From positions 124,001-188,000 of the forward strand of contig NZ_CYSB01000026.1 in the NCBI RefSeq assembly GCF_001458255.1: a DNA stretch of 64,000 nt. Reading direction: 5' to 3'. The translations under genes and the position numbers were made by a program. The notes beneath the pieces are model-generated. The model saw nothing but the letters and a program-made list of their open reading frames with translations, was not told the origin of the DNA and did no database searches. This document shows positions 1-64,000 of the stretch, piece after piece. The first letter of the stretch is position 1, and each line of letters begins with the position of its first letter. The stretch is from Thalassovita autumnalis (GTDB taxonomy: Bacteria > Pseudomonadota > Alphaproteobacteria > Rhodobacterales > Rhodobacteraceae).

Positions 1-59
1 ATCGCCCGGGGGTCGGCCTGTGACCCTATTTGGGTGGCTCCTCTGAAAGGAATACAGGT

Positions 60-857
60 TTGGATTACCAAAAGCTGAGTGAAGTGATGCGCCGTCTCGC
101 GCTTGAGGCCGGTGACAAGATTATGGAAATCTACAATTCCGACAGTTTCGAAGTGAAAGTGAAGTCGGACGAAAGCCCGGTGACCGAAGCGGATGAAGCG
201 GCGGATGCGCTGATCTCGGCCGGGCTGCGCGCGGCGTTCCCTGATGTGTTGCTGGTGACCGAGGAGCAGGCCGAGTCGCATAGCGAAAAAGCGGATACAT
301 TTCTGATTGTTGACCCGCTGGACGGCACCAAGGAATTTGTCCACCGTCGTGGCGATTTCACCGTCAATATCGCCTATGTGGAAAACGGTGTGCCGACCCG
401 TGGCGTGGTCTTCGCCCCGGCGCGCAACCGGATGTTCTACACCCTGGCAGATGGCGCCGCGGTGGAAGAAACAGGCGCATTGGAAAAGGATCAGATCGGT
501 GAGACCAAAACGATCAAGGTTTCGGATGCGGACAATGAGGCGCTGCTGGTTGTGGCGTCGAAATCGCACCGGGATCAGGCGACTGATGATTACATCAACA
601 AATATAGCGTTGCAGACAGCAAAAGCGCGGGTTCGTCGCTGAAATTCTGTCTGGTGGCGACGGGTGAAGCCGATATTTACCCCCGCGTTGGCCGGACGAT
701 GGAATGGGACACCGCTGCAGGCCATGCTGTGCTGCATGGGGCAGGGGGCAAAGTGGTGCGCTTTGATGATCACAGCCCCTTGGCCTATGGCAAAGACGGC
801 TACGCCAACCCGTTCTTCATCGCCTATTCGCCCAGCGTTGTGCTGAAAGAGGCGTGA
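60..857 (+). CDS. cysQ: 3'(2'),5'-bisphosphate nucleotidase CysQ
   Basis: This inositol-monophosphatase-family enzyme removes the 3'-phosphate from PAP (3'-phosphoadenosine 5'-phosphate), the by-product of sulfotransferases and of sulfate assimilation. The 265-residue product has the family's metal-binding signature: SPVTEAD at about 39-45, an EE pair at 68-69, DPLDGT at 85-90 and WDTAA at 216-220. I chose the TTG at 60 because GAAAGGA lies 8 bases upstream of it. An upstream in-frame TTG at 30 would add ten residues but has no such site. The stop overlaps the next start (TGATG), so translation is probably coupled to the glycosyltransferase. The location in a glycan cluster that ends with a sulfotransferase suggests it clears PAP made by that enzyme. 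This last point is inference. Confidence 0.9.
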   Translation: MDYQKLSEVMRRLALEAGDKIMEIYNSDSFEVKVKSDESPVTEADEAADALISAGLRAAFPDVLLVTEEQAESHSEKADTFLIVDPLDGTKEFVHRRGDFTVNIAYVENGVPTRGVVFAPARNRMFYTLADGAAVEETGALEKDQIGETKTIKVSDADNEALLVVASKSHRDQATDDYINKYSVADSKSAGSSLKFCLVATGEADIYPRVGRTMEWDTAAGHAVLHGAGGKVVRFDDHSPLAYGKDGYANPFFIAYSPSVVLKEA

Positions 858-2134
858 TGACGCCGCCCACCATGACAGTTTCGCAGACGGCGGCACAGAC
901 GGGCGGTCGCCCGTCTGTTTCCGTTGTTGTGGTGAGTCGTGGTCGAGCAGAGGATCTGGCGCGCTGCCTCTCCGGGCTCAGCCGGCTCTATTATGACGCC
1001 TATGAGATTGTGGTGGTCACGGACCCTGAGGGCGAGGCCGCAGTTGCTGCGGCAGGTCTGGCGGATATGGTGACATTGGTTGGCTTCGATCAGCCCAATA
1101 TCTCTGCCGCACGCAATCTGGGCATCGCGGCCTCAGCTGGGGAGGTTGTGGCCTTCATCGATGATGATGCGGTGCCTGAACCGACATGGCTCTGCCATCT
1201 GGTGGGGCCTTTTGCCGGGTCTGGGGTGGCGGTCACCGGCGGATATGTGCGCGGGCGCAACGGGATCAGCTACCAATGGCGGGCCCGGGTGATTGATCCT
1301 CAGGGCAAAGCACACCCGATTTCTGTTGAGGGGGAGGCGCCGCAGATCATCACGCCACCGCCGGGGCATGTGGTGAAGACCGAAGGCACCAATATGGCGG
1401 TGCGGCGGGATTGGCTGCAGCGTTTGGGTGGGTTTGATGAGGCGTTTCATTTCTATCAGGATGAAACCGACCTAAACCTGCGGTTGGCAGCAGCTGGCGG
1501 GCAGGTGGCTTTGGTGCCGCTGGCAGAGGTGCATCATGCCTATGCGCCCAGCCCGCGCCGCAAGCAAAACCGGGCGGTGACCGATCTGTTTGATGTGGGT
1601 GCTAGCAGCATGGTGTTCCTGCGCAAACATGATCCCGACGGTGATCATGAGCGGGCCCTGACCGAATTGCGACAGGAACAATGGGACCGGCTGCAGCGGC
1701 AGGTGCGTCAGAAGCTGATCAGCCGCAGTGATCTTGCCGATGTTCTGGAAACCCTGGAGGCCGGGATCGCCGCGGGGGCCACGCGCGCCGTAGATCAGCA
1801 GGCCGAGGCGCTGGAGCCGCGCGGTACGTTCCGCGCGTTTGAGAGCAAGGCCAATGGGGACCATTTGGTGCTGAGCGGCTGGATCTGGCGGCGCCGTACG
1901 CTCTGGGCAGAGGCCGAGGCGGCCGCGGCGCGGGGCACCACGGTTTCGCTTTATCTGTTTTCGCCAACCTCACGGTTCCACCGACTGGGCTATCATCTGC
2001 CGGGCATATGGCTGCAGCGGGGTGGCTTGTTTGGCAGAAGCGTTCGAAATCAGAGACTTGTGCGCCTGATCCGGTTTCAAAACCGCGTTGCGGAAGAGGC
2101 ACAGCGCGTGGGTGAGCGGCGCGAAGTGAATTGA
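857..2134 (+). CDS. Family 2 glycosyltransferase
   Basis: This is a cytoplasmic inverting GT-A glycosyltransferase of 425 residues. The N-terminus reads VSVVVVSRGR, followed by the nucleotide-sugar and metal-binding DDD at about 102-104 (context FIDDDAVPEP), and later GGFDEAFHFYQDETD, which resembles the acceptor/catalytic ED region of GT2 enzymes. About 150 C-terminal residues past the GT domain are charged and not recognised. The ATG at 857 overlaps the cysQ stop, and a GTG at 854 is an equally possible start. The donor and acceptor sugars cannot be told from sequence. It is the first of four glycosyltransferases in this + strand cluster. Confidence 0.85.
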   Translation: MTPPTMTVSQTAAQTGGRPSVSVVVVSRGRAEDLARCLSGLSRLYYDAYEIVVVTDPEGEAAVAAAGLADMVTLVGFDQPNISAARNLGIAASAGEVVAFIDDDAVPEPTWLCHLVGPFAGSGVAVTGGYVRGRNGISYQWRARVIDPQGKAHPISVEGEAPQIITPPPGHVVKTEGTNMAVRRDWLQRLGGFDEAFHFYQDETDLNLRLAAAGGQVALVPLAEVHHAYAPSPRRKQNRAVTDLFDVGASSMVFLRKHDPDGDHERALTELRQEQWDRLQRQVRQKLISRSDLADVLETLEAGIAAGATRAVDQQAEALEPRGTFRAFESKANGDHLVLSGWIWRRRTLWAEAEAAAARGTTVSLYLFSPTSRFHRLGYHLPGIWLQRGGLFGRSVRNQRLVRLIRFQNRVAEEAQRVGERREVN

Positions 2135-2266
2135 ATTTTGGGTGAAAATCGGGTTCTTCCGGTTGCAGTGTTTAGGCCACTGTGCGCCAGTGTGAACCGA
2201 TTTCGGACCTTAGCTTTATTTCGGGTTTGAATAAGTCTATTTTGATTTTGCAGTTATGAGGTCGGC

Positions 2267-3160
2267 ATGAAACAAAAAATAACCAAAGCAATTTTCCCGG
2301 TCGCCGGTTTGGGCACGCGATTCCTGCCTGCAACCAAATCCGTTCCGAAGGAAATTATGACCTTGGTGGATCGCCCGCTGATCCAATATGCGATTGATGA
2401 GGCGCGCGAGGCAGGGATCAAAGAGTTCATCTTTGTGACCTCGCGCGGGAAATCCGCGTTGGAAGATTATTTCGATCATGCCCATCAGCTGGAACATGAT
2501 CTGGCCAGCAAAGGCAAAACCGAGCTGCTGGACATCCTGAAAGCCACCAATATGGACAGCGGGCAGATCGCCTATCTGCGCCAGCACAAGGCGCTGGGCC
2601 TCGGCCATGCCGTCTGGTGTGCCCGCCGTATGATCCATGATGAGCCTTTCGCGGTTATCCTGCCCGATGATGTGATCGCGGCGGAAAAGCCCTGCCTGAA
2701 GCAGATGGTCGAAGCCTATGAGGAGACCGGCGGCTCCATGGTGGCCACGATGGAAGTGCCGCCAGAGAAAGCCCATGCTTACGGTGTGCTGGACGTTGCC
2801 GATGATCGTGGCGCCGTGGTCAAAGCAAAGGGTATGGTGGAAAAGCCTGCACCGGGCACCGAGCCGTCCAATCTGGCGGTGATCGGCCGTTACATCCTGC
2901 ATCCGAATGTGCTGACCTCCCTGAACTCGAAGGAGGCCGGTGCTGGTGGTGAGATTCAGCTGACTGATGCCATCGCCAAAGAGATCGGCACCGACCGTGG
3001 CGTTTATGGCTACCGGTTCAACGGTCAACGGTTTGATTGTGGCTCCAAGGCGGGGTTCCTGCAGGCAACGGTTTCCTTTGGCCTGTCGCGTCCTGAGTTG
3101 CGTGATGAATTGCGTGACTACCTGCAAGAGGTGCTGACCCTTGATAAGGCAGCTCAGTAA
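2267..3160 (+). CDS. galU: UTP-glucose-1-phosphate uridylyltransferase GalU
   Basis: GalU makes UDP-glucose from UTP and glucose-1-phosphate and so supplies the activated sugar for cell-surface glycans. The 297-residue length is normal for the family. The N-terminal nucleotide-binding signature GLGTRFLP at about 14-21 is followed by KSVPKEIM, and the family motif YGVLDV with its surroundings is intact. A GAGG site lies a few bases before the ATG. A 132-base gap separates it from the upstream glycosyltransferase, and a clear terminator follows, so it may be its own transcription unit. Confidence 0.95.
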   Translation: MKQKITKAIFPVAGLGTRFLPATKSVPKEIMTLVDRPLIQYAIDEAREAGIKEFIFVTSRGKSALEDYFDHAHQLEHDLASKGKTELLDILKATNMDSGQIAYLRQHKALGLGHAVWCARRMIHDEPFAVILPDDVIAAEKPCLKQMVEAYEETGGSMVATMEVPPEKAHAYGVLDVADDRGAVVKAKGMVEKPAPGTEPSNLAVIGRYILHPNVLTSLNSKEAGAGGEIQLTDAIAKEIGTDRGVYGYRFNGQRFDCGSKAGFLQATVSFGLSRPELRDELRDYLQEVLTLDKAAQ

Positions 3161-3193
3161 GCGCTTGTCATTTAAACAGGTTCTGCGGATCAT

Positions 3194-3222
3194 GGCCCGG
3201 CATTTGTCCGGGCCTTTTCTTT
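3194..3222 (+). terminator. Rho-independent terminator after galU
   Basis: GGCCCGG (3194-3200) pairs perfectly with CCGGGCC (3208-3214) across a 7-base loop and is followed by TTTTCTTT. It lies 33 bases past the galU stop. The longest reading of the next gene would start at TTG 3221, inside the T-tract, which argues for the downstream ATG at 3254. Confidence 0.85.
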
Positions 3223-3253
3223 GCCCGCTGACCCAGGATGGACCCAACAGCTG

Positions 3254-4462
3254 ATGACGCCGCAGCCTCTTGCCGACAGCCCCACTGCCAGCGCCTATCT
3301 GCTGGATGTGACGCGCAGCCTGCGCCGGGCTGGGCGGTTGCCCACCGGTGTCGACCGGGTGGAACGGGCCTATCTGCGGGCGTTGCTGGATCAGGATCGG
3401 CTGGTGTTTGGTCTTGTCCGCACCCGCTTGGGGTATCTCCTGCTGGATCGGGCGGGCTTGCAGCGATTTCAGGACCGGTTGGAGGGGCAGTTGCCCTGGG
3501 GCCGGCTGGGGGCGCTGGCCCTGATCGGACGGGGTGACAGCGAGCGGCGGCGGGCCGAAAGCAGCCTGAGGCGTGATGCAATTGCCCGTGGTGTGCCGCG
3601 CCGATTGCCTGCAATGCTGGCCCGCCACCTGCCTCAGGGGGTGAGCTACGTGAACGTCGGGCATTCCAACCTGACCGATCGTGTGCTGCAGGCCGTCGAG
3701 GCGCAGGGCGCGCGGGTGGTGGTGATGCTGCACGATCTGATCCCGCTGACCCACCCCGAAACCCAACGACCCGAGACAGCGGAGCGCTTTGCCAACAAGG
3801 TTGAACGGGTGCGTAAACACAGCGATCTGATCCTCTGCAATTCTATCGCGACGGAGGCTGAGGTTGTCACCCATATGGCCAAGGTGGGGGCTGTGCCGCC
3901 CTGTCTGGTGGCGCCGCTGGGGGTGGAGATGCAGGATGTGGTGCCCGAACCGTTTGAGATGCCAGACGGGTTTGATCCGGCCATCCCTCATGTGATTATC
4001 CTGGGCACCATTGAGCCGCGTAAAAACCATGTCATGCTGCTGGACATCTGGGATCAGCTGATCGCCGAGGGGGTGCCGTTGCAGCTGGTCATCTGCGGGC
4101 AGCGCGGCTGGATCAGTGCGGCGGTGATGGATCGCTTGGATCAAGCGCGGGACCGTGGGTTTCCCGTGTTTGAACTATCGGGGCTCATCGATGGTGAAAT
4201 CGCACATGTGATGGAAGGCGCGGCAGCCTTGCTGTTTCCCTCATTGGCTGAGGGCTATGGCCTGCCCGCGATTGAGGCGCGGGCGCGGGGCTGTCCTGTG
4301 ATCTGCAGTGATTTGCCGGTGTTTAGGGAAGTTCTTGGAAACAATGCCGTTTACCTGCCGGTGAATGATCAGTATTCTTGGACAATCAAGATGACCGAAC
4401 TGGCACGATTCGTGCCCCCGTCCTGGCAGGAGCATTTCAACGTGGTGTTAAGACGGCTGTGA
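3254..4462 (+). CDS. Family 4 (GT-B) glycosyltransferase
   Basis: This is a retaining GT-B glycosyltransferase of 402 residues. The C-terminal Glycos_transf_1 domain is clear: HVIILGTIEPRKNH, then LVICGQRGW, and the donor-site signature FPSLAEGYGLPAIEARARG, with the two glutamates of the EX7E motif. The N-terminal half contains VVVMLHDLIPLTHPE, as in mannosyltransferase-like members. I chose ATG 3254 because an upstream TTG falls in the galU terminator. An AGGA sits somewhat far (14 bases) from this ATG, so the exact start is uncertain. The substrate is unknown. Confidence 0.85.
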   Translation: MTPQPLADSPTASAYLLDVTRSLRRAGRLPTGVDRVERAYLRALLDQDRLVFGLVRTRLGYLLLDRAGLQRFQDRLEGQLPWGRLGALALIGRGDSERRRAESSLRRDAIARGVPRRLPAMLARHLPQGVSYVNVGHSNLTDRVLQAVEAQGARVVVMLHDLIPLTHPETQRPETAERFANKVERVRKHSDLILCNSIATEAEVVTHMAKVGAVPPCLVAPLGVEMQDVVPEPFEMPDGFDPAIPHVIILGTIEPRKNHVMLLDIWDQLIAEGVPLQLVICGQRGWISAAVMDRLDQARDRGFPVFELSGLIDGEIAHVMEGAAALLFPSLAEGYGLPAIEARARGCPVICSDLPVFREVLGNNAVYLPVNDQYSWTIKMTELARFVPPSWQEHFNVVLRRL

Positions 4463-4518
4463 CAGGGTAGACCCCCGCCGGTCCCGGCATCACCGTGACG
4501 GACATGTGAGGAGTGGGT

Positions 4519-5529
4519 TTGGGCGTCTGGACAGCATATCGGCTACGGCTACGGCGCAAACGGTTTTTGATCCGCGCCTTTCGCAAACGGCGGGAGCTGC
4601 GCCCGATCGCCAATCGCACCTCAGCGATCAAACCGGGTGACATCCTGCTGTTCTGCACCCAACGAAATGAGGCGGTGCGCCTGCCGTATTTCCTGCAGTA
4701 TTACCGTGACATGGGGGTGAACCACTTCCTGATCGTGGACAATGACAGCGATGATGGCTCAGTCTCTTACCTGCAGGATCAGCCGGATGTGTCGCTGTGG
4801 CATACCCGTGCCAGCTACAAGCGGTCGCGTTTTGGCGTCGATTGGCTGAACCATCTGCAGCGCCGCTATGGTCACGGCCATTGGACGCTGGTTGTCGATC
4901 CCGATGAATTCCTGGTTTACCCGTTCTGTGACACCCGGCCGCTCAGGGCGTTGACCGACTGGCTGGATGCGTCATCGATCAAATCCTTCAGCTCGATGCT
5001 GCTGGATATGTACCCCAAGGGGAGGATTGATCAGCAACCCTATCGCGCCGGTCAGGATCCGTTGGAAATTGCCAATTGGTTCGACAGCGGCAATTACGCG
5101 ATTGAGCGGAACTGGAAATTTGGCAATCTCTGGATCCAGGGGGGACCGCGCCAACGCGTCTTTTTCCCTGAGGCGCCGGAAAAGGCCCCGGCCCTCAACA
5201 AAATCCCACTGGTGAAGTGGGATAGGAAATACGTCTACGCCAGCTCAACTCATATGCTGCTGCCGCGCGGTTTAAACTCGGTCTACGATGAATGGGGGGG
5301 TGAGAAGGCCAGCGGTGTGTTGCTGCACACCAAGTTTCTGGACACCTTCAATGCCAAAGCGCAGGAGGAGCTGGCGCGCAAACAGCACTATGCCGCCAGT
5401 GTGGAATACAAGGCCTATGCCGCCACGCTGGACGAAAACCCGGACCTTTGGTGCAAATGGTCTGAAAAATACATCAACTGGCGCCAGTTAGAGATCCTTG
5501 GATTGATGTCCAAGGGCAACTGGGCCTGA
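4519..5529 (+). CDS. Glycosyltransferase family 2-like protein (Glyco_tranf_2_4 type)
   Basis: The product is 336 residues long. After a basic N-terminus it reads DILLFCTQRNEAVRLPYFL, then HFLIVDNDSDDGS and TLVVDPDEFLVYP. This matches the family in which an RNE motif opens the domain and a DPDEF motif acts as the metal-binding DXD. Such genes are common in alphaproteobacterial surface-glycan clusters, often next to Branch-family enzymes as here. TTG 4519 has GAGGAG at 4507-4512 at correct spacing. A GTG at 4513 would be too close to that site. The stop lies 14 bases before the next ATG. Confidence 0.8.
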   Translation: MGVWTAYRLRLRRKRFLIRAFRKRRELRPIANRTSAIKPGDILLFCTQRNEAVRLPYFLQYYRDMGVNHFLIVDNDSDDGSVSYLQDQPDVSLWHTRASYKRSRFGVDWLNHLQRRYGHGHWTLVVDPDEFLVYPFCDTRPLRALTDWLDASSIKSFSSMLLDMYPKGRIDQQPYRAGQDPLEIANWFDSGNYAIERNWKFGNLWIQGGPRQRVFFPEAPEKAPALNKIPLVKWDRKYVYASSTHMLLPRGLNSVYDEWGGEKASGVLLHTKFLDTFNAKAQEELARKQHYAASVEYKAYAATLDENPDLWCKWSEKYINWRQLEILGLMSKGNWA

Positions 5530-5543
5530 ACGGGGCGACGCCT

Positions 5544-7244
5544 ATGGGAAGTGTCGGAATCATCATGCTGGTGCACACCGCGCTGGGTCGGGCCGAACAG
5601 GTGGCGCGGCACTGGTCTGCGGCGGGCTGTCCGGTGGTGATTCACGTCGACCGCAATGTGGACCACCGCACCTACAACGCCTTTGTTGAGGCCGTGTCGG
5701 ACCTGCCGGATGTCCGGTTCAGCCCACGCCATCGCTGTGAATGGGGCACCTGGGGCATCGTCGCTGCGTCGCAAAGCGCGTCGGAGATGATGCTGGGCCA
5801 CTTCGCGGATGTGCGTCACGTCTATCTGGCCTCAGGCTCCTGCCTGCCGCTGCGCCCGGTAGAGCAGCTGATCGACTATCTGGCGGAACGTCCGCGCACC
5901 GACTTTATCGAAAGCGCCACCACAGCCGATGTGCCCTGGACGGTGGGTGGCCTGGACGAAGAACGGTTTACGCTGTCTTTTCCGTTCAGCTGGAAAAAGA
6001 ACCGCTACCTCTTTGATCGCTGGGTGGGCCTGCAGCGGCTTGTTGGGCGTAAACGGCATCTGCCCAACGGCATCGTGCCCCATATGGGCAGCCAGTGGTG
6101 GTGCCTGACCCGGCAGACCTTGTCAGCCATCCTGCAGGATCCCGACCGTGAGCTATATGACAGTTTCTTCAAACGGGTCTGGATCCCGGATGAAAGCTAT
6201 TTCCAGTCGTTGGCGCGGCTCTATTCCACCAGTATCGAAAGCCGGTCGCTGACGCTGTCGAAGTTCGACTTCCAGGGCAAACCGCATATTTTCTACGACG
6301 ATCACCTGCAGCTGTTGCGCCGCTCGGACTGTTTTGTGGCGCGCAAGATCTGGCCCCATGCCAACCGACTGTATGAGGCGTTCCTCGGCGATCCGGCGGG
6401 GATGATGAAAGGGGCCGAACCCAACCCCGGCAAGATCGACCGGATTTTTGCCAAAGCGGTGGATCGCCGGACACGCGGCCGCCCCGGCCTATATATGCAA
6501 AGCCGCTTCCCGCATGACGGCTGGGAAAACGGCGTGACCTCGGCGCGGTATTCGGTGTTCCAGGGTTTTGGCGACCTGTTTGAGGATTTTGACGGCTGGT
6601 TGACCAAGGCCACCGGCGTGCGCATGCATGGCCACCTGTTTGCGGAGGAGAGGGCAGAATACGCGGATGGTCAGACGGTGATGAATGGCGCGCTGAGCGA
6701 CAGCGCGGCGATCCGTGACTATAATCCGCAGGCCTACCTCACCAGCCTGATCTGGAACTCCCGCGGGGAACGGCAGTGTTTCCGCTTTGGCCCGCGCGAT
6801 GTGCAGGACATTGGCTGGATCTTTGCCAAGGATCCTAACGCGCAGGTTTCAGTCATTTCGGGCGCCTGGGCGGTGCCGCTGTTCCTGTCCAACCGCAATT
6901 TCGCTGATCTGCGGCGCGAAGCGGCTGAGCTGCAAAAGGTGGAGGCCGAGCATCTGAAGATCCTGCGATCCCCCTACGCCTCGGCGCGGATCCGGATCTG
7001 GACCATGGCCGAATTTATTGAGGCCCCGATGGAGCCGTTGCAGACCATTATCGATGAGATCGGCAGCCGCTCGGGCCGCCGTCTGGCGGAAGCGCCGAAA
7101 ATGGTAGACTTGACCGGCTTTGGTCAGTTCCTGCAAAACCTGAAAAACCAGGGCATGCACCCCTATCTGATGGGGGATTTTGCGGTGGAGCGGGGCATGG
7201 CCAAAGACACCCGCCCAAAACGAAAACCATATTTGGTAAGATAG
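5544..7244 (+). CDS. GT14/Branch family beta-1,6-N-acetylglucosaminyltransferase-like protein
   Basis: The 566-residue product starts with the core-2/I-branching (Branch) fold: SVGIIMLVHTALGRAEQV, VVIHVDRNVD, HRCEWGTWG, YLASGSCLPLRPVEQL, MGSQWWCLTR and VWIPDESYFQSL. The serine-rich ASGSCLPL loop and the WxIPDE segment are typical of this family. About 250 further residues (from roughly 310 to the end) form an extra C-terminal domain. I recall a DUF592x-type extension in Rhodobacterales homologs, but this is from memory. The sugar specificity is inferred from the family only. The gene sits in a tight run, with 6 bases to the sulfotransferase. Confidence 0.8.
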   Translation: MGSVGIIMLVHTALGRAEQVARHWSAAGCPVVIHVDRNVDHRTYNAFVEAVSDLPDVRFSPRHRCEWGTWGIVAASQSASEMMLGHFADVRHVYLASGSCLPLRPVEQLIDYLAERPRTDFIESATTADVPWTVGGLDEERFTLSFPFSWKKNRYLFDRWVGLQRLVGRKRHLPNGIVPHMGSQWWCLTRQTLSAILQDPDRELYDSFFKRVWIPDESYFQSLARLYSTSIESRSLTLSKFDFQGKPHIFYDDHLQLLRRSDCFVARKIWPHANRLYEAFLGDPAGMMKGAEPNPGKIDRIFAKAVDRRTRGRPGLYMQSRFPHDGWENGVTSARYSVFQGFGDLFEDFDGWLTKATGVRMHGHLFAEERAEYADGQTVMNGALSDSAAIRDYNPQAYLTSLIWNSRGERQCFRFGPRDVQDIGWIFAKDPNAQVSVISGAWAVPLFLSNRNFADLRREAAELQKVEAEHLKILRSPYASARIRIWTMAEFIEAPMEPLQTIIDEIGSRSGRRLAEAPKMVDLTGFGQFLQNLKNQGMHPYLMGDFAVERGMAKDTRPKRKPYLVR

Positions 7245-7250
7245 GCTTAG

Positions 7251-8675
7251 ATGCAGGACAGGTTTGACTATTTTGTGGTCTTTGCAGAGATGCGGACCGG
7301 ATCGAATTTCCTTGAGGCAAACCTGAACGCGTTCCCCGGTCTGGTCTGCCATGGTGAGGCGTTTAACCCCCATTTTATTGGCTACCCCAACTCGACTGAG
7401 ATCTTGGGCGTCACCCAGCCGATGCGCGAAGAGGATCCAACGCGGCTGTTGGAAACCATCAAGCGCCATAGCGATGGGATGGGCGGCTTTCGCTACTTCC
7501 ACGACCATGATCCGCGGGTGTTGGAAACTCTGCTGGCGGATCCGCGTTGCGCCAAGATTGTGCTGACCCGCAATCCGGTGGACAGCTATGTCAGCTGGAA
7601 GATTGCGCAGGCCACCGGCCAGTGGAAGCTGACCAATGTGAAGAAGCGCCGCGACAGCAAGGCGTTGTTTGACCGGGCTGAGTTTGAGGCCCATCTGGCC
7701 AGCCTGCAGGCGTTTCAGGTGCAGCTGCTGAACGCACTTCAGACCAGCGGTCAGACGGCGTTCTATGTCGCCTATGAGGACCTGCAGGATCTGGATGTGA
7801 TGAACGGTCTGGCGCAGTGGCTGGGTCAGTCTGACCAGCTGGAAGAGCTGGACGGTAAGCTGAAGAAACAGAACCCGGCGCCGCTGTCGGAGAAGGTGGA
7901 AAACTTCGCCGCGATGGAAGAGGCGCTGGCCCATCTGGATCAGTTCAACCTGACGCGCACCCCCAATTTTGAACCCCGGCGTGGGGCGGTGGTGCCCTCT
8001 TATGTGGCCGGGGCCAAAGCGCCCTTGTTGTTCATGCCGCTGCGCAATGGGTCCGATGCGGCTGTGGCGCGCTGGTTGGCGGCGCTGGATGGTGCTGAGG
8101 TTGAGGAACTGGTCAGCCAGTTTTCGCAGAAAACCCTGCGGATCTGGAAGAAGGATCACCCGGGCTTCCGCAGCTTTTCGGTTCTGCGCCACCCGGTGGA
8201 ACGGGTGCATGATGCGTTTTGTTCCAAGATTCTGGCGACCGGCGGCGGCACCTATCCCAAGATCCGTAAAACGCTGAACCGGCGCTTCGGGCTGGAACTG
8301 CCGGATGAGGTGGGGCCGGATTATAGCGCTGCGGATCACCGGGCGGCCTTCCTGGGGTTCTTGGATTTCCTCAAGGTGAACCTGTCGGGGCAATCCGGCA
8401 TCCGGGTAGATGCCACCTGGTGCAGTCAAAGCCAGACCTTGCAGGGGTTTGCCGATCTGGCGCAGCCCGACATGATCCTGCGCGAAGATGAGCTGCCTGA
8501 TATGCTGACGCTGCTGGCGCGGCGGGCAGGCTATGACGCGCCGCCTGCCTATGCACGCCCACCTGAAATGGCACCGGTACCCCTGCAGGCGATTTATGAC
8601 GCGGACATTGAGGCGCGGGTGGCAGCGCTTTACCAGAAAGACTACGTCAGCTTCGGCTTTGGCAGCTGGGCCTAA
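7251..8675 (+). CDS. Sulfotransferase with a second, sulfotransferase-like C-terminal half
   Basis: The N-terminal half resembles NodH/Stf0-type carbohydrate sulfotransferases, which move sulfate from PAPS to a glycan. The 5'-phosphosulfate loop RTGSNFLEANLN lies at about 15-26 and the 3'-phosphate-binding LTRNPVDSYVSWK at about 105-117. The second half repeats the theme in weaker form: LRNGSDAAVARW at 264-275 and SVLRHPVERVHDAFCSK at about 310-326, as in sulfotransferase family 2. The total of 474 residues is long for one domain. Being last in a cluster with cysQ (PAP removal), galU and four glycosyltransferases, it probably sulfates the product glycan. Whether both halves are active is unknown. 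Confidence 0.8.
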   Translation: MQDRFDYFVVFAEMRTGSNFLEANLNAFPGLVCHGEAFNPHFIGYPNSTEILGVTQPMREEDPTRLLETIKRHSDGMGGFRYFHDHDPRVLETLLADPRCAKIVLTRNPVDSYVSWKIAQATGQWKLTNVKKRRDSKALFDRAEFEAHLASLQAFQVQLLNALQTSGQTAFYVAYEDLQDLDVMNGLAQWLGQSDQLEELDGKLKKQNPAPLSEKVENFAAMEEALAHLDQFNLTRTPNFEPRRGAVVPSYVAGAKAPLLFMPLRNGSDAAVARWLAALDGAEVEELVSQFSQKTLRIWKKDHPGFRSFSVLRHPVERVHDAFCSKILATGGGTYPKIRKTLNRRFGLELPDEVGPDYSAADHRAAFLGFLDFLKVNLSGQSGIRVDATWCSQSQTLQGFADLAQPDMILREDELPDMLTLLARRAGYDAPPAYARPPEMAPVPLQAIYDADIEARVAALYQKDYVSFGFGSWA

Positions 8676-8682
8676 AGCAAAA

Positions 8683-8708
8683 GCCGCCCTTTTGGGGGCG
8701 GCCTGCAG
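8683..8708 (-). terminator. Terminator of the ptsN transcript
   Basis: GCCGCCC (8683-8689) and GGGCGGC (8696-8702) form a 7-bp stem. Read on the - strand the stem is followed by TTTTGCTTT, so it works best for ptsN. The + side lacks a T-tract but may still stop the sulfotransferase transcript. Confidence 0.7.
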
Positions 8709-8732
8709 TCGTGATCCAACGCTTGTAAGCGG

Positions 8733-9197
8733 TTAAGCCGCTTGCTGGCCCTGGCCTTCGGTCAGGATGGTGTAGAGCGTTGCAGGATCAGCATTGGCGC
8801 GCAGCTTGGTGCAAAGCGAGGCTTCGCGCAGCGAACGTGATACCAGCGCCAGCGCTTTCAGGTGCTCAACACCTGCGTCTTCCGGCGCAAACAGCGCAAA
8901 GACCACATCCACCGGCTGACGGTCCACCGCTTCGAAGTCGATCGGCTTTTCCAACAGGATAAAGGCACCCACCACACGGTCGATATCGGCCAGCCGGGCA
9001 TGGGGCAGGGCCACACCGTGGCCCACGCCCGTTGGGCCCAAAGTTTCGCGTTCCAGCAGAGCCTCAACGGCCGCCTGCGGGTTTACCCCATAGGCAGACG
9101 CGGCAAGGTCACCGAGATCGTGCAGCAAACGTTTCTTGCTGGAGGTCGCGCCAATAACCTTGACGGCCTCCTGTTTGAGGATGCTCGAAAGTTCCAT
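8733..9197 (-). CDS. ptsN: PTS IIA-like nitrogen regulatory protein PtsN
   Basis: PtsN (EIIA-Ntr) is the final phosphoacceptor of the nitrogen PTS and regulates other proteins by binding them. It is not thought to carry sugar. The 154-residue length is standard. The phosphorylated histidine is H66 in the motif GVALPHARL, and the preceding GPTGVGHG is also typical. It follows hpf on the - strand, as in many proteobacteria, and ends at a terminator. No rpoN lies in the window between lptB and hpf. Confidence 0.93.
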   Translation of the reverse strand: MELSSILKQEAVKVIGATSSKKRLLHDLGDLAASAYGVNPQAAVEALLERETLGPTGVGHGVALPHARLADIDRVVGAFILLEKPIDFEAVDRQPVDVVFALFAPEDAGVEHLKALALVSRSLREASLCTKLRANADPATLYTILTEGQGQQAA

Positions 9198-9245
9198 GTC
9201 AGTCTTCAGTGCTCCGCTGGTCGGGACCTTGGGCCCGGCCGTTGA

Positions 9246-9812
9246 TTACTGCGGGTCGATCCAGCCGATATTGCCGTCATCGCGGCGATATACGACGTTT
9301 AGCCCGTCTTTCCCCTCGTTCCGGAAAACAAGAACCGGAGCCCCGGCCAATTCCATTTGCATCACGGCTTCACCTACCGAGAGCGATGGAATCTTGGTTT
9401 CCATTTCTGCGACGATCATCGGTTGCAACCCTTCGGGTTCCGATTCCATTTCGTCGTTGTCAGAGGCGAGGATATAGGACGAAGCGCCAAATTGTTCAAC
9501 CGGCTCGGAGCGCGAGCTGTGATGGTCCTTCAGACGCCGCTTGTAGCGCCGCAGCTGCTTTTCCATTTTTTCGCAGCATTTTTCAAAAGCGGCATAGATT
9601 TCATGATCGTGGGCTTTGGCCTGTGCGGTCAGGCCGGTGGATAGATGCACGGTGGCTTCACAAACAAACTCGCTGGCTGATTTTGAGAAAATGACATTGG
9701 CGTCAGTAGGCCGCTCTGCATATTTCTGAACGGCAGCCCCCAGGCCGTCCTGAACATGGGTTTGCAGCGCTTCGCCGATATCAATCTGTTTTCCAGTGAT
9801 TTGATAGCGCAT
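9246..9812 (-). CDS. hpf: Long-form ribosome hibernation-promoting factor
   Basis: The protein dimerizes 70S ribosomes into inactive 100S particles in stationary phase. The N-terminal S30AE domain (about 1-100, starting MRYQITGKQIDIGEAL) is followed by a linker and the C-terminal dimerization domain (about 125-185, AGAPVLVFRNEGKDGLNVVYRR), so this is the long form. I chose the ATG at 9812 because GGAGACCTG precedes it directly. A longer reading from 9833 would place this site inside the gene. It is 48 bases upstream of ptsN and likely shares its transcript. Confidence 0.92.
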   Translation of the reverse strand: MRYQITGKQIDIGEALQTHVQDGLGAAVQKYAERPTDANVIFSKSASEFVCEATVHLSTGLTAQAKAHDHEIYAAFEKCCEKMEKQLRRYKRRLKDHHSSRSEPVEQFGASSYILASDNDEMESEPEGLQPMIVAEMETKIPSLSVGEAVMQMELAGAPVLVFRNEGKDGLNVVYRRDDGNIGWIDPQ

Positions 9813-10089
9813 CAGGTCTCCTTTACGTGACACTTCGAATAAACAGCACCCTCATCCCGCAGCGGCGGAGGTATGGCAGTGTTAAATTCGATCGTGGGAT
9901 TGTTGCATGACACCGGCTTGCCCGCAGGGTGGCCTTGTCATCAAGACCACCTCATCCATCGGTGCAAAAGCCAGAAATGTCATGCCCCCATTTGGACTGA
10001 GTCGGTGCCTCTCTGTCAATCAACCTGTGAAAGTTTTTTGACACATCCCAGATGGCAGATCCGGCGCGGCGGTGTTAAATCTATGAAAA

Positions 10090-10848
10090 TCAGGTGATTT
10101 TGAAGTTGTCGCCTAGATAGACGCGGCGGACGTTTTCATTCTCCACCACCTCTTCGGGGGTGCCGGACATCAGCACCTTGCCGTCATGTAGGATATAGGC
10201 GCGGTCCACGATCTCCAGCGTTTCGCGGACGTTGTGGTCGGTGATCAGCACGCCAATGCCGCGTTTCTTCAGATCGGCGACCAGATGACGGATGTCCCCA
10301 ACGCTGATCGGATCCACCCCGGCAAAGGGTTCGTCCAGCAGCAGATACTTGGGGTTTGCCGCCAGACAGCGTGCAATCTCCACCCGGCGCCGTTCACCGC
10401 CTGACAGGGCCAGCGCAGGGGCGCGGCGCAGGTGTTCGATGGAAAATTCGGACAGCAGCTCCTCCAGCCGCTCGCGGCGCTTGTGGCGGCTTTTTTCCGA
10501 GATATCGAGGATCGAGGCGATGTTGTCTTCGACGCTGAGGCCGCGGAAGATCGACATTTCCTGTGGCAGATACCCGATGCCCAGCTTGGCGCGGCGGTAC
10601 ATCGGCAGGCCGGTCACATCGCGGCCGTCAATTTTCACGTGACCGCCTTCGGGGTACACGAGGCCAGCGATGGAATAGAAGGTGGTCGACTTCCCGCAGC
10701 CGTTTGGACCCAGCAGCGCCACAACCTCACCCCGGTTCAACGACATGGAAAAGTCGCGGATCACCACGCGGGTCTTGTAGCTTTTGCGCAGGTTTTCGAC
10801 CTCTAGGCCCTGGCTGCCCTCGGTCACGGAAAGATCCGGCGTCGACAT
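10090..10848 (-). CDS. lptB: LPS export ABC transporter ATP-binding protein LptB
   Basis: LptB powers extraction of lipopolysaccharide from the inner membrane together with LptF, LptG and LptC. The 252-residue protein has Walker [10 protein letters not shown] at 47-55, the ABC signature [13 protein letters not shown], Walker [14 protein letters not shown], and the H-loop TDHNVRE. The pattern of [16 protein letters not shown] after the Q-loop is diagnostic for LptB. It starts 6 bases after the lptA stop in the order lptC-lptA-lptB. Confidence 0.96.
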
Positions 10849-10853
10849 GTGGT

Positions 10854-11333
10854 TCAGTTCCCGGTCTGCAACGTGGTGCGCACACGGCCGCCCGCCTGCG
10901 CGGTGCCGGCGTTCAGATCGATGGTGATCCGGTCCCCCGACATCACATTGTCGCCCTGGCTCAGCAGCACCTGACCGGTCAACAGGACGGTGCCTGCATC
11001 AATGTCATACTGGGCGTTTTGCGCTTCGGCGGCGTCTTCACCGCTGACCATCGTCACCCCGCCCGTCGCGTCGAGCGAGGCGATCTTCTGACTGTCTTCT
11101 TTATAGACCACCAGAACGGTTTCTGCAGACAGCACCATATCACCCTGGGTGATCACCACATTGCCGGTAAAGGTGGCTGTGCCATCCTCCTGGTTCACGG
11201 CCAGCGCATCCGCCTCAACCGCGACCGGTTCATCCGGATCTGGGCGCGAGGTGCCAAAGGCAAGGTCCTGTGCCAAAACAGGGGCGGCAACTGCAATAAG
11301 GGCCGCAAAGGCAAGGGAAATCACACGGGTCAT
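10854..11333 (-). CDS. lptA: Periplasmic LPS transport protein LptA
   Basis: LptA forms the beta-jellyroll bridge that carries LPS across the periplasm. The 159-residue product has a cleavable signal peptide ([20 protein letters not shown], cut after AQ or LA) followed by an OstA-type domain with [23 protein letters not shown] 11333 has AGGA nine bases upstream. A TTG nine bases further up was not used. The gap to the lptC stop is about 11 bases. Confidence 0.92.
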
Positions 11334-11344
11334 ATGTACCAATC

Positions 11345-11950
11345 CTAATCCTGCGGTTGATATACCAGCTTTACGCCATTTGTGAAAAGCAAATGGACAT
11401 CTCCGGTTTCTGGATTTTCGCTGAGCAGCATTTTGCCGGCGTCGATGCGCCCGGCCGGGCCCTCACCGCTGACCGGGCCCTTGGTTTCTGCGCCAACACC
11501 GGCCATTTGGGTGGTCAGATGATCGGTGCGGATCGTGTAGCCGGTGGAGCTGGTGATCACCACATCACCGCTCAACTCCGCCAGCTGATCGCGGGTGTTC
11601 AGCAGACCGCTGCCTGAAGAAAAGGTCACCACCGTGCCGCTGGTCAAGTCGATCTGGGCGTTCAGCGTGGTGGCATGGGCCAAATGGGCGGCATCCGCAT
11701 CGGGTTGGGCTGTTTCCGCCTCAAAGGCAATCAAATCGCCCGAAGTGCTGGCACCGGCAAACCGCGGTTCTGAGATCAGCTCATCCCGGGCGCGTTCCTG
11801 CAGGTCAGTCATTGTAAAGGGCAGCCCGGTGGCAGTGTCCCGGCTGCGCGACAGCAGGAACAGCGTGGACAGCAGGACCAGCGCGGCCAGCGGCAGCAGG
11901 ATTTTCATCCAGGCCACAAAGATCGAATAGAACCCGTCGCGCGCTGCCAT
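11345..11950 (-). CDS. lptC: LPS export protein LptC
   Basis: LptC is a single-pass inner-membrane protein that passes LPS from the LptBFG complex to LptA. The 201-residue product has one N-terminal membrane helix (about 14-34, MKILLPLAALVLLSTLFLL) and a periplasmic domain with SGDVVITSSTGYTIRTD. Family identity is supported mostly by this shape and by its place directly before lptA and lptB. Confidence 0.9.
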   Translation of the reverse strand: MAARDGFYSIFVAWMKILLPLAALVLLSTLFLLSRSRDTATGLPFTMTDLQERARDELISEPRFAGASTSGDLIAFEAETAQPDADAAHLAHATTLNAQIDLTSGTVVTFSSGSGLLNTRDQLAELSGDVVITSSTGYTIRTDHLTTQMAGVGAETKGPVSGEGPAGRIDAGKMLLSENPETGDVHLLFTNGVKLVYQPQD

Positions 11951-11981
11951 GATTTGTTCCTAAACCGCCTTGCTGGGTGCG

Positions 11982-12593
11982 TTAATGAGAGAAGATATCG
12001 ACATCAGGCCAGCCCGCCAGATCCAGCTTGGCCCGGGTTGGCAGGAACTCAAAACAGGCCTGCGCCACCTCGCTGCGGCCTTCGCGCTGCAGCATCCGGT
12101 CCAGTTCCGCCTTGAGCTTGTGCAGATAAAGAACATCCGAGGCCGCGTAGTCCAGTTGCGCCTTGGTCAGTTCCGGCGCGCCCCAGTCGCTGCTTTGCTG
12201 CTGCTTGGAGATATCCTGTTGGATCAGCTCCTGCAGCAGGTTCTTCAGCCCATGACGGTCAGTGTAGGTGCGCACCAGCTTGCTGGCGATCTTGGTGCAA
12301 TAGACCGGTGCCGTGAGGGCGCCAAAGGCGTTGTACATCGCCGCGATGTCAAACCGGCCGTAATGAAACAGCTTCAGCACATCGGGGTCTTCCAGCAGTT
12401 TGCACAGGTTTGGCGCCGCGGTCTGATCTTTGGCAATCTGCACGATATGGGCATGGCCATCCCCACCAGACAGCTGCACCACACACAGGCGATCGCGATG
12501 TGGGTTCAGACCCATGGTTTCGCAGTCGATGGCCACCATCGGGCCAAGGTCCAGCCCGTCGGGCAGATCGTTTTGATAGAGGTAGTTCGTCAT
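11982..12593 (-). CDS. Ribonuclease D-like 3'-5' exonuclease
   Basis: This is a DEDDy-type exonuclease of 203 residues. It has Exo I VAIDCETMGL (residues about 20-29), Exo II FHYGRFDIAAM and Exo III YAASDVLYLHKL. It is about half the length of E. coli RNase D and lacks the HRDC domains, as usual for this short alphaproteobacterial form. Its role in RNA trimming is by family. It lies 31 bases before lptC, so it may be the first gene of the lpt transcript. Confidence 0.88.
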   Translation of the reverse strand: MTNYLYQNDLPDGLDLGPMVAIDCETMGLNPHRDRLCVVQLSGGDGHAHIVQIAKDQTAAPNLCKLLEDPDVLKLFHYGRFDIAAMYNAFGALTAPVYCTKIASKLVRTYTDRHGLKNLLQELIQQDISKQQQSSDWGAPELTKAQLDYAASDVLYLHKLKAELDRMLQREGRSEVAQACFEFLPTRAKLDLAGWPDVDIFSH

Positions 12594-12737
12594 ACAAGGT
12601 GTCCTGCGGGCAAGAATCAGCCGCGCCGATTGGTGCGATGCTTTGGTTTTGTCCCTGCGGTTCTAGGTTTTTGCGTCGGATTTGCCAAGTTGGGCGGGCG
12701 CTGGGACTGCAAAGAACCGCCCAAAGTCAGTCGAATC

Positions 12738-12746
12738 TGTGGATAA
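12738..12746 (-). promoter_or_regulatory. Perfect DnaA box
   Basis: TGTGGATAA on the + strand is the complement of the consensus TTATCCACA. It is the only perfect match I noticed in the window and stands alone, about 145 bases upstream of the RNase D-like gene. A single box may titrate DnaA or regulate transcription, or it may be chance. Confidence 0.5.
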
Positions 12747-13002
12747 CTTGCCGGACTAGGCCGTTTTGCCGGGGCGATGCGGTTTTTCCGATCCGACGTC
12801 CGATTTGTTAAGGCTTTGGAAATGTTTTGAAAATAGGACTAAGGGCGACTTTGGAAAAGCGGCGCCCTTACCAAAGTATGTATGCCCATACCAATACCCG
12901 GATATTCGGGTGCGGGTACAATGGGTTAAAACCAATACCAAGGTACTGGTGATGAGTTCCAAAGTTCTAAGTGACCTGTATCGAGTACAGTAACGAGTAA
13001 AA

Positions 13003-13079
13003 AGGAGCGCGAGAGTTAGAAAACACGTTAAGGCAGTCAACCGTTGTTTTCGATGTCCCCCCCCCTCACTCGCGCTCCT
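13003..13079 (+). ncRNA. Candidate structured RNA (nested hairpin)
   Basis: AGGAGCGCGAG (13003-13013) pairs perfectly over 11 bp with CTCGCGCTCCT (13069-13079). Inside, 13019-13029 (GAAAACACGTT) pairs with 13039-13051 with two single-base bulges, closing on a 9-base loop at 13030-13038. An unpaired C-rich stretch lies at 13056-13065. About 40 bases further on is a strong terminator. The nested fold in a gap without genes suggests an RNA gene on the + strand. The strand and the 5' end are not established, and no good promoter was seen. Confidence 0.35.
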
Positions 13080-13117
13080 AATTTATCAGTTCCTTATCTC
13101 TCCCCTGATCAAGTCCC

Positions 13118-13144
13118 AAATCCCGGTCCAACAGACCGGGATTT
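13118..13144. terminator. Bidirectional terminator
   Basis: AAATCCCGGTC (13118-13128) and GACCGGGATTT (13134-13144) form a perfect 11-bp stem with a 5-base loop. It is flanked by A or T on both sides. On the - strand it ends the racemase gene. On the + strand it could end a transcript from the structured gap. Confidence 0.85.
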
Positions 13145-13156
13145 CTTGTTGTCATA

Positions 13157-13849
13157 TTAGGGGGCCAATGCGGCGTCGAGCGCGGCCTGGCAATGGATCA
13201 GCGTCGTATCGAATACAGGTAGGGGGCTGTTGGTCTCGGACAGAAGCAGGCCAACCTCAGTGCAGCCCAGGATCAGGCAGTCCGCGCCCGCGTCCCTCAG
13301 ACGTTTGGCGATTTCTTCATATTGCTCGCGACTGGCTGACGTTGTGATGTCCTTGCAAAGCTCCTGGTAAATGATGCGATGGGTTTCTGCGCGATCATCT
13401 GTTTCCGGAACGATAGGGCTGAGCCCTGCCACCTCCAACCGGTCCAAGTAGAATCGCTGTTCCATCGTGAAGGCGGTGGCCATCAATCCCGGACGTGTCC
13501 AACCGGCTTTGGTGATCGCAGCGGCGGTTGCGTCGGCAATGTGGATCAACGGCAGGTCGACGCCGCTCATCATCTCATCTGCGAGTTTGTGCATCGTGTT
13601 GGTCGCTAGCAACAACACCTCGGCCCCACCTGCGCGCAGGGCGCGGGCTTCCTTGTTCAGGATCTCACCCGCTGCGTCCCAGTCCCCGGCGGTTTGCAAT
13701 GCTTCAATTGGGGCGAAGTCTAAGGACCGGATGAGCAGTTCAGGGGAATGCAGCCCACCCAAACGTGCTTGGGTTAGCCGGCAGAGTTCGCGGTAATATG
13801 TCTGGGTAGACGCGGCCGACATGCCGCCAAGAATGCCGATGGTTTTCAT
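13157..13849 (-). CDS. Aspartate/glutamate racemase family protein (YgeA-like)
   Basis: This is a cofactor-independent amino acid racemase or related enzyme of 230 residues, the same length as E. coli YgeA. The N-terminus KTIGILGGMS is typical. The first catalytic position is a threonine, T83 in ATNTMHK, and the second is cysteine C196 in LGCTE. This Thr/Cys pair is what is known for the YgeA (L/D-glutamate, broad) group rather than the Cys/Cys of classical aspartate racemases. The gene stands alone, with a terminator at each end of its neighbourhood. The substrate is not known. Confidence 0.85.
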   Translation of the reverse strand: MKTIGILGGMSAASTQTYYRELCRLTQARLGGLHSPELLIRSLDFAPIEALQTAGDWDAAGEILNKEARALRAGGAEVLLLATNTMHKLADEMMSGVDLPLIHIADATAAAITKAGWTRPGLMATAFTMEQRFYLDRLEVAGLSPIVPETDDRAETHRIIYQELCKDITTSASREQYEEIAKRLRDAGADCLILGCTEVGLLLSETNSPLPVFDTTLIHCQAALDAALAP

Positions 13850-13913
13850 TTCTTTGCCCTCAATACCTGTCTGAATGTTGCGCCGAGACTGGCGTTGCGA
13901 GGTATGGCTTACA

Positions 13914-13955
13914 ATAAAAAAATCCCGGCGCTGAGAGGGGACGCTCAGGCCGGGG
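13914..13955 (-). terminator. Terminator of the LuxR-type regulator gene
   Basis: CCCGGCGCTGAG (13924-13935) pairs with CTCAGGCCGGG (13944-13954) with one mismatch or bulge. On the - strand it is followed by ATTTTTTTAT. It lies about 30 bases past the regulator stop. Confidence 0.85.
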
Positions 13956-13985
13956 AGGGTAGGGACGCTTGAATGTAAATGAGGG

Positions 13986-14594
13986 TCAGACCAGCCCGTA
14001 ATCCCGCGCCAGCAGCGCGGCCTGGGTGCGGTTCTGGACGTTGAGCTTTTTGTTGATCAGCGTGACGAACTGTTTCACCGTCGTCTCACGAATGCCCAGC
14101 TCATAGGCGATGTTCTTGTTTGTTTTGCCGGTAGCGATTTCGCGCAGGATTTCCGTTTCGCGCCGCGACAGCTGTTCAAAAAACGGGTTCTGGGGCTCAT
14201 CAACGCCAACGAATTCTTCCGGCATGTGTTTGCCGCCCATGGCCAGATACTTCAGCGTCTGGACAAAGTAGTTGGCGGACACTGATTTGGCGATCACACC
14301 GACCGCGCCCAGGCGGAAGGCTTCGCGGGCCTCGGTTGCGGGGATCTGGCCGGACATCACCGCCACATGTTTGACGTTCTCGGCGGCCATCACCTGTTTC
14401 ATACCAGACAGGCCGTTCATACCGGGCATCTGGTAATCCAGCACCACAAGGTCATAGAATTTGCCGGTGGCCAGCAGCTGCAAGGCTGCGGGCAGAGTGG
14501 CCGCTTTGTCGACGGTCACGGAATCGTCTTGGCCCAGATAGGTTGCGATCATCTCAATCAAGAGCAGATGATCATCGGCGAGGAGTATACGCAT
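13986..14594 (-). CDS. NarL/LuxR-family response regulator, orphan
   Basis: The 202-residue protein has an N-terminal receiver domain with the acidic pair in LLADDH and the phosphoacceptor D53 in VVLDYQMPGMNG, and K104 in VIAKS. The C-terminal LuxR HTH (about 143-198) reads LSRRETEILREIATGKTNKNIA, then ETTVKQF. No histidine kinase gene is nearby, so the partner is unknown. On the - strand upstream there is a TATACT at 14651-14656, a good -10 match, though the -35 is weak. The target genes are unknown. Confidence 0.9.
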   Translation of the reverse strand: MRILLADDHLLLIEMIATYLGQDDSVTVDKAATLPAALQLLATGKFYDLVVLDYQMPGMNGLSGMKQVMAAENVKHVAVMSGQIPATEAREAFRLGAVGVIAKSVSANYFVQTLKYLAMGGKHMPEEFVGVDEPQNPFFEQLSRRETEILREIATGKTNKNIAYELGIRETTVKQFVTLINKKLNVQNRTQAALLARDYGLV

Positions 14595-14831
14595 ATGCTG
14601 CTTTACCTGCCTTTCTCGAATACCATGAAAACTGACTAAACTTCCCCATCAGTATAGGCTGGCACGGCGCTTGCATGAACCGCTCGGGGCCGTGGCAAAG
14701 GTCCATTTGGCGTCGTAAAAGGCGGGTGGAGGCCCCCCTTTGGGATAGGATATCCCCCCTTCGGGCGCGCCAAAGCGGCTGCGCTGTCGTGAAACAGACG
14801 TCAGGCGACCGACGTGATTCCACCGCTCTGG

Positions 14832-15617
14832 TTAACTGGATTCGGGGGGCTTGCCGCCCAGAACCTCGGTCAATTCTGCCGCCAAACGCTGCACGGTTGC
14901 GCCGGTCTGGGTCACCTTTTCCGGGGTCATGCGCGCCGCTAGACCTGAAACTGAGATGGCGCAGGCGGGTTCACCTGCCGGTCCCCAGACCACCGCAGCG
15001 ACACAGCGCAGGCCGATCACAAACTCCTCATCATCCAGCGCATAGCCGCGCTGACGGATATTGGCGATTTCGGCATGGACCGCTTTGGGGCTGGTGAGGG
15101 ACCTCTTGGTCAGCGCCCGCAGCCCGTGACGTTCAATGGCCCGGTCAATCGCGGCGTCTTCCCAGGTGGCCAGGATCGCTTTGCCCATGCCGGAACACAT
15201 CACCGGCACACGGCCACCGGGCGGGGAAATGGCGCGCATGATTTCGCGGCTTTCGACCTGGCTCAGTGTCACCACCTCACCATCCTCGATCACGCCAAGG
15301 TTGGCGGTTTCCCGTGTGGTGTCCCGCAGACGTTTCAGGAAGGGCAGGGCAGGCGCCACAAAGCTGCGCTGTTTGGTATAGGCGGCACCAACGGCAAAGG
15401 CGCGTTGGCCCACATGCCAGCGACCGGAGGCGGCATCGGCATGGACGAACCCGCTCTGCTCCAGCGTGGTCAGCAACCGGTGCACGGTCGAGGCCGCCAG
15501 CCCTGCATCCCGCGCCAGATCGGTGAGGCGCGCGCCGCACTGTGCCTCGGCCACCCGTTCCAAAAGGGCCAGGGCACGCTGAACAGACTGCACTCCGTTG
15601 GTTTGACGCTCTGCCAT
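14832..15617 (-). CDS. IclR-family transcriptional regulator
   Basis: The 261-residue protein has the N-terminal winged HTH (about 8-70, [16 protein letters not shown], then [19 protein letters not shown]) and the C-terminal effector-binding domain ([32 protein letters not shown]). It is divergent from malate synthase G, with 132 bases between the two starts. These hold a perfect palindrome that is likely its operator. Glyoxylate or a related C2 acid is a plausible effector, by analogy with other IclR members beside C2 metabolism genes. That is inference. Confidence 0.88.
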
Positions 15618-15660
15618 TTTTGTTTAATTCCCAAAGCCTGGCCCAAAGTGAAAGGCGCAT

Positions 15661-15675
15661 TTCCACAATGTGGAA
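15661..15675. promoter_or_regulatory. Palindromic operator in the IclR-glcB promoter region
   Basis: TTCCACA-A-TGTGGAA is a perfect 15-base palindrome. Its size and position between divergent genes suit an IclR-family dimer site. A -10-like TATACAAT lies at 15713-15720 ahead of glcB, but the -35 is weak, which fits activator or repressor control. Confidence 0.6.
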
Positions 15676-15749
15676 TTTTTTGCCGCCACACAAGACGCTG
15701 CACCGCGGCAGGTATACAATGGTGCGCAAAGAATTCTAGGAGTGACGAG

Positions 15750-17897
15750 ATGAGCGCATATGTAACCCGCGCTGGGCTGGACGTAGCCCAGGATCTGGCA
15801 GACCTGATGGAAACCCAAGTTTTGCCTGGGCTGGGCCTGGAGGCCGATGCGGTCTGGCAGGGCTATGCTGACATGCTGGCAGAGCTGGCCCCGGAAAACC
15901 GCCGCCTGCTGGCGGTGCGTGACGAAATGCAGGGTCAGATCGACACCTGGCTGAAAGCCCGCAAAGGCCAGCCGTGGGATTCGGTGGCCTATGAAACCTT
16001 CCTGCGGGGCATCGGCTATCTGGTCGAAGAAGGTGACGATTTCGAAATCGACACTGGCAACGTGGATCCTGAGATTGCCACCATCGCAGGCCCGCAGCTG
16101 GTGGTGCCGGTGATGAACGCACGCTTTGCCCTGAACGCGGCCAATGCCCGCTGGGGGTCGCTCTATGATGCGCTTTACGGCACCGATGCGCTGCCCGGTG
16201 CGCCGGAAGGCAAAGGCTATGATCCCAAACGTGGCGCGCAGGCCGTAGCTTGGTCTGCCGATTTCCTGGACAAGGCTGTACCGCTGGCTTCGGGCAGCCA
16301 CGCTGATGTGACGGCCTACCGCCGTGATGGCGCAGCGCTTGTGGCTGAGGTTGCGGGCGAAACCACTGGCTTTGCCGATGCAGGTGCCTTTGTGGGTTAC
16401 ACCGAAGAGGGTGATAAAGCCTCTTACGTGCTGGTCCACAACGGGATGCATATTGAACTGCTGATCGATCCTAGCCACCCGGTGGGTGCGACCCATGCCG
16501 CTGGTCTGCGCGATGTGGTGCTGGAAAGCGCCCTGACCGCCATTCAGGACTGCGAAGATTCGGTCGCCGCAGTCGACGCCGAAGATAAGGTCACCGTTTA
16601 CAAAAACTGGCTGGGCCTGATGAAGGGTGATCTGGCGGAAACCTTCACCAAAGGTGGTCAGGAAATGACCCGCCGCCTGAACGCCGACAAGGTGCTGACC
16701 GGACCTGAGGGTGGCGAAGTGGTGCTGCCCGGCCGAGCGGTTCTGCTGGTGCGCAACGTGGGTCACCTGATGACCACCGATGCGGTGAAGCTGGACGGCG
16801 CCGAAACCCCCGAGGGCATGCTGGACGCGCTGGTCACCGTGGCCTGCGCCATGCACGACCTGCAGAAAGACGCGGGCGCCCGAAACTCGCGCGCCGGGTC
16901 GGTCTATGTAGTGAAACCCAAGATGCACGGGCCGGAAGAGGTGGCCTTTGCCAACACCATGTATGCCCGTGTGGAACAGATCCTGGGTCTGGCGGAAAAC
17001 ACCGTCAAACTGGGTGTGATGGACGAAGAGCGCCGCACTTCGGCTAACCTGCGTGAATGTATCCGCGCGGTGAAGGACCGTCTTGTCTTCATCAACACCG
17101 GTTTCCTGGATCGCACCGGCGATGAGATCCACACCTCAATGCAGGCGGGTGCCTTCATCCCGAAGGATGAGATGAAAACCGCGCTGTGGCTCAGCACCTA
17201 TGAAAACGGCAACGTGGACGCAGGTCTGGCGACCGGGATGCAGGGCAAAGGTCAGATCGGCAAAGGTATGTGGGCCAAGCCTGACATGATGGCTGAGATG
17301 CTGGCGGCCAAGATCGGCCACCCGAAATCCGGTGCCAACACGGCTTGGGTGCCCTCACCCACCGCAGCGACGATGCATGCGACCCACTATCATCAGGTGG
17401 ATGTCTTTGCTGAACAGGACAGCCTGAAGTCGCGCGAAGCCGCCAGCCTGACCGATCTGCTGACCCCGCCGCTGCTGGCTGGTCGCAACCTGACCGAGGA
17501 CGAGGTGCGCCGCGATCTGGACAACAACTGCCAGGGGATCCTGGGCTATGTTGTGCGCTGGATCGATCAGGGTGTGGGCTGTTCCAAAGTGCCGGACATC
17601 AACGATGTGGGCCTGATGGAAGACCGCGCCACCCTGCGGATTTCCTCGCAGTATCTGGCCAACTGGCTGGTGCATGGTCTGGTGACCGAAGATCAGGTGA
17701 TGGACAGCCTGAAACGTATGGCCGTTGAGGTGGATCGTCAGAACGCCGGCGATGCTGGTTACACGCCGATGGCGCCGGGCTATGACGGTGTGGCCTTTGC
17801 CGCAGCCTGCGATCTGATCTTCAAGGGTGTTGAGCAACCTTCGGGCTACACTGAGCCGGTGCTGCACGCCCGCCGTCGTGAAGCCAAAGCGGTCTGA
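15750..17897 (+). CDS. glcB: Malate synthase G
   Basis: The enzyme condenses glyoxylate with acetyl-CoA to give malate, feeding C2 compounds into the TCA cycle. The 715-residue length matches the G isoform (about 720), not the shorter A form. It begins [20 protein letters not shown] and contains [36 protein letters not shown] and [15 protein letters not shown], which are hallmark stretches around the catalytic arginine and the Mg ligands. AGGAG at 15738-15742 fixes the ATG at 15750. The open frame continues far upstream (to 15075) but that part is antisense to the regulator and not real. Confidence 0.96.
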
Positions 17898-17920
17898 TCT
17901 GCGGTTAAGGGAGGAGAACC

Positions 17921-18343
17921 ATGCTTACGATCCAACGTCTGGATATTGCGGACGCCCGCGTGATGATCGCCGGCGCCCGCGCCAAAGCCGAGGAGATCGG
18001 GGTGCCAATGTGCATCGCGATCACCGATGAGGGCGGCAATCTGGTGGCCTTTGAACGGATGGACGGGGGGAAAGTGACCTCCTCAACCATCGCGGTTGAT
18101 AAGGCCTTCACGGCTGCCGGTGCCAAAAAGGCGACCCATGACTATGGCGAGGTCAGCCAGCCGGGCAAACCGGCCTATGGCATCGCCTCGGCCATAGGCG
18201 GCCGCCTGATGGTGGTCGGCGGTGGCCTGCCGGTGGAGGTTGATGGCGCGGTTGTTGGCGGCATCGGCGTGTCCTCGGGCACCCCGGCGCAGGACCGTGA
18301 CGTGGCTGAGGCTGGGATCGCGGCCTTTATGGCAACGCTCTAA
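17921..18343 (+). CDS. GlcG/HbpS-family protein
   Basis: The 140-residue protein belongs to the GlcG/HbpS family, whose members bind heme or small molecules and often sit beside glycolate or glyoxylate genes. Typical stretches are VPMCIAITDEGGNLVAFERM and GGGLPVEVDGAVVGGIGVSSG. No signal peptide is present. A strong GGAGGAG site precedes the ATG, which is 23 bases after the glcB stop, so the two are co-transcribed. The exact function is not known. Confidence 0.85.
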   Translation: MLTIQRLDIADARVMIAGARAKAEEIGVPMCIAITDEGGNLVAFERMDGGKVTSSTIAVDKAFTAAGAKKATHDYGEVSQPGKPAYGIASAIGGRLMVVGGGLPVEVDGAVVGGIGVSSGTPAQDRDVAEAGIAAFMATL

Positions 18344-18368
18344 GCGCGCTGTGAGTTGACGTAATAGA

Positions 18369-18395
18369 AACGGCGCCTCCCGGGGCGCCGTTTTT
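18369..18395 (+). terminator. Terminator of the glcB operon
   Basis: AACGGCGCC (18369-18377) pairs with GGCGCCGTT (18384-18392) over 9 bp with a 6-base loop and runs into TTTTT. It lies 25 bases past the GlcG-like stop. Confidence 0.9.
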
Positions 18396-18405
18396 CATTT
18401 GGGTT

Positions 18406-18459
18406 GAGTATTTAGGGCTTTGCCCTCTTGGCCTGACGGCCAATTCACCCAGAGTATTT
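18406..18459. repeat. Intergenic element: GAGTATTT flanking two hairpins
   Basis: GAGTATTT occurs at 18406-18413 and again at 18452-18459. Between them are two small perfect hairpins: AGGGC/GCCCT (18414-18426) and TTGGCC/GGCCAA (18428-18443). A related unit (hairpin plus GAGTATTT) is present at 44164-44197. I recall similar sequences at gene ends in other Rhodobacterales, but did not check. Confidence 0.45.
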
Positions 18460-18477
18460 ATGAAACGTTGAAAGCGA

Positions 18478-19029
18478 TTAGGGATCGAAAGGTTTTTCTT
18501 CCAGCGCGGCGGCGATGTCATCATCCAGCGGGGTTTCGCAGGAGTTCAGGATATAGCCAAGCGTTGAGTAGAAGCCGACGGTGGCGATGACATCAAACAT
18601 CCCCTCCTTGCCCACCAGATCCACCAGCGCCTGCTGGGTGTGGGGGGACAGGCGTTTTTCGTAGAACAATTCATCCACGGCGCGGGCGACGGTGGCGTCG
18701 TCCTTGCGCATGCCTTCCAGCGGGCCGCGTACCTTGTTGATGCGGGAATCGCTCATCCCGCAGGCGCGGGCGCGGTGCACGTGCTGCCCCCATTCGTAAG
18801 GTGAGCCCAAGCGGTGGCCGGTGCGCAGGATGGCCACTTCGGACAGTTCCTGCCCCAGCGCATTGTCAATCACCACATGTTGGCGCAGCGGCGCCCAGGC
18901 GGTCAGCAGCGCGGGGTTATGGGCCATGGTGCGGTAAACGTTAAGCTGGGTGGCAAAGCCGCCCTTCATCTCCTCGGCCGACTGCGGCCAGGCGTCATCC
19001 TGAATCGGGGGGAGGGGGAGCTCTGTCAT
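18478..19029 (-). CDS. Carboxymuconolactone decarboxylase (CMD/AhpD-like) family protein
   Basis: The 183-residue all-helical protein contains ELSEVAILRTGHRLGSPYEWGQHVHRA, the core of the CMD family with its conserved glutamate and histidine. There is no CXXC pair, so the peroxidase chemistry of AhpD is unlikely. Homologs are loosely linked to detoxification or aromatic breakdown, but nothing nearby supports a specific pathway. It stands alone on the - strand. Confidence 0.8.
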   Translation of the reverse strand: MTELPLPPIQDDAWPQSAEEMKGGFATQLNVYRTMAHNPALLTAWAPLRQHVVIDNALGQELSEVAILRTGHRLGSPYEWGQHVHRARACGMSDSRINKVRGPLEGMRKDDATVARAVDELFYEKRLSPHTQQALVDLVGKEGMFDVIATVGFYSTLGYILNSCETPLDDDIAAALEEKPFDP

Positions 19030-19237
19030 GGGACCGTCTTTCTATCTGCCGTCCTAGGCGACATGCGGGGTGGGCGGTGGCGTGTCAAGACGCGAAACCG
19101 CTGCCATGCCAGAAAGCGCTGCGGGTTATGCGATCCGTTTACCAATTGTTAGCTTTTCTACTTGCACAGTGAGGCAAGAGGTGAGGCGGTGTTGTTGCCT
19201 CAAGTTTTAGTCGAATTTTGAGCTTTTAGAGGGAACT

Positions 19238-19639
19238 ATGGCTAAGAGGCGGTTGCTGAGTGTTCTGGCTGTTCTGACGGCCCCCATTGTGTGGGCGCAG
19301 GAGGCTTCGGTGGATTTTGATCAACTGCTCACGGCCTGCAACGCCGATCCGCCGGGTTGCCAGCTGGTGCTGACAGGGGCCATTCAGCAGATTTCCACGA
19401 TGGCTGACGTGCCGCAGGCGACGGTCAACGGGTACCTGGCTACATTGGCGACCATTGCGGTCAGCACGGCGCAATCTCACAGTGGGGTGCAGCAGCAAAT
19501 GGCAGATGTTGTGGCTGAGGTGGCGGGCAGTGTTGCAGCTTCAGATTCGCAGGCGGCGCAGGATCTGCGGGCGGTTGCAACGCAGCTGGGTAGTGGACAG
19601 GAGGTGGATCTGACGCAAATCGCTGGCAGCCCGACCTGA
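19238..19639 (+). CDS. Small exported protein, unknown function
   Basis: I do not recognise a family. The 133-residue product has a basic start and a signal peptide (KRRLLSVLAVLTAPIVWAQ, likely cut after WA or AQ). The mature part has one cysteine pair (C in LLTACNADPPGCQL) and then a low-complexity, helix-prone stretch rich in A, Q, V and S. AGAGGGAAC precedes the ATG. It is convergent with the next gene. Confidence 0.65.
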   Translation: MAKRRLLSVLAVLTAPIVWAQEASVDFDQLLTACNADPPGCQLVLTGAIQQISTMADVPQATVNGYLATLATIAVSTAQSHSGVQQQMADVVAEVAGSVAASDSQAAQDLRAVATQLGSGQEVDLTQIAGSPT

Positions 19640-19678
19640 GAGTTGGTTAACGGGGTGTGCTTGCCGAATAGTACTGAC

Positions 19679-20173
19679 TTAGGTGCAGCGGGTGACACCC
19701 ATGTTGATTAGCTGTTCCCCGCTGAGCGTGATCAGGGTGGTGGAGTGGCGGGCGGTGCTGAGGAACCAGCGTCGTAGGGCGGGCGGATAGTGATCGGCCA
19801 TGGTCTGTGACCAGCGTTCGAAGTCTGTGGGCAGCATTTTCAGGCCTCGGGTGGCCAGCTGCGGCCCGTGAAAGCCAAAGCGCGCGTGGACCGAGATGCA
19901 GGTGTCAGGCAAACCAAGGTACAGCGTGCAGGCCGAATTGCAGTAACCGCGGCGGATTTCCACCCGCTGGCCGGACTGTCGCAGGCGCTGTAGGTCCTGA
20001 AGGCGGGCGGGCAGGCTGCCACCGGGATCGTTGTGAATGTGCAGGACTGTGGGCGCCGCACTGACTGGTGTCACCGAGGAAAGGATGAAGAAGGACAGGC
20101 ACAGCAAGAGCACAGCCGCAAAGCGCAATTGCGCTGGATGCTTGCTGGGATTGAAACTGCCGCCTTTTGTCAT
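19679..20173 (-). CDS. Exported ClpP-fold-like protein (COG3904-like), unknown function
   Basis: The 164-residue product has an N-terminal signal or anchor (about 18-40). It then has a short ClpP/crotonase-like core: VEIRRGYCNSACTLYLGLPD followed by ARFGFHGP. In periplasmic proteins of this type the serine of the xSAC motif and the histidine of the FGFHxP motif sit where serine-protease residues would be. Two cysteines flank the serine. The fold assignment is from these motifs only, the enzyme activity is unknown, and the protein is shorter than usual for the group. Confidence 0.6.
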   Translation of the reverse strand: MTKGGSFNPSKHPAQLRFAAVLLLCLSFFILSSVTPVSAAPTVLHIHNDPGGSLPARLQDLQRLRQSGQRVEIRRGYCNSACTLYLGLPDTCISVHARFGFHGPQLATRGLKMLPTDFERWSQTMADHYPPALRRWFLSTARHSTTLITLSGEQLINMGVTRCT

Positions 20174-20448
20174 CGCGAACGCACACCGGGTTGAACTGAC
20201 CTACACCCTGTAAAGACGGCGCATGTCTGGGAACTTAAAGCGCCGCGCGGCAGGGCCTTGTTGGGCCGGAGGAGGTCGCTTTATCCGAGGCGCGGAGTGA
20301 TGGCGGGCAGCCTCACCGGGAATGCGGGCAGAAATGGGGTGGCCGAATGGGGCGCGCGTGCTGAATGCAAAAAATTTAAGTCAATTGCTGCGTAGGCTTA
20401 GCGCATTTGACGGTTCTTAAAGACGGCTTTGGTTAAGGGATTTGAGTG

Positions 20449-21171
20449 ATGCAGACACCGGGTTTAATGCCACTGGCCCTGAGTGCGGGGTTTGGCGGGA
20501 TCTTTGTGGTCGCGCTGTGGCTTTTGCCTGCGGAACTTGCTGGCCAACGGCAGGTCGGGCGGGGGGCGACATCGATTTATCTGCAGGCGCTGGGCAGCGT
20601 TCCGGAGTTTGCTGCCGTACGGTCATGGCGGGTGCAACAGGCGCAATTGACGGGCTGTGACGATCTGCTGGCCGGCCCTTCTGCCAAAATTGCGGACCCT
20701 CAGGCGATGCATCGTGTGGCGGGGGCCTGTTTGAAACGGGCCGATGAGGTTCTGCGGTCATCACCCACGGCCGCCATAGCGCATTTGGTCCGCGCACAAG
20801 CGCTGGCGTTCTTGGGGCGGTCAGTTGACGCTGAATCTGCGTTGCTGTTGGCGCAAAAGACGGCACCGCATGAAGGCTGGCTGGCGGCGCGGCGGTTGCG
20901 ATTTGTTCTGCTGAACAACGGGTTAGATGTGCCCCTAACCGGGGGCACGGCACCTGCCTCGGAAATTGATCTGGCGCTGCGGGCGGATGTGCTGACGGTG
21001 TTGCAGATCGATGACTACCTGCCGCTGCTGGTGCAGCTCTATCAGCGCCAAACTGACAGGCGGGCATGGTTGTTGGCGGCGGTTGAGAAGGCGCCGATTG
21101 CCCGTAAACGAGCGTTTTTGGCGCTGCTGCGCGGTGCCCTGCGAGGCGCATCGAATGGGGGCAGGGGATGA
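20449..21171 (+). CDS. Membrane-anchored helical-repeat (TPR-like) protein of the polysaccharide cluster
   Basis: The 240-residue protein has one N-terminal membrane helix (about 7-28, LALSAGFGGIFVVALWLLP). The rest is alpha-helical and resembles TPR repeats (AIAHLVRAQALAFLGRSVDAESALLLAQ). AAGGGA at 20435-20440 supports the ATG at 20449. The stop overlaps the O-antigen-ligase-like gene (ATGA), so the two are coupled. It probably assists polymer assembly, which is inferred from position. Confidence 0.7.
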   Translation: MQTPGLMPLALSAGFGGIFVVALWLLPAELAGQRQVGRGATSIYLQALGSVPEFAAVRSWRVQQAQLTGCDDLLAGPSAKIADPQAMHRVAGACLKRADEVLRSSPTAAIAHLVRAQALAFLGRSVDAESALLLAQKTAPHEGWLAARRLRFVLLNNGLDVPLTGGTAPASEIDLALRADVLTVLQIDDYLPLLVQLYQRQTDRRAWLLAAVEKAPIARKRAFLALLRGALRGASNGGRG

Positions 21172-22652
21172 TCGAATCTGATCGCGAAACCCCGCTGTTA
21201 GTCCAGATGGCGGGCGGGTTAAAATACGCGTCACGGTCAGCGCTGGCGTTAGTGCGCCCTGGTTCCAAACAGATGGACGTGCTGACGGACGCGCTTTCCT
21301 GGGGGCTACCAGCATTCGTCATCCTGATCGCTGTCCCACAGGGTGCAACCTCTGCGCTTACTTGGATCGGCGCGACATTGGTGCTGTCGATGATCAGCAT
21401 TGCCTATTTTCTCATGCGGGCCGTCTGTGTGCCACACCGCCCCATGGAATTGCGCCATCATAGAGGCATTGCTTGCCTGGGTGGCGCGATACTGATTGCT
21501 GCGACCTGGTGCGTGTTGCCCGTTTCGGCGCCCCCTCTGTCAGGCCTGCCCAATGATGTGCACCCCAATCACATCAGTCTGGCAGTTGGGGCGGGGCAGC
21601 TGGCCCTGCTGCGGCTGGCGTCCTACGCGATGCTGTTTGTGCTGATGGCAGAGGTCAGCGCCAACCCGCACCGGGCCGAGCGGATGCTGACGTTGCTATA
21701 CGTTGGGTTTGTGGCCCATGCGGCCTGGGCGCTGCTGTCGCTGCATGTGCTAGGGGACACGCTGTTGCTGGGGGAAAAATCGGCCTACCATGGGGTCGCA
21801 ACGGGAACCTTTGTGAACCGCAATTCCTTTGCCAGCTTTTTGGCGATGGGGGCGGTGATCGGAACCGCACGTCTGGTGGCGTTGACGTTGGGTGCGGAGC
21901 GGGCTTTCCTGCCCGTGAGGCGCGCCAGCGGTGGGCCCGTGGTGCTACAGGCGCTGGGTCTCCTGCTGATCCTGAGCGCGCTTGCTGCGACGGGATCACG
22001 GATGGGGGTGTTTTCTGCCCTGATCGCGCTGAGTGGCGTGATCAGCTTCCTTGCGATTAAAGCAGGGGCGCCAGGCCGCAGAACCGGGCTGGTCCTGTGC
22101 CTTGGTGCGTTTGTTTTGGTCACTTTTGCCCTCAGCACCTTTGGGCAGGCCATGCTGGAACGGTTGGTATTTGCGCCCGCCGATTGGGAGGAGCGGCTGG
22201 CGCTTTACCGGCAAACCTGGGCGATGATCATGGCGCGCCCTTGGACGGGCTATGGCGTGGATGGGTTCCATGTGGCGTTTGAGCTGTTTCATCAGCCTGA
22301 CCTGCGTATGGATCGGACGTGGCAGCTGCCCCACAACACCTACCTCAGCCTTTGGGTGGACTATGGGATCCCGTTGGGCAGTTTGACCCTGGCTCTGGTG
22401 GGGGCGGTTTTTGTCAAATTGCTGCTTGCCCTGCGCCAGCGGCGGCACGGCTATGGACCCGCGGTGATTGGCTGCGCGGTGATCATTCTGGCCGCGGTGC
22501 ATTCGCTTGCCGATTTCAGTTTTGAGATTGCTGCAAATGTCTATGTGTTCATCGCTTTAGTCTGCCTTGGCCTCGCGCCTGGGCGTGGGGCGGAAGGCAC
22601 ACAAAGAAAGCCCAATGACATGGGACGCATAGAGACCGGGAGAGGCATGTGA
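21168..22652 (+). CDS. O-antigen ligase/Wzy-type polymerase family membrane protein
   Basis: The 494-residue protein has about ten predicted membrane helices and a large periplasmic loop with WEERLALYRQTWAMIMARPWTGYGVDGF and LPHNTYLSLWVDYGIP. This matches the Wzy_C domain found in O-antigen ligases (WaaL) and repeat-unit polymerases (Wzy). GTFVNRNSFASFLAMG is another family signature. WaaL and Wzy cannot be told apart from sequence. The following Wzc-like gene favours a polymerase or ligase for an exported polysaccharide. Confidence 0.85.
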   Translation: MIESDRETPLLVQMAGGLKYASRSALALVRPGSKQMDVLTDALSWGLPAFVILIAVPQGATSALTWIGATLVLSMISIAYFLMRAVCVPHRPMELRHHRGIACLGGAILIAATWCVLPVSAPPLSGLPNDVHPNHISLAVGAGQLALLRLASYAMLFVLMAEVSANPHRAERMLTLLYVGFVAHAAWALLSLHVLGDTLLLGEKSAYHGVATGTFVNRNSFASFLAMGAVIGTARLVALTLGAERAFLPVRRASGGPVVLQALGLLLILSALAATGSRMGVFSALIALSGVISFLAIKAGAPGRRTGLVLCLGAFVLVTFALSTFGQAMLERLVFAPADWEERLALYRQTWAMIMARPWTGYGVDGFHVAFELFHQPDLRMDRTWQLPHNTYLSLWVDYGIPLGSLTLALVGAVFVKLLLALRQRRHGYGPAVIGCAVIILAAVHSLADFSFEIAANVYVFIALVCLGLAPGRGAEGTQRKPNDMGRIETGRGM

Positions 22653-22691
22653 GGTTGAGCATTTCATTTGGGGCGTATGGGACAGGGTAAC

Positions 22692-24845
22692 ATGCACAGA
22701 TCTCATGCGGCGTTTCTGGACCTGCGCGATATCCTCCTCATTCTGCGGCGTCAGAGGTGGCTGGTTGCGCTGACCTGTCTGGTCATGCTGACCGTTGCCG
22801 GGGCCTATCTGCTGCGTACAACGGTGCTGTTTACGGCAACCGCGCTGGTGCAGATCGATCCGCAGGAAACCAATTTGCTGGATCCTTCTGCAGGCCACAG
22901 TGGCACCCCGGGCGCCGAGGACGTGCGAATTGAAACTGAGGTTGAGATCCTTAAATCACCCCGGTTGGCGTTGCAGACGATCAAGACGGCTGACCTATCT
23001 AATTCTGCGGCGTTTGGCCCCCGGGTTGGCCTGTTGGATCAGATGCGTCTGGCGCTGGGCGTGACGCTGCCGACCCCGTCCGCCACCGCGCTGGTGAATG
23101 AGACAATCGCCAATTTCTCAGAGGCGTTGGCGGTGCAGCGCAGGGGGCAGACCTATCTGGTCAGTGTTCAGATCACCAGTGAGGATCCCGATCTGGCGGC
23201 GCACCTCGCCAACACCCATGCTCGCATCTACATCGGGGATCAGCTGACCAGCCGCAGGCGATCGGTTGCGGCCTCGGGTGAGGTGCTGCGCGCAGAATTG
23301 GGCAAAGCGGCGGAGCGGTTAGCGGAAAGCAATACGGCCCTGCGCGGGTATGTATTGGAAAACATAGACCGGTTAAGTGCGGAGGTGGACAGCGCGGAGC
23401 TGCGGCAGCTCAGCATCCAACTGACCGAGGGGCAGGCGCAGCTGGCGCGGGTCGAAGATCAGTTGCAGCTTGCAGATCAAGGGTTTGAACAGGGGGACTG
23501 GCAGGATCTTGCGGCCCAGGTGGGCGATCAGTCGCTTGCCGCGCTGGCGCAGCAGCGTGCGGCGCTTGCCACCCGTTTGATTGGTGCGGAGCTGACCCCG
23601 CAGGACAATTTTGATCTGACCGCTGAGGTCCGGGCGCTTGAGGCGGAACTGCGGTCGCAGGGGCGTGCGGCAGTGACCGGGTTGCGCCGGGACTATCAGC
23701 AGGCGCTACGGGCGCAGGATCGCACCCTGGGTGAGGTGCAGCGTGCCCTTACGGGCGTGGATCTGAGCCCGCAAACGCTGACCGATATCTATGCGCTGAA
23801 CCAGAATGCGCTGACCTCGCAGCGCCAATTTGATCAGTTGAACACGCGTCTGCGCGATGTGGAGGCGCTGGCGGTGATGCAGGTTGCGGGCAGCCGCCTT
23901 GTGTCCGAAGCGCTGCCCCCCAGTGAGCCCTCATTTCCCAATGCAGGATTGGTTTTGGGGGTGGCGCTGGTGTTTGCAGTGGCGCTGGGCATCGGTTTGG
24001 CACTGCTGAAGGAGTTTTATTACGGCGGGATCACATCGGCCAGTCAGCTGGGCAATGTGCTGCCTGAAAAACCCGCCGCTGCCGTGCCGAAAACCACGAT
24101 GCAACCGGGCTGGCACACTTTGGCGGATAAAGTCGTGGCCGAGCCGATGACACAATTTGCTGAGGCGTTTCGCGCGCTAAGGGCCAGCGTTGACCGCAGT
24201 TTGGGCAAGTGGGGCAAGGCCTCAGGCGCGGTTGTTTTGGTGACCTCCGCCAATCCGGCGGAGGGTAAGTCCACCACTGCGCTGGCATTGGCGCGCACCT
24301 ATGCGTTGGCCGGGCAACGCACATTGCTGATCGATGCGGATCTGCGCAGCCCAAATATTCAGGCCTTCATCGGGGCGGAGCCAAACGTGGGCCTGCTGGA
24401 ATACCTGCAATCCAATGGCGCACTGTGTCAGGAACAGGCGGGGGCTGGCCGGGATGACAGCGATGCGCCGGTGGAACAGTTTTATCTGCGCGAGCCCCGC
24501 AGCCCCTTGGCGATCATCCTTGGCAGCCGGCGCGCGGATGTGCCGACAGATGCGCCGCTGCAATCCATGGCCTTCAAGGCGCTTTTGGACAATGCGCGCA
24601 GCGCCTTTGACGTTGTGATTGTGGATTCCGCCCCATTGGCGCCGGTGGTGGACACGCAGTATATCGCGCCGCTGGTGGATGTGGCGGTGCTCTGCGTCCG
24701 CTTTGGTCAGGCAACCCAGGTTGAGCTGCGCAGCGCCTACACCAGCCTGCGGGAAACCCTGCCGGAAGATGCAGCGATCATCGGGATCCTGAATGGGGTG
24801 GAGGGGCGCAGTCAGGGCTACAGCTATGGCGCCTATTTTGACTGA
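22692..24845 (+). CDS. Wzc-like polysaccharide co-polymerase with BY-kinase domain
   Basis: The 717-residue inner-membrane protein sets chain length and regulates export of polysaccharide. It has a Wzz domain with a first membrane helix (about 24-42), a long periplasmic coiled-coil part, and a second helix near 425-445 (LVLGVALVFAVALGIGLALL). The cytoplasmic tyrosine kinase domain has Walker A SANPAEGKST, Walker A' LLIDADLRSPN and Walker B VVIVDSAP. Three tyrosines lie in the last nine residues (GYSYGAYFD), the usual autophosphorylation tail, though short. Starts at TTG 22668 and ATG 22677 are alternatives. AGGG before 22692 favours it modestly. Confidence 0.87.
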   Translation: MHRSHAAFLDLRDILLILRRQRWLVALTCLVMLTVAGAYLLRTTVLFTATALVQIDPQETNLLDPSAGHSGTPGAEDVRIETEVEILKSPRLALQTIKTADLSNSAAFGPRVGLLDQMRLALGVTLPTPSATALVNETIANFSEALAVQRRGQTYLVSVQITSEDPDLAAHLANTHARIYIGDQLTSRRRSVAASGEVLRAELGKAAERLAESNTALRGYVLENIDRLSAEVDSAELRQLSIQLTEGQAQLARVEDQLQLADQGFEQGDWQDLAAQVGDQSLAALAQQRAALATRLIGAELTPQDNFDLTAEVRALEAELRSQGRAAVTGLRRDYQQALRAQDRTLGEVQRALTGVDLSPQTLTDIYALNQNALTSQRQFDQLNTRLRDVEALAVMQVAGSRLVSEALPPSEPSFPNAGLVLGVALVFAVALGIGLALLKEFYYGGITSASQLGNVLPEKPAAAVPKTTMQPGWHTLADKVVAEPMTQFAEAFRALRASVDRSLGKWGKASGAVVLVTSANPAEGKSTTALALARTYALAGQRTLLIDADLRSPNIQAFIGAEPNVGLLEYLQSNGALCQEQAGAGRDDSDAPVEQFYLREPRSPLAIILGSRRADVPTDAPLQSMAFKALLDNARSAFDVVIVDSAPLAPVVDTQYIAPLVDVAVLCVRFGQATQVELRSAYTSLRETLPEDAAIIGILNGVEGRSQGYSYGAYFD

Positions 24846-24853
24846 GAATGCAA

Positions 24854-24890
24854 AAACGCCCTGCGGTTGGAACCAGCAGGGCGTTTGTCA
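24854..24890. terminator. Bidirectional terminator between wzc-like gene and gyrB
   Basis: AAACGCCCTGC (24854-24864) and GCAGGGCGTTT (24876-24886) form a perfect 11-bp stem. Read on the - strand it is followed by TTTTTG, so it ends gyrB well. It also ends the + strand polysaccharide genes. Confidence 0.9.
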
Positions 24891-24907
24891 CTGCGAACCT
24901 GGGGCGT

Positions 24908-27379
<2,472 letters not shown>

Positions 27380-27458
27380 TCACGCCCTGCGGGGCATTTT
27401 GGTGGTCTCAGGTAGGGGGGATCAGGCGGGTGCTCGGCGGGATGCCTTGCGCGGCGTG

Positions 27459-29339
27459 TTACGGCGCGTTGGTGGTGCCTTCGCGGTCGGCTTCTTCCTG
27501 CGTTTCCACCCAGCGTTTGATCACGTCACGCGCCGCAGAAGCATCGTTTTCCTCAATCGCCAAACGCAGATCCTTCAGCGCGGTGGCAATCTCGATCTCG
27601 GACAGCAACCCTTCCTGGGCACGCAGGATTTTCGGGTGCGGTGTGGTCAGCATATCGGGGCTGATCAGCAGCTCTTCTATCAGCTTCTCGCCGGGGCGCA
27701 GACCGGTGACCTTGATTTCAACATCACCGTCCGGATTGCCCTCATCGCGGACTTCAAAACCGGCGCCTTCGATCATCTGACGGGCCAGTCGGCGGATCGG
27801 GACCAGATCCCCCATATCCAGAACAAAGACATCCCCACCACGCGAAAAGGTGCCGGCCAGCAGCACCAGGCGCGCGGCCTCGGAAATGGTCATGAAATAG
27901 CGCGCAACATCATTGTGGGTCAGCGTCACCGGGCCGCCGCGCGCGATCTGTTCCTCAAACAGCGGGATAACCGAGCCGGAGGACCCCATCACATTGCCGA
28001 AACGCACCATGGAGAACATGGTGCCATCGCTGCGGGTGGCCAGATCCTGCACCGCCATTTCCGCCAACCGTTTGGAGGCGCCCATGATGTTTGTCGGCCG
28101 CACAGCCTTGTCCGAACTGACAAGAATGAAACGTTCGACGCCCGCCAGACGCGCCGCATCTGCAAGGGTTTTGGTGCCAATCACGTTGTTCTGCAGGCCG
28201 GCGATTTCGTTCTTTTCCACCATCGGCACGTGTTTGTACGCGGCGGCGTGCAGGACCACTTCGATCTGGTTCTGCTGCAGCAGGCTTTCCATCATCTTGC
28301 GATCACAGACGGAGCCCAAAATGGCGGTGATCGGCAGATCCGGGGCGATCGACTGCAGCTCTTTCTCAATCGAATAAAGCGCCAGTTCTGAGTGATCCAG
28401 CAGCACCAGATGGGACGGGCGGCAGGCCACCAGTTGGCGGCACAGTTCAGACCCGATTGATCCGCCTGCACCGGTGACCAGCAGGCGGTGGCCTTGATAG
28501 GCGTGCGACACGGCGGGCAGATCTTCATCCAGCCCGGTACGACCCAGCAACTCATCAATCGGGACGGGGCTGTAGCGTTTGGACAGATCCACGTCGGTCA
28601 GAAGATCCGCAAAGGACGGCAGCGTGTGCACCTCACAGCCGTAACGGCGCAGGCGCATGGCGATTTTGGCGTGGGTCGATGGGGTGGCCGAGGGCATGGC
28701 CAGCACCACGCGGTTGACCTCCTTGCGGTTGACCAGGTCTTCAATCCGGCTGGACGCGTAAACCGCGGCCCCCATCAGGGTCAGGCTCTGCAGTTTTGGA
28801 TTGTCGTCGACAAAGGCCACCAGCTCCACATCATCGCCCGCGCGTAGGGCTGCAGCCAGCTGCAGACCAGTTTGACCCGCACCGTAGATGATCAGGCGCG
28901 TACGGCCGGGCCCGGTGCGATAGATGGCAAGGACCAGCTGGCGCAACAACAGACGGCTCATCGCGATCCCGATGAGCAATACCATAGCAAAAACAGCAAA
29001 AAGCGCGGTCGGCAGGCCGGTGTTTGTGACAAAACTCAGGCTTGAGCAGGCCACGGCGACAAGTGCGGCCACCAAACAGCTGCGCAGAATGCCTGAAGAT
29101 TCATAAGCATTCAGGCTGAGCCGGTGCAGACCAAGAACATTGGCGGTGCTGGCGCAAAAGAGCGAGGCAAAAACCAACAATGTCAGCAACGCAACGGGTT
29201 GCTGGATCATTTGGCTCAAAGACTGAAGCAGGAAAAGGGTAAGCAGCAGAGAGAGCGGCGCGACCAAAAGGTCAATCGCCATAAAAAACAATCGCTTATT
29301 CTGGTCTCCTAAATGAGAGACAAACGAATAGAGCGTCAT
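27459..29339 (-). CDS. Membrane-bound nucleotide-sugar 4,6-dehydratase (WbpM/FlaA1/CapD type)
   Basis: The enzyme makes 4-keto-6-deoxy UDP-HexNAc, a precursor for deoxyaminosugars in surface glycans. The 626-residue long form has four N-terminal membrane helices (about 17-137), a first Rossmann domain (IIYGAGQTGLQ at 150-160), and the catalytic SDR domain with VTGAGGSIGSELC near 288-300 and HAAAYKHVPMVE at 364-375. The usual SDR tyrosine is replaced by methionine M419, with K423, in NIMGASKR. This Met/Lys pattern is known for WbpM and FlaA1. AGGAGGACAA precedes the ATG. It is 165 bases downstream of the sugar-phosphate transferase gene. Confidence 0.9.
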   Translation of the reverse strand: MTLYSFVSHLGDQNKRLFFMAIDLLVAPLSLLLTLFLLQSLSQMIQQPVALLTLLVFASLFCASTANVLGLHRLSLNAYESSGILRSCLVAALVAVACSSLSFVTNTGLPTALFAVFAMVLLIGIAMSRLLLRQLVLAIYRTGPGRTRLIIYGAGQTGLQLAAALRAGDDVELVAFVDDNPKLQSLTLMGAAVYASSRIEDLVNRKEVNRVVLAMPSATPSTHAKIAMRLRRYGCEVHTLPSFADLLTDVDLSKRYSPVPIDELLGRTGLDEDLPAVSHAYQGHRLLVTGAGGSIGSELCRQLVACRPSHLVLLDHSELALYSIEKELQSIAPDLPITAILGSVCDRKMMESLLQQNQIEVVLHAAAYKHVPMVEKNEIAGLQNNVIGTKTLADAARLAGVERFILVSSDKAVRPTNIMGASKRLAEMAVQDLATRSDGTMFSMVRFGNVMGSSGSVIPLFEEQIARGGPVTLTHNDVARYFMTISEAARLVLLAGTFSRGGDVFVLDMGDLVPIRRLARQMIEGAGFEVRDEGNPDGDVEIKVTGLRPGEKLIEELLISPDMLTTPHPKILRAQEGLLSEIEIATALKDLRLAIEENDASAARDVIKRWVETQEEADREGTTNAP

Positions 29340-29504
29340 TTTGTCCTCCTAATAACACCAATTGGCGGTCGCTTTCTGTAGCTCTAATCTTGGAAAGTAA
29401 CCAAGCCGCTAACAAATGGTTTTACCACAGTATTGGATTTTGCTTGCACGGCGCAAGATCTGGTGCCTCGCGTTGCGTGCATGTGGCAATTCTGACGCCG
29501 ATTT

Positions 29505-30113
29505 TTATTTCTTAAGCGTACGTTTTAGGACGTAGAGATCCAACCAGAGTGAGACATGTGCCTGATAGATCAGGTCCAGCCGGGCTTTGCGTGGCACGCA
29601 GCGTCGGCAATAGAGGGCCTCGGTCTCTTCGGCGCTGGTTGAGGTCGCAAGGATGCGTTCTTCGTGCTGATGAAAAACAGCGGTGGCCAAACCGGTCACG
29701 CCAGGGCGGTTTTGCAGAACTTTGGCGTAAAGATCCGGATAAAGCTCGACATAGCGACGCAGCGGAGGGCGGGGGCCGACAAAGGACATGTCCCCACGCA
29801 GAATGTTCAACAGTTGCGGCAGTTCATCCAACCGGCTGCGGCGCAGAAACTGACCGGTGGCAGTGATGCGTGTGTCTTTGTCTTGGCCTGTCACGCCGCG
29901 GTCTTCGGCATCGGGCTGCATGGTGCGGAATTTCCACAGCCAGAACGGCAATTTTTCCGTGCGCATCCGTTCTGAGACGTAAAAAACTGGCCGCCCGTCG
30001 CGCAGCAAGATCCACAGCGCAACGCCGATCAGCACCGGCGACAGCAGGAGCGCCAGAAAGAGGGCAAAGAAGATGTCAAACAGACGTTTCCAGATCGGCA
30101 GGCGCGGTGACAT
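29505..30113 (-). CDS. Initiating sugar-phosphate transferase (PglC/WcaJ family)
   Basis: This polyprenyl-phosphate hexose-1-phosphate transferase starts a glycan repeat unit on undecaprenyl phosphate. The 202-residue short form has one N-terminal re-entrant or membrane helix (about 12-37). It has KFRTMQPDA at 61-69, the catalytic Asp-Glu dyad in SRLDELPQLLNILRGDMSFVGPRPP (D96, E97), and PGVTGL. Its ATG overlaps the stop of the upstream epimerase by one base (TAATG), so the genes are translationally coupled. The sugar is unknown, although the neighbouring dehydratase suggests a deoxyaminosugar. Confidence 0.9.
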   Translation of the reverse strand: MSPRLPIWKRLFDIFFALFLALLLSPVLIGVALWILLRDGRPVFYVSERMRTEKLPFWLWKFRTMQPDAEDRGVTGQDKDTRITATGQFLRRSRLDELPQLLNILRGDMSFVGPRPPLRRYVELYPDLYAKVLQNRPGVTGLATAVFHQHEERILATSTSAEETEALYCRRCVPRKARLDLIYQAHVSLWLDLYVLKRTLKK

Positions 30114-30940
30114 TACATCACCCCAAGCCGGTGCAGGTCGGCAACAATTGCGGCGGGATCAGCGCTGTTGGGGGCAAGCGGAACCAATGACTGCAGCAGG
30201 CTGGTGTCCAAGATTGCGGTTTCGCGGGCGGTGTCCGGGGCGGGTGACCAGTGAAAGGCACGGTTTGCGGTTGCCAACAGCGCCTCCATCCGGACGGGAT
30301 GTGGTGCACCGACGTTCAACGCCTGTGGCAAGTCGTTAAGGGGCAGGTGTACCAGACCCAAAATCACCTTGGCCAGATCAGCAGGCGCGATATAGCTGCG
30401 CAACGGGCCGTGGCCTGAGGCAAACTGATCCAGCCGGATCAAATTGTCCTCGACCAGTGCGCGGGCCAGGCTTTCGGCGCCGGCGACAGATCCAAGCCGC
30501 AGGCAACAGCGCCGCGGGCCGGGGGCCACTTGCACCGCCTGTTCCATTTCGGTTTTGGCCATCCCATAGGCGTTTGAATTGCCCAGCGGATCTTCTTCAC
30601 GCAACGCGTTGGTTTGCGGCAGATAGGCCGCAATCGAGGAGGCGTGCAAAACCCGATCAGCGCCGGTTTCCGCGCCGATGCGCTGTGCTTCGATCGCAAG
30701 GGTGCGATTGGCGGGCAGGTCCGTCGGCCCGCCCCAAAGCGACAGCACCGTATCTACCTTGCCAAAGACATCCGTCGCCGCACCAGGGCGAAACGGGATC
30801 ATACCGGGCTGTGCGGTGCGGGCCTGCCAGATGACCTGCGTGTGTTCAGGCGGATCAATCGACCAGACCCGACGCAACAATGTGCCAACAGCCCCGGTTG
30901 CCCCCAGAACCAACAGACGTTTTTGAGGATCTGTGTTCAC
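30113..30940 (-). CDS. NAD-dependent epimerase/dehydratase family protein
   Basis: This 275-residue extended SDR-type protein has the glycine-rich dinucleotide motif VLGATGAVGTLL near the N-terminus and the active-site SSIAAYLP and YGMAK (YxxxK). It likely modifies a nucleotide sugar or a polyprenyl-linked sugar. The start is GTG and overlaps the recF stop by four bases (GTGA). The only plausible promoter is therefore that of the replication genes upstream. Confidence 0.8.
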   Translation of the reverse strand: MNTDPQKRLLVLGATGAVGTLLRRVWSIDPPEHTQVIWQARTAQPGMIPFRPGAATDVFGKVDTVLSLWGGPTDLPANRTLAIEAQRIGAETGADRVLHASSIAAYLPQTNALREEDPLGNSNAYGMAKTEMEQAVQVAPGPRRCCLRLGSVAGAESLARALVEDNLIRLDQFASGHGPLRSYIAPADLAKVILGLVHLPLNDLPQALNVGAPHPVRMEALLATANRAFHWSPAPDTARETAILDTSLLQSLVPLAPNSADPAAIVADLHRLGVM

Positions 30941-32052
30941 TTAGGCCCCTCCGCTTGCATCAGCTCTGACAGGCCGGCGTCATCGCGCACCTCAAGGTAC
31001 TGCGCGCGGGCGCCGAGGCTTGTAAACAGCTCGGGCCCGGTGCCGGTCATCCAGGCCTGCGCACCAAAGCCACAGATTTCATCGTAAAGCGCGGCCATCC
31101 GGGTGGCATCCAGATGCGCTGCGACCTCATCCAGCAGCAGGATCGGCGGCATGCCAATCTGTGCCGCCAGCGCCCGCGCATTGGCTAGGATCAATGAGAC
31201 CAGCAAGGCCTTTTGTTCCCCGGTGGAACAGTCACGCGCCGGCACGCCCTTGGCTGCAAAGACACCATAAAGATCGGTGCGATGTGGTCCAACAAGGGAC
31301 CGTCCGGCAGCGATGTCACGGAAACGGCTTTCTTCAAAGGCGGCGATCAGGTCTGCCTCTGTTTCAGGCATTTCGCCTTCACTTTGGGTGAGTTCCAGAT
31401 CGGCCGTTGGGAAAGCAGTTTCTGCCTGTGCCTGTGCATCCGCGATAAAGGATAGCGTTTTCAGACGATTGGCGTGAATGGCCGCGCCATGTTCGGCCAT
31501 CTGCGCCTCAAGCGCCTTGTACCAGAAAGCATCGCGCTGCTGATCTTTCAGAAGCCGGTTGCGTTCGCGCATGGCCTTTTCATAGGCCAGCGTTGCCTCA
31601 CCATGGCTGGGAAAGAAAGACAGCGCCATCCGGTCCAGAAACCGCCGGCGCCCCTCCGCCCCTTCGATCCAGAGGCGATCCATCGAAGGGATCAGCCAGA
31701 GGATCCGGGCCTGTTTGGCCAGTTCCAATTGCGGATGGGATTTGCCGTCGATCTTCAGCTGACGTGCTGCGCCGCCTTCTGACCAGATCTCAATCTCTGA
31801 GTGCTGGTCGCCGCGTTGCAACAGGCCGGTCAGCTTCCATCCCAGTGCTTCGGGGCGGCGGGTCATATCCTCGGCCGAGGCGCGGCGCAGGCCGCGACCG
31901 GGGGAAAACAGCGAAACCGCTTCGAGGATGTTGGTCTTGCCGGATCCGTTGGCGCCGTAAATCGCCACGGGGCGGCCATCACAGGTAATCTCCGCCCGTT
32001 TGTGCGAGCGAAAGTGCGATAGCGTCAGGGATCGGAGTGCAAGATCAGCCAT
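30937..32052 (-). CDS. recF: DNA replication and repair protein RecF
   Basis: RecF is an SMC-like ATPase that loads RecA at gaps through RecOR. The 371-residue protein has LRSLTLSHFRSHKRAEI, Walker A GANGSGKTN at 33-41, the signature region CSTGEQKALLVSLILA and Walker B ILLLDEVAAHLD. I chose ATG 32052 (MADLALRS) because the family starts there. The longer reading from TTG 32097 adds 15 residues without homology. It lies 68 bases after dnaN. Confidence 0.95.
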   Translation of the reverse strand: MADLALRSLTLSHFRSHKRAEITCDGRPVAIYGANGSGKTNILEAVSLFSPGRGLRRASAEDMTRRPEALGWKLTGLLQRGDQHSEIEIWSEGGAARQLKIDGKSHPQLELAKQARILWLIPSMDRLWIEGAEGRRRFLDRMALSFFPSHGEATLAYEKAMRERNRLLKDQQRDAFWYKALEAQMAEHGAAIHANRLKTLSFIADAQAQAETAFPTADLELTQSEGEMPETEADLIAAFEESRFRDIAAGRSLVGPHRTDLYGVFAAKGVPARDCSTGEQKALLVSLILANARALAAQIGMPPILLLDEVAAHLDATRMAALYDEICGFGAQAWMTGTGPELFTSLGARAQYLEVRDDAGLSELMQAEGPK

Positions 32053-32120
32053 GGGGGCGTTTTCTGGGGCAGAAAACGCCAGCGGAGTTTGGATCAAACC
32101 CCGCCAGCGGGACCGTCAGG

Positions 32121-33239
32121 TCAGACGCGCATCGGCATGACGACATAGACGGCGGAGGTGTCACTGCCTTCACGCATCAGGGTCGGGTCACCGGAGGAGT
32201 TGAACATGAAGACAGCGTTTTCACGGTCAACCTGGCTGGCGATTTCCAGCAGGTACTTGGCGTTGAAGCCAATCTCCAGACGTTCGTCATTATAGGCAAC
32301 GGCCAGCTCTTCTTCGGCGGCGCCGCTGTCTGGTGCGTTGACCGACAGGATCAGGCGATCCTCTTCCAGCGACATTTTCACAGCGCGCGAGCGTTCCGAG
32401 GAAACGGTGGCCACCCGGTCCACGGCCGAGGCAAATTCCGAAGCGTCCACTTCCATCTTGCGGGTGTTGCCCACTGGGATCACACGGCTGTAATCGGGGA
32501 AGGTGCCATCGATGACCTTGGAGGTCAGGGTGATGTTTGGCGTGGCAAAGCGGATTTTGGTTTCGCTGACCGACACGGCAATCAGCATCTCATCATCGTC
32601 CAGCAGCTTGCGCAGTTCACCCACGGTTTTGCGCGGCACGATCACACCGGGCATGTCGCCCGCTTCCATCGGCAGATCGGCGTCAATGCGGGCCAGACGG
32701 TGACCGTCGGTGGCCACAGCGCGCAGCACCTTGCCGTTTTCGCTGTCCGAGACATGCAGGTAAACACCGTTCAGGTAATACCGGGTTTCTTCGGTCGAGA
32801 TGGCGAATTTCGATTTGTCGAACAGGCGGCGCAGCACCGGCGCGGGCGCGGTGAAGTTGCTGGCGTATTCGGCGCTGGCCATGACCGGGAAATCTTCCTT
32901 GGGCAGAGTAGCCAGATTGAAGTTAGAACGGCCCGCCTCAACGGTCAGACGACCGGCAACGCCATCTTCGGTCAGGGTGACCAGCGCGCCATCGGGCAGT
33001 TTGCGGACAATTTCGTGCAGGGTAACAGCCGACACCGTGGTTGAGCCTGCTTTTTCAACCTGTGCTGTGGCCTTGTCGACCACTTCGATGTCCAGGTCGG
33101 TGGCGCGAAACTGCACCGTGTCGCCTTCGGCTTCGATCAAGACGTTTGCCAGGATCGGAATGGTGTTGCGCCGTTCCACAACCGACTGCGCCTGAGAGAC
33201 GGCCTTCAGAAGCGTCCCGCGTTCGATGCTGAATTTCAT
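32121..33239 (-). CDS. dnaN: DNA polymerase III beta subunit (sliding clamp)
   Basis: DnaN forms the ring clamp that tethers DNA polymerase. The 372-residue protein opens MKFSIERGTLLKAVSQAQSVVERRNTIPIL and has ATDGHRLA, the three-fold repeated clamp fold, and ends VYVVMPMRV, all typical. GGAGCGAGGGA directly before the ATG at 33239 fixes the start. The longer reading from 33293 is not used. It is 201 bases after dnaA, enough for a promoter of its own. Confidence 0.97.
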   Translation of the reverse strand: MKFSIERGTLLKAVSQAQSVVERRNTIPILANVLIEAEGDTVQFRATDLDIEVVDKATAQVEKAGSTTVSAVTLHEIVRKLPDGALVTLTEDGVAGRLTVEAGRSNFNLATLPKEDFPVMASAEYASNFTAPAPVLRRLFDKSKFAISTEETRYYLNGVYLHVSDSENGKVLRAVATDGHRLARIDADLPMEAGDMPGVIVPRKTVGELRKLLDDDEMLIAVSVSETKIRFATPNITLTSKVIDGTFPDYSRVIPVGNTRKMEVDASEFASAVDRVATVSSERSRAVKMSLEEDRLILSVNAPDSGAAEEELAVAYNDERLEIGFNAKYLLEIASQVDRENAVFMFNSSGDPTLMREGSDTSAVYVVMPMRV

Positions 33240-33440
33240 TCCCTCGCTCCTATCCCTGTTCGGCCCGTCTTGGGGGAGTGCAAGGTAACGCATTCCCGAA
33301 GGGCCTCAAGCCTTTTCTTGGTTTCTCTGATGCTTTGACGGGGGCGTCAAGGGCCGTCAAGACAATGGGCGCCGCCAGCGGATGCAGCGACGCCCAAATG
33401 TGCGGTTCTGGTGACGCTTTTTGGCGTCTAATGATGTGAC

Positions 33441-34913
33441 TTACGCTTCCAACGCGCGGCGCAGCAGTTCCAGATCTTCGGCGATCTGACCGTCCTGCTG
33501 GCGCAGTTCCTCAATGCGTTTCACCCCGTGCATGACGGTGGTGTGGTCCCGGCCCCCGAAACGACGGCCGATTTCCGGCAAGCTGCGGCTGGTCAGCTGT
33601 TTGCACAGATACATGGCGATCTGACGCGGACGGGCGTAGGTGCGCACTCGTTTCGGGCCGATCATGTCGCTGAGGCGGATGTTGTAATGTTCGGAGACTT
33701 TGCGCTGGATCTCTTCAACGGTGATCTTGCGCTCAGACGCACGCAGTACGTCGGCCAGACAATCCTGCGTCAATTCCATGGTGATCGGGCGACCAACCAG
33801 CGAGGCAAAGGCAAACAGACGGGTCAGCGCACCTTCCAGCACACGGACGTTGGTGCTGATGCGATGGGCCAGGAATTCTAGAACGCCAGGCGCCAGTTCC
33901 AGACCGGGATATTGGGCGGAGTGCTGTTCGACCTTGGACTGCAGAATGCCGAGGCGCAGCTCATAGTCGGTTGGGTGCAGGTCCACGACCAGACCACATT
34001 GCAGACGCGACTTGATGCGTTCTTCCAGGTCTTTGATTTCACCCGGGGCACGATCGGCCGAGATGATGATCTGCTTATTCTGATCCACCAGCGCGTTGAA
34101 GGTGTGGAAGAACTCTTCCTGGGTGCTGTCTTTGCCAGCAATGAACTGCACATCGTCCACCATCAGCACGTCGACCGAGCGGAACAGCTGTTTGAAGTCC
34201 ATCATCTTGCGGTCGCGCAGTGCCTGCACGAAACGGTACATGAACTGTTCCGCCGACAGGTAGACCACGTTCAGGTCCGGGCGTTTGGTTTGCAGTTCCC
34301 ATGCGATGGCGTGCATCAGGTGGGTCTTACCAAGGCCAACACCGCCATAAAGGAACAGCGGGTTGAAGGTAACGGGGCCACCTTCGGCAACACGGCGGGC
34401 GGCGGCATGGGCCAGTTCGTTCGGTTTGCCGACAAAAAAGGTGTCAAAGGTAAAGCGCGAATCCAGCGGCGCGCCTGGCAGGAGCTCTTCGCGCAGGGCC
34501 TGACTGGTGGCGGCACTGTCGGTGGCTTCAAATACGGAATGGGTCTGTGCAGAGGTGGGGGCGGCATCATCGGATTCGGCCAGTCGCGGCTGGGCCACGG
34601 GCTGCGCGGCGCTGGCGGGGCTTGCCGAATGGTTGGCGGCTTGGGTGGCGGCAACACGGGGACGCGGGGCGGAGGTGCCAACACGGAAATGGATCCGTCG
34701 CACGTCTTCGCCGGCTTCGCTGAGCTTATGCAGAATCAGGTCGCCGAAGTTCTGCGACACGTAATTCCCCAAGAAGGTCGTCGGGACCTGAAAGGTTGCA
34801 ACACCATCGGTGATCTCGAGGAACTCGAGCGGTTCGATCCAGGTTGCGAAGTTATTTTTTCCCACTGTCTTCAAAAGGTTGTTTTGAAGTTGGCCCCACT
34901 GTTCTTGCGTCAT
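33441..34913 (-). CDS. dnaA: Chromosomal replication initiator DnaA
   Basis: DnaA binds DnaA boxes and opens the origin. The 490-residue protein has domain I ([28 protein letters not shown]) and a variable linker rich in A, S and Q (about 90-150). The AAA+ core has [13 protein letters not shown] and [13 protein letters not shown], and domain IV ends with [22 protein letters not shown] 34913 (MTQEQWG) is the family-like start. ATG 34922, three codons earlier, is equally possible. Upstream lies a long gap with clustered GANTC sites. Confidence 0.97.
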
Positions 34914-35233
34914 GTTCCCCATTCCAGCCTGTCGTTTCTTCCTTCACTCAGCGCCTGCACCTGCGCCGCAAAACTCGTACCAACCTGGCCACAGAAAAAA
35001 ACAATCCTTGCCGCTGCAGCATAGTTGCAACGGTTGAATCGTCCAAATCTGGACCGAACTTCGCGCCACGCACCGCGGCCTTCTGGCAACATCCGTCCCC
35101 CAACGGCTGTGCCTGCGGTGCACGCTGTGACGCGTTCTTATGTAGGACGGGCGAGGCAGTAGCCTAGACTTCCGCGGCATCTATCGTTCACTGCAAGAAC
35201 GCTATGCGCAGAGTTCATCAGTCCCATGAAACG

Positions 35234-35251
35234 CCATTCGGAACCGAATGG
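35234..35251. repeat. 18-base near-perfect palindrome upstream of dnaA
   Basis: CCATTCGG-AA-CCGAATGG has perfect 8-base arms around a 2-base centre and its last G begins a GANTC site (35251-35255). It is about 320 bases upstream of dnaA. It could be a protein-binding site. No known family consensus was recognised. Confidence 0.5.
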
Positions 35252-35353
35252 AATCACGTGGGCGCCTGTCCCCCCAGGGCGATGTTGAATCGCTGTGAAG
35301 GGAAGCTAGCAAGTTGGCCGGTCGAGTCGCAACTGAACTTCTGGGCTTGACTC

Positions 35354-35376
35354 AGAGATTCCCAAAAAGAATCTCT
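35354..35376. repeat. Inverted repeat carrying two GANTC sites
   Basis: AGAGATTC (35354-35361) and GAATCTCT (35369-35376) are perfect inverted copies around a 7-base, A-rich spacer. Each arm contains one GANTC site, so methylation could alter both arms together. Confidence 0.5.
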
Positions 35377-35428
35377 CGCGCCGAATTTTTCTGCAACACA
35401 TGGCTGAAATTACGTGCAGGTAAACGAA

Positions 35429-35458
35429 AAAAGGCGCCACCGAATCGGGGCGCCTTTT
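35429..35458 (-). terminator. Terminator of rpsT
   Basis: AAAAGGCGCC (35429-35438) pairs with GGCGCCTTTT (35449-35458) over 10 bp, extended by an inner CCG/CGG after a one-base bulge. On the - strand it runs into a T-tract. It lies 31 bases after the rpsT stop. Confidence 0.92.
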
Positions 35459-35488
35459 CTCAATATTTCAAGGGGTTCGCAGGTGCGA

Positions 35489-35752
35489 TTAGCCCAGTGC
35501 CTTCACGCGTGCGGCGAGGCGGGACATTTTGCGTGCTGCGGTGTTCTTGTGGAAGACACCTTTGGTGACGCCGCGCATCAGCTCAGGCTGGCACGCGCGC
35601 AGAGCGGCGGTTGCGGCTTCTTTGTCACCGGAAGCAATGGCTTCCTCAACTTTACGCAGGAAGGTGCGGATGCGCGAACGACGTGCTTTGTTTACAGCAA
35701 AACGGGTTTCGTTCTGACGGGCGCGTTTTTTTGCCTGAGGCGAATTTGCCAT
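35489..35752 (-). CDS. rpsT: 30S ribosomal protein S20
   Basis: S20 is a primary 16S rRNA-binding protein of the small subunit. The 87-residue basic product opens [31 protein letters not shown] (given here in part as [13 protein letters not shown]) and ends in the usual [15 protein letters not shown]. It is monocistronic, with its own terminator. The upstream leader has a small hairpin that might serve self-regulation. rpsT next to dnaA is a common alphaproteobacterial arrangement. Confidence 0.97.
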
Positions 35753-35804
35753 TTCGAATGTTCCCTAAGGTTCGGGGTTATATGTCAATCAGCACGTGCC
35801 CCCA

Positions 35805-35824
35805 CCTGACAGCTTCCTGTCGGG
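35805..35824 (-). other. Hairpin in the rpsT leader
   Basis: CCTGACAG (35805-35812) and CTGTCGGG (35817-35824) form an 8-bp stem with one G-T pair and a four-base loop, about 53 bases upstream of the rpsT start codon on the - strand. Ribosomal proteins often bind their own leaders, but no consensus for S20 could be checked. Confidence 0.3.
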
Positions 35825-35898
35825 AATCATTCTAGCCAGAGCGGGCTTCACGCGCATGTCTGGCGGCCCTTTTACGCAAGAATCCCAGAGATGCAATA

Positions 35899-35926
35899 GA
35901 AAAACGGGCCGCAAGGCAGCCCGTTT
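35899..35926 (-). terminator. Terminator of the enoyl-CoA hydratase gene
   Basis: AAACGGGC (35902-35909) pairs with GCCCGTTT (35919-35926). On the - strand the stem is followed by further T residues. It lies about 34 bases after the stop. Confidence 0.85.
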
Positions 35927-35959
35927 CCCTTATTTCTATGATTCTCGACGTTTGCGCGC

Positions 35960-36736
35960 TTACTTGTCGCGAAACTGCGGGGTGCGCTTGTCGATGAAGG
36001 CGGCCATGCCTTCGGATTGATCTTCGGTGGCAAACATCGAATGGAACAGGCGACGTTCAAACAGCAGGCCATCGGCCAGCGGCACTTCGAACGATTGGTT
36101 CACCGATTCTTTGATCGCCATCACCGAAATCATCGACTTCTCAGCGATCTTGGCGGCGGCGCCCATCGCTTCGTCCATCAGCTTCTTGGCGGGCACGATG
36201 CGGCTTACCAGCCCAGAACGCTCTGCCTCTTCCGCATCCATGAAGCGGCCGGTCAGGTTCATGTCCATCGCCTTGGCCTTGCCAATGGCACGGGTCAGAC
36301 GCTGGGTGCCACCGATGCCGGCCATCACGCCCAGGTTCACCTCGGGCTGGCCAAACTTGGCGGTGTCCGAACAGATGATGAAGTCGCACATCATCGCCAG
36401 TTCACAGCCGCCGCCCAGCGCATAGCCGGACACAGCTGCAATCACCGGTTTGCGAACCTTGGTCACCTCAGCACATTCGGGACCAAACAGATCCTCGGTG
36501 AAGACATCGGTGTAGGTCTTTTCGCTCATCATTTTGATGTCGGCACCGGCTGCGAAAGCCTTCTCATTGCCGGTCAGCACGATGCAGCGCACCTTGTCGT
36601 TGGCTTGGGCCGATTTCATCGCGTCGGCAAGCTCGCTCAGCAACTGCGCGTTCAGCGCATTCATTGCATCGGGGCGATTCAGTTTCACCAGCGCGATGTG
36701 GTCTTCTACTTCGACGATGATCGTCTCATAGGCCAT
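35960..36736 (-). CDS. Enoyl-CoA hydratase
   Basis: This crotonase-family enzyme hydrates trans-2-enoyl-CoA in fatty acid or amino acid breakdown. The 258-residue product has the oxyanion-hole motifs [11 protein letters not shown] and [16 protein letters not shown]. The two catalytic glutamates are in GCELAMM and [10 protein letters not shown] (both present, as needed for hydratase activity). [20 protein letters not shown] is the usual start in relatives, which is why ATG 36736 is preferred to ATG 36751. It stands alone with a terminator. Confidence 0.92.
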
Positions 36737-36799
36737 GTATTCAGCTTTCATTATTCCAGTCAGTCCCGATTACTGGACAATCCCGGCGGCTGGATCAAG

Positions 36800-37651
36800 C
36801 TATCTTTGACAACGGGGGCAGTAAAAACTCGACCGGCCCGATTGTACGATGCGCGACACCACACCGTCGCAGCCCTCGCGTTTGCAGGGGTCACCTTCGC
36901 GGTCGTAGACGTCAAAACGGTGTTGAAAATAACCAAGTTCCCCGCCTGCGCTGCGGAAGTCCTTGAGGCTGGAACCGCCCGCTTCGATGGCGTCTGACAG
37001 CACGTCGCGGATGATCGGAACCAAAGTTGCGACCTTGCGTCCTGCAATTTGTTTTGCCCGCCTCTTTGGGCTGATCCCGGCACGGTAGAGCGTTTCACAC
37101 ACGTAAATGTTGCCCAACCCGGCAATGATTCCCTGATCCAGCAGCGCCGATTTCACCGGGGTGTTTTTGTCTTTGAAGGCCGCAATCAGGTAGTCCTCAG
37201 AGAAGCTGTTGCCGAAGGGTTCAGGCCCCAGAACCGACAGCAGTTTGCTGTCCTCAGCCGTGGCCGTGTCCAACAGATCCATCGCCCCAAATCGGCGCGG
37301 ATCGTTGAAGGTGATGCGGGCGCCATTGTCCATGTCCAAAACCACATGGTCATGTTTTTCAGCCTGCGGATGGTCATGTACAAACTGACCCAACGGATCG
37401 CCTGAAACCAACATCCGCCCCGACATGCCCAGATGGATCAATAGGGTTTCGCCCGAGGCCAGATCGGCCAGAATATACTTGGACCGCCGCCGCAGCCGTT
37501 CCACCCGCTGCCCGGTCAACCGCTCAGACATCCGCTCCGGGAAGGGCCAGCGCAGATCCGGGCGATTGATCTGCGCCTTGGCAATCACCGCCCCCTCCAT
37601 CGACGGCATCAACCCACGCATCACGGTCTCAACTTCGGGCAATTCGGGCAT
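36800..37651 (-). CDS. mutM: Formamidopyrimidine-DNA glycosylase
   Basis: MutM (Fpg) removes 8-oxoguanine and formamidopyrimidines from DNA and nicks the site. The 283-residue protein starts [10 protein letters not shown], with the catalytic proline P2 and glutamate E3 exposed after Met removal. It has the helix-two-turn-helix [18 protein letters not shown] and ends with a complete zinc finger, CKREGC then YCPRCQR. It is divergent from ubiE, 85 bases apart. Confidence 0.96.
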
Positions 37652-37736
37652 TCATAACTCCAATGACATATAGGCGCATTGCAGCGCCCTGTGAGCGCTC
37701 TATAAGAAAGGCGAGAACAACGGACTGGCAAGGCCT

Positions 37737-38489
37737 ATGACCCAGAACAGTGAAAACACCACCCACTTCGGCTTTGAAACCGTGCCCGAGTCTGAAAAGG
37801 CGGGGCGGGTTCAGGGGGTCTTTGGCTCGGTTGCGTCGAAATATGACGTGATGAACGATGCCATGAGCATGGGCATCCACCGCATCTGGAAAGATGCGAT
37901 GATGGATTGGATTGCGCCGCGTCCGGGAACGAAACTGCTGGATGTGGCAGGCGGCACTGGCGACATTTCCTTCCGTTATCTGAAACGTGCGGGCTATGGC
38001 CACGCAACGGTTTGCGACCTGACAGAACCGATGCTGGTTGAGGGGCGCAAACGGGCAGAAGCGGCGCAGATGGCTGACAGTCTGGATTGGGTCACGGGCG
38101 ATGCCATGGCGCTGCCGTTTCCTGACAACAGCTTTGACACCTACACCATCAGCTTTGGCATCCGGAACGTGACCCGTCCGCAGGAAGCCCTGAATGAGGC
38201 CTACCGCGTGCTGAAACCCGGTGGCCGTCTGATGGTGCTGGAGTTCAGCCAGATCCCCAATGACATGATGCAGAAGGCCTATGACCTTTATTCCTTCAAC
38301 GTCATTCCGAAGATGGGACAGGTGATCGCCAACGATCGTGACAGCTACCAGTATCTGGTCGAATCGATCCGCAAGTTCCCCGATCAGGAGACCTTCCTGA
38401 ACATGGTGAAACAGGCTGGGTTTGAGAATGCGAAATACCGCAACCTGACCATGGGCATTGCCTGCCTGCATTCGGGGTGGAAGATCTAA
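37737..38489 (+). CDS. ubiE: Demethylmenaquinone/ubiquinone C-methyltransferase UbiE
   Basis: UbiE performs the C-methylation step of ubiquinone synthesis with S-adenosylmethionine. The 250-residue protein has family motifs [25 protein letters not shown] motif [35 protein letters not shown] and [16 protein letters not shown]. It is followed after 3 bases by ubiB, a common pairing. Confidence 0.95.
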
Positions 38490-38492
38490 GCG

Positions 38493-40025
38493 ATGCGTGG
38501 ACCTCACAACATCTGGCGTCTGATCCGTACAGGCGCCACGTTTGAACGCACCGGTGCCATGGGGCAGGCGCTGGACGCCATGCAGGCGCCGCGCGCCATT
38601 CGTGTGGCCGCCCGTGTGCTGGCCTGGCCGTTCCGGTGGCTGGGATACAAAGGCGATCCGGATATGCCGCCAGTGACCCGCGCGATCACCGCGCTGGGGC
38701 CGGCCTATATCAAATTTGGCCAGATCCTTTCGACCCGCCCGGATGTGGTGGGCGAGGAAATGGCGCTGCAACTGCGGGTGCTGCAGGACAAGCTGCCGCC
38801 GTTTTCCATTGCCGAAGCCCAAAAGAGCATCGCGGATGAGCTGGGCCGCCCTGTGGATGAGGTGTTTTCCGAGTTCAGTGATCCGGTGGCCGCGGCGTCC
38901 ATCGCGCAGGTGCATCGGGCCCGTCGGGCGGACACCGGCGAAGAGGTTGCCGTCAAAGTGCTGCGCCCCGGCATTGAACGGGCGTTCCAGCGTGACATCG
39001 ATGCCTTCTACTTTGCGGCCGATGTGATCGAATTCCTCTCCCCCGCCTCGCGCCGGTTGCGGCCGCGCGATGTGATCGAACATTTCGAAGGCGTGGTGAA
39101 AGGTGAACTGGACCTGCGTCTTGAAAGCGCCTCAGCCTCGGAATTTGCCGCCAATACGGTCAGCGACGAAGGTTTCCAGCTGCCGCAGGTCCGCTGGGGG
39201 CTGTCAGGGCGTCGGGTGATGACGATGGATTGGGCCGATGGCCTGCCATTGGGTGACAATGATGCGCTGGATGCGGCGGGACATGACCGCCGGGCCTTGG
39301 GCGAACGGGTGCTGCAGCTGTTTCTCAGCCACGCGCTGCGCGATGGGTTTTTCCACGCTGACATGCATCAGGGCAACCTGAAGGTTCACGCCAACGGCAA
39401 TATCATCGCCTATGACTTTGGCATCATGGGCCACATCGATGAATACACCCGCCGGGTCTATGCCGAGATCCTGTTTGGCTTCATTCGGCGCGATTACAAG
39501 CGGGTGGCCGAGGTGCATTTTGAGGCGGGCTATGTGCCCGCCACACAGGATGTCGATGAATTTGCCCGCGCCCTGCGCGCGGTGGGAGAGCCGATCTTTG
39601 GCATGGATGCCAGCCACATCTCAATGGGGCGGTTGCTGAACTATCTGTTTGAGGTGACTGAACGTTTTGGCATGGAAACCCGGACCGAGCTGATCCTGTT
39701 GCAGCGCACCATGGTGGTGGTCGAAGGGGTTGCCCGGTCGCTGCATCCTGAGGTCAACATCTGGGAAGTCGCCAAGCCGGTGGTCGAAGATTACATCAAG
39801 GTCAGCATCGGCCCGCGGGCTGTCTTGGGTGATCTGGCCAAAACCGCCAAGGTTCTGGGCCGCTTTGGGCCCCGTCTGCCGGGGTTGGTTGAGGCCGCGC
39901 TGATCCGTCAGTCCGAGGTTCCCGATGAGGTGCAGCCGCGTCGCTGGATGGGCCGGGTGGCTTGGCTCTCCTCGGGTGTCGTGCTGGGCGGGGTGATCAG
40001 CTACCTGCTGGCGCACGGCTTCTGA
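38493..40025 (+). CDS. ubiB: Ubiquinone biosynthesis protein UbiB (ABC1/ADCK-like kinase)
   Basis: UbiB is an atypical ATPase/kinase-like protein needed for ubiquinone biosynthesis at the membrane. The 510-residue product has the KxGQ motif in YIKFGQILSTRPD, the A-rich loop AAASIAQVHRA replacing the usual P-loop, VAVKVLRPG, the FFHADMHQGNL catalytic loop and YDFGIMGHID. It ends in a membrane helix (SSGVVLGGVISYLLAHGF). Its last 29 bases overlap the convergent kinase-like gene. Confidence 0.95.
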   Translation: MRGPHNIWRLIRTGATFERTGAMGQALDAMQAPRAIRVAARVLAWPFRWLGYKGDPDMPPVTRAITALGPAYIKFGQILSTRPDVVGEEMALQLRVLQDKLPPFSIAEAQKSIADELGRPVDEVFSEFSDPVAAASIAQVHRARRADTGEEVAVKVLRPGIERAFQRDIDAFYFAADVIEFLSPASRRLRPRDVIEHFEGVVKGELDLRLESASASEFAANTVSDEGFQLPQVRWGLSGRRVMTMDWADGLPLGDNDALDAAGHDRRALGERVLQLFLSHALRDGFFHADMHQGNLKVHANGNIIAYDFGIMGHIDEYTRRVYAEILFGFIRRDYKRVAEVHFEAGYVPATQDVDEFARALRAVGEPIFGMDASHISMGRLLNYLFEVTERFGMETRTELILLQRTMVVVEGVARSLHPEVNIWEVAKPVVEDYIKVSIGPRAVLGDLAKTAKVLGRFGPRLPGLVEAALIRQSEVPDEVQPRRWMGRVAWLSSGVVLGGVISYLLAHGF

Positions 40026-40878
40026 TCAGCGCCTCCATTTCCAAGGGCAGGGCGGCCGCATAGGCGGCGCTGCCCTGCTTCGCCTTCCAACCGCAATAGG
40101 CCACCATACGCCAATGGTGCCACGGTGCCATCGCCGCAAGCCTACCTACGATTTCCGCCTCGCCATAAGCGTCCAGAAAGCGCGCGTGCTCGGCCGGGCT
40201 GAGGGGCTGGCCGCGGTAGATCTGTTGCATGGCCGGGGACCGGAACAGCGCCAGATCTTCTGTCACATCGCCCAAAGCCGGGCATTGCCAGTCAATCAGC
40301 ATATCCTGTGCCGCCGTGGCCCCGATTAGCAGATTGCCCGGCACCGGGTCACCATGCAGCAGCGCGGTTTTTCGGCTGGCGCTGACGGGCGTTTGCGGTT
40401 TCAGTCGGGTCAGCTCCTGTTGAAGGGCGGGCGTCAGGCTGTCCCACATGGTGGCCACTTGCCCCTCAACCATATCCGATCCACCCGGCATATGGCGCAG
40501 GCCATCGGGTATCGGTTGGATGTGCAGCCGCCGTAGAAGCTTTGCCGCGCGGGCTGGATCCTTTGTCCATAATGCGCCCGGCTGGTGGTCATAGATCAGC
40601 ACAGTACCAAGGGCGCAGCTGCCCTGATGGCTCAGCACCGGGGCCAGGCCGGAAGGGGCCAGTGCGGTCAGCATTCTGGCCTCACAATTGGGGTCATTTG
40701 GAAACAGAGGTGTATCGCTGTTTGGGCGGAACAGCTTGATGACCTTGGCCCCTTTGGCGGTATAGACCTGCCACAGCTGATTGGTCTGCCCCCCTTGCAG
40801 GGCGCGCCAGCCTGTTTCGGGCAGCTCCAGGCCCAGGCCGGTGGCATAGGCGATCAATTCCAGTGGGGGCAGGGACAT
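39997..40878 (-). CDS. Choline/aminoglycoside kinase-like phosphotransferase
   Basis: This 293-residue APH-fold protein has the catalytic Brenner motif LLHGDPVPGNLLIG and the metal-binding IDWQCPALGDVTEDLA. The N-lobe has KVIKLFRPN. Substrate is unknown, and choline, ethanolamine or another small alcohol is possible. The open frame runs far upstream (to 41202) but the extension is low-quality and antisense-like, so ATG 40878 (MSLPPLEL) is used. It lies downstream of phnM on the same strand after 146 bases and overlaps the ubiB tail by 29 bases. A tie to phosphonate use is possible but unproven. Confidence 0.75.
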   Translation of the reverse strand: MSLPPLELIAYATGLGLELPETGWRALQGGQTNQLWQVYTAKGAKVIKLFRPNSDTPLFPNDPNCEARMLTALAPSGLAPVLSHQGSCALGTVLIYDHQPGALWTKDPARAAKLLRRLHIQPIPDGLRHMPGGSDMVEGQVATMWDSLTPALQQELTRLKPQTPVSASRKTALLHGDPVPGNLLIGATAAQDMLIDWQCPALGDVTEDLALFRSPAMQQIYRGQPLSPAEHARFLDAYGEAEIVGRLAAMAPWHHWRMVAYCGWKAKQGSAAYAAALPLEMEALIRSRAPAGS

Positions 40879-41024
40879 TGGCACCAATTGAGCAGGACGC
40901 CACGCGGGAGGTGGCAACAATTGGCGCGACGCTAGGCGCTTTGCCCTGAGGGGGCAAGGGGCCTGGGCCCCAGTGTGTTGGCCCCAGCATCCAGCGATGC
41001 AGGGGCTTGATCGTATTTGGCGCC

Positions 41025-42167
41025 TTAGGCGACGCGGTTGCCCTGCACCCAGGTTCCCCGCACCACTGGTGCATCGGCGATCCGGGCCACGCGGATCAGA
41101 TCGGCCCGCTGACCAGCAGCCAGCGCACCGCGATCCTCCAGCCCCGCCGCCCGCGCCGGGGTTTTGGTGATGGTGGCAATGCCGCGCGCGGTATCGCCCC
41201 ACATATCGCCCAGCAGCAAACCCGCCGACAGCAGCGCCGCCGGCACATAGTCGGATGACACGATATCCAGCAGGTTCATTTCAGCCAGTTCACCCGCCGC
41301 CACATTGCCCGAATGTGATCCGCCACGGATCAGGTTGGGCGCCCCCATCATCACCGCGATGCCCTGATCACGGCAAGCCTGTGCGGCCTCAACTGTGGTG
41401 GGGAATTCCGCCAGGTGAATGCCCAGATCCGAGGACGTGGCAACGTGATCTGCGGTGGTATCGTCATGGCTGGCCAGAACCGCGCCGTAACGCGTGGCCT
41501 CGGCTACGGCGACGGCCTCATGACGATCGCCATTGCGTTCCCGCAGCCCCTGCAGATTGGCGACGTGATCGGCAAATTCCTCTTCGTTGAGGTTGTTCTT
41601 GCCCATCACATAGGCCTTGAGTTTGCTCAGATCACGGAACTGCCGCTGCCCCGGTGTGTGATCCATCAGGCTGACGATGCCGACGCGATCTTCGGGGCCA
41701 AACTCGGCCATTTCCTCTTCCAGCGTTTCGGAACAGACCTCTGCCCGCAGGTGCAGGTAATGGCTGATCTTCAACGCCCCGGCAGCCCGCATCGCCAGCA
41801 ACTCGCGGGCCAGATCGCGGGCATACTTACTGTAGCGGCTTTTGGAGCTGGGGATGGAGCCCACCCGCATCGCATCAAACACCGTTGTGATGCCAACGCT
41901 GGCCAGTTCAGCGTCATGGGCCACCAGCGCGGCGGCATGGGGCCAGTCGACGCCGGGGCGTGGCTGAATGTGGCGTTCAAGATTGTCGGTGTGCAGCTCA
42001 ACAAGGCCGGGGCACAACAGGTCACTGCCAAAGTCCTCGGCGCCGTCAGGCACCGATGTTCCGGGTTCAATTGCGGTGATCACACCGTCTGCCACATGCA
42101 GGGCGCCGCGGATGACCTCATCTTCCAAAACGATGTTGGCATTTGCGAAGATCTGCTCTTTTGTCAT
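41025..42167 (-). CDS. phnM: Alpha-D-ribose 1-methylphosphonate 5-triphosphate diphosphatase PhnM
   Basis: PhnM removes diphosphate from the C-P lyase intermediate ribose 1-methylphosphonate 5-triphosphate. The 380-residue amidohydrolase has the metal motif HTDNLERH (59-66), the signature SLMDHTPGQRQF near 166-177, and SHDDTTADHV. These are the classical PhnM features. AAGGTAACGGA precedes the ATG at 42167, and a longer reading from 42194 is not used. It is the last gene of the - strand phn set, separated from phnN by the opposite-strand DUF1045 gene. A second, divergent PhnM is at 49443. Confidence 0.94.
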   Translation of the reverse strand: MTKEQIFANANIVLEDEVIRGALHVADGVITAIEPGTSVPDGAEDFGSDLLCPGLVELHTDNLERHIQPRPGVDWPHAAALVAHDAELASVGITTVFDAMRVGSIPSSKSRYSKYARDLARELLAMRAAGALKISHYLHLRAEVCSETLEEEMAEFGPEDRVGIVSLMDHTPGQRQFRDLSKLKAYVMGKNNLNEEEFADHVANLQGLRERNGDRHEAVAVAEATRYGAVLASHDDTTADHVATSSDLGIHLAEFPTTVEAAQACRDQGIAVMMGAPNLIRGGSHSGNVAAGELAEMNLLDIVSSDYVPAALLSAGLLLGDMWGDTARGIATITKTPARAAGLEDRGALAAGQRADLIRVARIADAPVVRGTWVQGNRVA

Positions 42168-42237
42168 GGTTCCGTTACCTTTGCGCGGCATCACCGGCCG
42201 CTATTGTGAGAGCTGTTGAGAAAGTCGAGGCCAACGC

Positions 42238-42921
42238 GTGACCCAATTCAAGAGATTTGCCGTTTACTACGCCCCAGAACCCGGTCCATTGGCGGATTTT
42301 GGCGCAAACTGGCTGGGTTGGGATCTGGCCAAAGGCTGCGCTGCCCCCCATCCCGATGTGTCGGGGCTGGATGTGACTGCGCTGACCGATGTGCCGCGCA
42401 AATACGGGCTGCATGGCACCGTGAAGCCGCCGTTTCGACTGGCCGATGGGGCCAGTTTTGAGGACCTGTCGGCCGCGGTGCAGGCCTTCTGCGCCACGCA
42501 GGCGCCGGTCACGCTCGACGGGCTGCAGTTGACCCCGCTGGGCCGGTTTCTGGCGCTGACGGTTGAGGGCGATGCCACACCGCTCAGCGATCTGGCCGGG
42601 GCAACCGTGGCGGCGCTGGATCCCTTCCGCGCGCCCTTGAACGACGCGGAGCTGGCCAAACGCCGCAAGTCCCGCCTCAGCGACCGGCAGGAGGAACTGC
42701 TGGCGCAATGGGGCTACCCCTACGTGATGGAGGAGTTCCGGTTTCACCTGACCCTCACTGGAAAACTGCCCAAAGCCGAGGTTGAAACGGTTAGGCAGCG
42801 GCTGCAGCCCTTGCTGGACCCGGTTCTGCCGCAGCCCTTTGTCATCCGTGACCTCTGTCTGGTGGGCGAGGATCAGGCGGGACTGTTCCATCTGATCCAC
42901 CGTTACGCCCTTTCCGGCTGA
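42238..42921 (+). CDS. DUF1045 phosphonate-associated 2H phosphoesterase-like protein
   Basis: The 227-residue protein has two HxT motifs, H59-G-T61 in YGLHGTVKPPF and H170-L-T172 in FHLTLTG, as in 2H phosphoesterases. DUF1045 proteins are regular companions of C-P lyase genes and may open the cyclic ribose phosphate made by PhnJ, a role carried out by PhnP in E. coli. No phnP gene is present in this window. The start is GTG. It runs against its neighbours, divergent from phnM and convergent with phnN, overlapping the latter's end by 19 bases. Confidence 0.85.
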   Translation: MTQFKRFAVYYAPEPGPLADFGANWLGWDLAKGCAAPHPDVSGLDVTALTDVPRKYGLHGTVKPPFRLADGASFEDLSAAVQAFCATQAPVTLDGLQLTPLGRFLALTVEGDATPLSDLAGATVAALDPFRAPLNDAELAKRRKSRLSDRQEELLAQWGYPYVMEEFRFHLTLTGKLPKAEVETVRQRLQPLLDPVLPQPFVIRDLCLVGEDQAGLFHLIHRYALSG

Positions 42922-43460
42922 AGCGCCGCTTCGATGCCAGCGACAGCCTCAGCCAGGGTGCCTTCGTTCTGGATCACGATGGGGTCCAGACCCTCGGCCA
43001 GCTGGAATTGCGCCCGTTTCAAACGGCGGGCCTGTTCCTCGGGCGTTTCCCGGCCCCGCGCCGCCAGCCGCATCGCCAGAACCTCAGCCGGGGCGGTGAT
43101 CAACACGATGGCGGACCGGGCAAACTGGTCCTGCAGCAGGGGCAGCACCGAACGTGACAGGTTGGCCATGACATCGCGCCCCTCAGCCAGCGCCGCATCG
43201 ATGCTGGCCGGGATGCCATAGCTCAAGCCATGTGCCTGCCAGTGCAGGACAAACCCACCGTCGGCTGCCAGCGCATCAAACTCGGCAGGGCTGACGCCAT
43301 CGGCCTCTTCGCCAACGGCCTCTGCAGATCGGGTGATGACCCGGCGCGCCCGCACCACATCGGGATGGGCGGCGCAATAGGCCTCCATCACGCTGTCTTT
43401 GCCAGCGCCCGAGGGCCCGACAACGGCGATGAACCGCCCCGGTGGCACTGTGCGGCTCAT
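42903..43460 (-). CDS. phnN: Ribose 1,5-bisphosphate phosphokinase PhnN
   Basis: PhnN phosphorylates ribose 1,5-bisphosphate to PRPP, the last step of phosphonate use. The 185-residue guanylate-kinase-like protein has Walker A GPSGAGKDS at 15-23, RRVITRSA and HWQAHGLSYGIP, which are family traits. Its ATG overlaps the phnL stop by four bases. Confidence 0.93.
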   Translation of the reverse strand: MSRTVPPGRFIAVVGPSGAGKDSVMEAYCAAHPDVVRARRVITRSAEAVGEEADGVSPAEFDALAADGGFVLHWQAHGLSYGIPASIDAALAEGRDVMANLSRSVLPLLQDQFARSAIVLITAPAEVLAMRLAARGRETPEEQARRLKRAQFQLAEGLDPIVIQNEGTLAEAVAGIEAALQPERA

Positions 43461-44140
43461 GCCGCCCTCACCGGGGTGAAGCCGGTGACATCCACCACAC
43501 GATCACAGACCCGGTCGCGCGCCGCCTCATCGTGGAAGATCCCGATGATGGCTGCGCCGCCGGCTTTGGCGTCTTCGATAAGGGACAGCACCACTTCACG
43601 GTTTTTCGCATCCAGGCTGGCGGTCGGCTCATCCAGCAGCAGTGCCGGATAGCGATGGGCAAAGCCGCGTGCGATGTTGACCCGCTGCTGTTCCCCGCCG
43701 GAAAAGGTTGTGGGGGACAGTGACCACAGCCGTTCCGGGATATTGAGCTGAGACAGCAGCTCCTTCGCCCGGGCCTCAGCCTCGGCCACCGGGGTGCCCA
43801 GCGCCAACAGGGGTTCCGCCACAACGGTCAGTGTCGGCACCCGTGGCACCACCCGCAGGAACTGGCTGACATAGCCCAGAACCTCACGGCGCAGCGTCAG
43901 GATTTCGCGCGGCTCCGCCCGGGCCACGTCCACTTCACCCACTTTGATCGATCCGCCATTGGCCAGATAGTTGCCATAGATCATCCGCATCAGGGTGGAT
44001 TTGCCAGCGCCCGACACGCCGGTCAGCCCAACACATTCACCAGCCGCCACATCCAGATGCGCCCCTGCCATCACCGGGATCACCGCAGCGCCCTGATTGT
44101 GCAGGATAAAGCTTTTCTCAAGGTCACGAATTTCAATCAT
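43457..44140 (-). CDS. phnL: C-P lyase subunit PhnL (ABC ATPase-like)
   Basis: PhnL is an ABC-type ATPase that works with the C-P lyase core and is not a transporter part. The 227-residue protein has Walker A GVSGAGKST, signature FSGGEQQRVNIARG and Walker B LLLDEPTASLD, and the PhnL-type ILTLRREVLGYVSQFLRVVPR. AGGTGAG before ATG 44140 fixes the start (MIEIRDLEKSF). It is 65 bases after phnK, a gap that contains a repeat hairpin. Confidence 0.92.
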   Translation of the reverse strand: MIEIRDLEKSFILHNQGAAVIPVMAGAHLDVAAGECVGLTGVSGAGKSTLMRMIYGNYLANGGSIKVGEVDVARAEPREILTLRREVLGYVSQFLRVVPRVPTLTVVAEPLLALGTPVAEAEARAKELLSQLNIPERLWSLSPTTFSGGEQQRVNIARGFAHRYPALLLDEPTASLDAKNREVVLSLIEDAKAGGAAIIGIFHDEAARDRVCDRVVDVTGFTPVRAA

Positions 44141-44163
44141 CGTCTCACCTTTCATCGTTCCAA

Positions 44164-44197
44164 AAATACTCCGGGGGTGCGGGGGCAGCGCCCCCGC
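44164..44197 (-). repeat. Intercistronic hairpin element with GAGTATTT, phnK-phnL gap
   Basis: GCGGGGGC (44179-44186) and GCCCCCGC (44190-44197) form a perfect 8-bp hairpin with a three-base loop. On the - strand it is followed by ACCCCCG and then GAGTATTT (44171-44164). The GAGTATTT also flanks hairpins at 18406-18459. It sits just before the phnL ribosome binding site and may shield the upstream mRNA or attenuate. Confidence 0.5.
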
Positions 44198-44205
44198 CTC
44201 CGTTC

Positions 44206-44976
44206 TCAGACCTGCAGGACCGAGCTGACCAGCAGCTGGGTGTAGCCATGCTGCGGATCATCCAGCACCTGATCGGTCAGACCCTGTTCCACCACATGGC
44301 CGGATTTCATCACCATCAGGCGATCGGCCAGCAGCCGCACAACGGCCAGATCGTGGGTCACGATGATGGCGCTCAGCCCCATGTCACGCACCAGTCCGCG
44401 CAAAAGGTCCAGCAGACGCGCCTGCACCGAAACATCCAGACCCCCCGTGGGTTCATCCATGAAGACCAGCCGTGGACCTGTGACCAGATTGCGGGCGATT
44501 TGCAGACGCTGCTGCATGCCGCCGGAAAAAGCGCTGGGGCGGTCATCGATACGGTCGCCGGAAATTTCCACCCGGTCCAGCCAGTCCAGCGCCTGTTCGC
44601 GAATGTCGCCATAGTGACATGCGCCAACCGCCATCAGCCGTTCACCAACGTTACCACCGGCGCTGACCCCCATGCGCAGCCCGTCGCGGGCATGCTGATG
44701 CACAAAGGCCCAGTCGGTGCGGCCCAGCATCCGGCGCTCAGGCTCGGACATGGTGACCGTATCGCGCGGTCCGTCGGCGCGGGTGTCAAACAGGACCTCA
44801 CCCTGATCCGGGGGCAGATGACCCGCCAGACAGTTCAGCAGGGTGGATTTGCCCGACCCGGATTCGCCGACGATGCCCAGCACTTCACCGGGGTAGAGGT
44901 CGAAGGATACGTCGGTGCAACCAATCCGGCCGCCGTAGAATTTTGCGATGTCACGCACTTGCAGAAGCGGGGTCAT
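44206..44976 (-). CDS. phnK: C-P lyase subunit PhnK (ABC ATPase-like)
   Basis: PhnK is an ABC-type protein that binds the PhnGHIJ core. The 256-residue product has Walker A GESGSGKST, signature FSGGMQQRLQIARN and Walker B LVFMDEPTGGLDVS. The insert RTDWAFVHQHARDGLRMGVSAG is characteristic of PhnK. Its start overlaps the phnJ stop by four bases. Confidence 0.93.
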   Translation of the reverse strand: MTPLLQVRDIAKFYGGRIGCTDVSFDLYPGEVLGIVGESGSGKSTLLNCLAGHLPPDQGEVLFDTRADGPRDTVTMSEPERRMLGRTDWAFVHQHARDGLRMGVSAGGNVGERLMAVGACHYGDIREQALDWLDRVEISGDRIDDRPSAFSGGMQQRLQIARNLVTGPRLVFMDEPTGGLDVSVQARLLDLLRGLVRDMGLSAIIVTHDLAVVRLLADRLMVMKSGHVVEQGLTDQVLDDPQHGYTQLLVSSVLQV

Positions 44977-45842
44977 AGCGAAGCCTCCTCAAACGGCACA
45001 CCCTCGGTGCCCACATGCCCGGCCATACGGCGCGACTGGCAGTAATCGGTGTCCGAGCAGACGAACATCCGCCGCCCGCTGTCATCCATGATGACCTCAT
45101 CCAGATAGCTGTCCTCACTGCCGCAGAGCGCGCAGGGATGATCGGCCTTGGAGGGATCAAAGGGGTGATCTTCAAAGTCTAGGCTGACCACCTGCGTGTA
45201 AGGCGGCAGCGCATAGATCCGCTGTTCGCGACCGGCGCCAAACAGCTGCACGGCGGCCATTTCCAGCTTGGGATTGTCGAATTTGGGGATCGGTGAGGGA
45301 TCCATCACATAGCGCCCCTCCACCTTCACCGGATAGGCATAGGCCGTCGCAATGGCACCGTTGCGCGCGATGTCTTCGTAAAGTTTCACATGCATCAGCC
45401 CGTATTCTTCCAGCGCATGCATCTTACGGGTTTCCACCTCACTCGGCTCAAGGAAGCGCAACGGTTCCGGGATCGGCACCTGATAGACCAGGATCTGATC
45501 CTCGCGCAGGTCCTGCTCGGGGATGCGGTGGCGGGTCTGGATGACATCCGCCTCCTCGGTGGCCTCGGTGGTGGCAACCTCAGCGGTGTTTTCAAAAAAC
45601 TTGCGGATGGAGACCGCATTGGTCGTGTCATCGGCGCCCTGATCGATCACTTTCATTGTGTCTTCGGGGCAAAGCACCGCCGCAGAAACCTGCACGCCAC
45701 CGGTGCCCCAGCCATAGGGCATCGGCATTTCGCGGCTGGCAAATGGCACCTGATAGCCCGGCACCGCCAGCCCTTTCAGGATGGCGCGGCGGATCATGCG
45801 CTTGGTTTGTTCATCAAGATAGGCGAAGTTATAGTCGGACAT
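44973..45842 (-). CDS. phnJ: Alpha-D-ribose 1-methylphosphonate 5-phosphate C-P lyase PhnJ
   Basis: PhnJ is the radical-SAM enzyme that breaks the C-P bond. The 289-residue protein begins SDYNFAYLDEQTKRMIRR and has the four C-terminal cysteines in the CX2CX21CX5C spacing (CALC, then FVCSDTDYC), which bind the iron-sulfur cluster and hold the thiyl radical. PGYQVPFASREMPMPYGWGTGG is a fully conserved stretch, given here in two parts in meaning. AAAGGG before ATG 45842 sets the start. Unlike usual operons, a 528-base gap with two opposite-strand small genes separates it from phnI. Confidence 0.95.
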   Translation of the reverse strand: MSDYNFAYLDEQTKRMIRRAILKGLAVPGYQVPFASREMPMPYGWGTGGVQVSAAVLCPEDTMKVIDQGADDTTNAVSIRKFFENTAEVATTEATEEADVIQTRHRIPEQDLREDQILVYQVPIPEPLRFLEPSEVETRKMHALEEYGLMHVKLYEDIARNGAIATAYAYPVKVEGRYVMDPSPIPKFDNPKLEMAAVQLFGAGREQRIYALPPYTQVVSLDFEDHPFDPSKADHPCALCGSEDSYLDEVIMDDSGRRMFVCSDTDYCQSRRMAGHVGTEGVPFEEASL

Positions 45843-45885
45843 AGCCAACCCTTTCTGCCAAAGGTGTCTCAGCGCGGAGGCCGAG

Positions 45886-46065
45886 ATGACATTTGAAGAT
45901 CTGTTTGCTTACGCAGTGGCGGGGCTGATTATCATTGCCGTCGCCGCTGTTGTTCTGATTGCCGCCAATGCCGGCGCCCCGAAGGCCAAGAAAACCCGAA
46001 GTCGCACAACCTACACCCATGGGATCGATGATGTATCGGTTGACGGGGACGGTTCTGGCGATTGA
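45886..46065 (+). CDS. Small membrane protein between phnJ and phnI (59 aa)
   Basis: This frame encodes 59 residues. A strong membrane helix occupies about 8-28 (AYAVAGLIIIAVAAVVLIAAN), then a basic patch (PKAKKTRSR) and an acidic, glycine-rich tail (DDVSVDGDGSGD). A GGAGG at 45876-45880 sits 5 bases before the ATG. It is on the strand opposite to the phn genes, divergent from phnJ. The basic patch after the helix suggests a cytoplasmic C-terminus. No family is recognised. The good site and clear helix support a real gene. Confidence 0.55.
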   Translation: MTFEDLFAYAVAGLIIIAVAAVVLIAANAGAPKAKKTRSRTTYTHGIDDVSVDGDGSGD

Positions 46066-46104
46066 GGATGGGCGCAACGTCCCAACCTGAAGGCGCAATG
46101 GACG

Positions 46105-46368
46105 ATGGCTGATATTCTTGCTCAATCGATCACGGTGCTGCTGTTTGGCGGTCTGGTGTGGATTGCGATCCGCTGGGCGAACCGCCCCGTTAAGCCGGGT
46201 AAACCGGGCCACGCCGAAACGGGTCGCGGCATGGAGCGGACCCATCTGGCGCAGACCGCCGCCTTTGACGCCGAAGTGCGCAGCGACAGCCCGCCTGCGG
46301 GCGCCGGGTCGCTGGGCGGTGAGGCCTCCAGCGTATCCTCTGGCGGATCCGGGGGTGGGGGCGACTAG
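46105..46368 (+). CDS. Small membrane protein downstream of it (87 aa)
   Basis: The product has one N-terminal helix (about 7-24, SITVLLFGGLVWIAIRWA), a basic stretch (NRPVKPGKPG) and a tail that ends in serine and glycine repeats (SSVSSGGSGGGGD). The helix-basic-glycine layout copies that of the 59-residue neighbour 40 bases upstream, so the two may work as a pair. The ribosome binding site is weak (AAGG about 11 bases upstream). The stop lies 3 bases before the phnI end on the other strand. No family is recognised. Confidence 0.5.
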   Translation: MADILAQSITVLLFGGLVWIAIRWANRPVKPGKPGHAETGRGMERTHLAQTAAFDAEVRSDSPPAGAGSLGGEASSVSSGGSGGGGD

Positions 46369-46370
46369 GC

Positions 46371-47480
46371 TCATTCCGCCGCCTCCGGCACGGTGTTTGC
46401 CGCGGCGCTTGCCAAGTTCTCCTCGGCCTCAGCCCGCAGTTTGCGCACCAGCTCCAGCTCCGATTGGAAATCGACGTAATGCGGCAGCTTGATATGCTCA
46501 AGGAAGCCCGTCGCCTGAATGTTATCCGCATGGTAGAGGACAAATTCTGCGTCCCGCGCCGGCGCGCCCATATTGTCTTCGCCCAGTTCTTCCCAACGCA
46601 ATGCACGGTCCACCAGCGCCATTGAGATTGACTTGCGCTCAGATTGCCCGAAAACCAGACCGTAACCGCGGGTGAACTGCGGCGGCTCGGTTTTGGATCC
46701 GGTGAACTGGTTCACGGTTTCACATTCTGTCAGCTCCAACTCACCAACTTCGATGGCAAAGCCCAGTTCGGGGATCTCCATCTCAACGGCGCAGGTACCG
46801 ATGCGCAGCTCGCCGACAAAGGCGTGGTTGCGCGCGTAACCGCGCTGGGTCGAATAGGCCATGCCGAGGACAAAACCCTCATCCCCGCGGGTCAGCGATT
46901 GCAGACGCAGCGCCCGGTCGGCCGGCAGTTCTAGCGGTTCGCGGGTCAGATCGCGCGGGGTGTCCCCCTGATCGACCTCGGTCTGGATCACGCCCTCTTG
47001 TTTCAGGAAGGTGGTGATATGCGGCGTGGCTTCTTGACTGGCCTCACGGGTGGGGGCGACGGGGGCCTCCCCTTCTGCGGCCAATTTGAAGTCCAGCAGG
47101 CGGTGGGTGTAGTCAAAGGTCGGGCCCAGCACCTGACCGCCCGGGGCATCCTTAAAGGTGGCGCTGATCCGGCGATCGCAGGCCATCTCAGCCGTTTCCA
47201 CAGGCAGGGTCGCGCCAAAGCGGGGCAGGGTGGTGCGATAGGCCCGGATGAGGAAGATCGCCTCGATCAAATCTCCGCGGGCCTGTTTGATGGCAAGGGC
47301 TGCCAGATCAGGATCATAGAGCGAGCCTTCGGCCATCACCCGGTTCACGGCCAGAGCCAATTGTTCGCGGATCTGGGCGATGGAAAGTTCAGCAACAGAG
47401 GTATCACCACGGCGTTCCTCGGCCAGCCAGGCGTGGGCGGCATCAATGGCCTTTTCGCCCCCTTTTACAGCGACATACAT
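46371..47480 (-). CDS. phnI: C-P lyase core subunit PhnI
   Basis: PhnI is part of the PhnGHIJ core and, with G and H, attaches the phosphonate to ribose by displacing adenine from ATP. The 369-residue protein starts MYVAVKGGEKAIDAAHAWL, a family signature, and has LRAYRTTLPRF-like (IRAYRTTLPRFG) and FTRGYGLVFGQSERKSISMALVDRAL motifs in part. Its ATG overlaps the phnH stop by one base. Confidence 0.94.
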   Translation of the reverse strand: MYVAVKGGEKAIDAAHAWLAEERRGDTSVAELSIAQIREQLALAVNRVMAEGSLYDPDLAALAIKQARGDLIEAIFLIRAYRTTLPRFGATLPVETAEMACDRRISATFKDAPGGQVLGPTFDYTHRLLDFKLAAEGEAPVAPTREASQEATPHITTFLKQEGVIQTEVDQGDTPRDLTREPLELPADRALRLQSLTRGDEGFVLGMAYSTQRGYARNHAFVGELRIGTCAVEMEIPELGFAIEVGELELTECETVNQFTGSKTEPPQFTRGYGLVFGQSERKSISMALVDRALRWEELGEDNMGAPARDAEFVLYHADNIQATGFLEHIKLPHYVDFQSELELVRKLRAEAEENLASAAANTVPEAAE

Positions 47481-48061
47481 CAGGCAGTCCTCACTTTGGT
47501 GGAACGGGGCAGGGCGGCCAGCTGGTCACCCGCGCTGAAAAACAGATCAAACCCCAACGGGAACAAAGCGGCATTGGCCTGCAGGGCTGGGATATCCGGC
47601 AGGTTCAGCTGGGCACTGTCCTTGATGCCGGGGCCGGTCAGGGTGGCGCCGGTGTTGGTCAGCGTAGGCATCTCTACCACCAGCGTGGCGCTGCGGTCAG
47701 GGTATTCCGGCGTGCCAATGCGATAGGCGCTGAGCGGCTGCAGCGCGGCCCAGTCGCCAAAGGCAAAATCGGCATCCTCAGCTGATGCAAAGGGGGCGCT
47801 GGTGTGGAAGGTGATCCATTCACGCACCGCGGGGCAGTCCCAATCGCCCGCCAGATACACCGGCGTATTGTGATCCAGCAGCACCAGCGCCAGTGCGCCG
47901 GCGGCTTGTGACATGGGGGCGGGCGGCTGGGCCTCGGCCAGGGTTTCAATGCTGCCAGGGCGGGCCATTGCGTTCATGATCGCACGGAAAGCGCGGGCGG
48001 ATTGCTGCGGCGCTTGGGAAAACCCACCGCCAAGGCTGTGTGTGTGCAGGGTGCTCTCCAT
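47480..48061 (-). CDS. phnH: C-P lyase core subunit PhnH
   Basis: PhnH is a structural and catalytic partner in the PhnGHIJ complex. The 193-residue product has the family traits FRAIMNAMARPGSI, LVLLDHNTPVYL and FPLGFDLFFSAGDQLAALPRST. It is coupled to phnG and phnI by one-base overlaps at both ends. Confidence 0.93.
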   Translation of the reverse strand: MESTLHTHSLGGGFSQAPQQSARAFRAIMNAMARPGSIETLAEAQPPAPMSQAAGALALVLLDHNTPVYLAGDWDCPAVREWITFHTSAPFASAEDADFAFGDWAALQPLSAYRIGTPEYPDRSATLVVEMPTLTNTGATLTGPGIKDSAQLNLPDIPALQANAALFPLGFDLFFSAGDQLAALPRSTKVRTA

Positions 48062-48525
48062 CAGTCTTCGCCTCGTGCCATGGTGAAGAAGTCAACTTTG
48101 GTTGCGGCGGCTTTTGCTGCGCGGGCGGCCTTGTCAGCCTGTTGCGTGGCGGCCAGCGGTGACAGGATCTCGGCGCGGATCTCATCTTCGGCGTCGGTCT
48201 GCATCAGGGCATCAACCAGCGCCGCGATCCGGGCTTTTTCCTTGCTGCGGCCCTGCACATAGGCGTGGCCGACGGCACCGCCTGACAGCTGGACTGAGCA
48301 GCGGGTTAGCGTCATCTCTCCCAGGTTAAAGGCATTGCCGGTGGCGCCGATACGGCCCCGGACCATGGTGCTGCCCAATTCAGGTGCGCGCAGCACCTCA
48401 TGTTCGGGATCGGGGCGTTCCCCCCAAAGCGCGATCAGCTGCGCCTCCGGGGCTTTGGCAAGCAGACCCATCCACGCTTTGCGCTGGGCCTCCTGCGGTG
48501 AAAGTTGCGGGATGTTTTGGCTCAT
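48061..48525 (-). CDS. phnG: C-P lyase core subunit PhnG
   Basis: PhnG is the small subunit of the PhnGHI nucleosidase-like core. The 154-residue product has AQRKAWMGLLAKAP, RAPELGSTMVRGRIGATGNAFNLGEMTLTRCSV in part, and GHAYVQGRSKEKARIAALVDAL, all family features. It is first in the - strand operon. Its promoter region contains the PhnF-type inverted repeat. Confidence 0.93.
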   Translation of the reverse strand: MSQNIPQLSPQEAQRKAWMGLLAKAPEAQLIALWGERPDPEHEVLRAPELGSTMVRGRIGATGNAFNLGEMTLTRCSVQLSGGAVGHAYVQGRSKEKARIAALVDALMQTDAEDEIRAEILSPLAATQQADKAARAAKAAATKVDFFTMARGED

Positions 48526-48539
48526 CTAGACACCTTGCA

Positions 48540-48573
48540 GATTTGTCTAATGTTCTATACAACTAGACAAATC
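48540..48573. promoter_or_regulatory. Likely PhnF operator between phnG and phnF
   Basis: GATTTGTCTA (48540-48549) and TAGACAAATC (48564-48573) are perfect 10-base inverted arms around a 14-base AT-rich spacer that contains TATAC. The site lies between the divergent phnG and phnF genes, 15 bases upstream of the phnG start. GntR/HutC regulators bind TA-rich sites with GTxTA/TAxAC halves, which fits the arms. Confidence 0.65.
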
Positions 48574-48587
48574 ATAGGGGCGACTCG

Positions 48588-48601
48588 CTTGTCCCGACAA
48601 G
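48588..48601. promoter_or_regulatory. Second palindrome upstream of phnF
   Basis: CTTGTC-CC-GACAAG is a perfect palindrome 30 bases before the phnF start. It shares the TTGTC core with the operator but not its full arm. It may be a second regulator site. Confidence 0.35.
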
Positions 48602-48630
48602 ATGCATTTTTGTGAAATCTTGGTGACACC

Positions 48631-49338
48631 ATGGCCAAAACACCGATCTGGAAATCCATCGCAGCCACGCTCAGCAATGAAATTGCGGTGGGCCATTACA
48701 GCCCTGGGGACAAACTGCCGACCGAGGCGCAGCTGGCCTCGCGCTTTAGTGTGAACCGCCACACCGTGCGCCGCGCATTGCAGGATATGCAGGAACAGGG
48801 GCTGACCCAATCGCGCCGCGGCGCCGGGGTCTTTGTGATGGCAGAGCCCACGGAATACCCCATCGGCCGCCGGGTGCGGTTTCACCAGAATATCGCGGCG
48901 GCGGGGCGGTCGGCGGACAAGCGGCTGCTGTCCCTGCAAACCCGCCCCTGCGACAGCGAGGAGGCTGAGGCGCTGGATCTGACCAAAGGCGATCCGGTTC
49001 ATGTGTATGAAGGGGTCTCCTTGGCTGATACCGTGCCAATTGCGGTGTCGCGCTCAGTCTTTCCCGGGGCCCGGTTTCCGCATCTGATTGAGGGGCTGGA
49101 ACAGCATGCCTCAGTGACCAAGGCGCTGGCCGCAGCCGGGGTGCGGGACTACACGCGATCGGTCACCCGGATGACCGCCGTTCTGGCGACGGCCACGCAG
49201 GCCACGCAGCTGAACATCTCAGAAGGGGCGCCGATCCTGCGTACCATCAGCGTCAATGTCGATCTTGAGGGTCTGCCGGTTGAGTTTGGCTACACATGGT
49301 GGGTCGGGGACCGGATGACGCTGGTGCTGGAAGATTAG
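48631..49338 (+). CDS. phnF: Phosphonate regulator PhnF (GntR/HutC family)
   Basis: PhnF is a transcriptional regulator of C-P lyase genes. The 235-residue protein has an N-terminal winged HTH (PIWKSIAATLSNEIAVGHYSPGDKLPTEAQLASRF, NRHTVRRALQDM) and a C-terminal UTRA domain that binds a small ligand. It is divergent from phnG and shares the operator region. The second phnM follows on the same strand. Confidence 0.93.
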   Translation: MAKTPIWKSIAATLSNEIAVGHYSPGDKLPTEAQLASRFSVNRHTVRRALQDMQEQGLTQSRRGAGVFVMAEPTEYPIGRRVRFHQNIAAAGRSADKRLLSLQTRPCDSEEAEALDLTKGDPVHVYEGVSLADTVPIAVSRSVFPGARFPHLIEGLEQHASVTKALAAAGVRDYTRSVTRMTAVLATATQATQLNISEGAPILRTISVNVDLEGLPVEFGYTWWVGDRMTLVLED

Positions 49339-49442
49339 AGCAACGTTAGAAAACGCGCATTTTTTCTGCCAACTGCGGGCCTGTCACCTCGCCGACACAG
49401 AAGCGGCGTAGGGAAGGGGCAAACCCAGCATGAGGCAGGCAG

Positions 49443-50627
49443 ATGCTTAATCAGCTCCCCCCTTTGCGTCTGACCGGCGCGACCGTTCTGCGGGACGGTG
49501 AACTGCAAGACCGTTCCGTTGCCATCGAAAACGGACGGTTTACCAAGGGCCCGCATCCTGCGGTGGACCTGTCGGGCTATTACATCTTGCCGGGGATCAT
49601 TGACCTGCATGGCGACGCCTTTGAACGCCACATCGCCCCGCGCCCTTCGGCGCCGTTTCCGATTGCCACCGGGCTGCGGATGACCGACCGCGATGCGGCG
49701 GCAAACGGGGTGACCACCGCTTGGCTGGCACAAAGCTGGTCCTGGGAGGGTGGCATGCGCAGCCCGGGTTTTACCGAGGAGGTGCTGGACACGCTGGTGC
49801 GCTACCGCGCCGAATCATTGACCGACCTGCGCCTGCAAATCCGTTATGAAACCCATATGATCGACAGCGGTGATCAGTTGCTGGCGGCGATCCGGCGCTA
49901 CGGCGTCGACTATGTGGTGTTCAACAACCACCTGGACGAAGCGCTGATCGGCGCTGAAACCAACCCGGCAATGATTGCGCAATGGGCAGCCCGCAATGGC
50001 CGCACCGCACGGGAACATCTGCGCATCGTGGAGGAGGCCAATGCCCGATCCACCGAGGTGCCGCGCCACCTGTGCCGGCTGGCTGAGGCATTTGATACTC
50101 TCGGCGTGATCTACGGATCGCACGATGATGAAAGCGCTGAACAGCGCGAACACTACGCAATGATCGGCGCGCGGATCTGTGAATTCCCCACCAAACGGCC
50201 ACCGGCAGCTGCCGCTTCGGCGATGGGGGATCCGGTTTTGCTAGGGGCGCCGAATGTTGTGCGTGGCGGGTCGCAGGCGGGCAATATTTCAGCAACGCAG
50301 CTGATCCGCGAAGGGCTGTGTGATGCGCTGGTTTCTGATTACTTTTACCCGGCGCTGTCTCAGGCCGCTTTTGCGCTTGTGGATCAGGGCGTGCTGACCC
50401 TGCCAGCCGCCTGGGCGCTGATTTCAGAACGGCCCGCCGACATTCTGCGGCTGGCAGATCGTGGTGTGATTGCCCCCGGCAAGCGGGCCGATCTGGTGGT
50501 GGTGCATAAGGAAAGCCGCGCCGTGGAGGCAACCATCAGCGATGGCCGCTTGTCCTTCCTAGCGGGAGAGGCGGCGCAGCGGTTTGTGAAACTGCAGGCT
50601 GGTAATGTGCCCCTCGCGGCAGAGTGA
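49443..50627 (+). CDS. Second, divergent PhnM-family amidohydrolase
   Basis: The 394-residue protein is a clear PhnM relative with the amidohydrolase layout, HGDAFERHI at 56-64, SHDDES at 226-231 and GAPNVVRGGSQAGNISA. It differs from the first PhnM. HTDN is HGDA here, and the SLMDHTPGQRQ signature is missing, with VFNNHLDEAL at 159-168 in its place. It may act on another ribose-linked or phosphonate intermediate. It follows phnF by 104 bases on the + strand and has AGGCAGGCAG before the ATG. Confidence 0.85.
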   Translation: MLNQLPPLRLTGATVLRDGELQDRSVAIENGRFTKGPHPAVDLSGYYILPGIIDLHGDAFERHIAPRPSAPFPIATGLRMTDRDAAANGVTTAWLAQSWSWEGGMRSPGFTEEVLDTLVRYRAESLTDLRLQIRYETHMIDSGDQLLAAIRRYGVDYVVFNNHLDEALIGAETNPAMIAQWAARNGRTAREHLRIVEEANARSTEVPRHLCRLAEAFDTLGVIYGSHDDESAEQREHYAMIGARICEFPTKRPPAAAASAMGDPVLLGAPNVVRGGSQAGNISATQLIREGLCDALVSDYFYPALSQAAFALVDQGVLTLPAAWALISERPADILRLADRGVIAPGKRADLVVVHKESRAVEATISDGRLSFLAGEAAQRFVKLQAGNVPLAAE

Positions 50628-50654
50628 TCGGTTAAATCTGACCACAGGGATGAA

Positions 50655-50683
50655 CTGTCATTCAGCGGTCACGCAACTGTCAA
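50655..50683 (+). promoter_or_regulatory. Three-unit Pho box
   Basis: CTGTCAT (50655-50661), CGGTCAC (50666-50672) and CTGTCAA (50677-50683) are direct repeats spaced exactly 11 bases apart with 4-base linkers. This is the layout of PhoB-binding Pho boxes (consensus CTGTCAT). It begins 28 bases after the second phnM stop. A weak -10 (TAGGGT, 50694-50699) lies 10 bases after the last unit. No protein gene follows on this strand, so the likely target is a short RNA. Confidence 0.75.
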
Positions 50684-50704
50684 AGATCGCTGCTAGGGTC
50701 ACCT

Positions 50705-50807
50705 CAAGGGACGTATCAAGCGCCCTTTTTCAATAGGTAACTCTTTTCCATTATCCCCAATTTGAGACCCTGTCTTGCGGCCCCTCCCCCAGGGGCCGCA
50801 TTTTTTT
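50705..50807 (+). ncRNA. Candidate phosphate-starvation small RNA
   Basis: A transcript from the Pho box promoter would begin near 50705 and end at the terminator near 50807, about 100 bases. The first part forms a hairpin (AAGGG, one bulged A, CG at 50706-50713 with CGCCCTT at 50721-50727, loop TATCAAG) followed by five T residues. A long unpaired pyrimidine-rich middle (about 50739-50757, CTCTTTTCCATTATCCCC) follows, then the terminator hairpin. This hairpin, open seed, terminator layout is typical of trans-acting small RNAs. There is no open reading frame. Expression is not shown. Confidence 0.55.
50777..50807 (+). terminator. Strong terminator downstream of the Pho box
   Basis: GCGGCCCCT (50777-50785) pairs with AGGGGCCGC (50791-50799) over 9 bp with a five-C loop, followed by A and TTTTTTT. 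It is directional for the + strand. It would end both the second phnM transcript and the small RNA. Confidence 0.92.
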
Positions 50808-50829
50808 GAGGTCGCGTATCCGGGTGGCC

Positions 50830-51447
50830 TTACGCTTCGTATTTTTCCAAAAACGCCTCAGCCGGCATCGCGCGGAAATCGGGCAGGGCGTCCTTCAGGC
50901 GGGTATGATCCCAGTCCCACCAGGCCAGGGCGATAATGCGCTCAGCCAGCGCTTCGGGAAACCGGCGGCGCAATGGCTTGGCGGTGACGCCTGCGACGAT
51001 GGTGTAGGGCGCAACATCCTTGGTCACCACTGTGCCTGAGGCGACAATGGCGCCGTGGCCAATGGCGATCTCAGGCTTAATCTGGGCGTTGTGGCCGATC
51101 CAGACATCATGCCCGATCCGCACCCGCCGTGCAGCACGAGCAGCAAAAAATGCCTCATCCACGCCAGCCTCATCCCAATAGTCATCAGAGCGATAGAGGA
51201 AATGGTGCATGCTGGCAGTGTGCATCGGATGGTCGGTGGCCCCGATCCGCACATAGCTGGCGATATTGGCAAACTTGCCGACATCGGCATTGGCCACATC
51301 CGCGTAACGATCACAGTAGGAATAATCGCCAAAATCCGCGTTCTGTACGCGGCTGCCTTTGCCAACCTCGCAGTAGCGGCCAAAACTGGCGTTTTTCAGT
51401 TCAACATCGGGATGCAGGAACGGGGCGTCCGCAGTCAGCCGGGGCAT
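50830..51447 (-). CDS. Hexapeptide-repeat acetyltransferase of the phosphonate locus
   Basis: This 205-residue left-handed beta-helix protein has imperfect hexapeptide repeats (ASFGRYCEVGKGSRVQNADFGDYSY, IGHDVWIGHNAQIKPEIAIGHGAIVASGTVVTKD in part). It resembles the DapH/DapD/GlmU-related transferases that regularly accompany phn genes. It may acetylate aminophosphonates, as PhnO does in E. coli, although PhnO has another fold. It follows phnE2 by 84 bases with a paired hairpin between them. Confidence 0.8.
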   Translation of the reverse strand: MPRLTADAPFLHPDVELKNASFGRYCEVGKGSRVQNADFGDYSYCDRYADVANADVGKFANIASYVRIGATDHPMHTASMHHFLYRSDDYWDEAGVDEAFFAARAARRVRIGHDVWIGHNAQIKPEIAIGHGAIVASGTVVTKDVAPYTIVAGVTAKPLRRRFPEALAERIIALAWWDWDHTRLKDALPDFRAMPAEAFLEKYEA

Positions 51448-51472
51448 GGTTTTTCCTTTCTTAAAACTAAAG

Positions 51473-51534
51473 GAGGCCCGCCGGGGGGAGGTATCCGGCG
51501 AGCCTCACAATAAGGGGGCGGGAGGCTCCCCTTA
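51473..51534 (-). terminator. Paired intercistronic hairpins after phnE2
   Basis: On the - strand a 7-bp hairpin (51511-51517 with 51528-51534) begins at the phnE2 stop. A second larger one follows (GAGGC/GCCTC and CGCCGG/CCGGCG, 51473-51506 with one mismatch), then CTTTAGTTTT. They may attenuate transcription into the acetyltransferase gene or stabilise the upstream mRNA. Confidence 0.55.
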
Positions 51535-52830
51535 TCCTTTGATTAGCTTGCGGCGCAGAATGCCCGACAGCCAGTCCATCAGCATCACCATCAGGATGAT
51601 CAGCACGATGTAATAGGACACCTCTTCCCAGTCTTTCTGGGTGATGATCGCCTGTGTCAGCAGCAGGCCAATCCCACCCCCGGTAATAGCGCCGATGATC
51701 GTGGCCGAACGGGTGTTGGATTCCAGGAAATAGAGCACCTGACTGAGCAGCACCGGGGTGATCTGCGGCAGCACGCCGAAACGGTAGCGCTGCAGCGGCT
51801 TGGCGCCGGTGGACTGGATGCCTTCGATCTGTTTGTCGTCAACGTTTTCCAGCGCTTCCGAGAACATCTTGCCGAAGCTGCCGGTATCCGTGATCAGGAT
51901 CGCCAGCGCGCCGGTCAGCGGGCCGGGACCAAAGGCGCGGGACAGGACAATCGTCCAGATCAGCGCGTCTACCCCACGGAAGAAGTCAAACATCCGCCGC
52001 ATCGCAAAGCGGATCGCCAGCAACGGGGCAAAGTTTTTGGCTGCAAGGAAGGCCAGCGGCAGGGAAACCATCGCCGCCCCGAAAGTGCCGAGGAAGGCCA
52101 TCAGGATCGTTTCAAAGATCGCCCAGGCCACATCGGCGTGACGCCACATCTTGTTGGTCCAGAAGTCATTGGCAATGGCACCCGCTTCGCCGCTGGTGGC
52201 GCGGCTCAGCAGTTCCCCCAGACCCATGCCGTGGTAGGGGCTATCCAGGGTGAAGAAGAACACTTCCCAACCGTAGTTGTATTTGAACACCTCAGAGCGG
52301 TTGCGGGTTACCGTCAGGCGGCCCGCATCGGTGTAGATCGCCAGCCGGTTCTTTGAGGCATTGATCCATTCGGGCACGTCGCCTTCGGGCAGCTGCGCCT
52401 GCACACCACGACGGCCCGGTTCCGTGACCACGAGGCCATAGCCGGGGATGTCATAGCTGACCTGTTTGGGACCAAAGGTCACGATGTGCCCGTCGCCCAG
52501 ATCGATCACCGTTTCCTCACCCAGCGCCACCCAGGCAGGGGCTTCGCCGTCCGGATAGGCGCCCTTGCGCTCACCCTCGATGGCGATGCTGACGGCGGCG
52601 TTGCGGTTGTCACGGGTGACATGGGTTTTGTAGCTGTAGCTGTCCCGGATCAGGGTTTTGCCATTGTCCAGATTGGCCCGCTCCGACAGGCCGGCCATAT
52701 CGAAGGCCACAAAGATATAGGTAAAATAGGCCAGGATCAGCGCGGGCAGGCCAAAGGCCAACAGACGTTTACGCAGAAACAGCGTATCGATTTGCGGCTT
52801 CAGGGTGGTGGGATCAGATGCCATCGTCAT
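51532..52830 (-). CDS. phnE: Phosphonate ABC transporter permease PhnE2 with periplasmic insertion
   Basis: This is a permease of a phosphonate importer. The 432-residue protein has a first helix (about 26-48), then a long soluble insertion of about 150 residues (roughly 50-205, likely periplasmic), followed by the usual BPD_transp_1 permease (LLSRATSGEAGAI, then EALENVDDKQIEGIQSTGAKPLQ, the EAA loop). Its start overlaps the phnE1 stop by four bases. It probably pairs with phnE1. The insertion is larger than in E. coli PhnE. Confidence 0.9.
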   Translation of the reverse strand: MTMASDPTTLKPQIDTLFLRKRLLAFGLPALILAYFTYIFVAFDMAGLSERANLDNGKTLIRDSYSYKTHVTRDNRNAAVSIAIEGERKGAYPDGEAPAWVALGEETVIDLGDGHIVTFGPKQVSYDIPGYGLVVTEPGRRGVQAQLPEGDVPEWINASKNRLAIYTDAGRLTVTRNRSEVFKYNYGWEVFFFTLDSPYHGMGLGELLSRATSGEAGAIANDFWTNKMWRHADVAWAIFETILMAFLGTFGAAMVSLPLAFLAAKNFAPLLAIRFAMRRMFDFFRGVDALIWTIVLSRAFGPGPLTGALAILITDTGSFGKMFSEALENVDDKQIEGIQSTGAKPLQRYRFGVLPQITPVLLSQVLYFLESNTRSATIIGAITGGGIGLLLTQAIITQKDWEEVSYYIVLIILMVMLMDWLSGILRRKLIKG

Positions 52831-53720
52831 TGCACGGCCTCCTTCTGTTTAGGGGCGGTTTGTGCGCCGTGGGTCAGGCGGTGACGCAGGGCAGAGGACA
52901 GCTGATCGACCAGCACGATGGTGCCAAACAGCAAGAGGAAAATCGCAGCGGCTTCATCATATTGGCCCTTGCCCCAGGACATGGCGTTTTTCAGGTCATA
53001 GCCAATGCCGCCAGCGCCCACGAAGCCCAGAATGGCCGAGGCGCGAATGTTGATCTCAAACCGAAGCAGCGCGTAGCTGAGGTAGTTTGGCGTGACCTGC
53101 GGCATGACGCCCAGAACCATGCGCTGGGTCCAATTGGCCCCCACCGAATGCAGCCCTTCGACGGGTTTGAGCGAAGCATTTTCGTTTACCTCGGAAAACA
53201 GTTTTCCGAGCGCCCCGGCCGTGTGCAGCGAAATGGCGATCATCGCCGGCACCGGGCCACCGCCCAGCACAAAGATCAGCACCAAAGCCACCACGATTTC
53301 CGGGATCGCGCGGGAGATGTCCATCAGACGGCGGAACAGCGGGATCAGGCGCGGCCAGCGGGCCAGGCCCCGTGTCGAGAGCAGCGACAGCACAATGGCG
53401 ATCATCGCGCCCAGCAGGGTAGAGGCGCCCGCGATGTTGATCGTCTCAATCAGCGACGGCAGGAAGGTCACGAAATGGGCCGGCATCTCGGCCAGTTTCT
53501 GGCTGGCTTCGCCCAGAACCTCGGCGGGGAAATCAAACAGGCGGTGCAGCCCGTCAAAGAAACTGCCAGCGTTGCGGTTATCTGCGGTTTTGAAACCGGC
53601 AACCATCAGAGCAACAAAAACCGCCAGCATGACGGCGCTATAGACCCGTTTGCGGCGGGTCATCTCCAGATAATTGGAACGGATGTCCTCAATCGGGGAA
53701 TGGGCGGTGAGATCGGCCAT
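52827..53720 (-). CDS. phnE: Phosphonate ABC transporter permease PhnE1
   Basis: The 297-residue permease has about five or six membrane helices and the EAA-type loop (EVNENASLKPVEGLHSVGANWTQ) that contacts the ATPase PhnC. GFVGAGGIGYDLKNAM is typical for PhnE. It lies 66 bases after phnD with a strong hairpin in the gap. Confidence 0.92.
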   Translation of the reverse strand: MADLTAHSPIEDIRSNYLEMTRRKRVYSAVMLAVFVALMVAGFKTADNRNAGSFFDGLHRLFDFPAEVLGEASQKLAEMPAHFVTFLPSLIETINIAGASTLLGAMIAIVLSLLSTRGLARWPRLIPLFRRLMDISRAIPEIVVALVLIFVLGGGPVPAMIAISLHTAGALGKLFSEVNENASLKPVEGLHSVGANWTQRMVLGVMPQVTPNYLSYALLRFEINIRASAILGFVGAGGIGYDLKNAMSWGKGQYDEAAAIFLLLFGTIVLVDQLSSALRHRLTHGAQTAPKQKEAVQ

Positions 53721-53734
53721 GGGTACCTCATGTA

Positions 53735-53770
53735 AAAACAGGCCCCGGCACGGAATGCGGGGCCTGTTTT
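53735..53770 (-). terminator. Strong hairpin terminator/attenuator between phnD and phnE1
   Basis: AAAACAGGCCCCG (53735-53747) pairs perfectly over 13 bp with CGGGGCCTGTTTT (53758-53770) around a 10-base loop, and on the - strand it ends in five T residues. The site lies inside an operon, so most transcripts would stop after phnD. The outcome would be more binding protein than permease. Confidence 0.8.
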
Positions 53771-53785
53771 ATGAAAGAGCAAAGC

Positions 53786-54694
53786 TTAGTTGGACTTCAG
53801 CTTGCGTGCTTCGATGATGACTTCGTAGGCGTCGTGGCCGATTGGCATCACGCCTTTGGCTTCGCCGGACAGAACGCCGTAGGCACAGTCAGGGTCGATC
53901 GACGGCAGCGAGGCCATCAGCGCGGTGAACTTGACCTTTACGTCTTCGGGCAGGTCTTTACGCAGAACGATCGGGCCTTCAGGGATCGGCTTGGACTGCC
54001 AGATTTTGACCAGCTCGTTCATGTCAACCAGACCAGCGTCAACCGCGCGGCGCAGGGCGCCCGAGTTGTAGCCATCTTCCCAGTTGCCCAGACCATCGGC
54101 CCAGGTCACGCCGCCGTCAAAGTCACCGTTGTAAACGCCAACGATGGTCTGCTCATGGCCGCCCGAGAACTTCACTTCGCCGAAGTAATCACCCGAGGTC
54201 ATGGTTGAACCGGTGGCTTCAGGAATTTCGATCGAGGGGATCAGGAAGCCCGAGGTCGAGTTCGGATCGCCAAAACCAAAGGTCTTGCCTTTCATGGCTT
54301 CCAGGCTGTCGATGCCGCTGTCTTTGCGCGCAAAACCGATCGAGTAGTAGCCGTAGCCGCCGTCAACGTTCACTTTAACCAGGATCGGCTCAACCGCTTC
54401 GGGGTCCGACAGGTAGGTTTTGGCGTAGCCCGAGGCGCCCAGCCAGGCCATGTCGATGGTGCCGCCCAGCAGGCCCTGGATCACACCGTTATAGTCGGCC
54501 GGGGCGAAGAGTTTGGTGGGCACGCCCAGCACTTCTTCGGTTTTGGCGCGCAGGCATTCGTTGTTGTTCAAACGGTCCTGTGCGTTTTCGCCGCCCAGGA
54601 GGCCGATGCGGAATTCGGTGATGCCTTTGTCCTCGGCAAGAACCGGGGTGGTCAGGGCGGTGGTGGCCAGAACGGCCGCGATCAGTTTTTTCAT
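53786..54694 (-). CDS. phnD: Phosphonate ABC transporter substrate-binding protein PhnD
   Basis: The 302-residue periplasmic protein has a signal peptide (MKKLIAAVLATTALTTPVLA, cut before EDKG). Its mature part resembles PhnD: FRIGLLGGENAQDRL, DYNGVIQGLLGGTIDMAWLGASGYA, FGFGDPNSTSGFLIPS. The ST(x)G loop is the phosphonate-binding motif. It captures phosphonates for PhnC/PhnE. A terminator follows immediately. Confidence 0.94.
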   Translation of the reverse strand: MKKLIAAVLATTALTTPVLAEDKGITEFRIGLLGGENAQDRLNNNECLRAKTEEVLGVPTKLFAPADYNGVIQGLLGGTIDMAWLGASGYAKTYLSDPEAVEPILVKVNVDGGYGYYSIGFARKDSGIDSLEAMKGKTFGFGDPNSTSGFLIPSIEIPEATGSTMTSGDYFGEVKFSGGHEQTIVGVYNGDFDGGVTWADGLGNWEDGYNSGALRRAVDAGLVDMNELVKIWQSKPIPEGPIVLRKDLPEDVKVKFTALMASLPSIDPDCAYGVLSGEAKGVMPIGHDAYEVIIEARKLKSN

Positions 54695-54760
54695 CTTACT
54701 CTCTCCGATGTTGATGCCCCGTGGCCTGTGCCGCGGGAGATGAAAACTTGGTCTTAACGA

Positions 54761-55564
54761 TTAAGCAGGGATGGCTTCCGGGGTGTTCAGCGCCTCAATT
54801 GAGGTGCTGGTCGCCGCCTCTGAGAAGCTGGCATCGGCGCCGTAGATGTCGCGGGCCACGCCGGTGGTCAGCTGCGCCGGCGTTCCGTCAAACACGACGC
54901 GGCCGTGGCGCATGCCGATCACCCGGTCGCAATAGCGGCGTGCAGTGTCGAGGGTGTGCAGGTTGGCGATGACCAGACGGCCATCTTCGTCATGCAGGCG
55001 GCGCAGGTCGTCCATCACGATCTGGGCGTTCATCGGGTCCAGCGAGGCGATGGGTTCATCGGCCAGCACGATCTTGGGGTCCTGCATCACGGCGCGGGCG
55101 ATTGCCACACGCTGTTGCTGACCACCCGAAAGCGCCTCGGCGCGTTTGGCGGCGTGACCGGCGATGCCCAGACGTTCCAGGATGTCCAAGGCCCGGTGAA
55201 TGTCAGCGGTCGGATAAAGGTTGAACAGGGTCGCAGCGGTGGAGCGTTTGTTTAGCGTGCCATGCAACACGTTGGACACAACATCCATGCGCGGGACCAG
55301 ATTGAACTGCTGAAAGATCATCGCGCAGTCGGCCTGCCAGCTGCGTTTGTCCGCGCCGGTCAGGCCGGTGATGTCCTTGCCGTCAAACAGGATGCGGCCG
55401 CTGCTGGCATCTTCCAGTCGGTTCAGCATCCGCAGCATGGTGGATTTACCGGCACCCGAGGCGCCAATCACCCCGATCATCATTGGCTTGTCGACTGTGA
55501 TCGATACGTTATCGACCGCCGTGTTGGCGCCAAAGACCTTGGTGAGATTTTCGATTGTCAGCAT
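54761..55564 (-). CDS. phnC: Phosphonate ABC transporter ATPase PhnC
   Basis: The 267-residue ATPase drives phosphonate uptake. It has Walker [10 protein letters not shown], signature [15 protein letters not shown] and Walker [14 protein letters not shown]. The first line [22 protein letters not shown] is typical. It is the first gene of the transporter operon phnCDEE. A weak Pho box lies 55 bases upstream. Confidence 0.94.
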
Positions 55565-55618
55565 GTCATGCCCCCGCTTCTTCAGGGCAGTCTGCTAGAG
55601 ATGCTCAGAGTCGGGGAT

Positions 55619-55647
55619 TTGACAAATCGATTAAAGTTTTGTGACGC
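55619..55647 (-). promoter_or_regulatory. Degenerate Pho box upstream of phnC
   Basis: Read on the - strand: GCGTCAC, CTTTAAT and TTGTCAA, each spaced by 11 bases (+ strand units at 55641-55647, 55630-55636 and 55619-55625). They match the CTGTCAT consensus at 4, 5 and 5 of 7 positions. The spacing is exact, but individual matches are weak and the -10 is poor. Confidence 0.4.
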
Positions 55648-55769
55648 GACACCCGAAGATGCGCCAAAATTCTGTTACATAGCTCTGAATTTTCGCTTCA
55701 TATCAGTGGATTAGCGTGGTGCCGAGTTTTGTGACCTTCGCCGATCCGCCAAATTGGCATGTCTGGCGG

Positions 55770-56522
55770 TTAGTCCTGCGTACGCACGACGGAGCGAAAC
55801 AGGTGGCCGGGCAGCACGATAAAGCTTTTCGAATAGCGCGCCACCATGCGACCGGGATTGGTCACCATGCGCCAGAGCCATTCCATCGCGATCTTACGCA
55901 CCCACAGCGGCGCCCGTGTCTGATCGCCTGACAGGAAGTCCAAACCCGCCCCAACCGAGGCAAAGGACAGCTTGGGCGCGACCTGACGGCCAAAGGCGGC
56001 AAAGACTTCCTGTTTGGGCGCCCCCAGCGCGAGGAAGCACATGCGCGCCCCGGCGGTCTGGGCCGCATTTAACACGGCTGCGGCCTCTGGGCCTGTCGGG
56101 TTGAACCCCATCGTGGGGGAATTCTGGTAGACGATTTTCAGATCCGGCAGGGCCTCACGCAGGGCAACCGCCGCTTTGCTCAGGCTTTCGCCACGGCTGC
56201 CGATCAGTGCAATTGGAATGCCCATTTCGGCGCAGATCCGGGCGATGGGATAAACAAGATCCGATCCCGGCTGCAGTTCTACCGGGCTGCCCGCCAGTTG
56301 CGACATCCAGACAATCGGATTGCCATCCGCGACCACGATATCCTGTTCTGCATAGGCATGCTGAAAGGCCTGATCAGTTTCCAGTTTGACCAGATGATCC
56401 ATGTTCAACGTTGCCAGTGCAAACCCCTGACCGGCCGCGAAATACTGGGTCAGCTTCGCCTGCAGATGTGGCCAGTCGGGCGTGTTCACGGAAATGGAGT
56501 ATGCGTTGATCCAGAACTTCAC
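55770..56522 (-). CDS. WecG/TagA/CpsF-family glycosyltransferase
   Basis: The 250-residue enzyme transfers an N-acetyl aminosugar (ManNAcA or similar) to a lipid-linked acceptor. It shows the GT26 pattern: TLNMDHLVKLETD, then VVADGNPIVWMSQLAG, PGSDLVY, and the highly typical LALGAPKQEVFAAF and VGAGLDFLSGDQTRAP. It is the only - strand gene of the cluster and is divergent from the oxidoreductase at 56708. Its exact donor is unknown. Confidence 0.88.
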   Translation of the reverse strand: MKFWINAYSISVNTPDWPHLQAKLTQYFAAGQGFALATLNMDHLVKLETDQAFQHAYAEQDIVVADGNPIVWMSQLAGSPVELQPGSDLVYPIARICAEMGIPIALIGSRGESLSKAAVALREALPDLKIVYQNSPTMGFNPTGPEAAAVLNAAQTAGARMCFLALGAPKQEVFAAFGRQVAPKLSFASVGAGLDFLSGDQTRAPLWVRKIAMEWLWRMVTNPGRMVARYSKSFIVLPGHLFRSVVRTQD

Positions 56523-56707
56523 GTTTTGGCCTCGGGTGCGGCGTACTTCATGGGCTACGTTGATCGCTTTTCACATGCATTCTGTCGTTGGGGGATTGAA
56601 ACCTGTTTGCACAGACAACGGTCCCGGGTCTAGGCTCACTTTACAACAAAATGCTGTCAGATTTACAGAATGACTGTGCATTTGTCTCATAACGGGCGTC
56701 GGACATA

Positions 56708-57847
56708 ATGACACAACAGGTGCAAGGTAAAGTGGTGGTGATTGGCTGCGGGTTTGTGGCGGATCTGTATATGCGGTCGTTTGAAACCTTTCCCAATGTG
56801 ACGGTTATTGGTGCTTACGATGTGATAGCGACCCGTGCTGCGACCTTTTGTAGCCACTGGAACGTCCCTGCGTTCAAAACTCTGGACGCCGCGCTGGATG
56901 CCCTGCCCGAAGGCGGCATTGTGCTGAACTTGACCAATCCGTCGGCACATTTTGAAATCAATCAGGCGGTGATTGAGGCCGGGCATCATTGCTATTGCGA
57001 AAAACCCTTGGCGATGGACATGACGGACGCGCAGGATCTGCACCGGATGGCGGAGGAGCGCGGCGTGATGCTGGCCTCAGCCCCCTGCAGTGTGCTGGGA
57101 GAGGCGGCGCAAACCCTGGCCAAGGCGGTGCGCGATCAGGTGGCGGGCGTGCCCCGGCTGATCTACGCGGAACTGGATGATGGGTTTATCCCGCAGGCTC
57201 CGGTTGAGGATTGGCGCAGCGAAAGCGGCGCGCCCTGGCCCTATGAGGATGAATTTCGCGTCGGCTGCACGTTAGAACATGCGGGCTATTACCTCAGCTG
57301 GTTGATCGCGATGTTTGGATCGGTGCGCACGGTCGTTGCGGCCTCGGCCGAGGTTTTGCCTGACAAACGCGGTGTGCGCGGTGGCGCGCCAGATGTTTCT
57401 GTGGCGACGTTGTTTTTTGAAAACGGCCCGGTGGTGCGGCTGACCTGTTCGATCGTGGCGCCACATGATCACCAGATCCGGGTGATCGGTGACACCGGCG
57501 TGCTGGCTTTGCGCAAGGCCTGGGACAACGCGGCGCCCGTGCGGTTTTACAAACGGTTCCGGCTGCGTCGTCGTTTGATTGATAGCCCGTTCGGCAAACG
57601 GATCCGGTTGGCGGGACCGACCCACCCCAAGGTCGGGCGTCGCGGGGCTGCGGCGATGAATTTCGCACTGGGACCGGCTGAGATGCTGGCAGCACTGGCC
57701 GAAAAACGCCCGTGCCGTCTGTCCAATGATTTCGCGCTTCACCTTAATGAGGTCACATTGGCCATTCAAAACGCCGGCGAAGCGACCGGGGCGCAGGCGA
57801 TGACGACCACATGCACGCCGATGGACCCAATGGATTGGGCGCTTTAA
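56708..57847 (+). CDS. Gfo/Idh/MocA-family oxidoreductase
   Basis: This NAD(P)-dependent sugar oxidoreductase has 379 residues. The nucleotide-binding motif is VVVIGCGFVADLYMRS, and the substrate-site lysine lies in CYCEKPLAMD, in the EKP motif. The last about 100 residues are basic and not typical. It probably oxidises a sugar or nucleotide-sugar for the surface glycan. It heads a + strand run of five genes. Confidence 0.83.
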   Translation: MTQQVQGKVVVIGCGFVADLYMRSFETFPNVTVIGAYDVIATRAATFCSHWNVPAFKTLDAALDALPEGGIVLNLTNPSAHFEINQAVIEAGHHCYCEKPLAMDMTDAQDLHRMAEERGVMLASAPCSVLGEAAQTLAKAVRDQVAGVPRLIYAELDDGFIPQAPVEDWRSESGAPWPYEDEFRVGCTLEHAGYYLSWLIAMFGSVRTVVAASAEVLPDKRGVRGGAPDVSVATLFFENGPVVRLTCSIVAPHDHQIRVIGDTGVLALRKAWDNAAPVRFYKRFRLRRRLIDSPFGKRIRLAGPTHPKVGRRGAAAMNFALGPAEMLAALAEKRPCRLSNDFALHLNEVTLAIQNAGEATGAQAMTTTCTPMDPMDWAL

Positions 57848-57875
57848 GATTAGCGGGGGCGAGAGGAATTCTGAC

Positions 57876-58922
57876 GTGCGAGATGAGGCGCCGAACGTGG
57901 GCAGCAGTGTGAAACATGAAGGCAAGGGGGCTGACGCGCCCGTGTCGCTGCGTCTGCTGATCACCGGCGCCACGGGCTATCTGGGCCGGGAGCTGGTGCG
58001 CCAGTGCCTGATCGCGGGCCATCATCTGACGCTGATCGTGCGCGATGCCGCCGCCTGCCCGATTGAGTGGGAAATCGATCAACGTATTGAGATCATCGAA
58101 GGCGACCTGGTGGAATTGAAGGCGGTGCCGCAGTCCGATGTGGTGCTGCATCTTGCGGCCTCTCTTGCCGGGGATGCCGCCACCCAGCAGCGCGATACGG
58201 TTGAGGCCAGCCGCAGCCTGCTGATCGCCGCGCTGCGGACAGAAACGCCGCCGGGTTTTGTACTGGCCAGTTCGATGGCGGTCTATGGGGCAATGGGTCT
58301 GCGGCCCGGCGATGTGGTTGATGAAACCACCCCGCTGGAAGACGCCGCTCATCTACGTGACACCTATTGCCGCGCCAAGCTGGGGCAGGAGTTGCTGTTC
58401 AGCTCCGCCGCCTCAGACGCAGGGCTGCCGCTGCAGGTGTTGCGGATTGGCGCCATCTGGGGCCCGGGCCGGCTGTGGAATGCGCATCTGGGAATTGGTC
58501 TGGGGCCAGCATTGCTGCGCCTTGAAGCGGCTGGGGACCTGCCTTTGGCGCATCTGCGGCATGCCGCCCAGGCGCTGCGGCTGGCGGCTGAAGCTGCCGG
58601 GCGTGGTGAAAGCGCGGTGGTCAATGTTGTGGACAGTGATCTGCCCAGCCGCGCGCAGTATCTGGCCGCGCATCGCAAAACGGGTTGGCCACGTCTCACC
58701 CTGCCATTGCCCTGGCGTTGGCTGGAGATTGTGGCGCGTCTTACCGGATCGCGCCTGCGGCCAGGGTTGCTGAAAACCCCAACCCTACGCTATCGAATGT
58801 TGCCGCTGCGCTATGACAACGCCACCCTGCGCCGCATGGGCTGGCAGCCAGAGGCCGGGTTTGACGCCCTGATGGAAGAGGCGCTGCAAGCCACCCCTCC
58901 GCAGGAGGCGCCGCGTGGCTGA
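57876..58922 (+). CDS. NAD-dependent epimerase/dehydratase family protein
   Basis: This 348-residue extended SDR has the dinucleotide motif LLITGATGYLGRELV near residue 30-45, VLHLAAS, the serine SSMAVYG and YCRAKLG (YxxxK). GAGAGGAA precedes the GTG start. Its last 8 bases overlap the next gene. It is likely a nucleotide-sugar epimerase or reductase. The substrate is unknown. Confidence 0.82.
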   Translation: MRDEAPNVGSSVKHEGKGADAPVSLRLLITGATGYLGRELVRQCLIAGHHLTLIVRDAAACPIEWEIDQRIEIIEGDLVELKAVPQSDVVLHLAASLAGDAATQQRDTVEASRSLLIAALRTETPPGFVLASSMAVYGAMGLRPGDVVDETTPLEDAAHLRDTYCRAKLGQELLFSSAASDAGLPLQVLRIGAIWGPGRLWNAHLGIGLGPALLRLEAAGDLPLAHLRHAAQALRLAAEAAGRGESAVVNVVDSDLPSRAQYLAAHRKTGWPRLTLPLPWRWLEIVARLTGSRLRPGLLKTPTLRYRMLPLRYDNATLRRMGWQPEAGFDALMEEALQATPPQEAPRG

Positions 58923-60180
58923 ACCGATCAAAATCGCCTATCTGACCGGGGAATACCCGCGAGCCACGGATACGTTTATCCAGCGCGAAGTGGCGGCGCT
59001 GCGGGAACAGGGATTTGAGGTCGCCACCTGCTCAATCCGCCGCACCGGCGCCGAACATCTGGTTGGGGAGGAGCAAAAGGCCGAAGCGGCCCGCACCTTT
59101 CACGTGCTGGAAGCCGCCGCACGCCCCTTGATCAGCCTGCGCGCTCATCTGCGCGCCCTGACGGCGCCCGCGCGCTATCTGCGCGCCCTGCGCCTGGCGT
59201 GGCAAACCTCACCCGGCGGGGTGAAACCGATGCTGTATCAGCTGTTTTACTTTGCCGAAGCCGTAGTGCTGGCCGATCACCTGCGTCGCCAGGGGGTGCA
59301 GCATCTGCACAATCACATTGCCAAGGCCAGTTGCACCGTTGCCATGCTCTGCCAGGAACTGAGCGGTATCCCCTATAGTTTCACACTGCACGGGCCGGAT
59401 ATCTTTTTTGAGCCCATACGTTGGCGTCTGGATGAAAAGATCGCCCGGGCCAGCTTCACCGCCTGTATCAGCGATTTCTGCCGCTCGCAGGGGATGAGCT
59501 TTGCCGATCGCACCCATTGGGAGCGGATGCATATCGTCCACTGCGGGGTGGAGCCTGAACGCTATGCGGCGGCATCGCCCACACGGCCGGGCAATCATCT
59601 GCTGTTCGTGGGGCGGCTGGCGGCGGTCAAGGGCGTGCCCCTACTGTTGCAGGCGGTGAAAGCGGCGCGCCAGATCAGGCCTGATCTGCGGCTGACCCTG
59701 ATCGGGGACGGGCCGGAACGCACCTGGTTGCAGACCGAAGCCGAGGCGCTGGGCCTGGCGGAGGCGGTTGATTTCCTCGGCTACAGATCACAGAGCGAGG
59801 TGGCAGAACATCTGCAGCAAGTCGATGCATTGGTCCTGCCCAGTTTCGCAGAAGGTGTGCCTGTGGTGCTGATGGAGGCGATGGCGGCTGGCCTGCCTGT
59901 GATCACCACACAGATTGCCGGCATACCGGAGCTGGTGGAACAGGGCGTCAGCGGTCAGTTGATCGCCCCAGGCGATGCCAAGGCGCTGGAGCAGGCAATC
60001 CTGACCTTGCTGAGCGATCCGGCACACGCGGCCGCAATGGGTGCCGCAGGCCATGCCAAGGTGCGGGCCGAGTTTGACATCCAGCAGGAGGCCGCGCGGT
60101 TGGGTCAGCTGATCCGATCCTATCTGGCAGGCCACCCGCCCCCCACCAAACGACCGGACGTGGAAGGGGCCGACGGATGA
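58915..60180 (+). CDS. Family 4 glycosyltransferase (colanic-acid WcaL-like)
   Basis: This 421-residue GT-B enzyme starts IKIAYLTGEYPRATDTFIQREV. The C-terminal domain has LLFVGRLAAVKGVPLLLQA, LIGDGPERTWLQ and the EX7E region SFAEGVPVVLMEAMAAGLPVI in parts. HNHIAKASCTVAML is typical for WcaL/AmsK relatives. It starts with GTG and ends in an ATGA overlap with the GT2 gene. Confidence 0.87.
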   Translation: MAEPIKIAYLTGEYPRATDTFIQREVAALREQGFEVATCSIRRTGAEHLVGEEQKAEAARTFHVLEAAARPLISLRAHLRALTAPARYLRALRLAWQTSPGGVKPMLYQLFYFAEAVVLADHLRRQGVQHLHNHIAKASCTVAMLCQELSGIPYSFTLHGPDIFFEPIRWRLDEKIARASFTACISDFCRSQGMSFADRTHWERMHIVHCGVEPERYAAASPTRPGNHLLFVGRLAAVKGVPLLLQAVKAARQIRPDLRLTLIGDGPERTWLQTEAEALGLAEAVDFLGYRSQSEVAEHLQQVDALVLPSFAEGVPVVLMEAMAAGLPVITTQIAGIPELVEQGVSGQLIAPGDAKALEQAILTLLSDPAHAAAMGAAGHAKVRAEFDIQQEAARLGQLIRSYLAGHPPPTKRPDVEGADG

Positions 60181-61160
60181 GTGGCCCTATCGCAGATGCC
60201 TCTGTCGCCGCTGTTGCCATTGGTCGCAACGAAGGGGAACGGTTGGTCCGCTGTCTGACCTCCCTGAAGGATCAGGTGGATTGGGTGATCTATGTCGATT
60301 CCGGTTCGACCGACGGTTCAGTCGCGGCGGCGCGTGACATGGGGGTTGAGGTGGTCGAACTGGACACCAAGGTGCCCTTCACCGCCGCCCGCGCCCGCAA
60401 CGCCGGCTTTGCCGCATTGGGCGACAACCCGCCCCCTTTTGTGCAGTTTGTTGATGGCGATTGCGGCGTGGCGCCCGGCTGGATCACCGCCGCCCTTGCG
60501 GGCTTTGACGGGCGGGAGGATCTGGCGGTGGTGACCGGCTGGCGGTCCGAAATCCACCCGGAGGCCAGCATTTACAACGCCTTGGTCGAATTTGAATGGC
60601 ACCGCCCTGCCGGTGAGATCCCGGCCTGCGGCGGTGACATGATGGTGCGCAGCGCGGATTTCATCGCGGTGGGCGGCTTTGATCCAACGGTGATCGCCGC
60701 CGAGGACGATGAGTTTTGCACTCGGCTGCGCAAGTCGGGCAAACGGCTGTTGCGGATCCCGGTGGCGATGACGCAGCACGATGCGGCCATGACGCGGTTT
60801 GGCCAATGGTGGCAACGCGCGGTCCGCTCGGGCCATGGGTTTGCGCAAGTCGGGGATCTGCACCCGGATTACTTCCGCCCGGAACGCCGGCGGGTGACGA
60901 TCTTTGGCGCCCTGTTGCCAATGCTGGCCGTGATCGGTTTGCTCGTTTGGATGCCGCTCCTCTGGGGGGCGCTGGCGCTTTACGTACTGTCTTATGTCCG
61001 CACCGTTCAGGGGCTGCGACGCGAAGGTCTGCCACCGAGGCCATCACTGTATCAGGCGGTTTTCCTCAGCCTGTCAAAATTTCCCAATCTTCTTGGCATG
61101 TTGCGCTACTATCTGCGCAAATCGCGTGGCCGCGCCATGCGGATCATTGAGTATAAGTAA
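60177..61160 (+). CDS. Family 2 glycosyltransferase with C-terminal membrane helices
   Basis: This 327-residue GT2 enzyme has AVAIGRNEGERLVRCL, VIYVDSGSTDGS, and the metal-binding DGDCG in FVDGDCGVAPGW. Later it has AEDDEFCTRL (ED catalytic). Two hydrophobic helices (about 243-280) suggest it sits at the inner membrane. It is preceded by the ATGA overlap, and the ribosome binding site of the following gene begins right at its stop. Confidence 0.86.
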   Translation: MSGPIADASVAAVAIGRNEGERLVRCLTSLKDQVDWVIYVDSGSTDGSVAAARDMGVEVVELDTKVPFTAARARNAGFAALGDNPPPFVQFVDGDCGVAPGWITAALAGFDGREDLAVVTGWRSEIHPEASIYNALVEFEWHRPAGEIPACGGDMMVRSADFIAVGGFDPTVIAAEDDEFCTRLRKSGKRLLRIPVAMTQHDAAMTRFGQWWQRAVRSGHGFAQVGDLHPDYFRPERRRVTIFGALLPMLAVIGLLVWMPLLWGALALYVLSYVRTVQGLRREGLPPRPSLYQAVFLSLSKFPNLLGMLRYYLRKSRGRAMRIIEYK

Positions 61161-61171
61161 GGAGGCCCGAT

Positions 61172-63250
61172 TTGGCCCAGTCCCCCAAACGCATCGGCAT
61201 TATCGGCGCTGGCTATATTGCCACATGGCACGCGGATGCGCTGAAGGCCTCGCCCCATGCCGTGGTGACAGCGATCTGTGATCTGTCGCTGGCGGCCGCG
61301 CAGGATCTGGCGACGGGCTATGGGGCGACGGCCTATGGATCGGTGGAGGAGATGCTGGCCGCGGGCACCGTGGATGCGGTGCATATCCTGACACCACCCG
61401 ATCTGCATCGACCTATCGCATTGCAGTGTATTGCGGCGGGGCTGGATGTGCTGGTGGAAAAACCGGTGGCCGAAAGTGCCGCTGAGGTGGCGGAGATTGC
61501 GGCGGCAGCCAATGCGGCTGGGGTGCAGTTTGCGGCTGGCCACAACTTCCTCGCGGTACCGGCCTATGACCGTCTGAAGCGGATGGTGCAGGACGGGCGC
61601 ATCGGGCGGCTATCCGCGCTTGAGGTGCAGTGGAACCTGCCGCTGGCACCGCTGAGATCCGGGCCCTATGGGTTGTGGCTGCTGCGTGATGCCAAGAACC
61701 TGCTGCTGGAGCTGGGGCCGCATCCGTTTTCGCTGGCCGTGGATCTGCTGGGGCCGCTGACGATCAAACAGCTGGAGGTCAATCAGCCGATCACCTTGCC
61801 CGGCGGCGCGGTGCGCCATCAGGGGTGGCGCATTCTGGCGGAGGCGGGCGAAGTGGCGGTGACCCTCAACCTGTCGCTGGTGGAAACCCACGATGATCGC
61901 TCAATGACGCTGCGCGGATCTTCCGGTGTGGCGCGGATGGATTATGCCGCTGATACGCTGGTTGTGTCGTCTGACAATGCTGCGGACTTGGTGCTCAACC
62001 CGTTCCTGAAACAGATGTCCCTGGCCGGTCAGCACCTGCGTGAGGGCGTGGTGAATGCGGTGCGTCAGCTGGTGTCGCTGAACCAGAAATCACCTTATGG
62101 GCTGAGTTTTCGGGGCATGGTGGATGCCGTCTGGGGGGCTGCGTCCGACAGCCGGTTCGGCCCCGATGCGGCGCTGCAGGTGATGCAGGCGATTGACGAT
62201 TCTCTGGCCAAACTGCCCACCCCGGTTGAGGCAAAACCGGCCAAAGGCACGCCGAACCCCACCGTAATGGTGATCGGCGGCACCGGGTTTATCGGCCGCA
62301 ACCTGACCCGTCGGCTGGTGGCGCAGGGCTATGACGTGCGGGTGCTGAGCCGTGGCAGCCATGGGCCCTTTGACGATATTGCAGATCACGTGGAAACCGT
62401 GGCCGTCAGCCTGCGCGATCTGGCGGGCCTGACCCAGGCGATGCAGGGCATGGATGCGGTCTTTAATCTGGCCAAGTCGATGGACACCACCTGGGAGGCG
62501 GCGCTGGAAAATGACGTGGGCACCGCGCTGCGCGTGGCGGAGGCGGCACAGGCCGCGGGCGTCAAACGGCTGATCTACACCGGCACCATTGCGTCCTATG
62601 ACATGTCAGACCCCGAACAGGTGATCACTGAACACACCGATTTTGGCGACATGTCCGAACGTAACCTCTACGCCCGTTCCAAGGCGGAATGTGAGGCGCG
62701 GCTGTTGGACATGCACCGCAATCAGGGGCTGCCGCTGGTCATTGCCCGTCCAGGCATTGTGATCGGCGAAGGTGGCCCGTTGCAGCACTGGGGCATTGGC
62801 CGCTGGCATGGCGCCGGGGCGGTTCGGATCTGGGGCAATGGCCGTAACATCCTGCCTTTCGTGCTGGCCGATGATGTGTCAGACGGGCTGATCCAGATGA
62901 TGGTTAACGATGCCGCTGTCGGGCAGAGTTTTAACCTTATTGGCGAACCGATGCTGTCCGCGCGCGGGTATTTTGATGCCATCCATCAGTCTCTGGGGGC
63001 GCGGATCAAGGTGAAGCCTGGCCATCTGCATGTGTTCTGGGCGGCGGATGCGGTGAAATATGCGCTGAAAACCAAGGTGTTGCGTCGTCACGGTGTGGTG
63101 CGCCCTTCGCTTAAAGACTGGCAAAGCCGGGCGCATTTCTCACCCTTTGACAATGCGCATCCCAAGGCGGTTTTGGGCTGGCGTCCTGAGGCGGATCAAC
63201 AGTGGTTCATTGAACGTGGCATTCGCGATGCCAATCTATTTGGTCTGTAA
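61172..63250 (+). CDS. Fused Gfo/Idh/MocA oxidoreductase and SDR epimerase
   Basis: The 692-residue protein joins two enzymes. Residues 1-350 form a Gfo/Idh/MocA oxidoreductase (IGIIGAGYIATWHADAL, EKP at 96-98, GHNFLAVPAYDRL). After a linker at about 350-362, residues 363-692 form an extended SDR (VMVIGGTGFIGRNLTRRL, SDR glycine motif at 369-375, YTGTIASYD, and YARSK as the YxxxK motif). TTG start with AAGGAGG at 61160-61166. It likely makes a modified sugar in two linked steps. The same two families occur as separate genes at 56708 and 57876. Confidence 0.85.
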   Translation: MAQSPKRIGIIGAGYIATWHADALKASPHAVVTAICDLSLAAAQDLATGYGATAYGSVEEMLAAGTVDAVHILTPPDLHRPIALQCIAAGLDVLVEKPVAESAAEVAEIAAAANAAGVQFAAGHNFLAVPAYDRLKRMVQDGRIGRLSALEVQWNLPLAPLRSGPYGLWLLRDAKNLLLELGPHPFSLAVDLLGPLTIKQLEVNQPITLPGGAVRHQGWRILAEAGEVAVTLNLSLVETHDDRSMTLRGSSGVARMDYAADTLVVSSDNAADLVLNPFLKQMSLAGQHLREGVVNAVRQLVSLNQKSPYGLSFRGMVDAVWGAASDSRFGPDAALQVMQAIDDSLAKLPTPVEAKPAKGTPNPTVMVIGGTGFIGRNLTRRLVAQGYDVRVLSRGSHGPFDDIADHVETVAVSLRDLAGLTQAMQGMDAVFNLAKSMDTTWEAALENDVGTALRVAEAAQAAGVKRLIYTGTIASYDMSDPEQVITEHTDFGDMSERNLYARSKAECEARLLDMHRNQGLPLVIARPGIVIGEGGPLQHWGIGRWHGAGAVRIWGNGRNILPFVLADDVSDGLIQMMVNDAAVGQSFNLIGEPMLSARGYFDAIHQSLGARIKVKPGHLHVFWAADAVKYALKTKVLRRHGVVRPSLKDWQSRAHFSPFDNAHPKAVLGWRPEADQQWFIERGIRDANLFGL

Positions 63251-63431
63251 ACCCTGATCGGCGTCGGGCCTTAACCACGATCGCGGCACAATTTTGCCTA
63301 GGTTCTGGCGTTACCTGTCAGGGAGGACGTGCGCGATTCGCCCGAGGTTCGGGCATGTGATGTTGAAAATCGTGCCAACAACACTCTGACCTGAGGGGGC
63401 GGACACCCCAATGGACAGGGGAAGGTAAAGT

Positions 63432-64000
63432 ATGGTTGAGCAGTCGAAACGATTTCGCCGTGGCATGCGGCAGCGCCCAGCGAAGGCGCCAGAAGAGGCC
63501 CCGGTTGACCCACCGGTGGAGGCCTCTGTTGAGGTGCCGGCGGAGGTGACTGATGCTGCGCCCGTTCAACGCCGTGGCCTGTTGTCGGGCAGTGGCCGCT
63601 CCGCCGAAGAGATTGCCCGCGAAGACCGTGCCCTGCGCTCCGCCTTCCCATTTCTGGATCTGGATGATGTTGAGGCGGACGCATCGGAACTGGCGGAAGA
63701 GGTTGCGCCCGTCGCTGTACCTGAACCGCTGATCCTCAACCCTGAATCGGAAGTGACCCCTGAGCCGGAGACAGAGCAGCCTTCAGAACAGCCGCCGGGG
63801 GATGACGGTTGGAATGATCTGGGTCCGATGCCGGTGCAGCGTCAGCAAATGATGCGCAATCTGATCATCACTGCCAGCCGCAAAAACCCGGTGCATGCCG
63901 CCTTTGACGTGCTGCGCGCCCGTTTGGTGCAGGCGCTGAGTGACAATGGATGGCGCCGGGTGGCGATCACCTCCCCCACGCGGGATTGTGGCAAAACCTT
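63432..64000 (+). CDS. CpsD/CapB-type polysaccharide tyrosine kinase, partial
   Basis: The frame is open from ATG 63432 to the window end, so 189 residues are seen. The first about 125 residues are rich in E, P and V and look disordered (VEVPAEVTDAAPVQRR, PEPETEQPSEQPPGDD). Then comes PVHAAFDVLRARLVQAL and the start of a P-loop, VAITSPTRDCGKT, as in CpsD/CapB BY-kinases. AAGGTAAAG precedes the ATG. It is a soluble partner for a Wzz-type protein expected further downstream. Confidence 0.75.
   Translation, partial: MVEQSKRFRRGMRQRPAKAPEEAPVDPPVEASVEVPAEVTDAAPVQRRGLLSGSGRSAEEIAREDRALRSAFPFLDLDDVEADASELAEEVAPVAVPEPLILNPESEVTPEPETEQPSEQPPGDDGWNDLGPMPVQRQQMMRNLIITASRKNPVHAAFDVLRARLVQALSDNGWRRVAITSPTRDCGKT

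Follow-up and report, generated by a model that had tools for sequence, protein, structure and literature searches.

A phosphonate-cluster gap with a promoter, hairpin and terminator

In the 64-kb stretch of DNA analysed here (the window), 202 bases separate a phnM-like gene from a convergent acetyltransferase gene, and we find that this gap is filled by a promoter, a hairpin and a terminator. The features are, in order:

49443-50627, plus strand: phnM-like gene, upstream of the putative RNA gene (profile-tested)
50655-50661, 50666-50672 and 50677-50683, plus strand: three-unit Pho box CTGTCAT, CGGTCAC, CTGTCAA with an 11-base period (direct reading)
50684-50693, plus strand: 10-base spacer from the last Pho unit to the -10 element (direct reading)
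50694-50699, plus strand: -10 element TAGGGT (direct reading and promoter score)
50706-50727, plus strand: 5' hairpin (fold prediction)
50728-50775, plus strand: pyrimidine-rich, weakly structured middle (fold prediction)
50776-50807, plus strand: intrinsic terminator, a hairpin at 50776-50800 followed by seven T, ending at 50807 (terminator scan and fold)
50830-51447, minus strand: convergent phosphonate-cluster acetyltransferase, TIGR03308 (profile-tested)

A first-pass annotation, made from the letters alone, had placed this element between C-P lyase and transporter genes, and the gene assignments agree: phnM, PhnF and the acetyltransferase were covered by profile search, and the remaining phn genes were named from their translations. 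Direct reading of 50655-50683 confirms the three repeats 11 bases apart that it had described, and the -10-like TAGGGT that it had noted shortly before the hairpin is found at 50694-50699. From the position of the -10 element, transcription is predicted to start near 50706. As had also been claimed, no protein gene lies in front of the Pho box; downstream comes the convergent acetyltransferase gene, which ends on the opposite strand 23 bases beyond the terminator, and the predicted transcript holds no ATG. A small protein encoded in the RNA was considered and rejected, given the missing ATG and the absence, by reading, of a conserved-looking frame after the GTG that is conserved in relatives. 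The terminator at 50776-50807 is also placed to end read-through from phnM. A further PhoB-type site lies between phnF and phnM at 49381-49414 on the plus strand (CTGTCAC, CCGACAC, 10 nt, TAGGGA), so that phnM may possess its own Pho promoter, in which case read-through from phnM could share the 3' end of the RNA.

The site has the makings of a promoter dependent on PhoB: two or more units resembling CTGTCAT at an 11-base period, a -10 element at the proper distance (10 nt) from the last unit, and a PhoB-like regulator (response regulator plus Trans_reg_C) encoded after pst/phoU-like genes, pst and phoU being names given from translations. In the same genome a Pho box precedes pstS, and hfq is present. 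The first-pass annotation had called this the best Pho box of the window, and it does rank first in two scores. The score for two units, 10 nt and a -10 element is highest here on both strands (19.1, with the next non-overlapping site reaching 17.1 at 42161), and the three-unit score is 27.1, compared with 20.7 at the runner-up at 55647 on the minus strand. This second-best three-unit site (55647-55603, minus strand) lies upstream of phnC. A degenerate pattern drawn from the Pho box has its sole match in the 64 kb, at up to three mismatches, at this site (0.02 expected). Across the 4.36-Mb genome, the RNA promoter is the sole zero-mismatch match to the three-unit pattern, which is a ranking rather than an independent test because the pattern was drawn from the same site; at up to two mismatches there are 24 matches versus 9 for the reversed control.

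The stretch from 50705 to 50807 is predicted to fold at -35.1 kcal/mol (z = -5.07), and none of 200 shuffles folds as well. A large share of this predicted stability is that of the terminator, whose stem-loop (50776-50800) has 10 pairs, 8 of them G-C. The earlier picture of a stretch of about 100 bases with a hairpin, an open middle and a terminator therefore holds for the hairpin at 50706-50727 and the terminator to 50807, but the middle is less open than described, with 8 predicted pairs inside 50733-50773.

Promoter and sequence constraint in relatives

We sampled the 80 best of 531 phnM relatives together with 30 loci of 102 matching genomes; the loci were ranked by similarity to phnM and hence are not a random sample. 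Keeping only loci with a convergent acetyltransferase, and each of them once, leaves 60 distinct loci; among those excluded for lack of it are the motif-bearing L028, L040 and L107. In these 60 loci the gap is at most 35 nt long in 24, 71-86 nt in 4 and at least 129 nt in 32 (one of 83 nt, in L006, seems overestimated, direct reading giving about 25 nt). Two Pho units followed by 10 nt and a -10 element are found on the phnM strand at p < 0.05, relative to dinucleotide shuffles, in 22 of the 32 long gaps, and by the same test the PhoB-type promoter is absent from that strand in the other 10; on the opposite strand, 6 of the 32 reach p < 0.05. The combined p over the long-gap loci is about 6e-25 on the phnM strand versus about 6e-5 on the other, values that are not strict probabilities because the score weights and the spacer were chosen after the sequences had been read and because the loci are related. 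When random flanking windows replace the shuffles, the promoter is again found in 22 of 32 long gaps, with one locus exchanged, and the best mean spacer among lengths of 6 to 15 is 10 over the same 32 loci. A terminator 36-120 nt past the -10 element was assigned in 18 of the 22 promoter-bearing loci (values transferred by hand); in L021, L061, L062 and L091 the scan picked none or another place.

In L009, L016, L060 and L034, phnM is followed by a Pho-like site and then by a gene whose protein seems to bear a signal peptide, and the L009 protein is weakly similar to glycerophosphodiester phosphodiesterases (30.7 bits, relative to a cut-off of 254).

Within the genus, five of the eight genomes with an orthologous phnM (that of the window included) carry the element and three have a short gap; the RNA element is optional at this level. 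Two congeners, L085 and L004, retain two Pho units, the 10-base spacer and the -10 element (p = 0.003 each, the lowest value that 300 shuffles allow). Both keep the 5' hairpin and the terminator; of the Pho box, the first unit is weak or absent in them. The fifth carrier, L005/L169, is looser. The first-pass annotation had asked whether the Pho box and hairpins are conserved in close relatives, and on this test its proposal was not refuted.

Sequence divergence points in the same direction. Between the window species and its sister species, whose phnM proteins are 99% identical, 1 of 108 sites differs in the RNA (50700-50807), a change in the hairpin loop, compared with 55 of the 337 fourfold sites in the genes on either side (p = 1e-6); since the remaining 94 sites of the gap also show few changes (3), this constraint need not be confined to the RNA. 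With gap columns set aside, the RNA is less divergent than fourfold sites in two of three further pairs (15/115 versus 53/212, p = 0.007; 22/91 versus 87/212, p = 0.003). A Roseovarius pair displays no overall constraint (28/111 in the RNA versus 47/216 at fourfold sites). In Roseovarius L076 and L037, a stretch ahead of the terminator (TTTCAATNACGAAACACAGGGTG) is almost the same in both, although elsewhere the RNA has diverged.

Covariation in the hairpins had been proposed as a further check, and the 5' hairpin of ten relatives that carry a GTGAGTG motif covaries by most but not all measures. It is 76% paired (2 of 500 shuffles are as high), it has 8 double-change cells (reached by 7 of 500), its covariation score is reached by 4 of 500, and it outdoes all six slid versions of itself, but the count of pairs with double changes, at 4, is ordinary (88 of 500). 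The tested structure was drawn from the same ten sequences, so the test favours it. In L085 and L004, a common loop AGUGAGUG is carried on stems that differ by compensatory changes.

Related candidate RNAs, mostly beside phosphonate genes

Common to several relatives are GUGAGUGUGACCGC(G/A) at the 5' end, the motif UUUCA-N-N-ACCAAA and a terminator of the GGGCGG type, and we modelled the relatives' RNA in two covariance models, R1 and R2. Across 295 genomes, R1 found copies in G225 (45 bits) and G093 (34.9 bits) though both lay outside the model; the latter sits after phnM. At E <= 0.01, R1 has matches in 75 of the 295 genomes, and most of the low-scoring ones among 30 loci inspected resemble generic GC-rich terminators (not counted). 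Elsewhere in the genome of the window, R1 gives two weak matches (29.9 and 26.0 bits), and in the window itself a weak match at 18300 (15.3 bits). R2 at E <= 1e-4 matches 9 of 394 genomes, namely its six training members plus G323, G061 and G104, these three at only 35-41 bits; G061 and G104 had belonged to R1 and were first found by a 3' motif search.

By reading, Pho units, 10 nt and a -10 element lie upstream of the copies in G104, G061 and G323, the outer unit being weak in G061. The G104 copy follows a phnM-like gene, and those in G061 and G323 follow a phosphonate gene of the DUF1045/TIGR03223 type and are convergent to rpsD, a name given from translation (the TIGR03223 score of the G061 neighbour, 233.6, is just below the cut-off of 248.95). 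This arrangement, with a DUF1045 phosphonate-type gene before the RNA and rpsD convergent to it, is seen in two genomes, at L222:540-648 and L286:1501-1615, and is a second shared location of the RNA. The G225 copy (L232:1426-1608) has an AlkZ-like gene on one side and rpsD on the other, and its promoter is sigma-70-like, TTGCGA-18-TATAAT, without a Pho box; here the same RNA is apparently under other control. From these neighbours, the phosphonate link of the RNA family holds in two contexts with one exception. The first-pass annotation had spoken of an orphan short transcript, which is not quite apt, since most relatives in which the RNA gene was found have it next to phosphonate genes.

The motif GTGAGTGWGACCGCG at up to one mismatch matches 78 of 198 genomes, and we rejected it as a genome-wide marker because reversed-control matches are also common (not totalled), so that single matches mean little; two exact matches away from phnM seem, by reading, to fall in coding sequence. 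A two-motif pattern matches 18 of 394 genomes, with 4 recognised as phnM-linked. The 3' motif pattern matches 48 of 149, including the phnM-linked G028, G033, G047 and G089; among five further places read, G104 and G061 belong to the family and G049, G053 and G096 appear coding.

The RNA of the window stands apart from the modelled sequences. R1 has no match at its site at E up to 5, and the five loci of the genus yield none for R2 at E up to 10. Given 20 other phnM loci, R2 matches the element on the right strand in 8 at E up to 1, so the modelled family is narrower than the set of promoter-bearing long gaps. In sequence and structure, the window RNA and its congeners fall outside the R1/R2 family; in layout (a phosphonate gene ahead of the RNA, then a PhoB-type promoter, a 5' hairpin and a terminator) they agree with it. 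Since the models miss the window RNA, its kinship with the family rests on place, promoter and layout, and it could be an orthologue that has diverged fast, or else a distinct RNA behind the same promoter.

Searches against Rfam gave no match at the gathering threshold in the 64-kb window or in 14 relatives' loci, and resemblances to RybB and ncS025 were discarded as far below threshold. We also looked for pairing partners. In five genomes, the sequence complementary to the 5' end conserved in the relatives occurs 27 times; six of these places are RNA loci or exact matches, and two, in G225, lie at or just past a start codon. Among the 27 (genes not named), no target place was seen to recur between genomes. 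For 20 start regions, duplex scores relative to letter shuffles gave a smallest p of 0.015 (phnJ), not significant for 20 tests.

A proposed Pho-regulon RNA and its known counterparts

We think it probable that the gap holds a stand-alone small RNA (sRNA) gene of the Pho regulon. At the level of sequence comparison, the promoter architecture, the place, the hairpin, the terminator and the low divergence of the RNA speak for such a gene. In low phosphate, phosphorylated PhoB would bind the three 11-base units at 50655-50683 and recruit RNA polymerase at the -10 element ten bases downstream; we infer both this dependence on PhoB and the transcript itself from the architecture together with established PhoB biology. 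The product would be an RNA of about 100 nt that opens with a hairpin at its 5' end, stays mostly unpaired in the middle and closes with an intrinsic terminator. It would represent, in this genus, an RNA gene found repeatedly next to phosphonate genes within the family. Judging from its class, it would most likely pair in trans with mRNAs, aided by Hfq, so that phosphorus starvation would also retune other genes post-transcriptionally; the help of Hfq, the pairing in trans and the targets are the most tentative parts of this proposal. The first-pass annotation had offered the element as a candidate phosphate-starvation sRNA, and the promoter in 22 of 32 long gaps and the low divergence of the RNA lend that suggestion support, making the predicted RNA a good candidate regulator of phosphorus stress.

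Other explanations of the same gap deserve consideration. The RNA might chiefly be the 3' end of the phnM mRNA, with any short RNA a processing product to which the Pho box adds little. The terminator is indeed downstream of phnM on the same strand, and the PhoB-type site upstream of phnM at 49381 would lead one to expect read-through; yet 22 of the 32 long gaps after phnM hold a promoter with conserved spacing ahead of the hairpin, and further copies follow a different phosphonate gene, and we regard this explanation as unlikely. Alternatively, a protein gene under Pho control may once have stood here, with the gap as what is left of it; this is suggested by the four loci in which a Pho-like site and then a protein gene follow phnM, and by the weak glycerophosphodiester phosphodiesterase likeness in L009 (30.7 versus 254 bits). 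A decaying remnant, however, sits poorly with 1 changed site in 108 where fourfold sites show 55 in 337, with hairpin covariation in relatives and with an intact terminator, and we give it very little credence.

The promoter could instead yield an antisense RNA running past the terminator into the acetyltransferase gene, or merely interfere with transcription of that gene, which ends on the opposite strand just 23 bases beyond; the strength of the terminator and the existence of copies convergent to an unrelated gene (rpsD) make this most improbable. Many E. coli PhoB sites, though intragenic ones, are reported to be transcriptionally inert in the available part of one study (PMC10294691), and PhoB might likewise bind here to no noteworthy effect. 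The present site is intergenic, has a -10 element at conserved spacing and is followed by a terminator, and we consider that outcome the faintest of prospects.

Should the proposed sRNA gene prove real, a common marine family would also answer phosphate starvation post-transcriptionally, through an arm of the response set inside its phosphonate cluster. The recurrence of the RNA across genera is material for target prediction. RyhB is an iron-sparing sRNA. A bolder idea, which we hold to be possible but rather doubtful, is that an undescribed, phn-carried RNA family, under the control of PhoB, forms the RNA arm of the Pho regulon in Rhodobacteraceae and represses phosphorus-costly functions genome-wide while C-P lyase is induced, as a phosphorus counterpart of RyhB. 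Marine phosphonate use has been tied to phosphorus limitation and to a proposed marine source of methane, according to the portion of the source available (PMC3840354).

Previous reports touch on such an RNA from several sides. We found no description of it in the open-licence literature; a Ruegeria pomeroyi survey deals with carbon and nitrogen limitation, and its main text, in the part available, has no word beginning with phn or PhoB (PMC4809877). The best named Rfam resemblance is to suhB/MmgR (RF00519), on the plus strand, and membership is rejected at 17.2 bits relative to a gathering threshold of 41. In promoters of the phoA type, the -10 element lies about 10 bases past the last Pho unit. 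The promoter of the window resembles PhoB-dependent promoters of the pstS and phoA type in its 7-base units, its 11-base period and a last unit that replaces the -35 element, and differs from them in preceding a non-coding RNA rather than a protein gene. Of 33 predicted S. meliloti boxes for which starts had been mapped, 16 lay 22-25 nt upstream of the start in the section of the report available (PMC3616915); in the window, the last unit ends 23 nt before the predicted start. Phosphate-responsive sRNAs are known in that species, as a partly available source states (PMC8829014). As far as the accessible text of another report goes, S. meliloti sRNAs raised by phosphate starvation have no evident PhoB site, and other candidates, such as sm14 and sm25, do have predicted ones (PMC2573895). 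The latter are alike in being intergenic RNAs with a predicted PhoB site and a terminator; they belong to another bacterial order, and no phosphonate context is seen for them in that text (PMC2573895). The sRNA132 of Haloferax volcanii is similar in being linked to phosphate starvation, as the accessible part of its description has it (PMC6560208), but it is archaeal and has no PhoB. The RNA predicted in the window is well supported by comparison.
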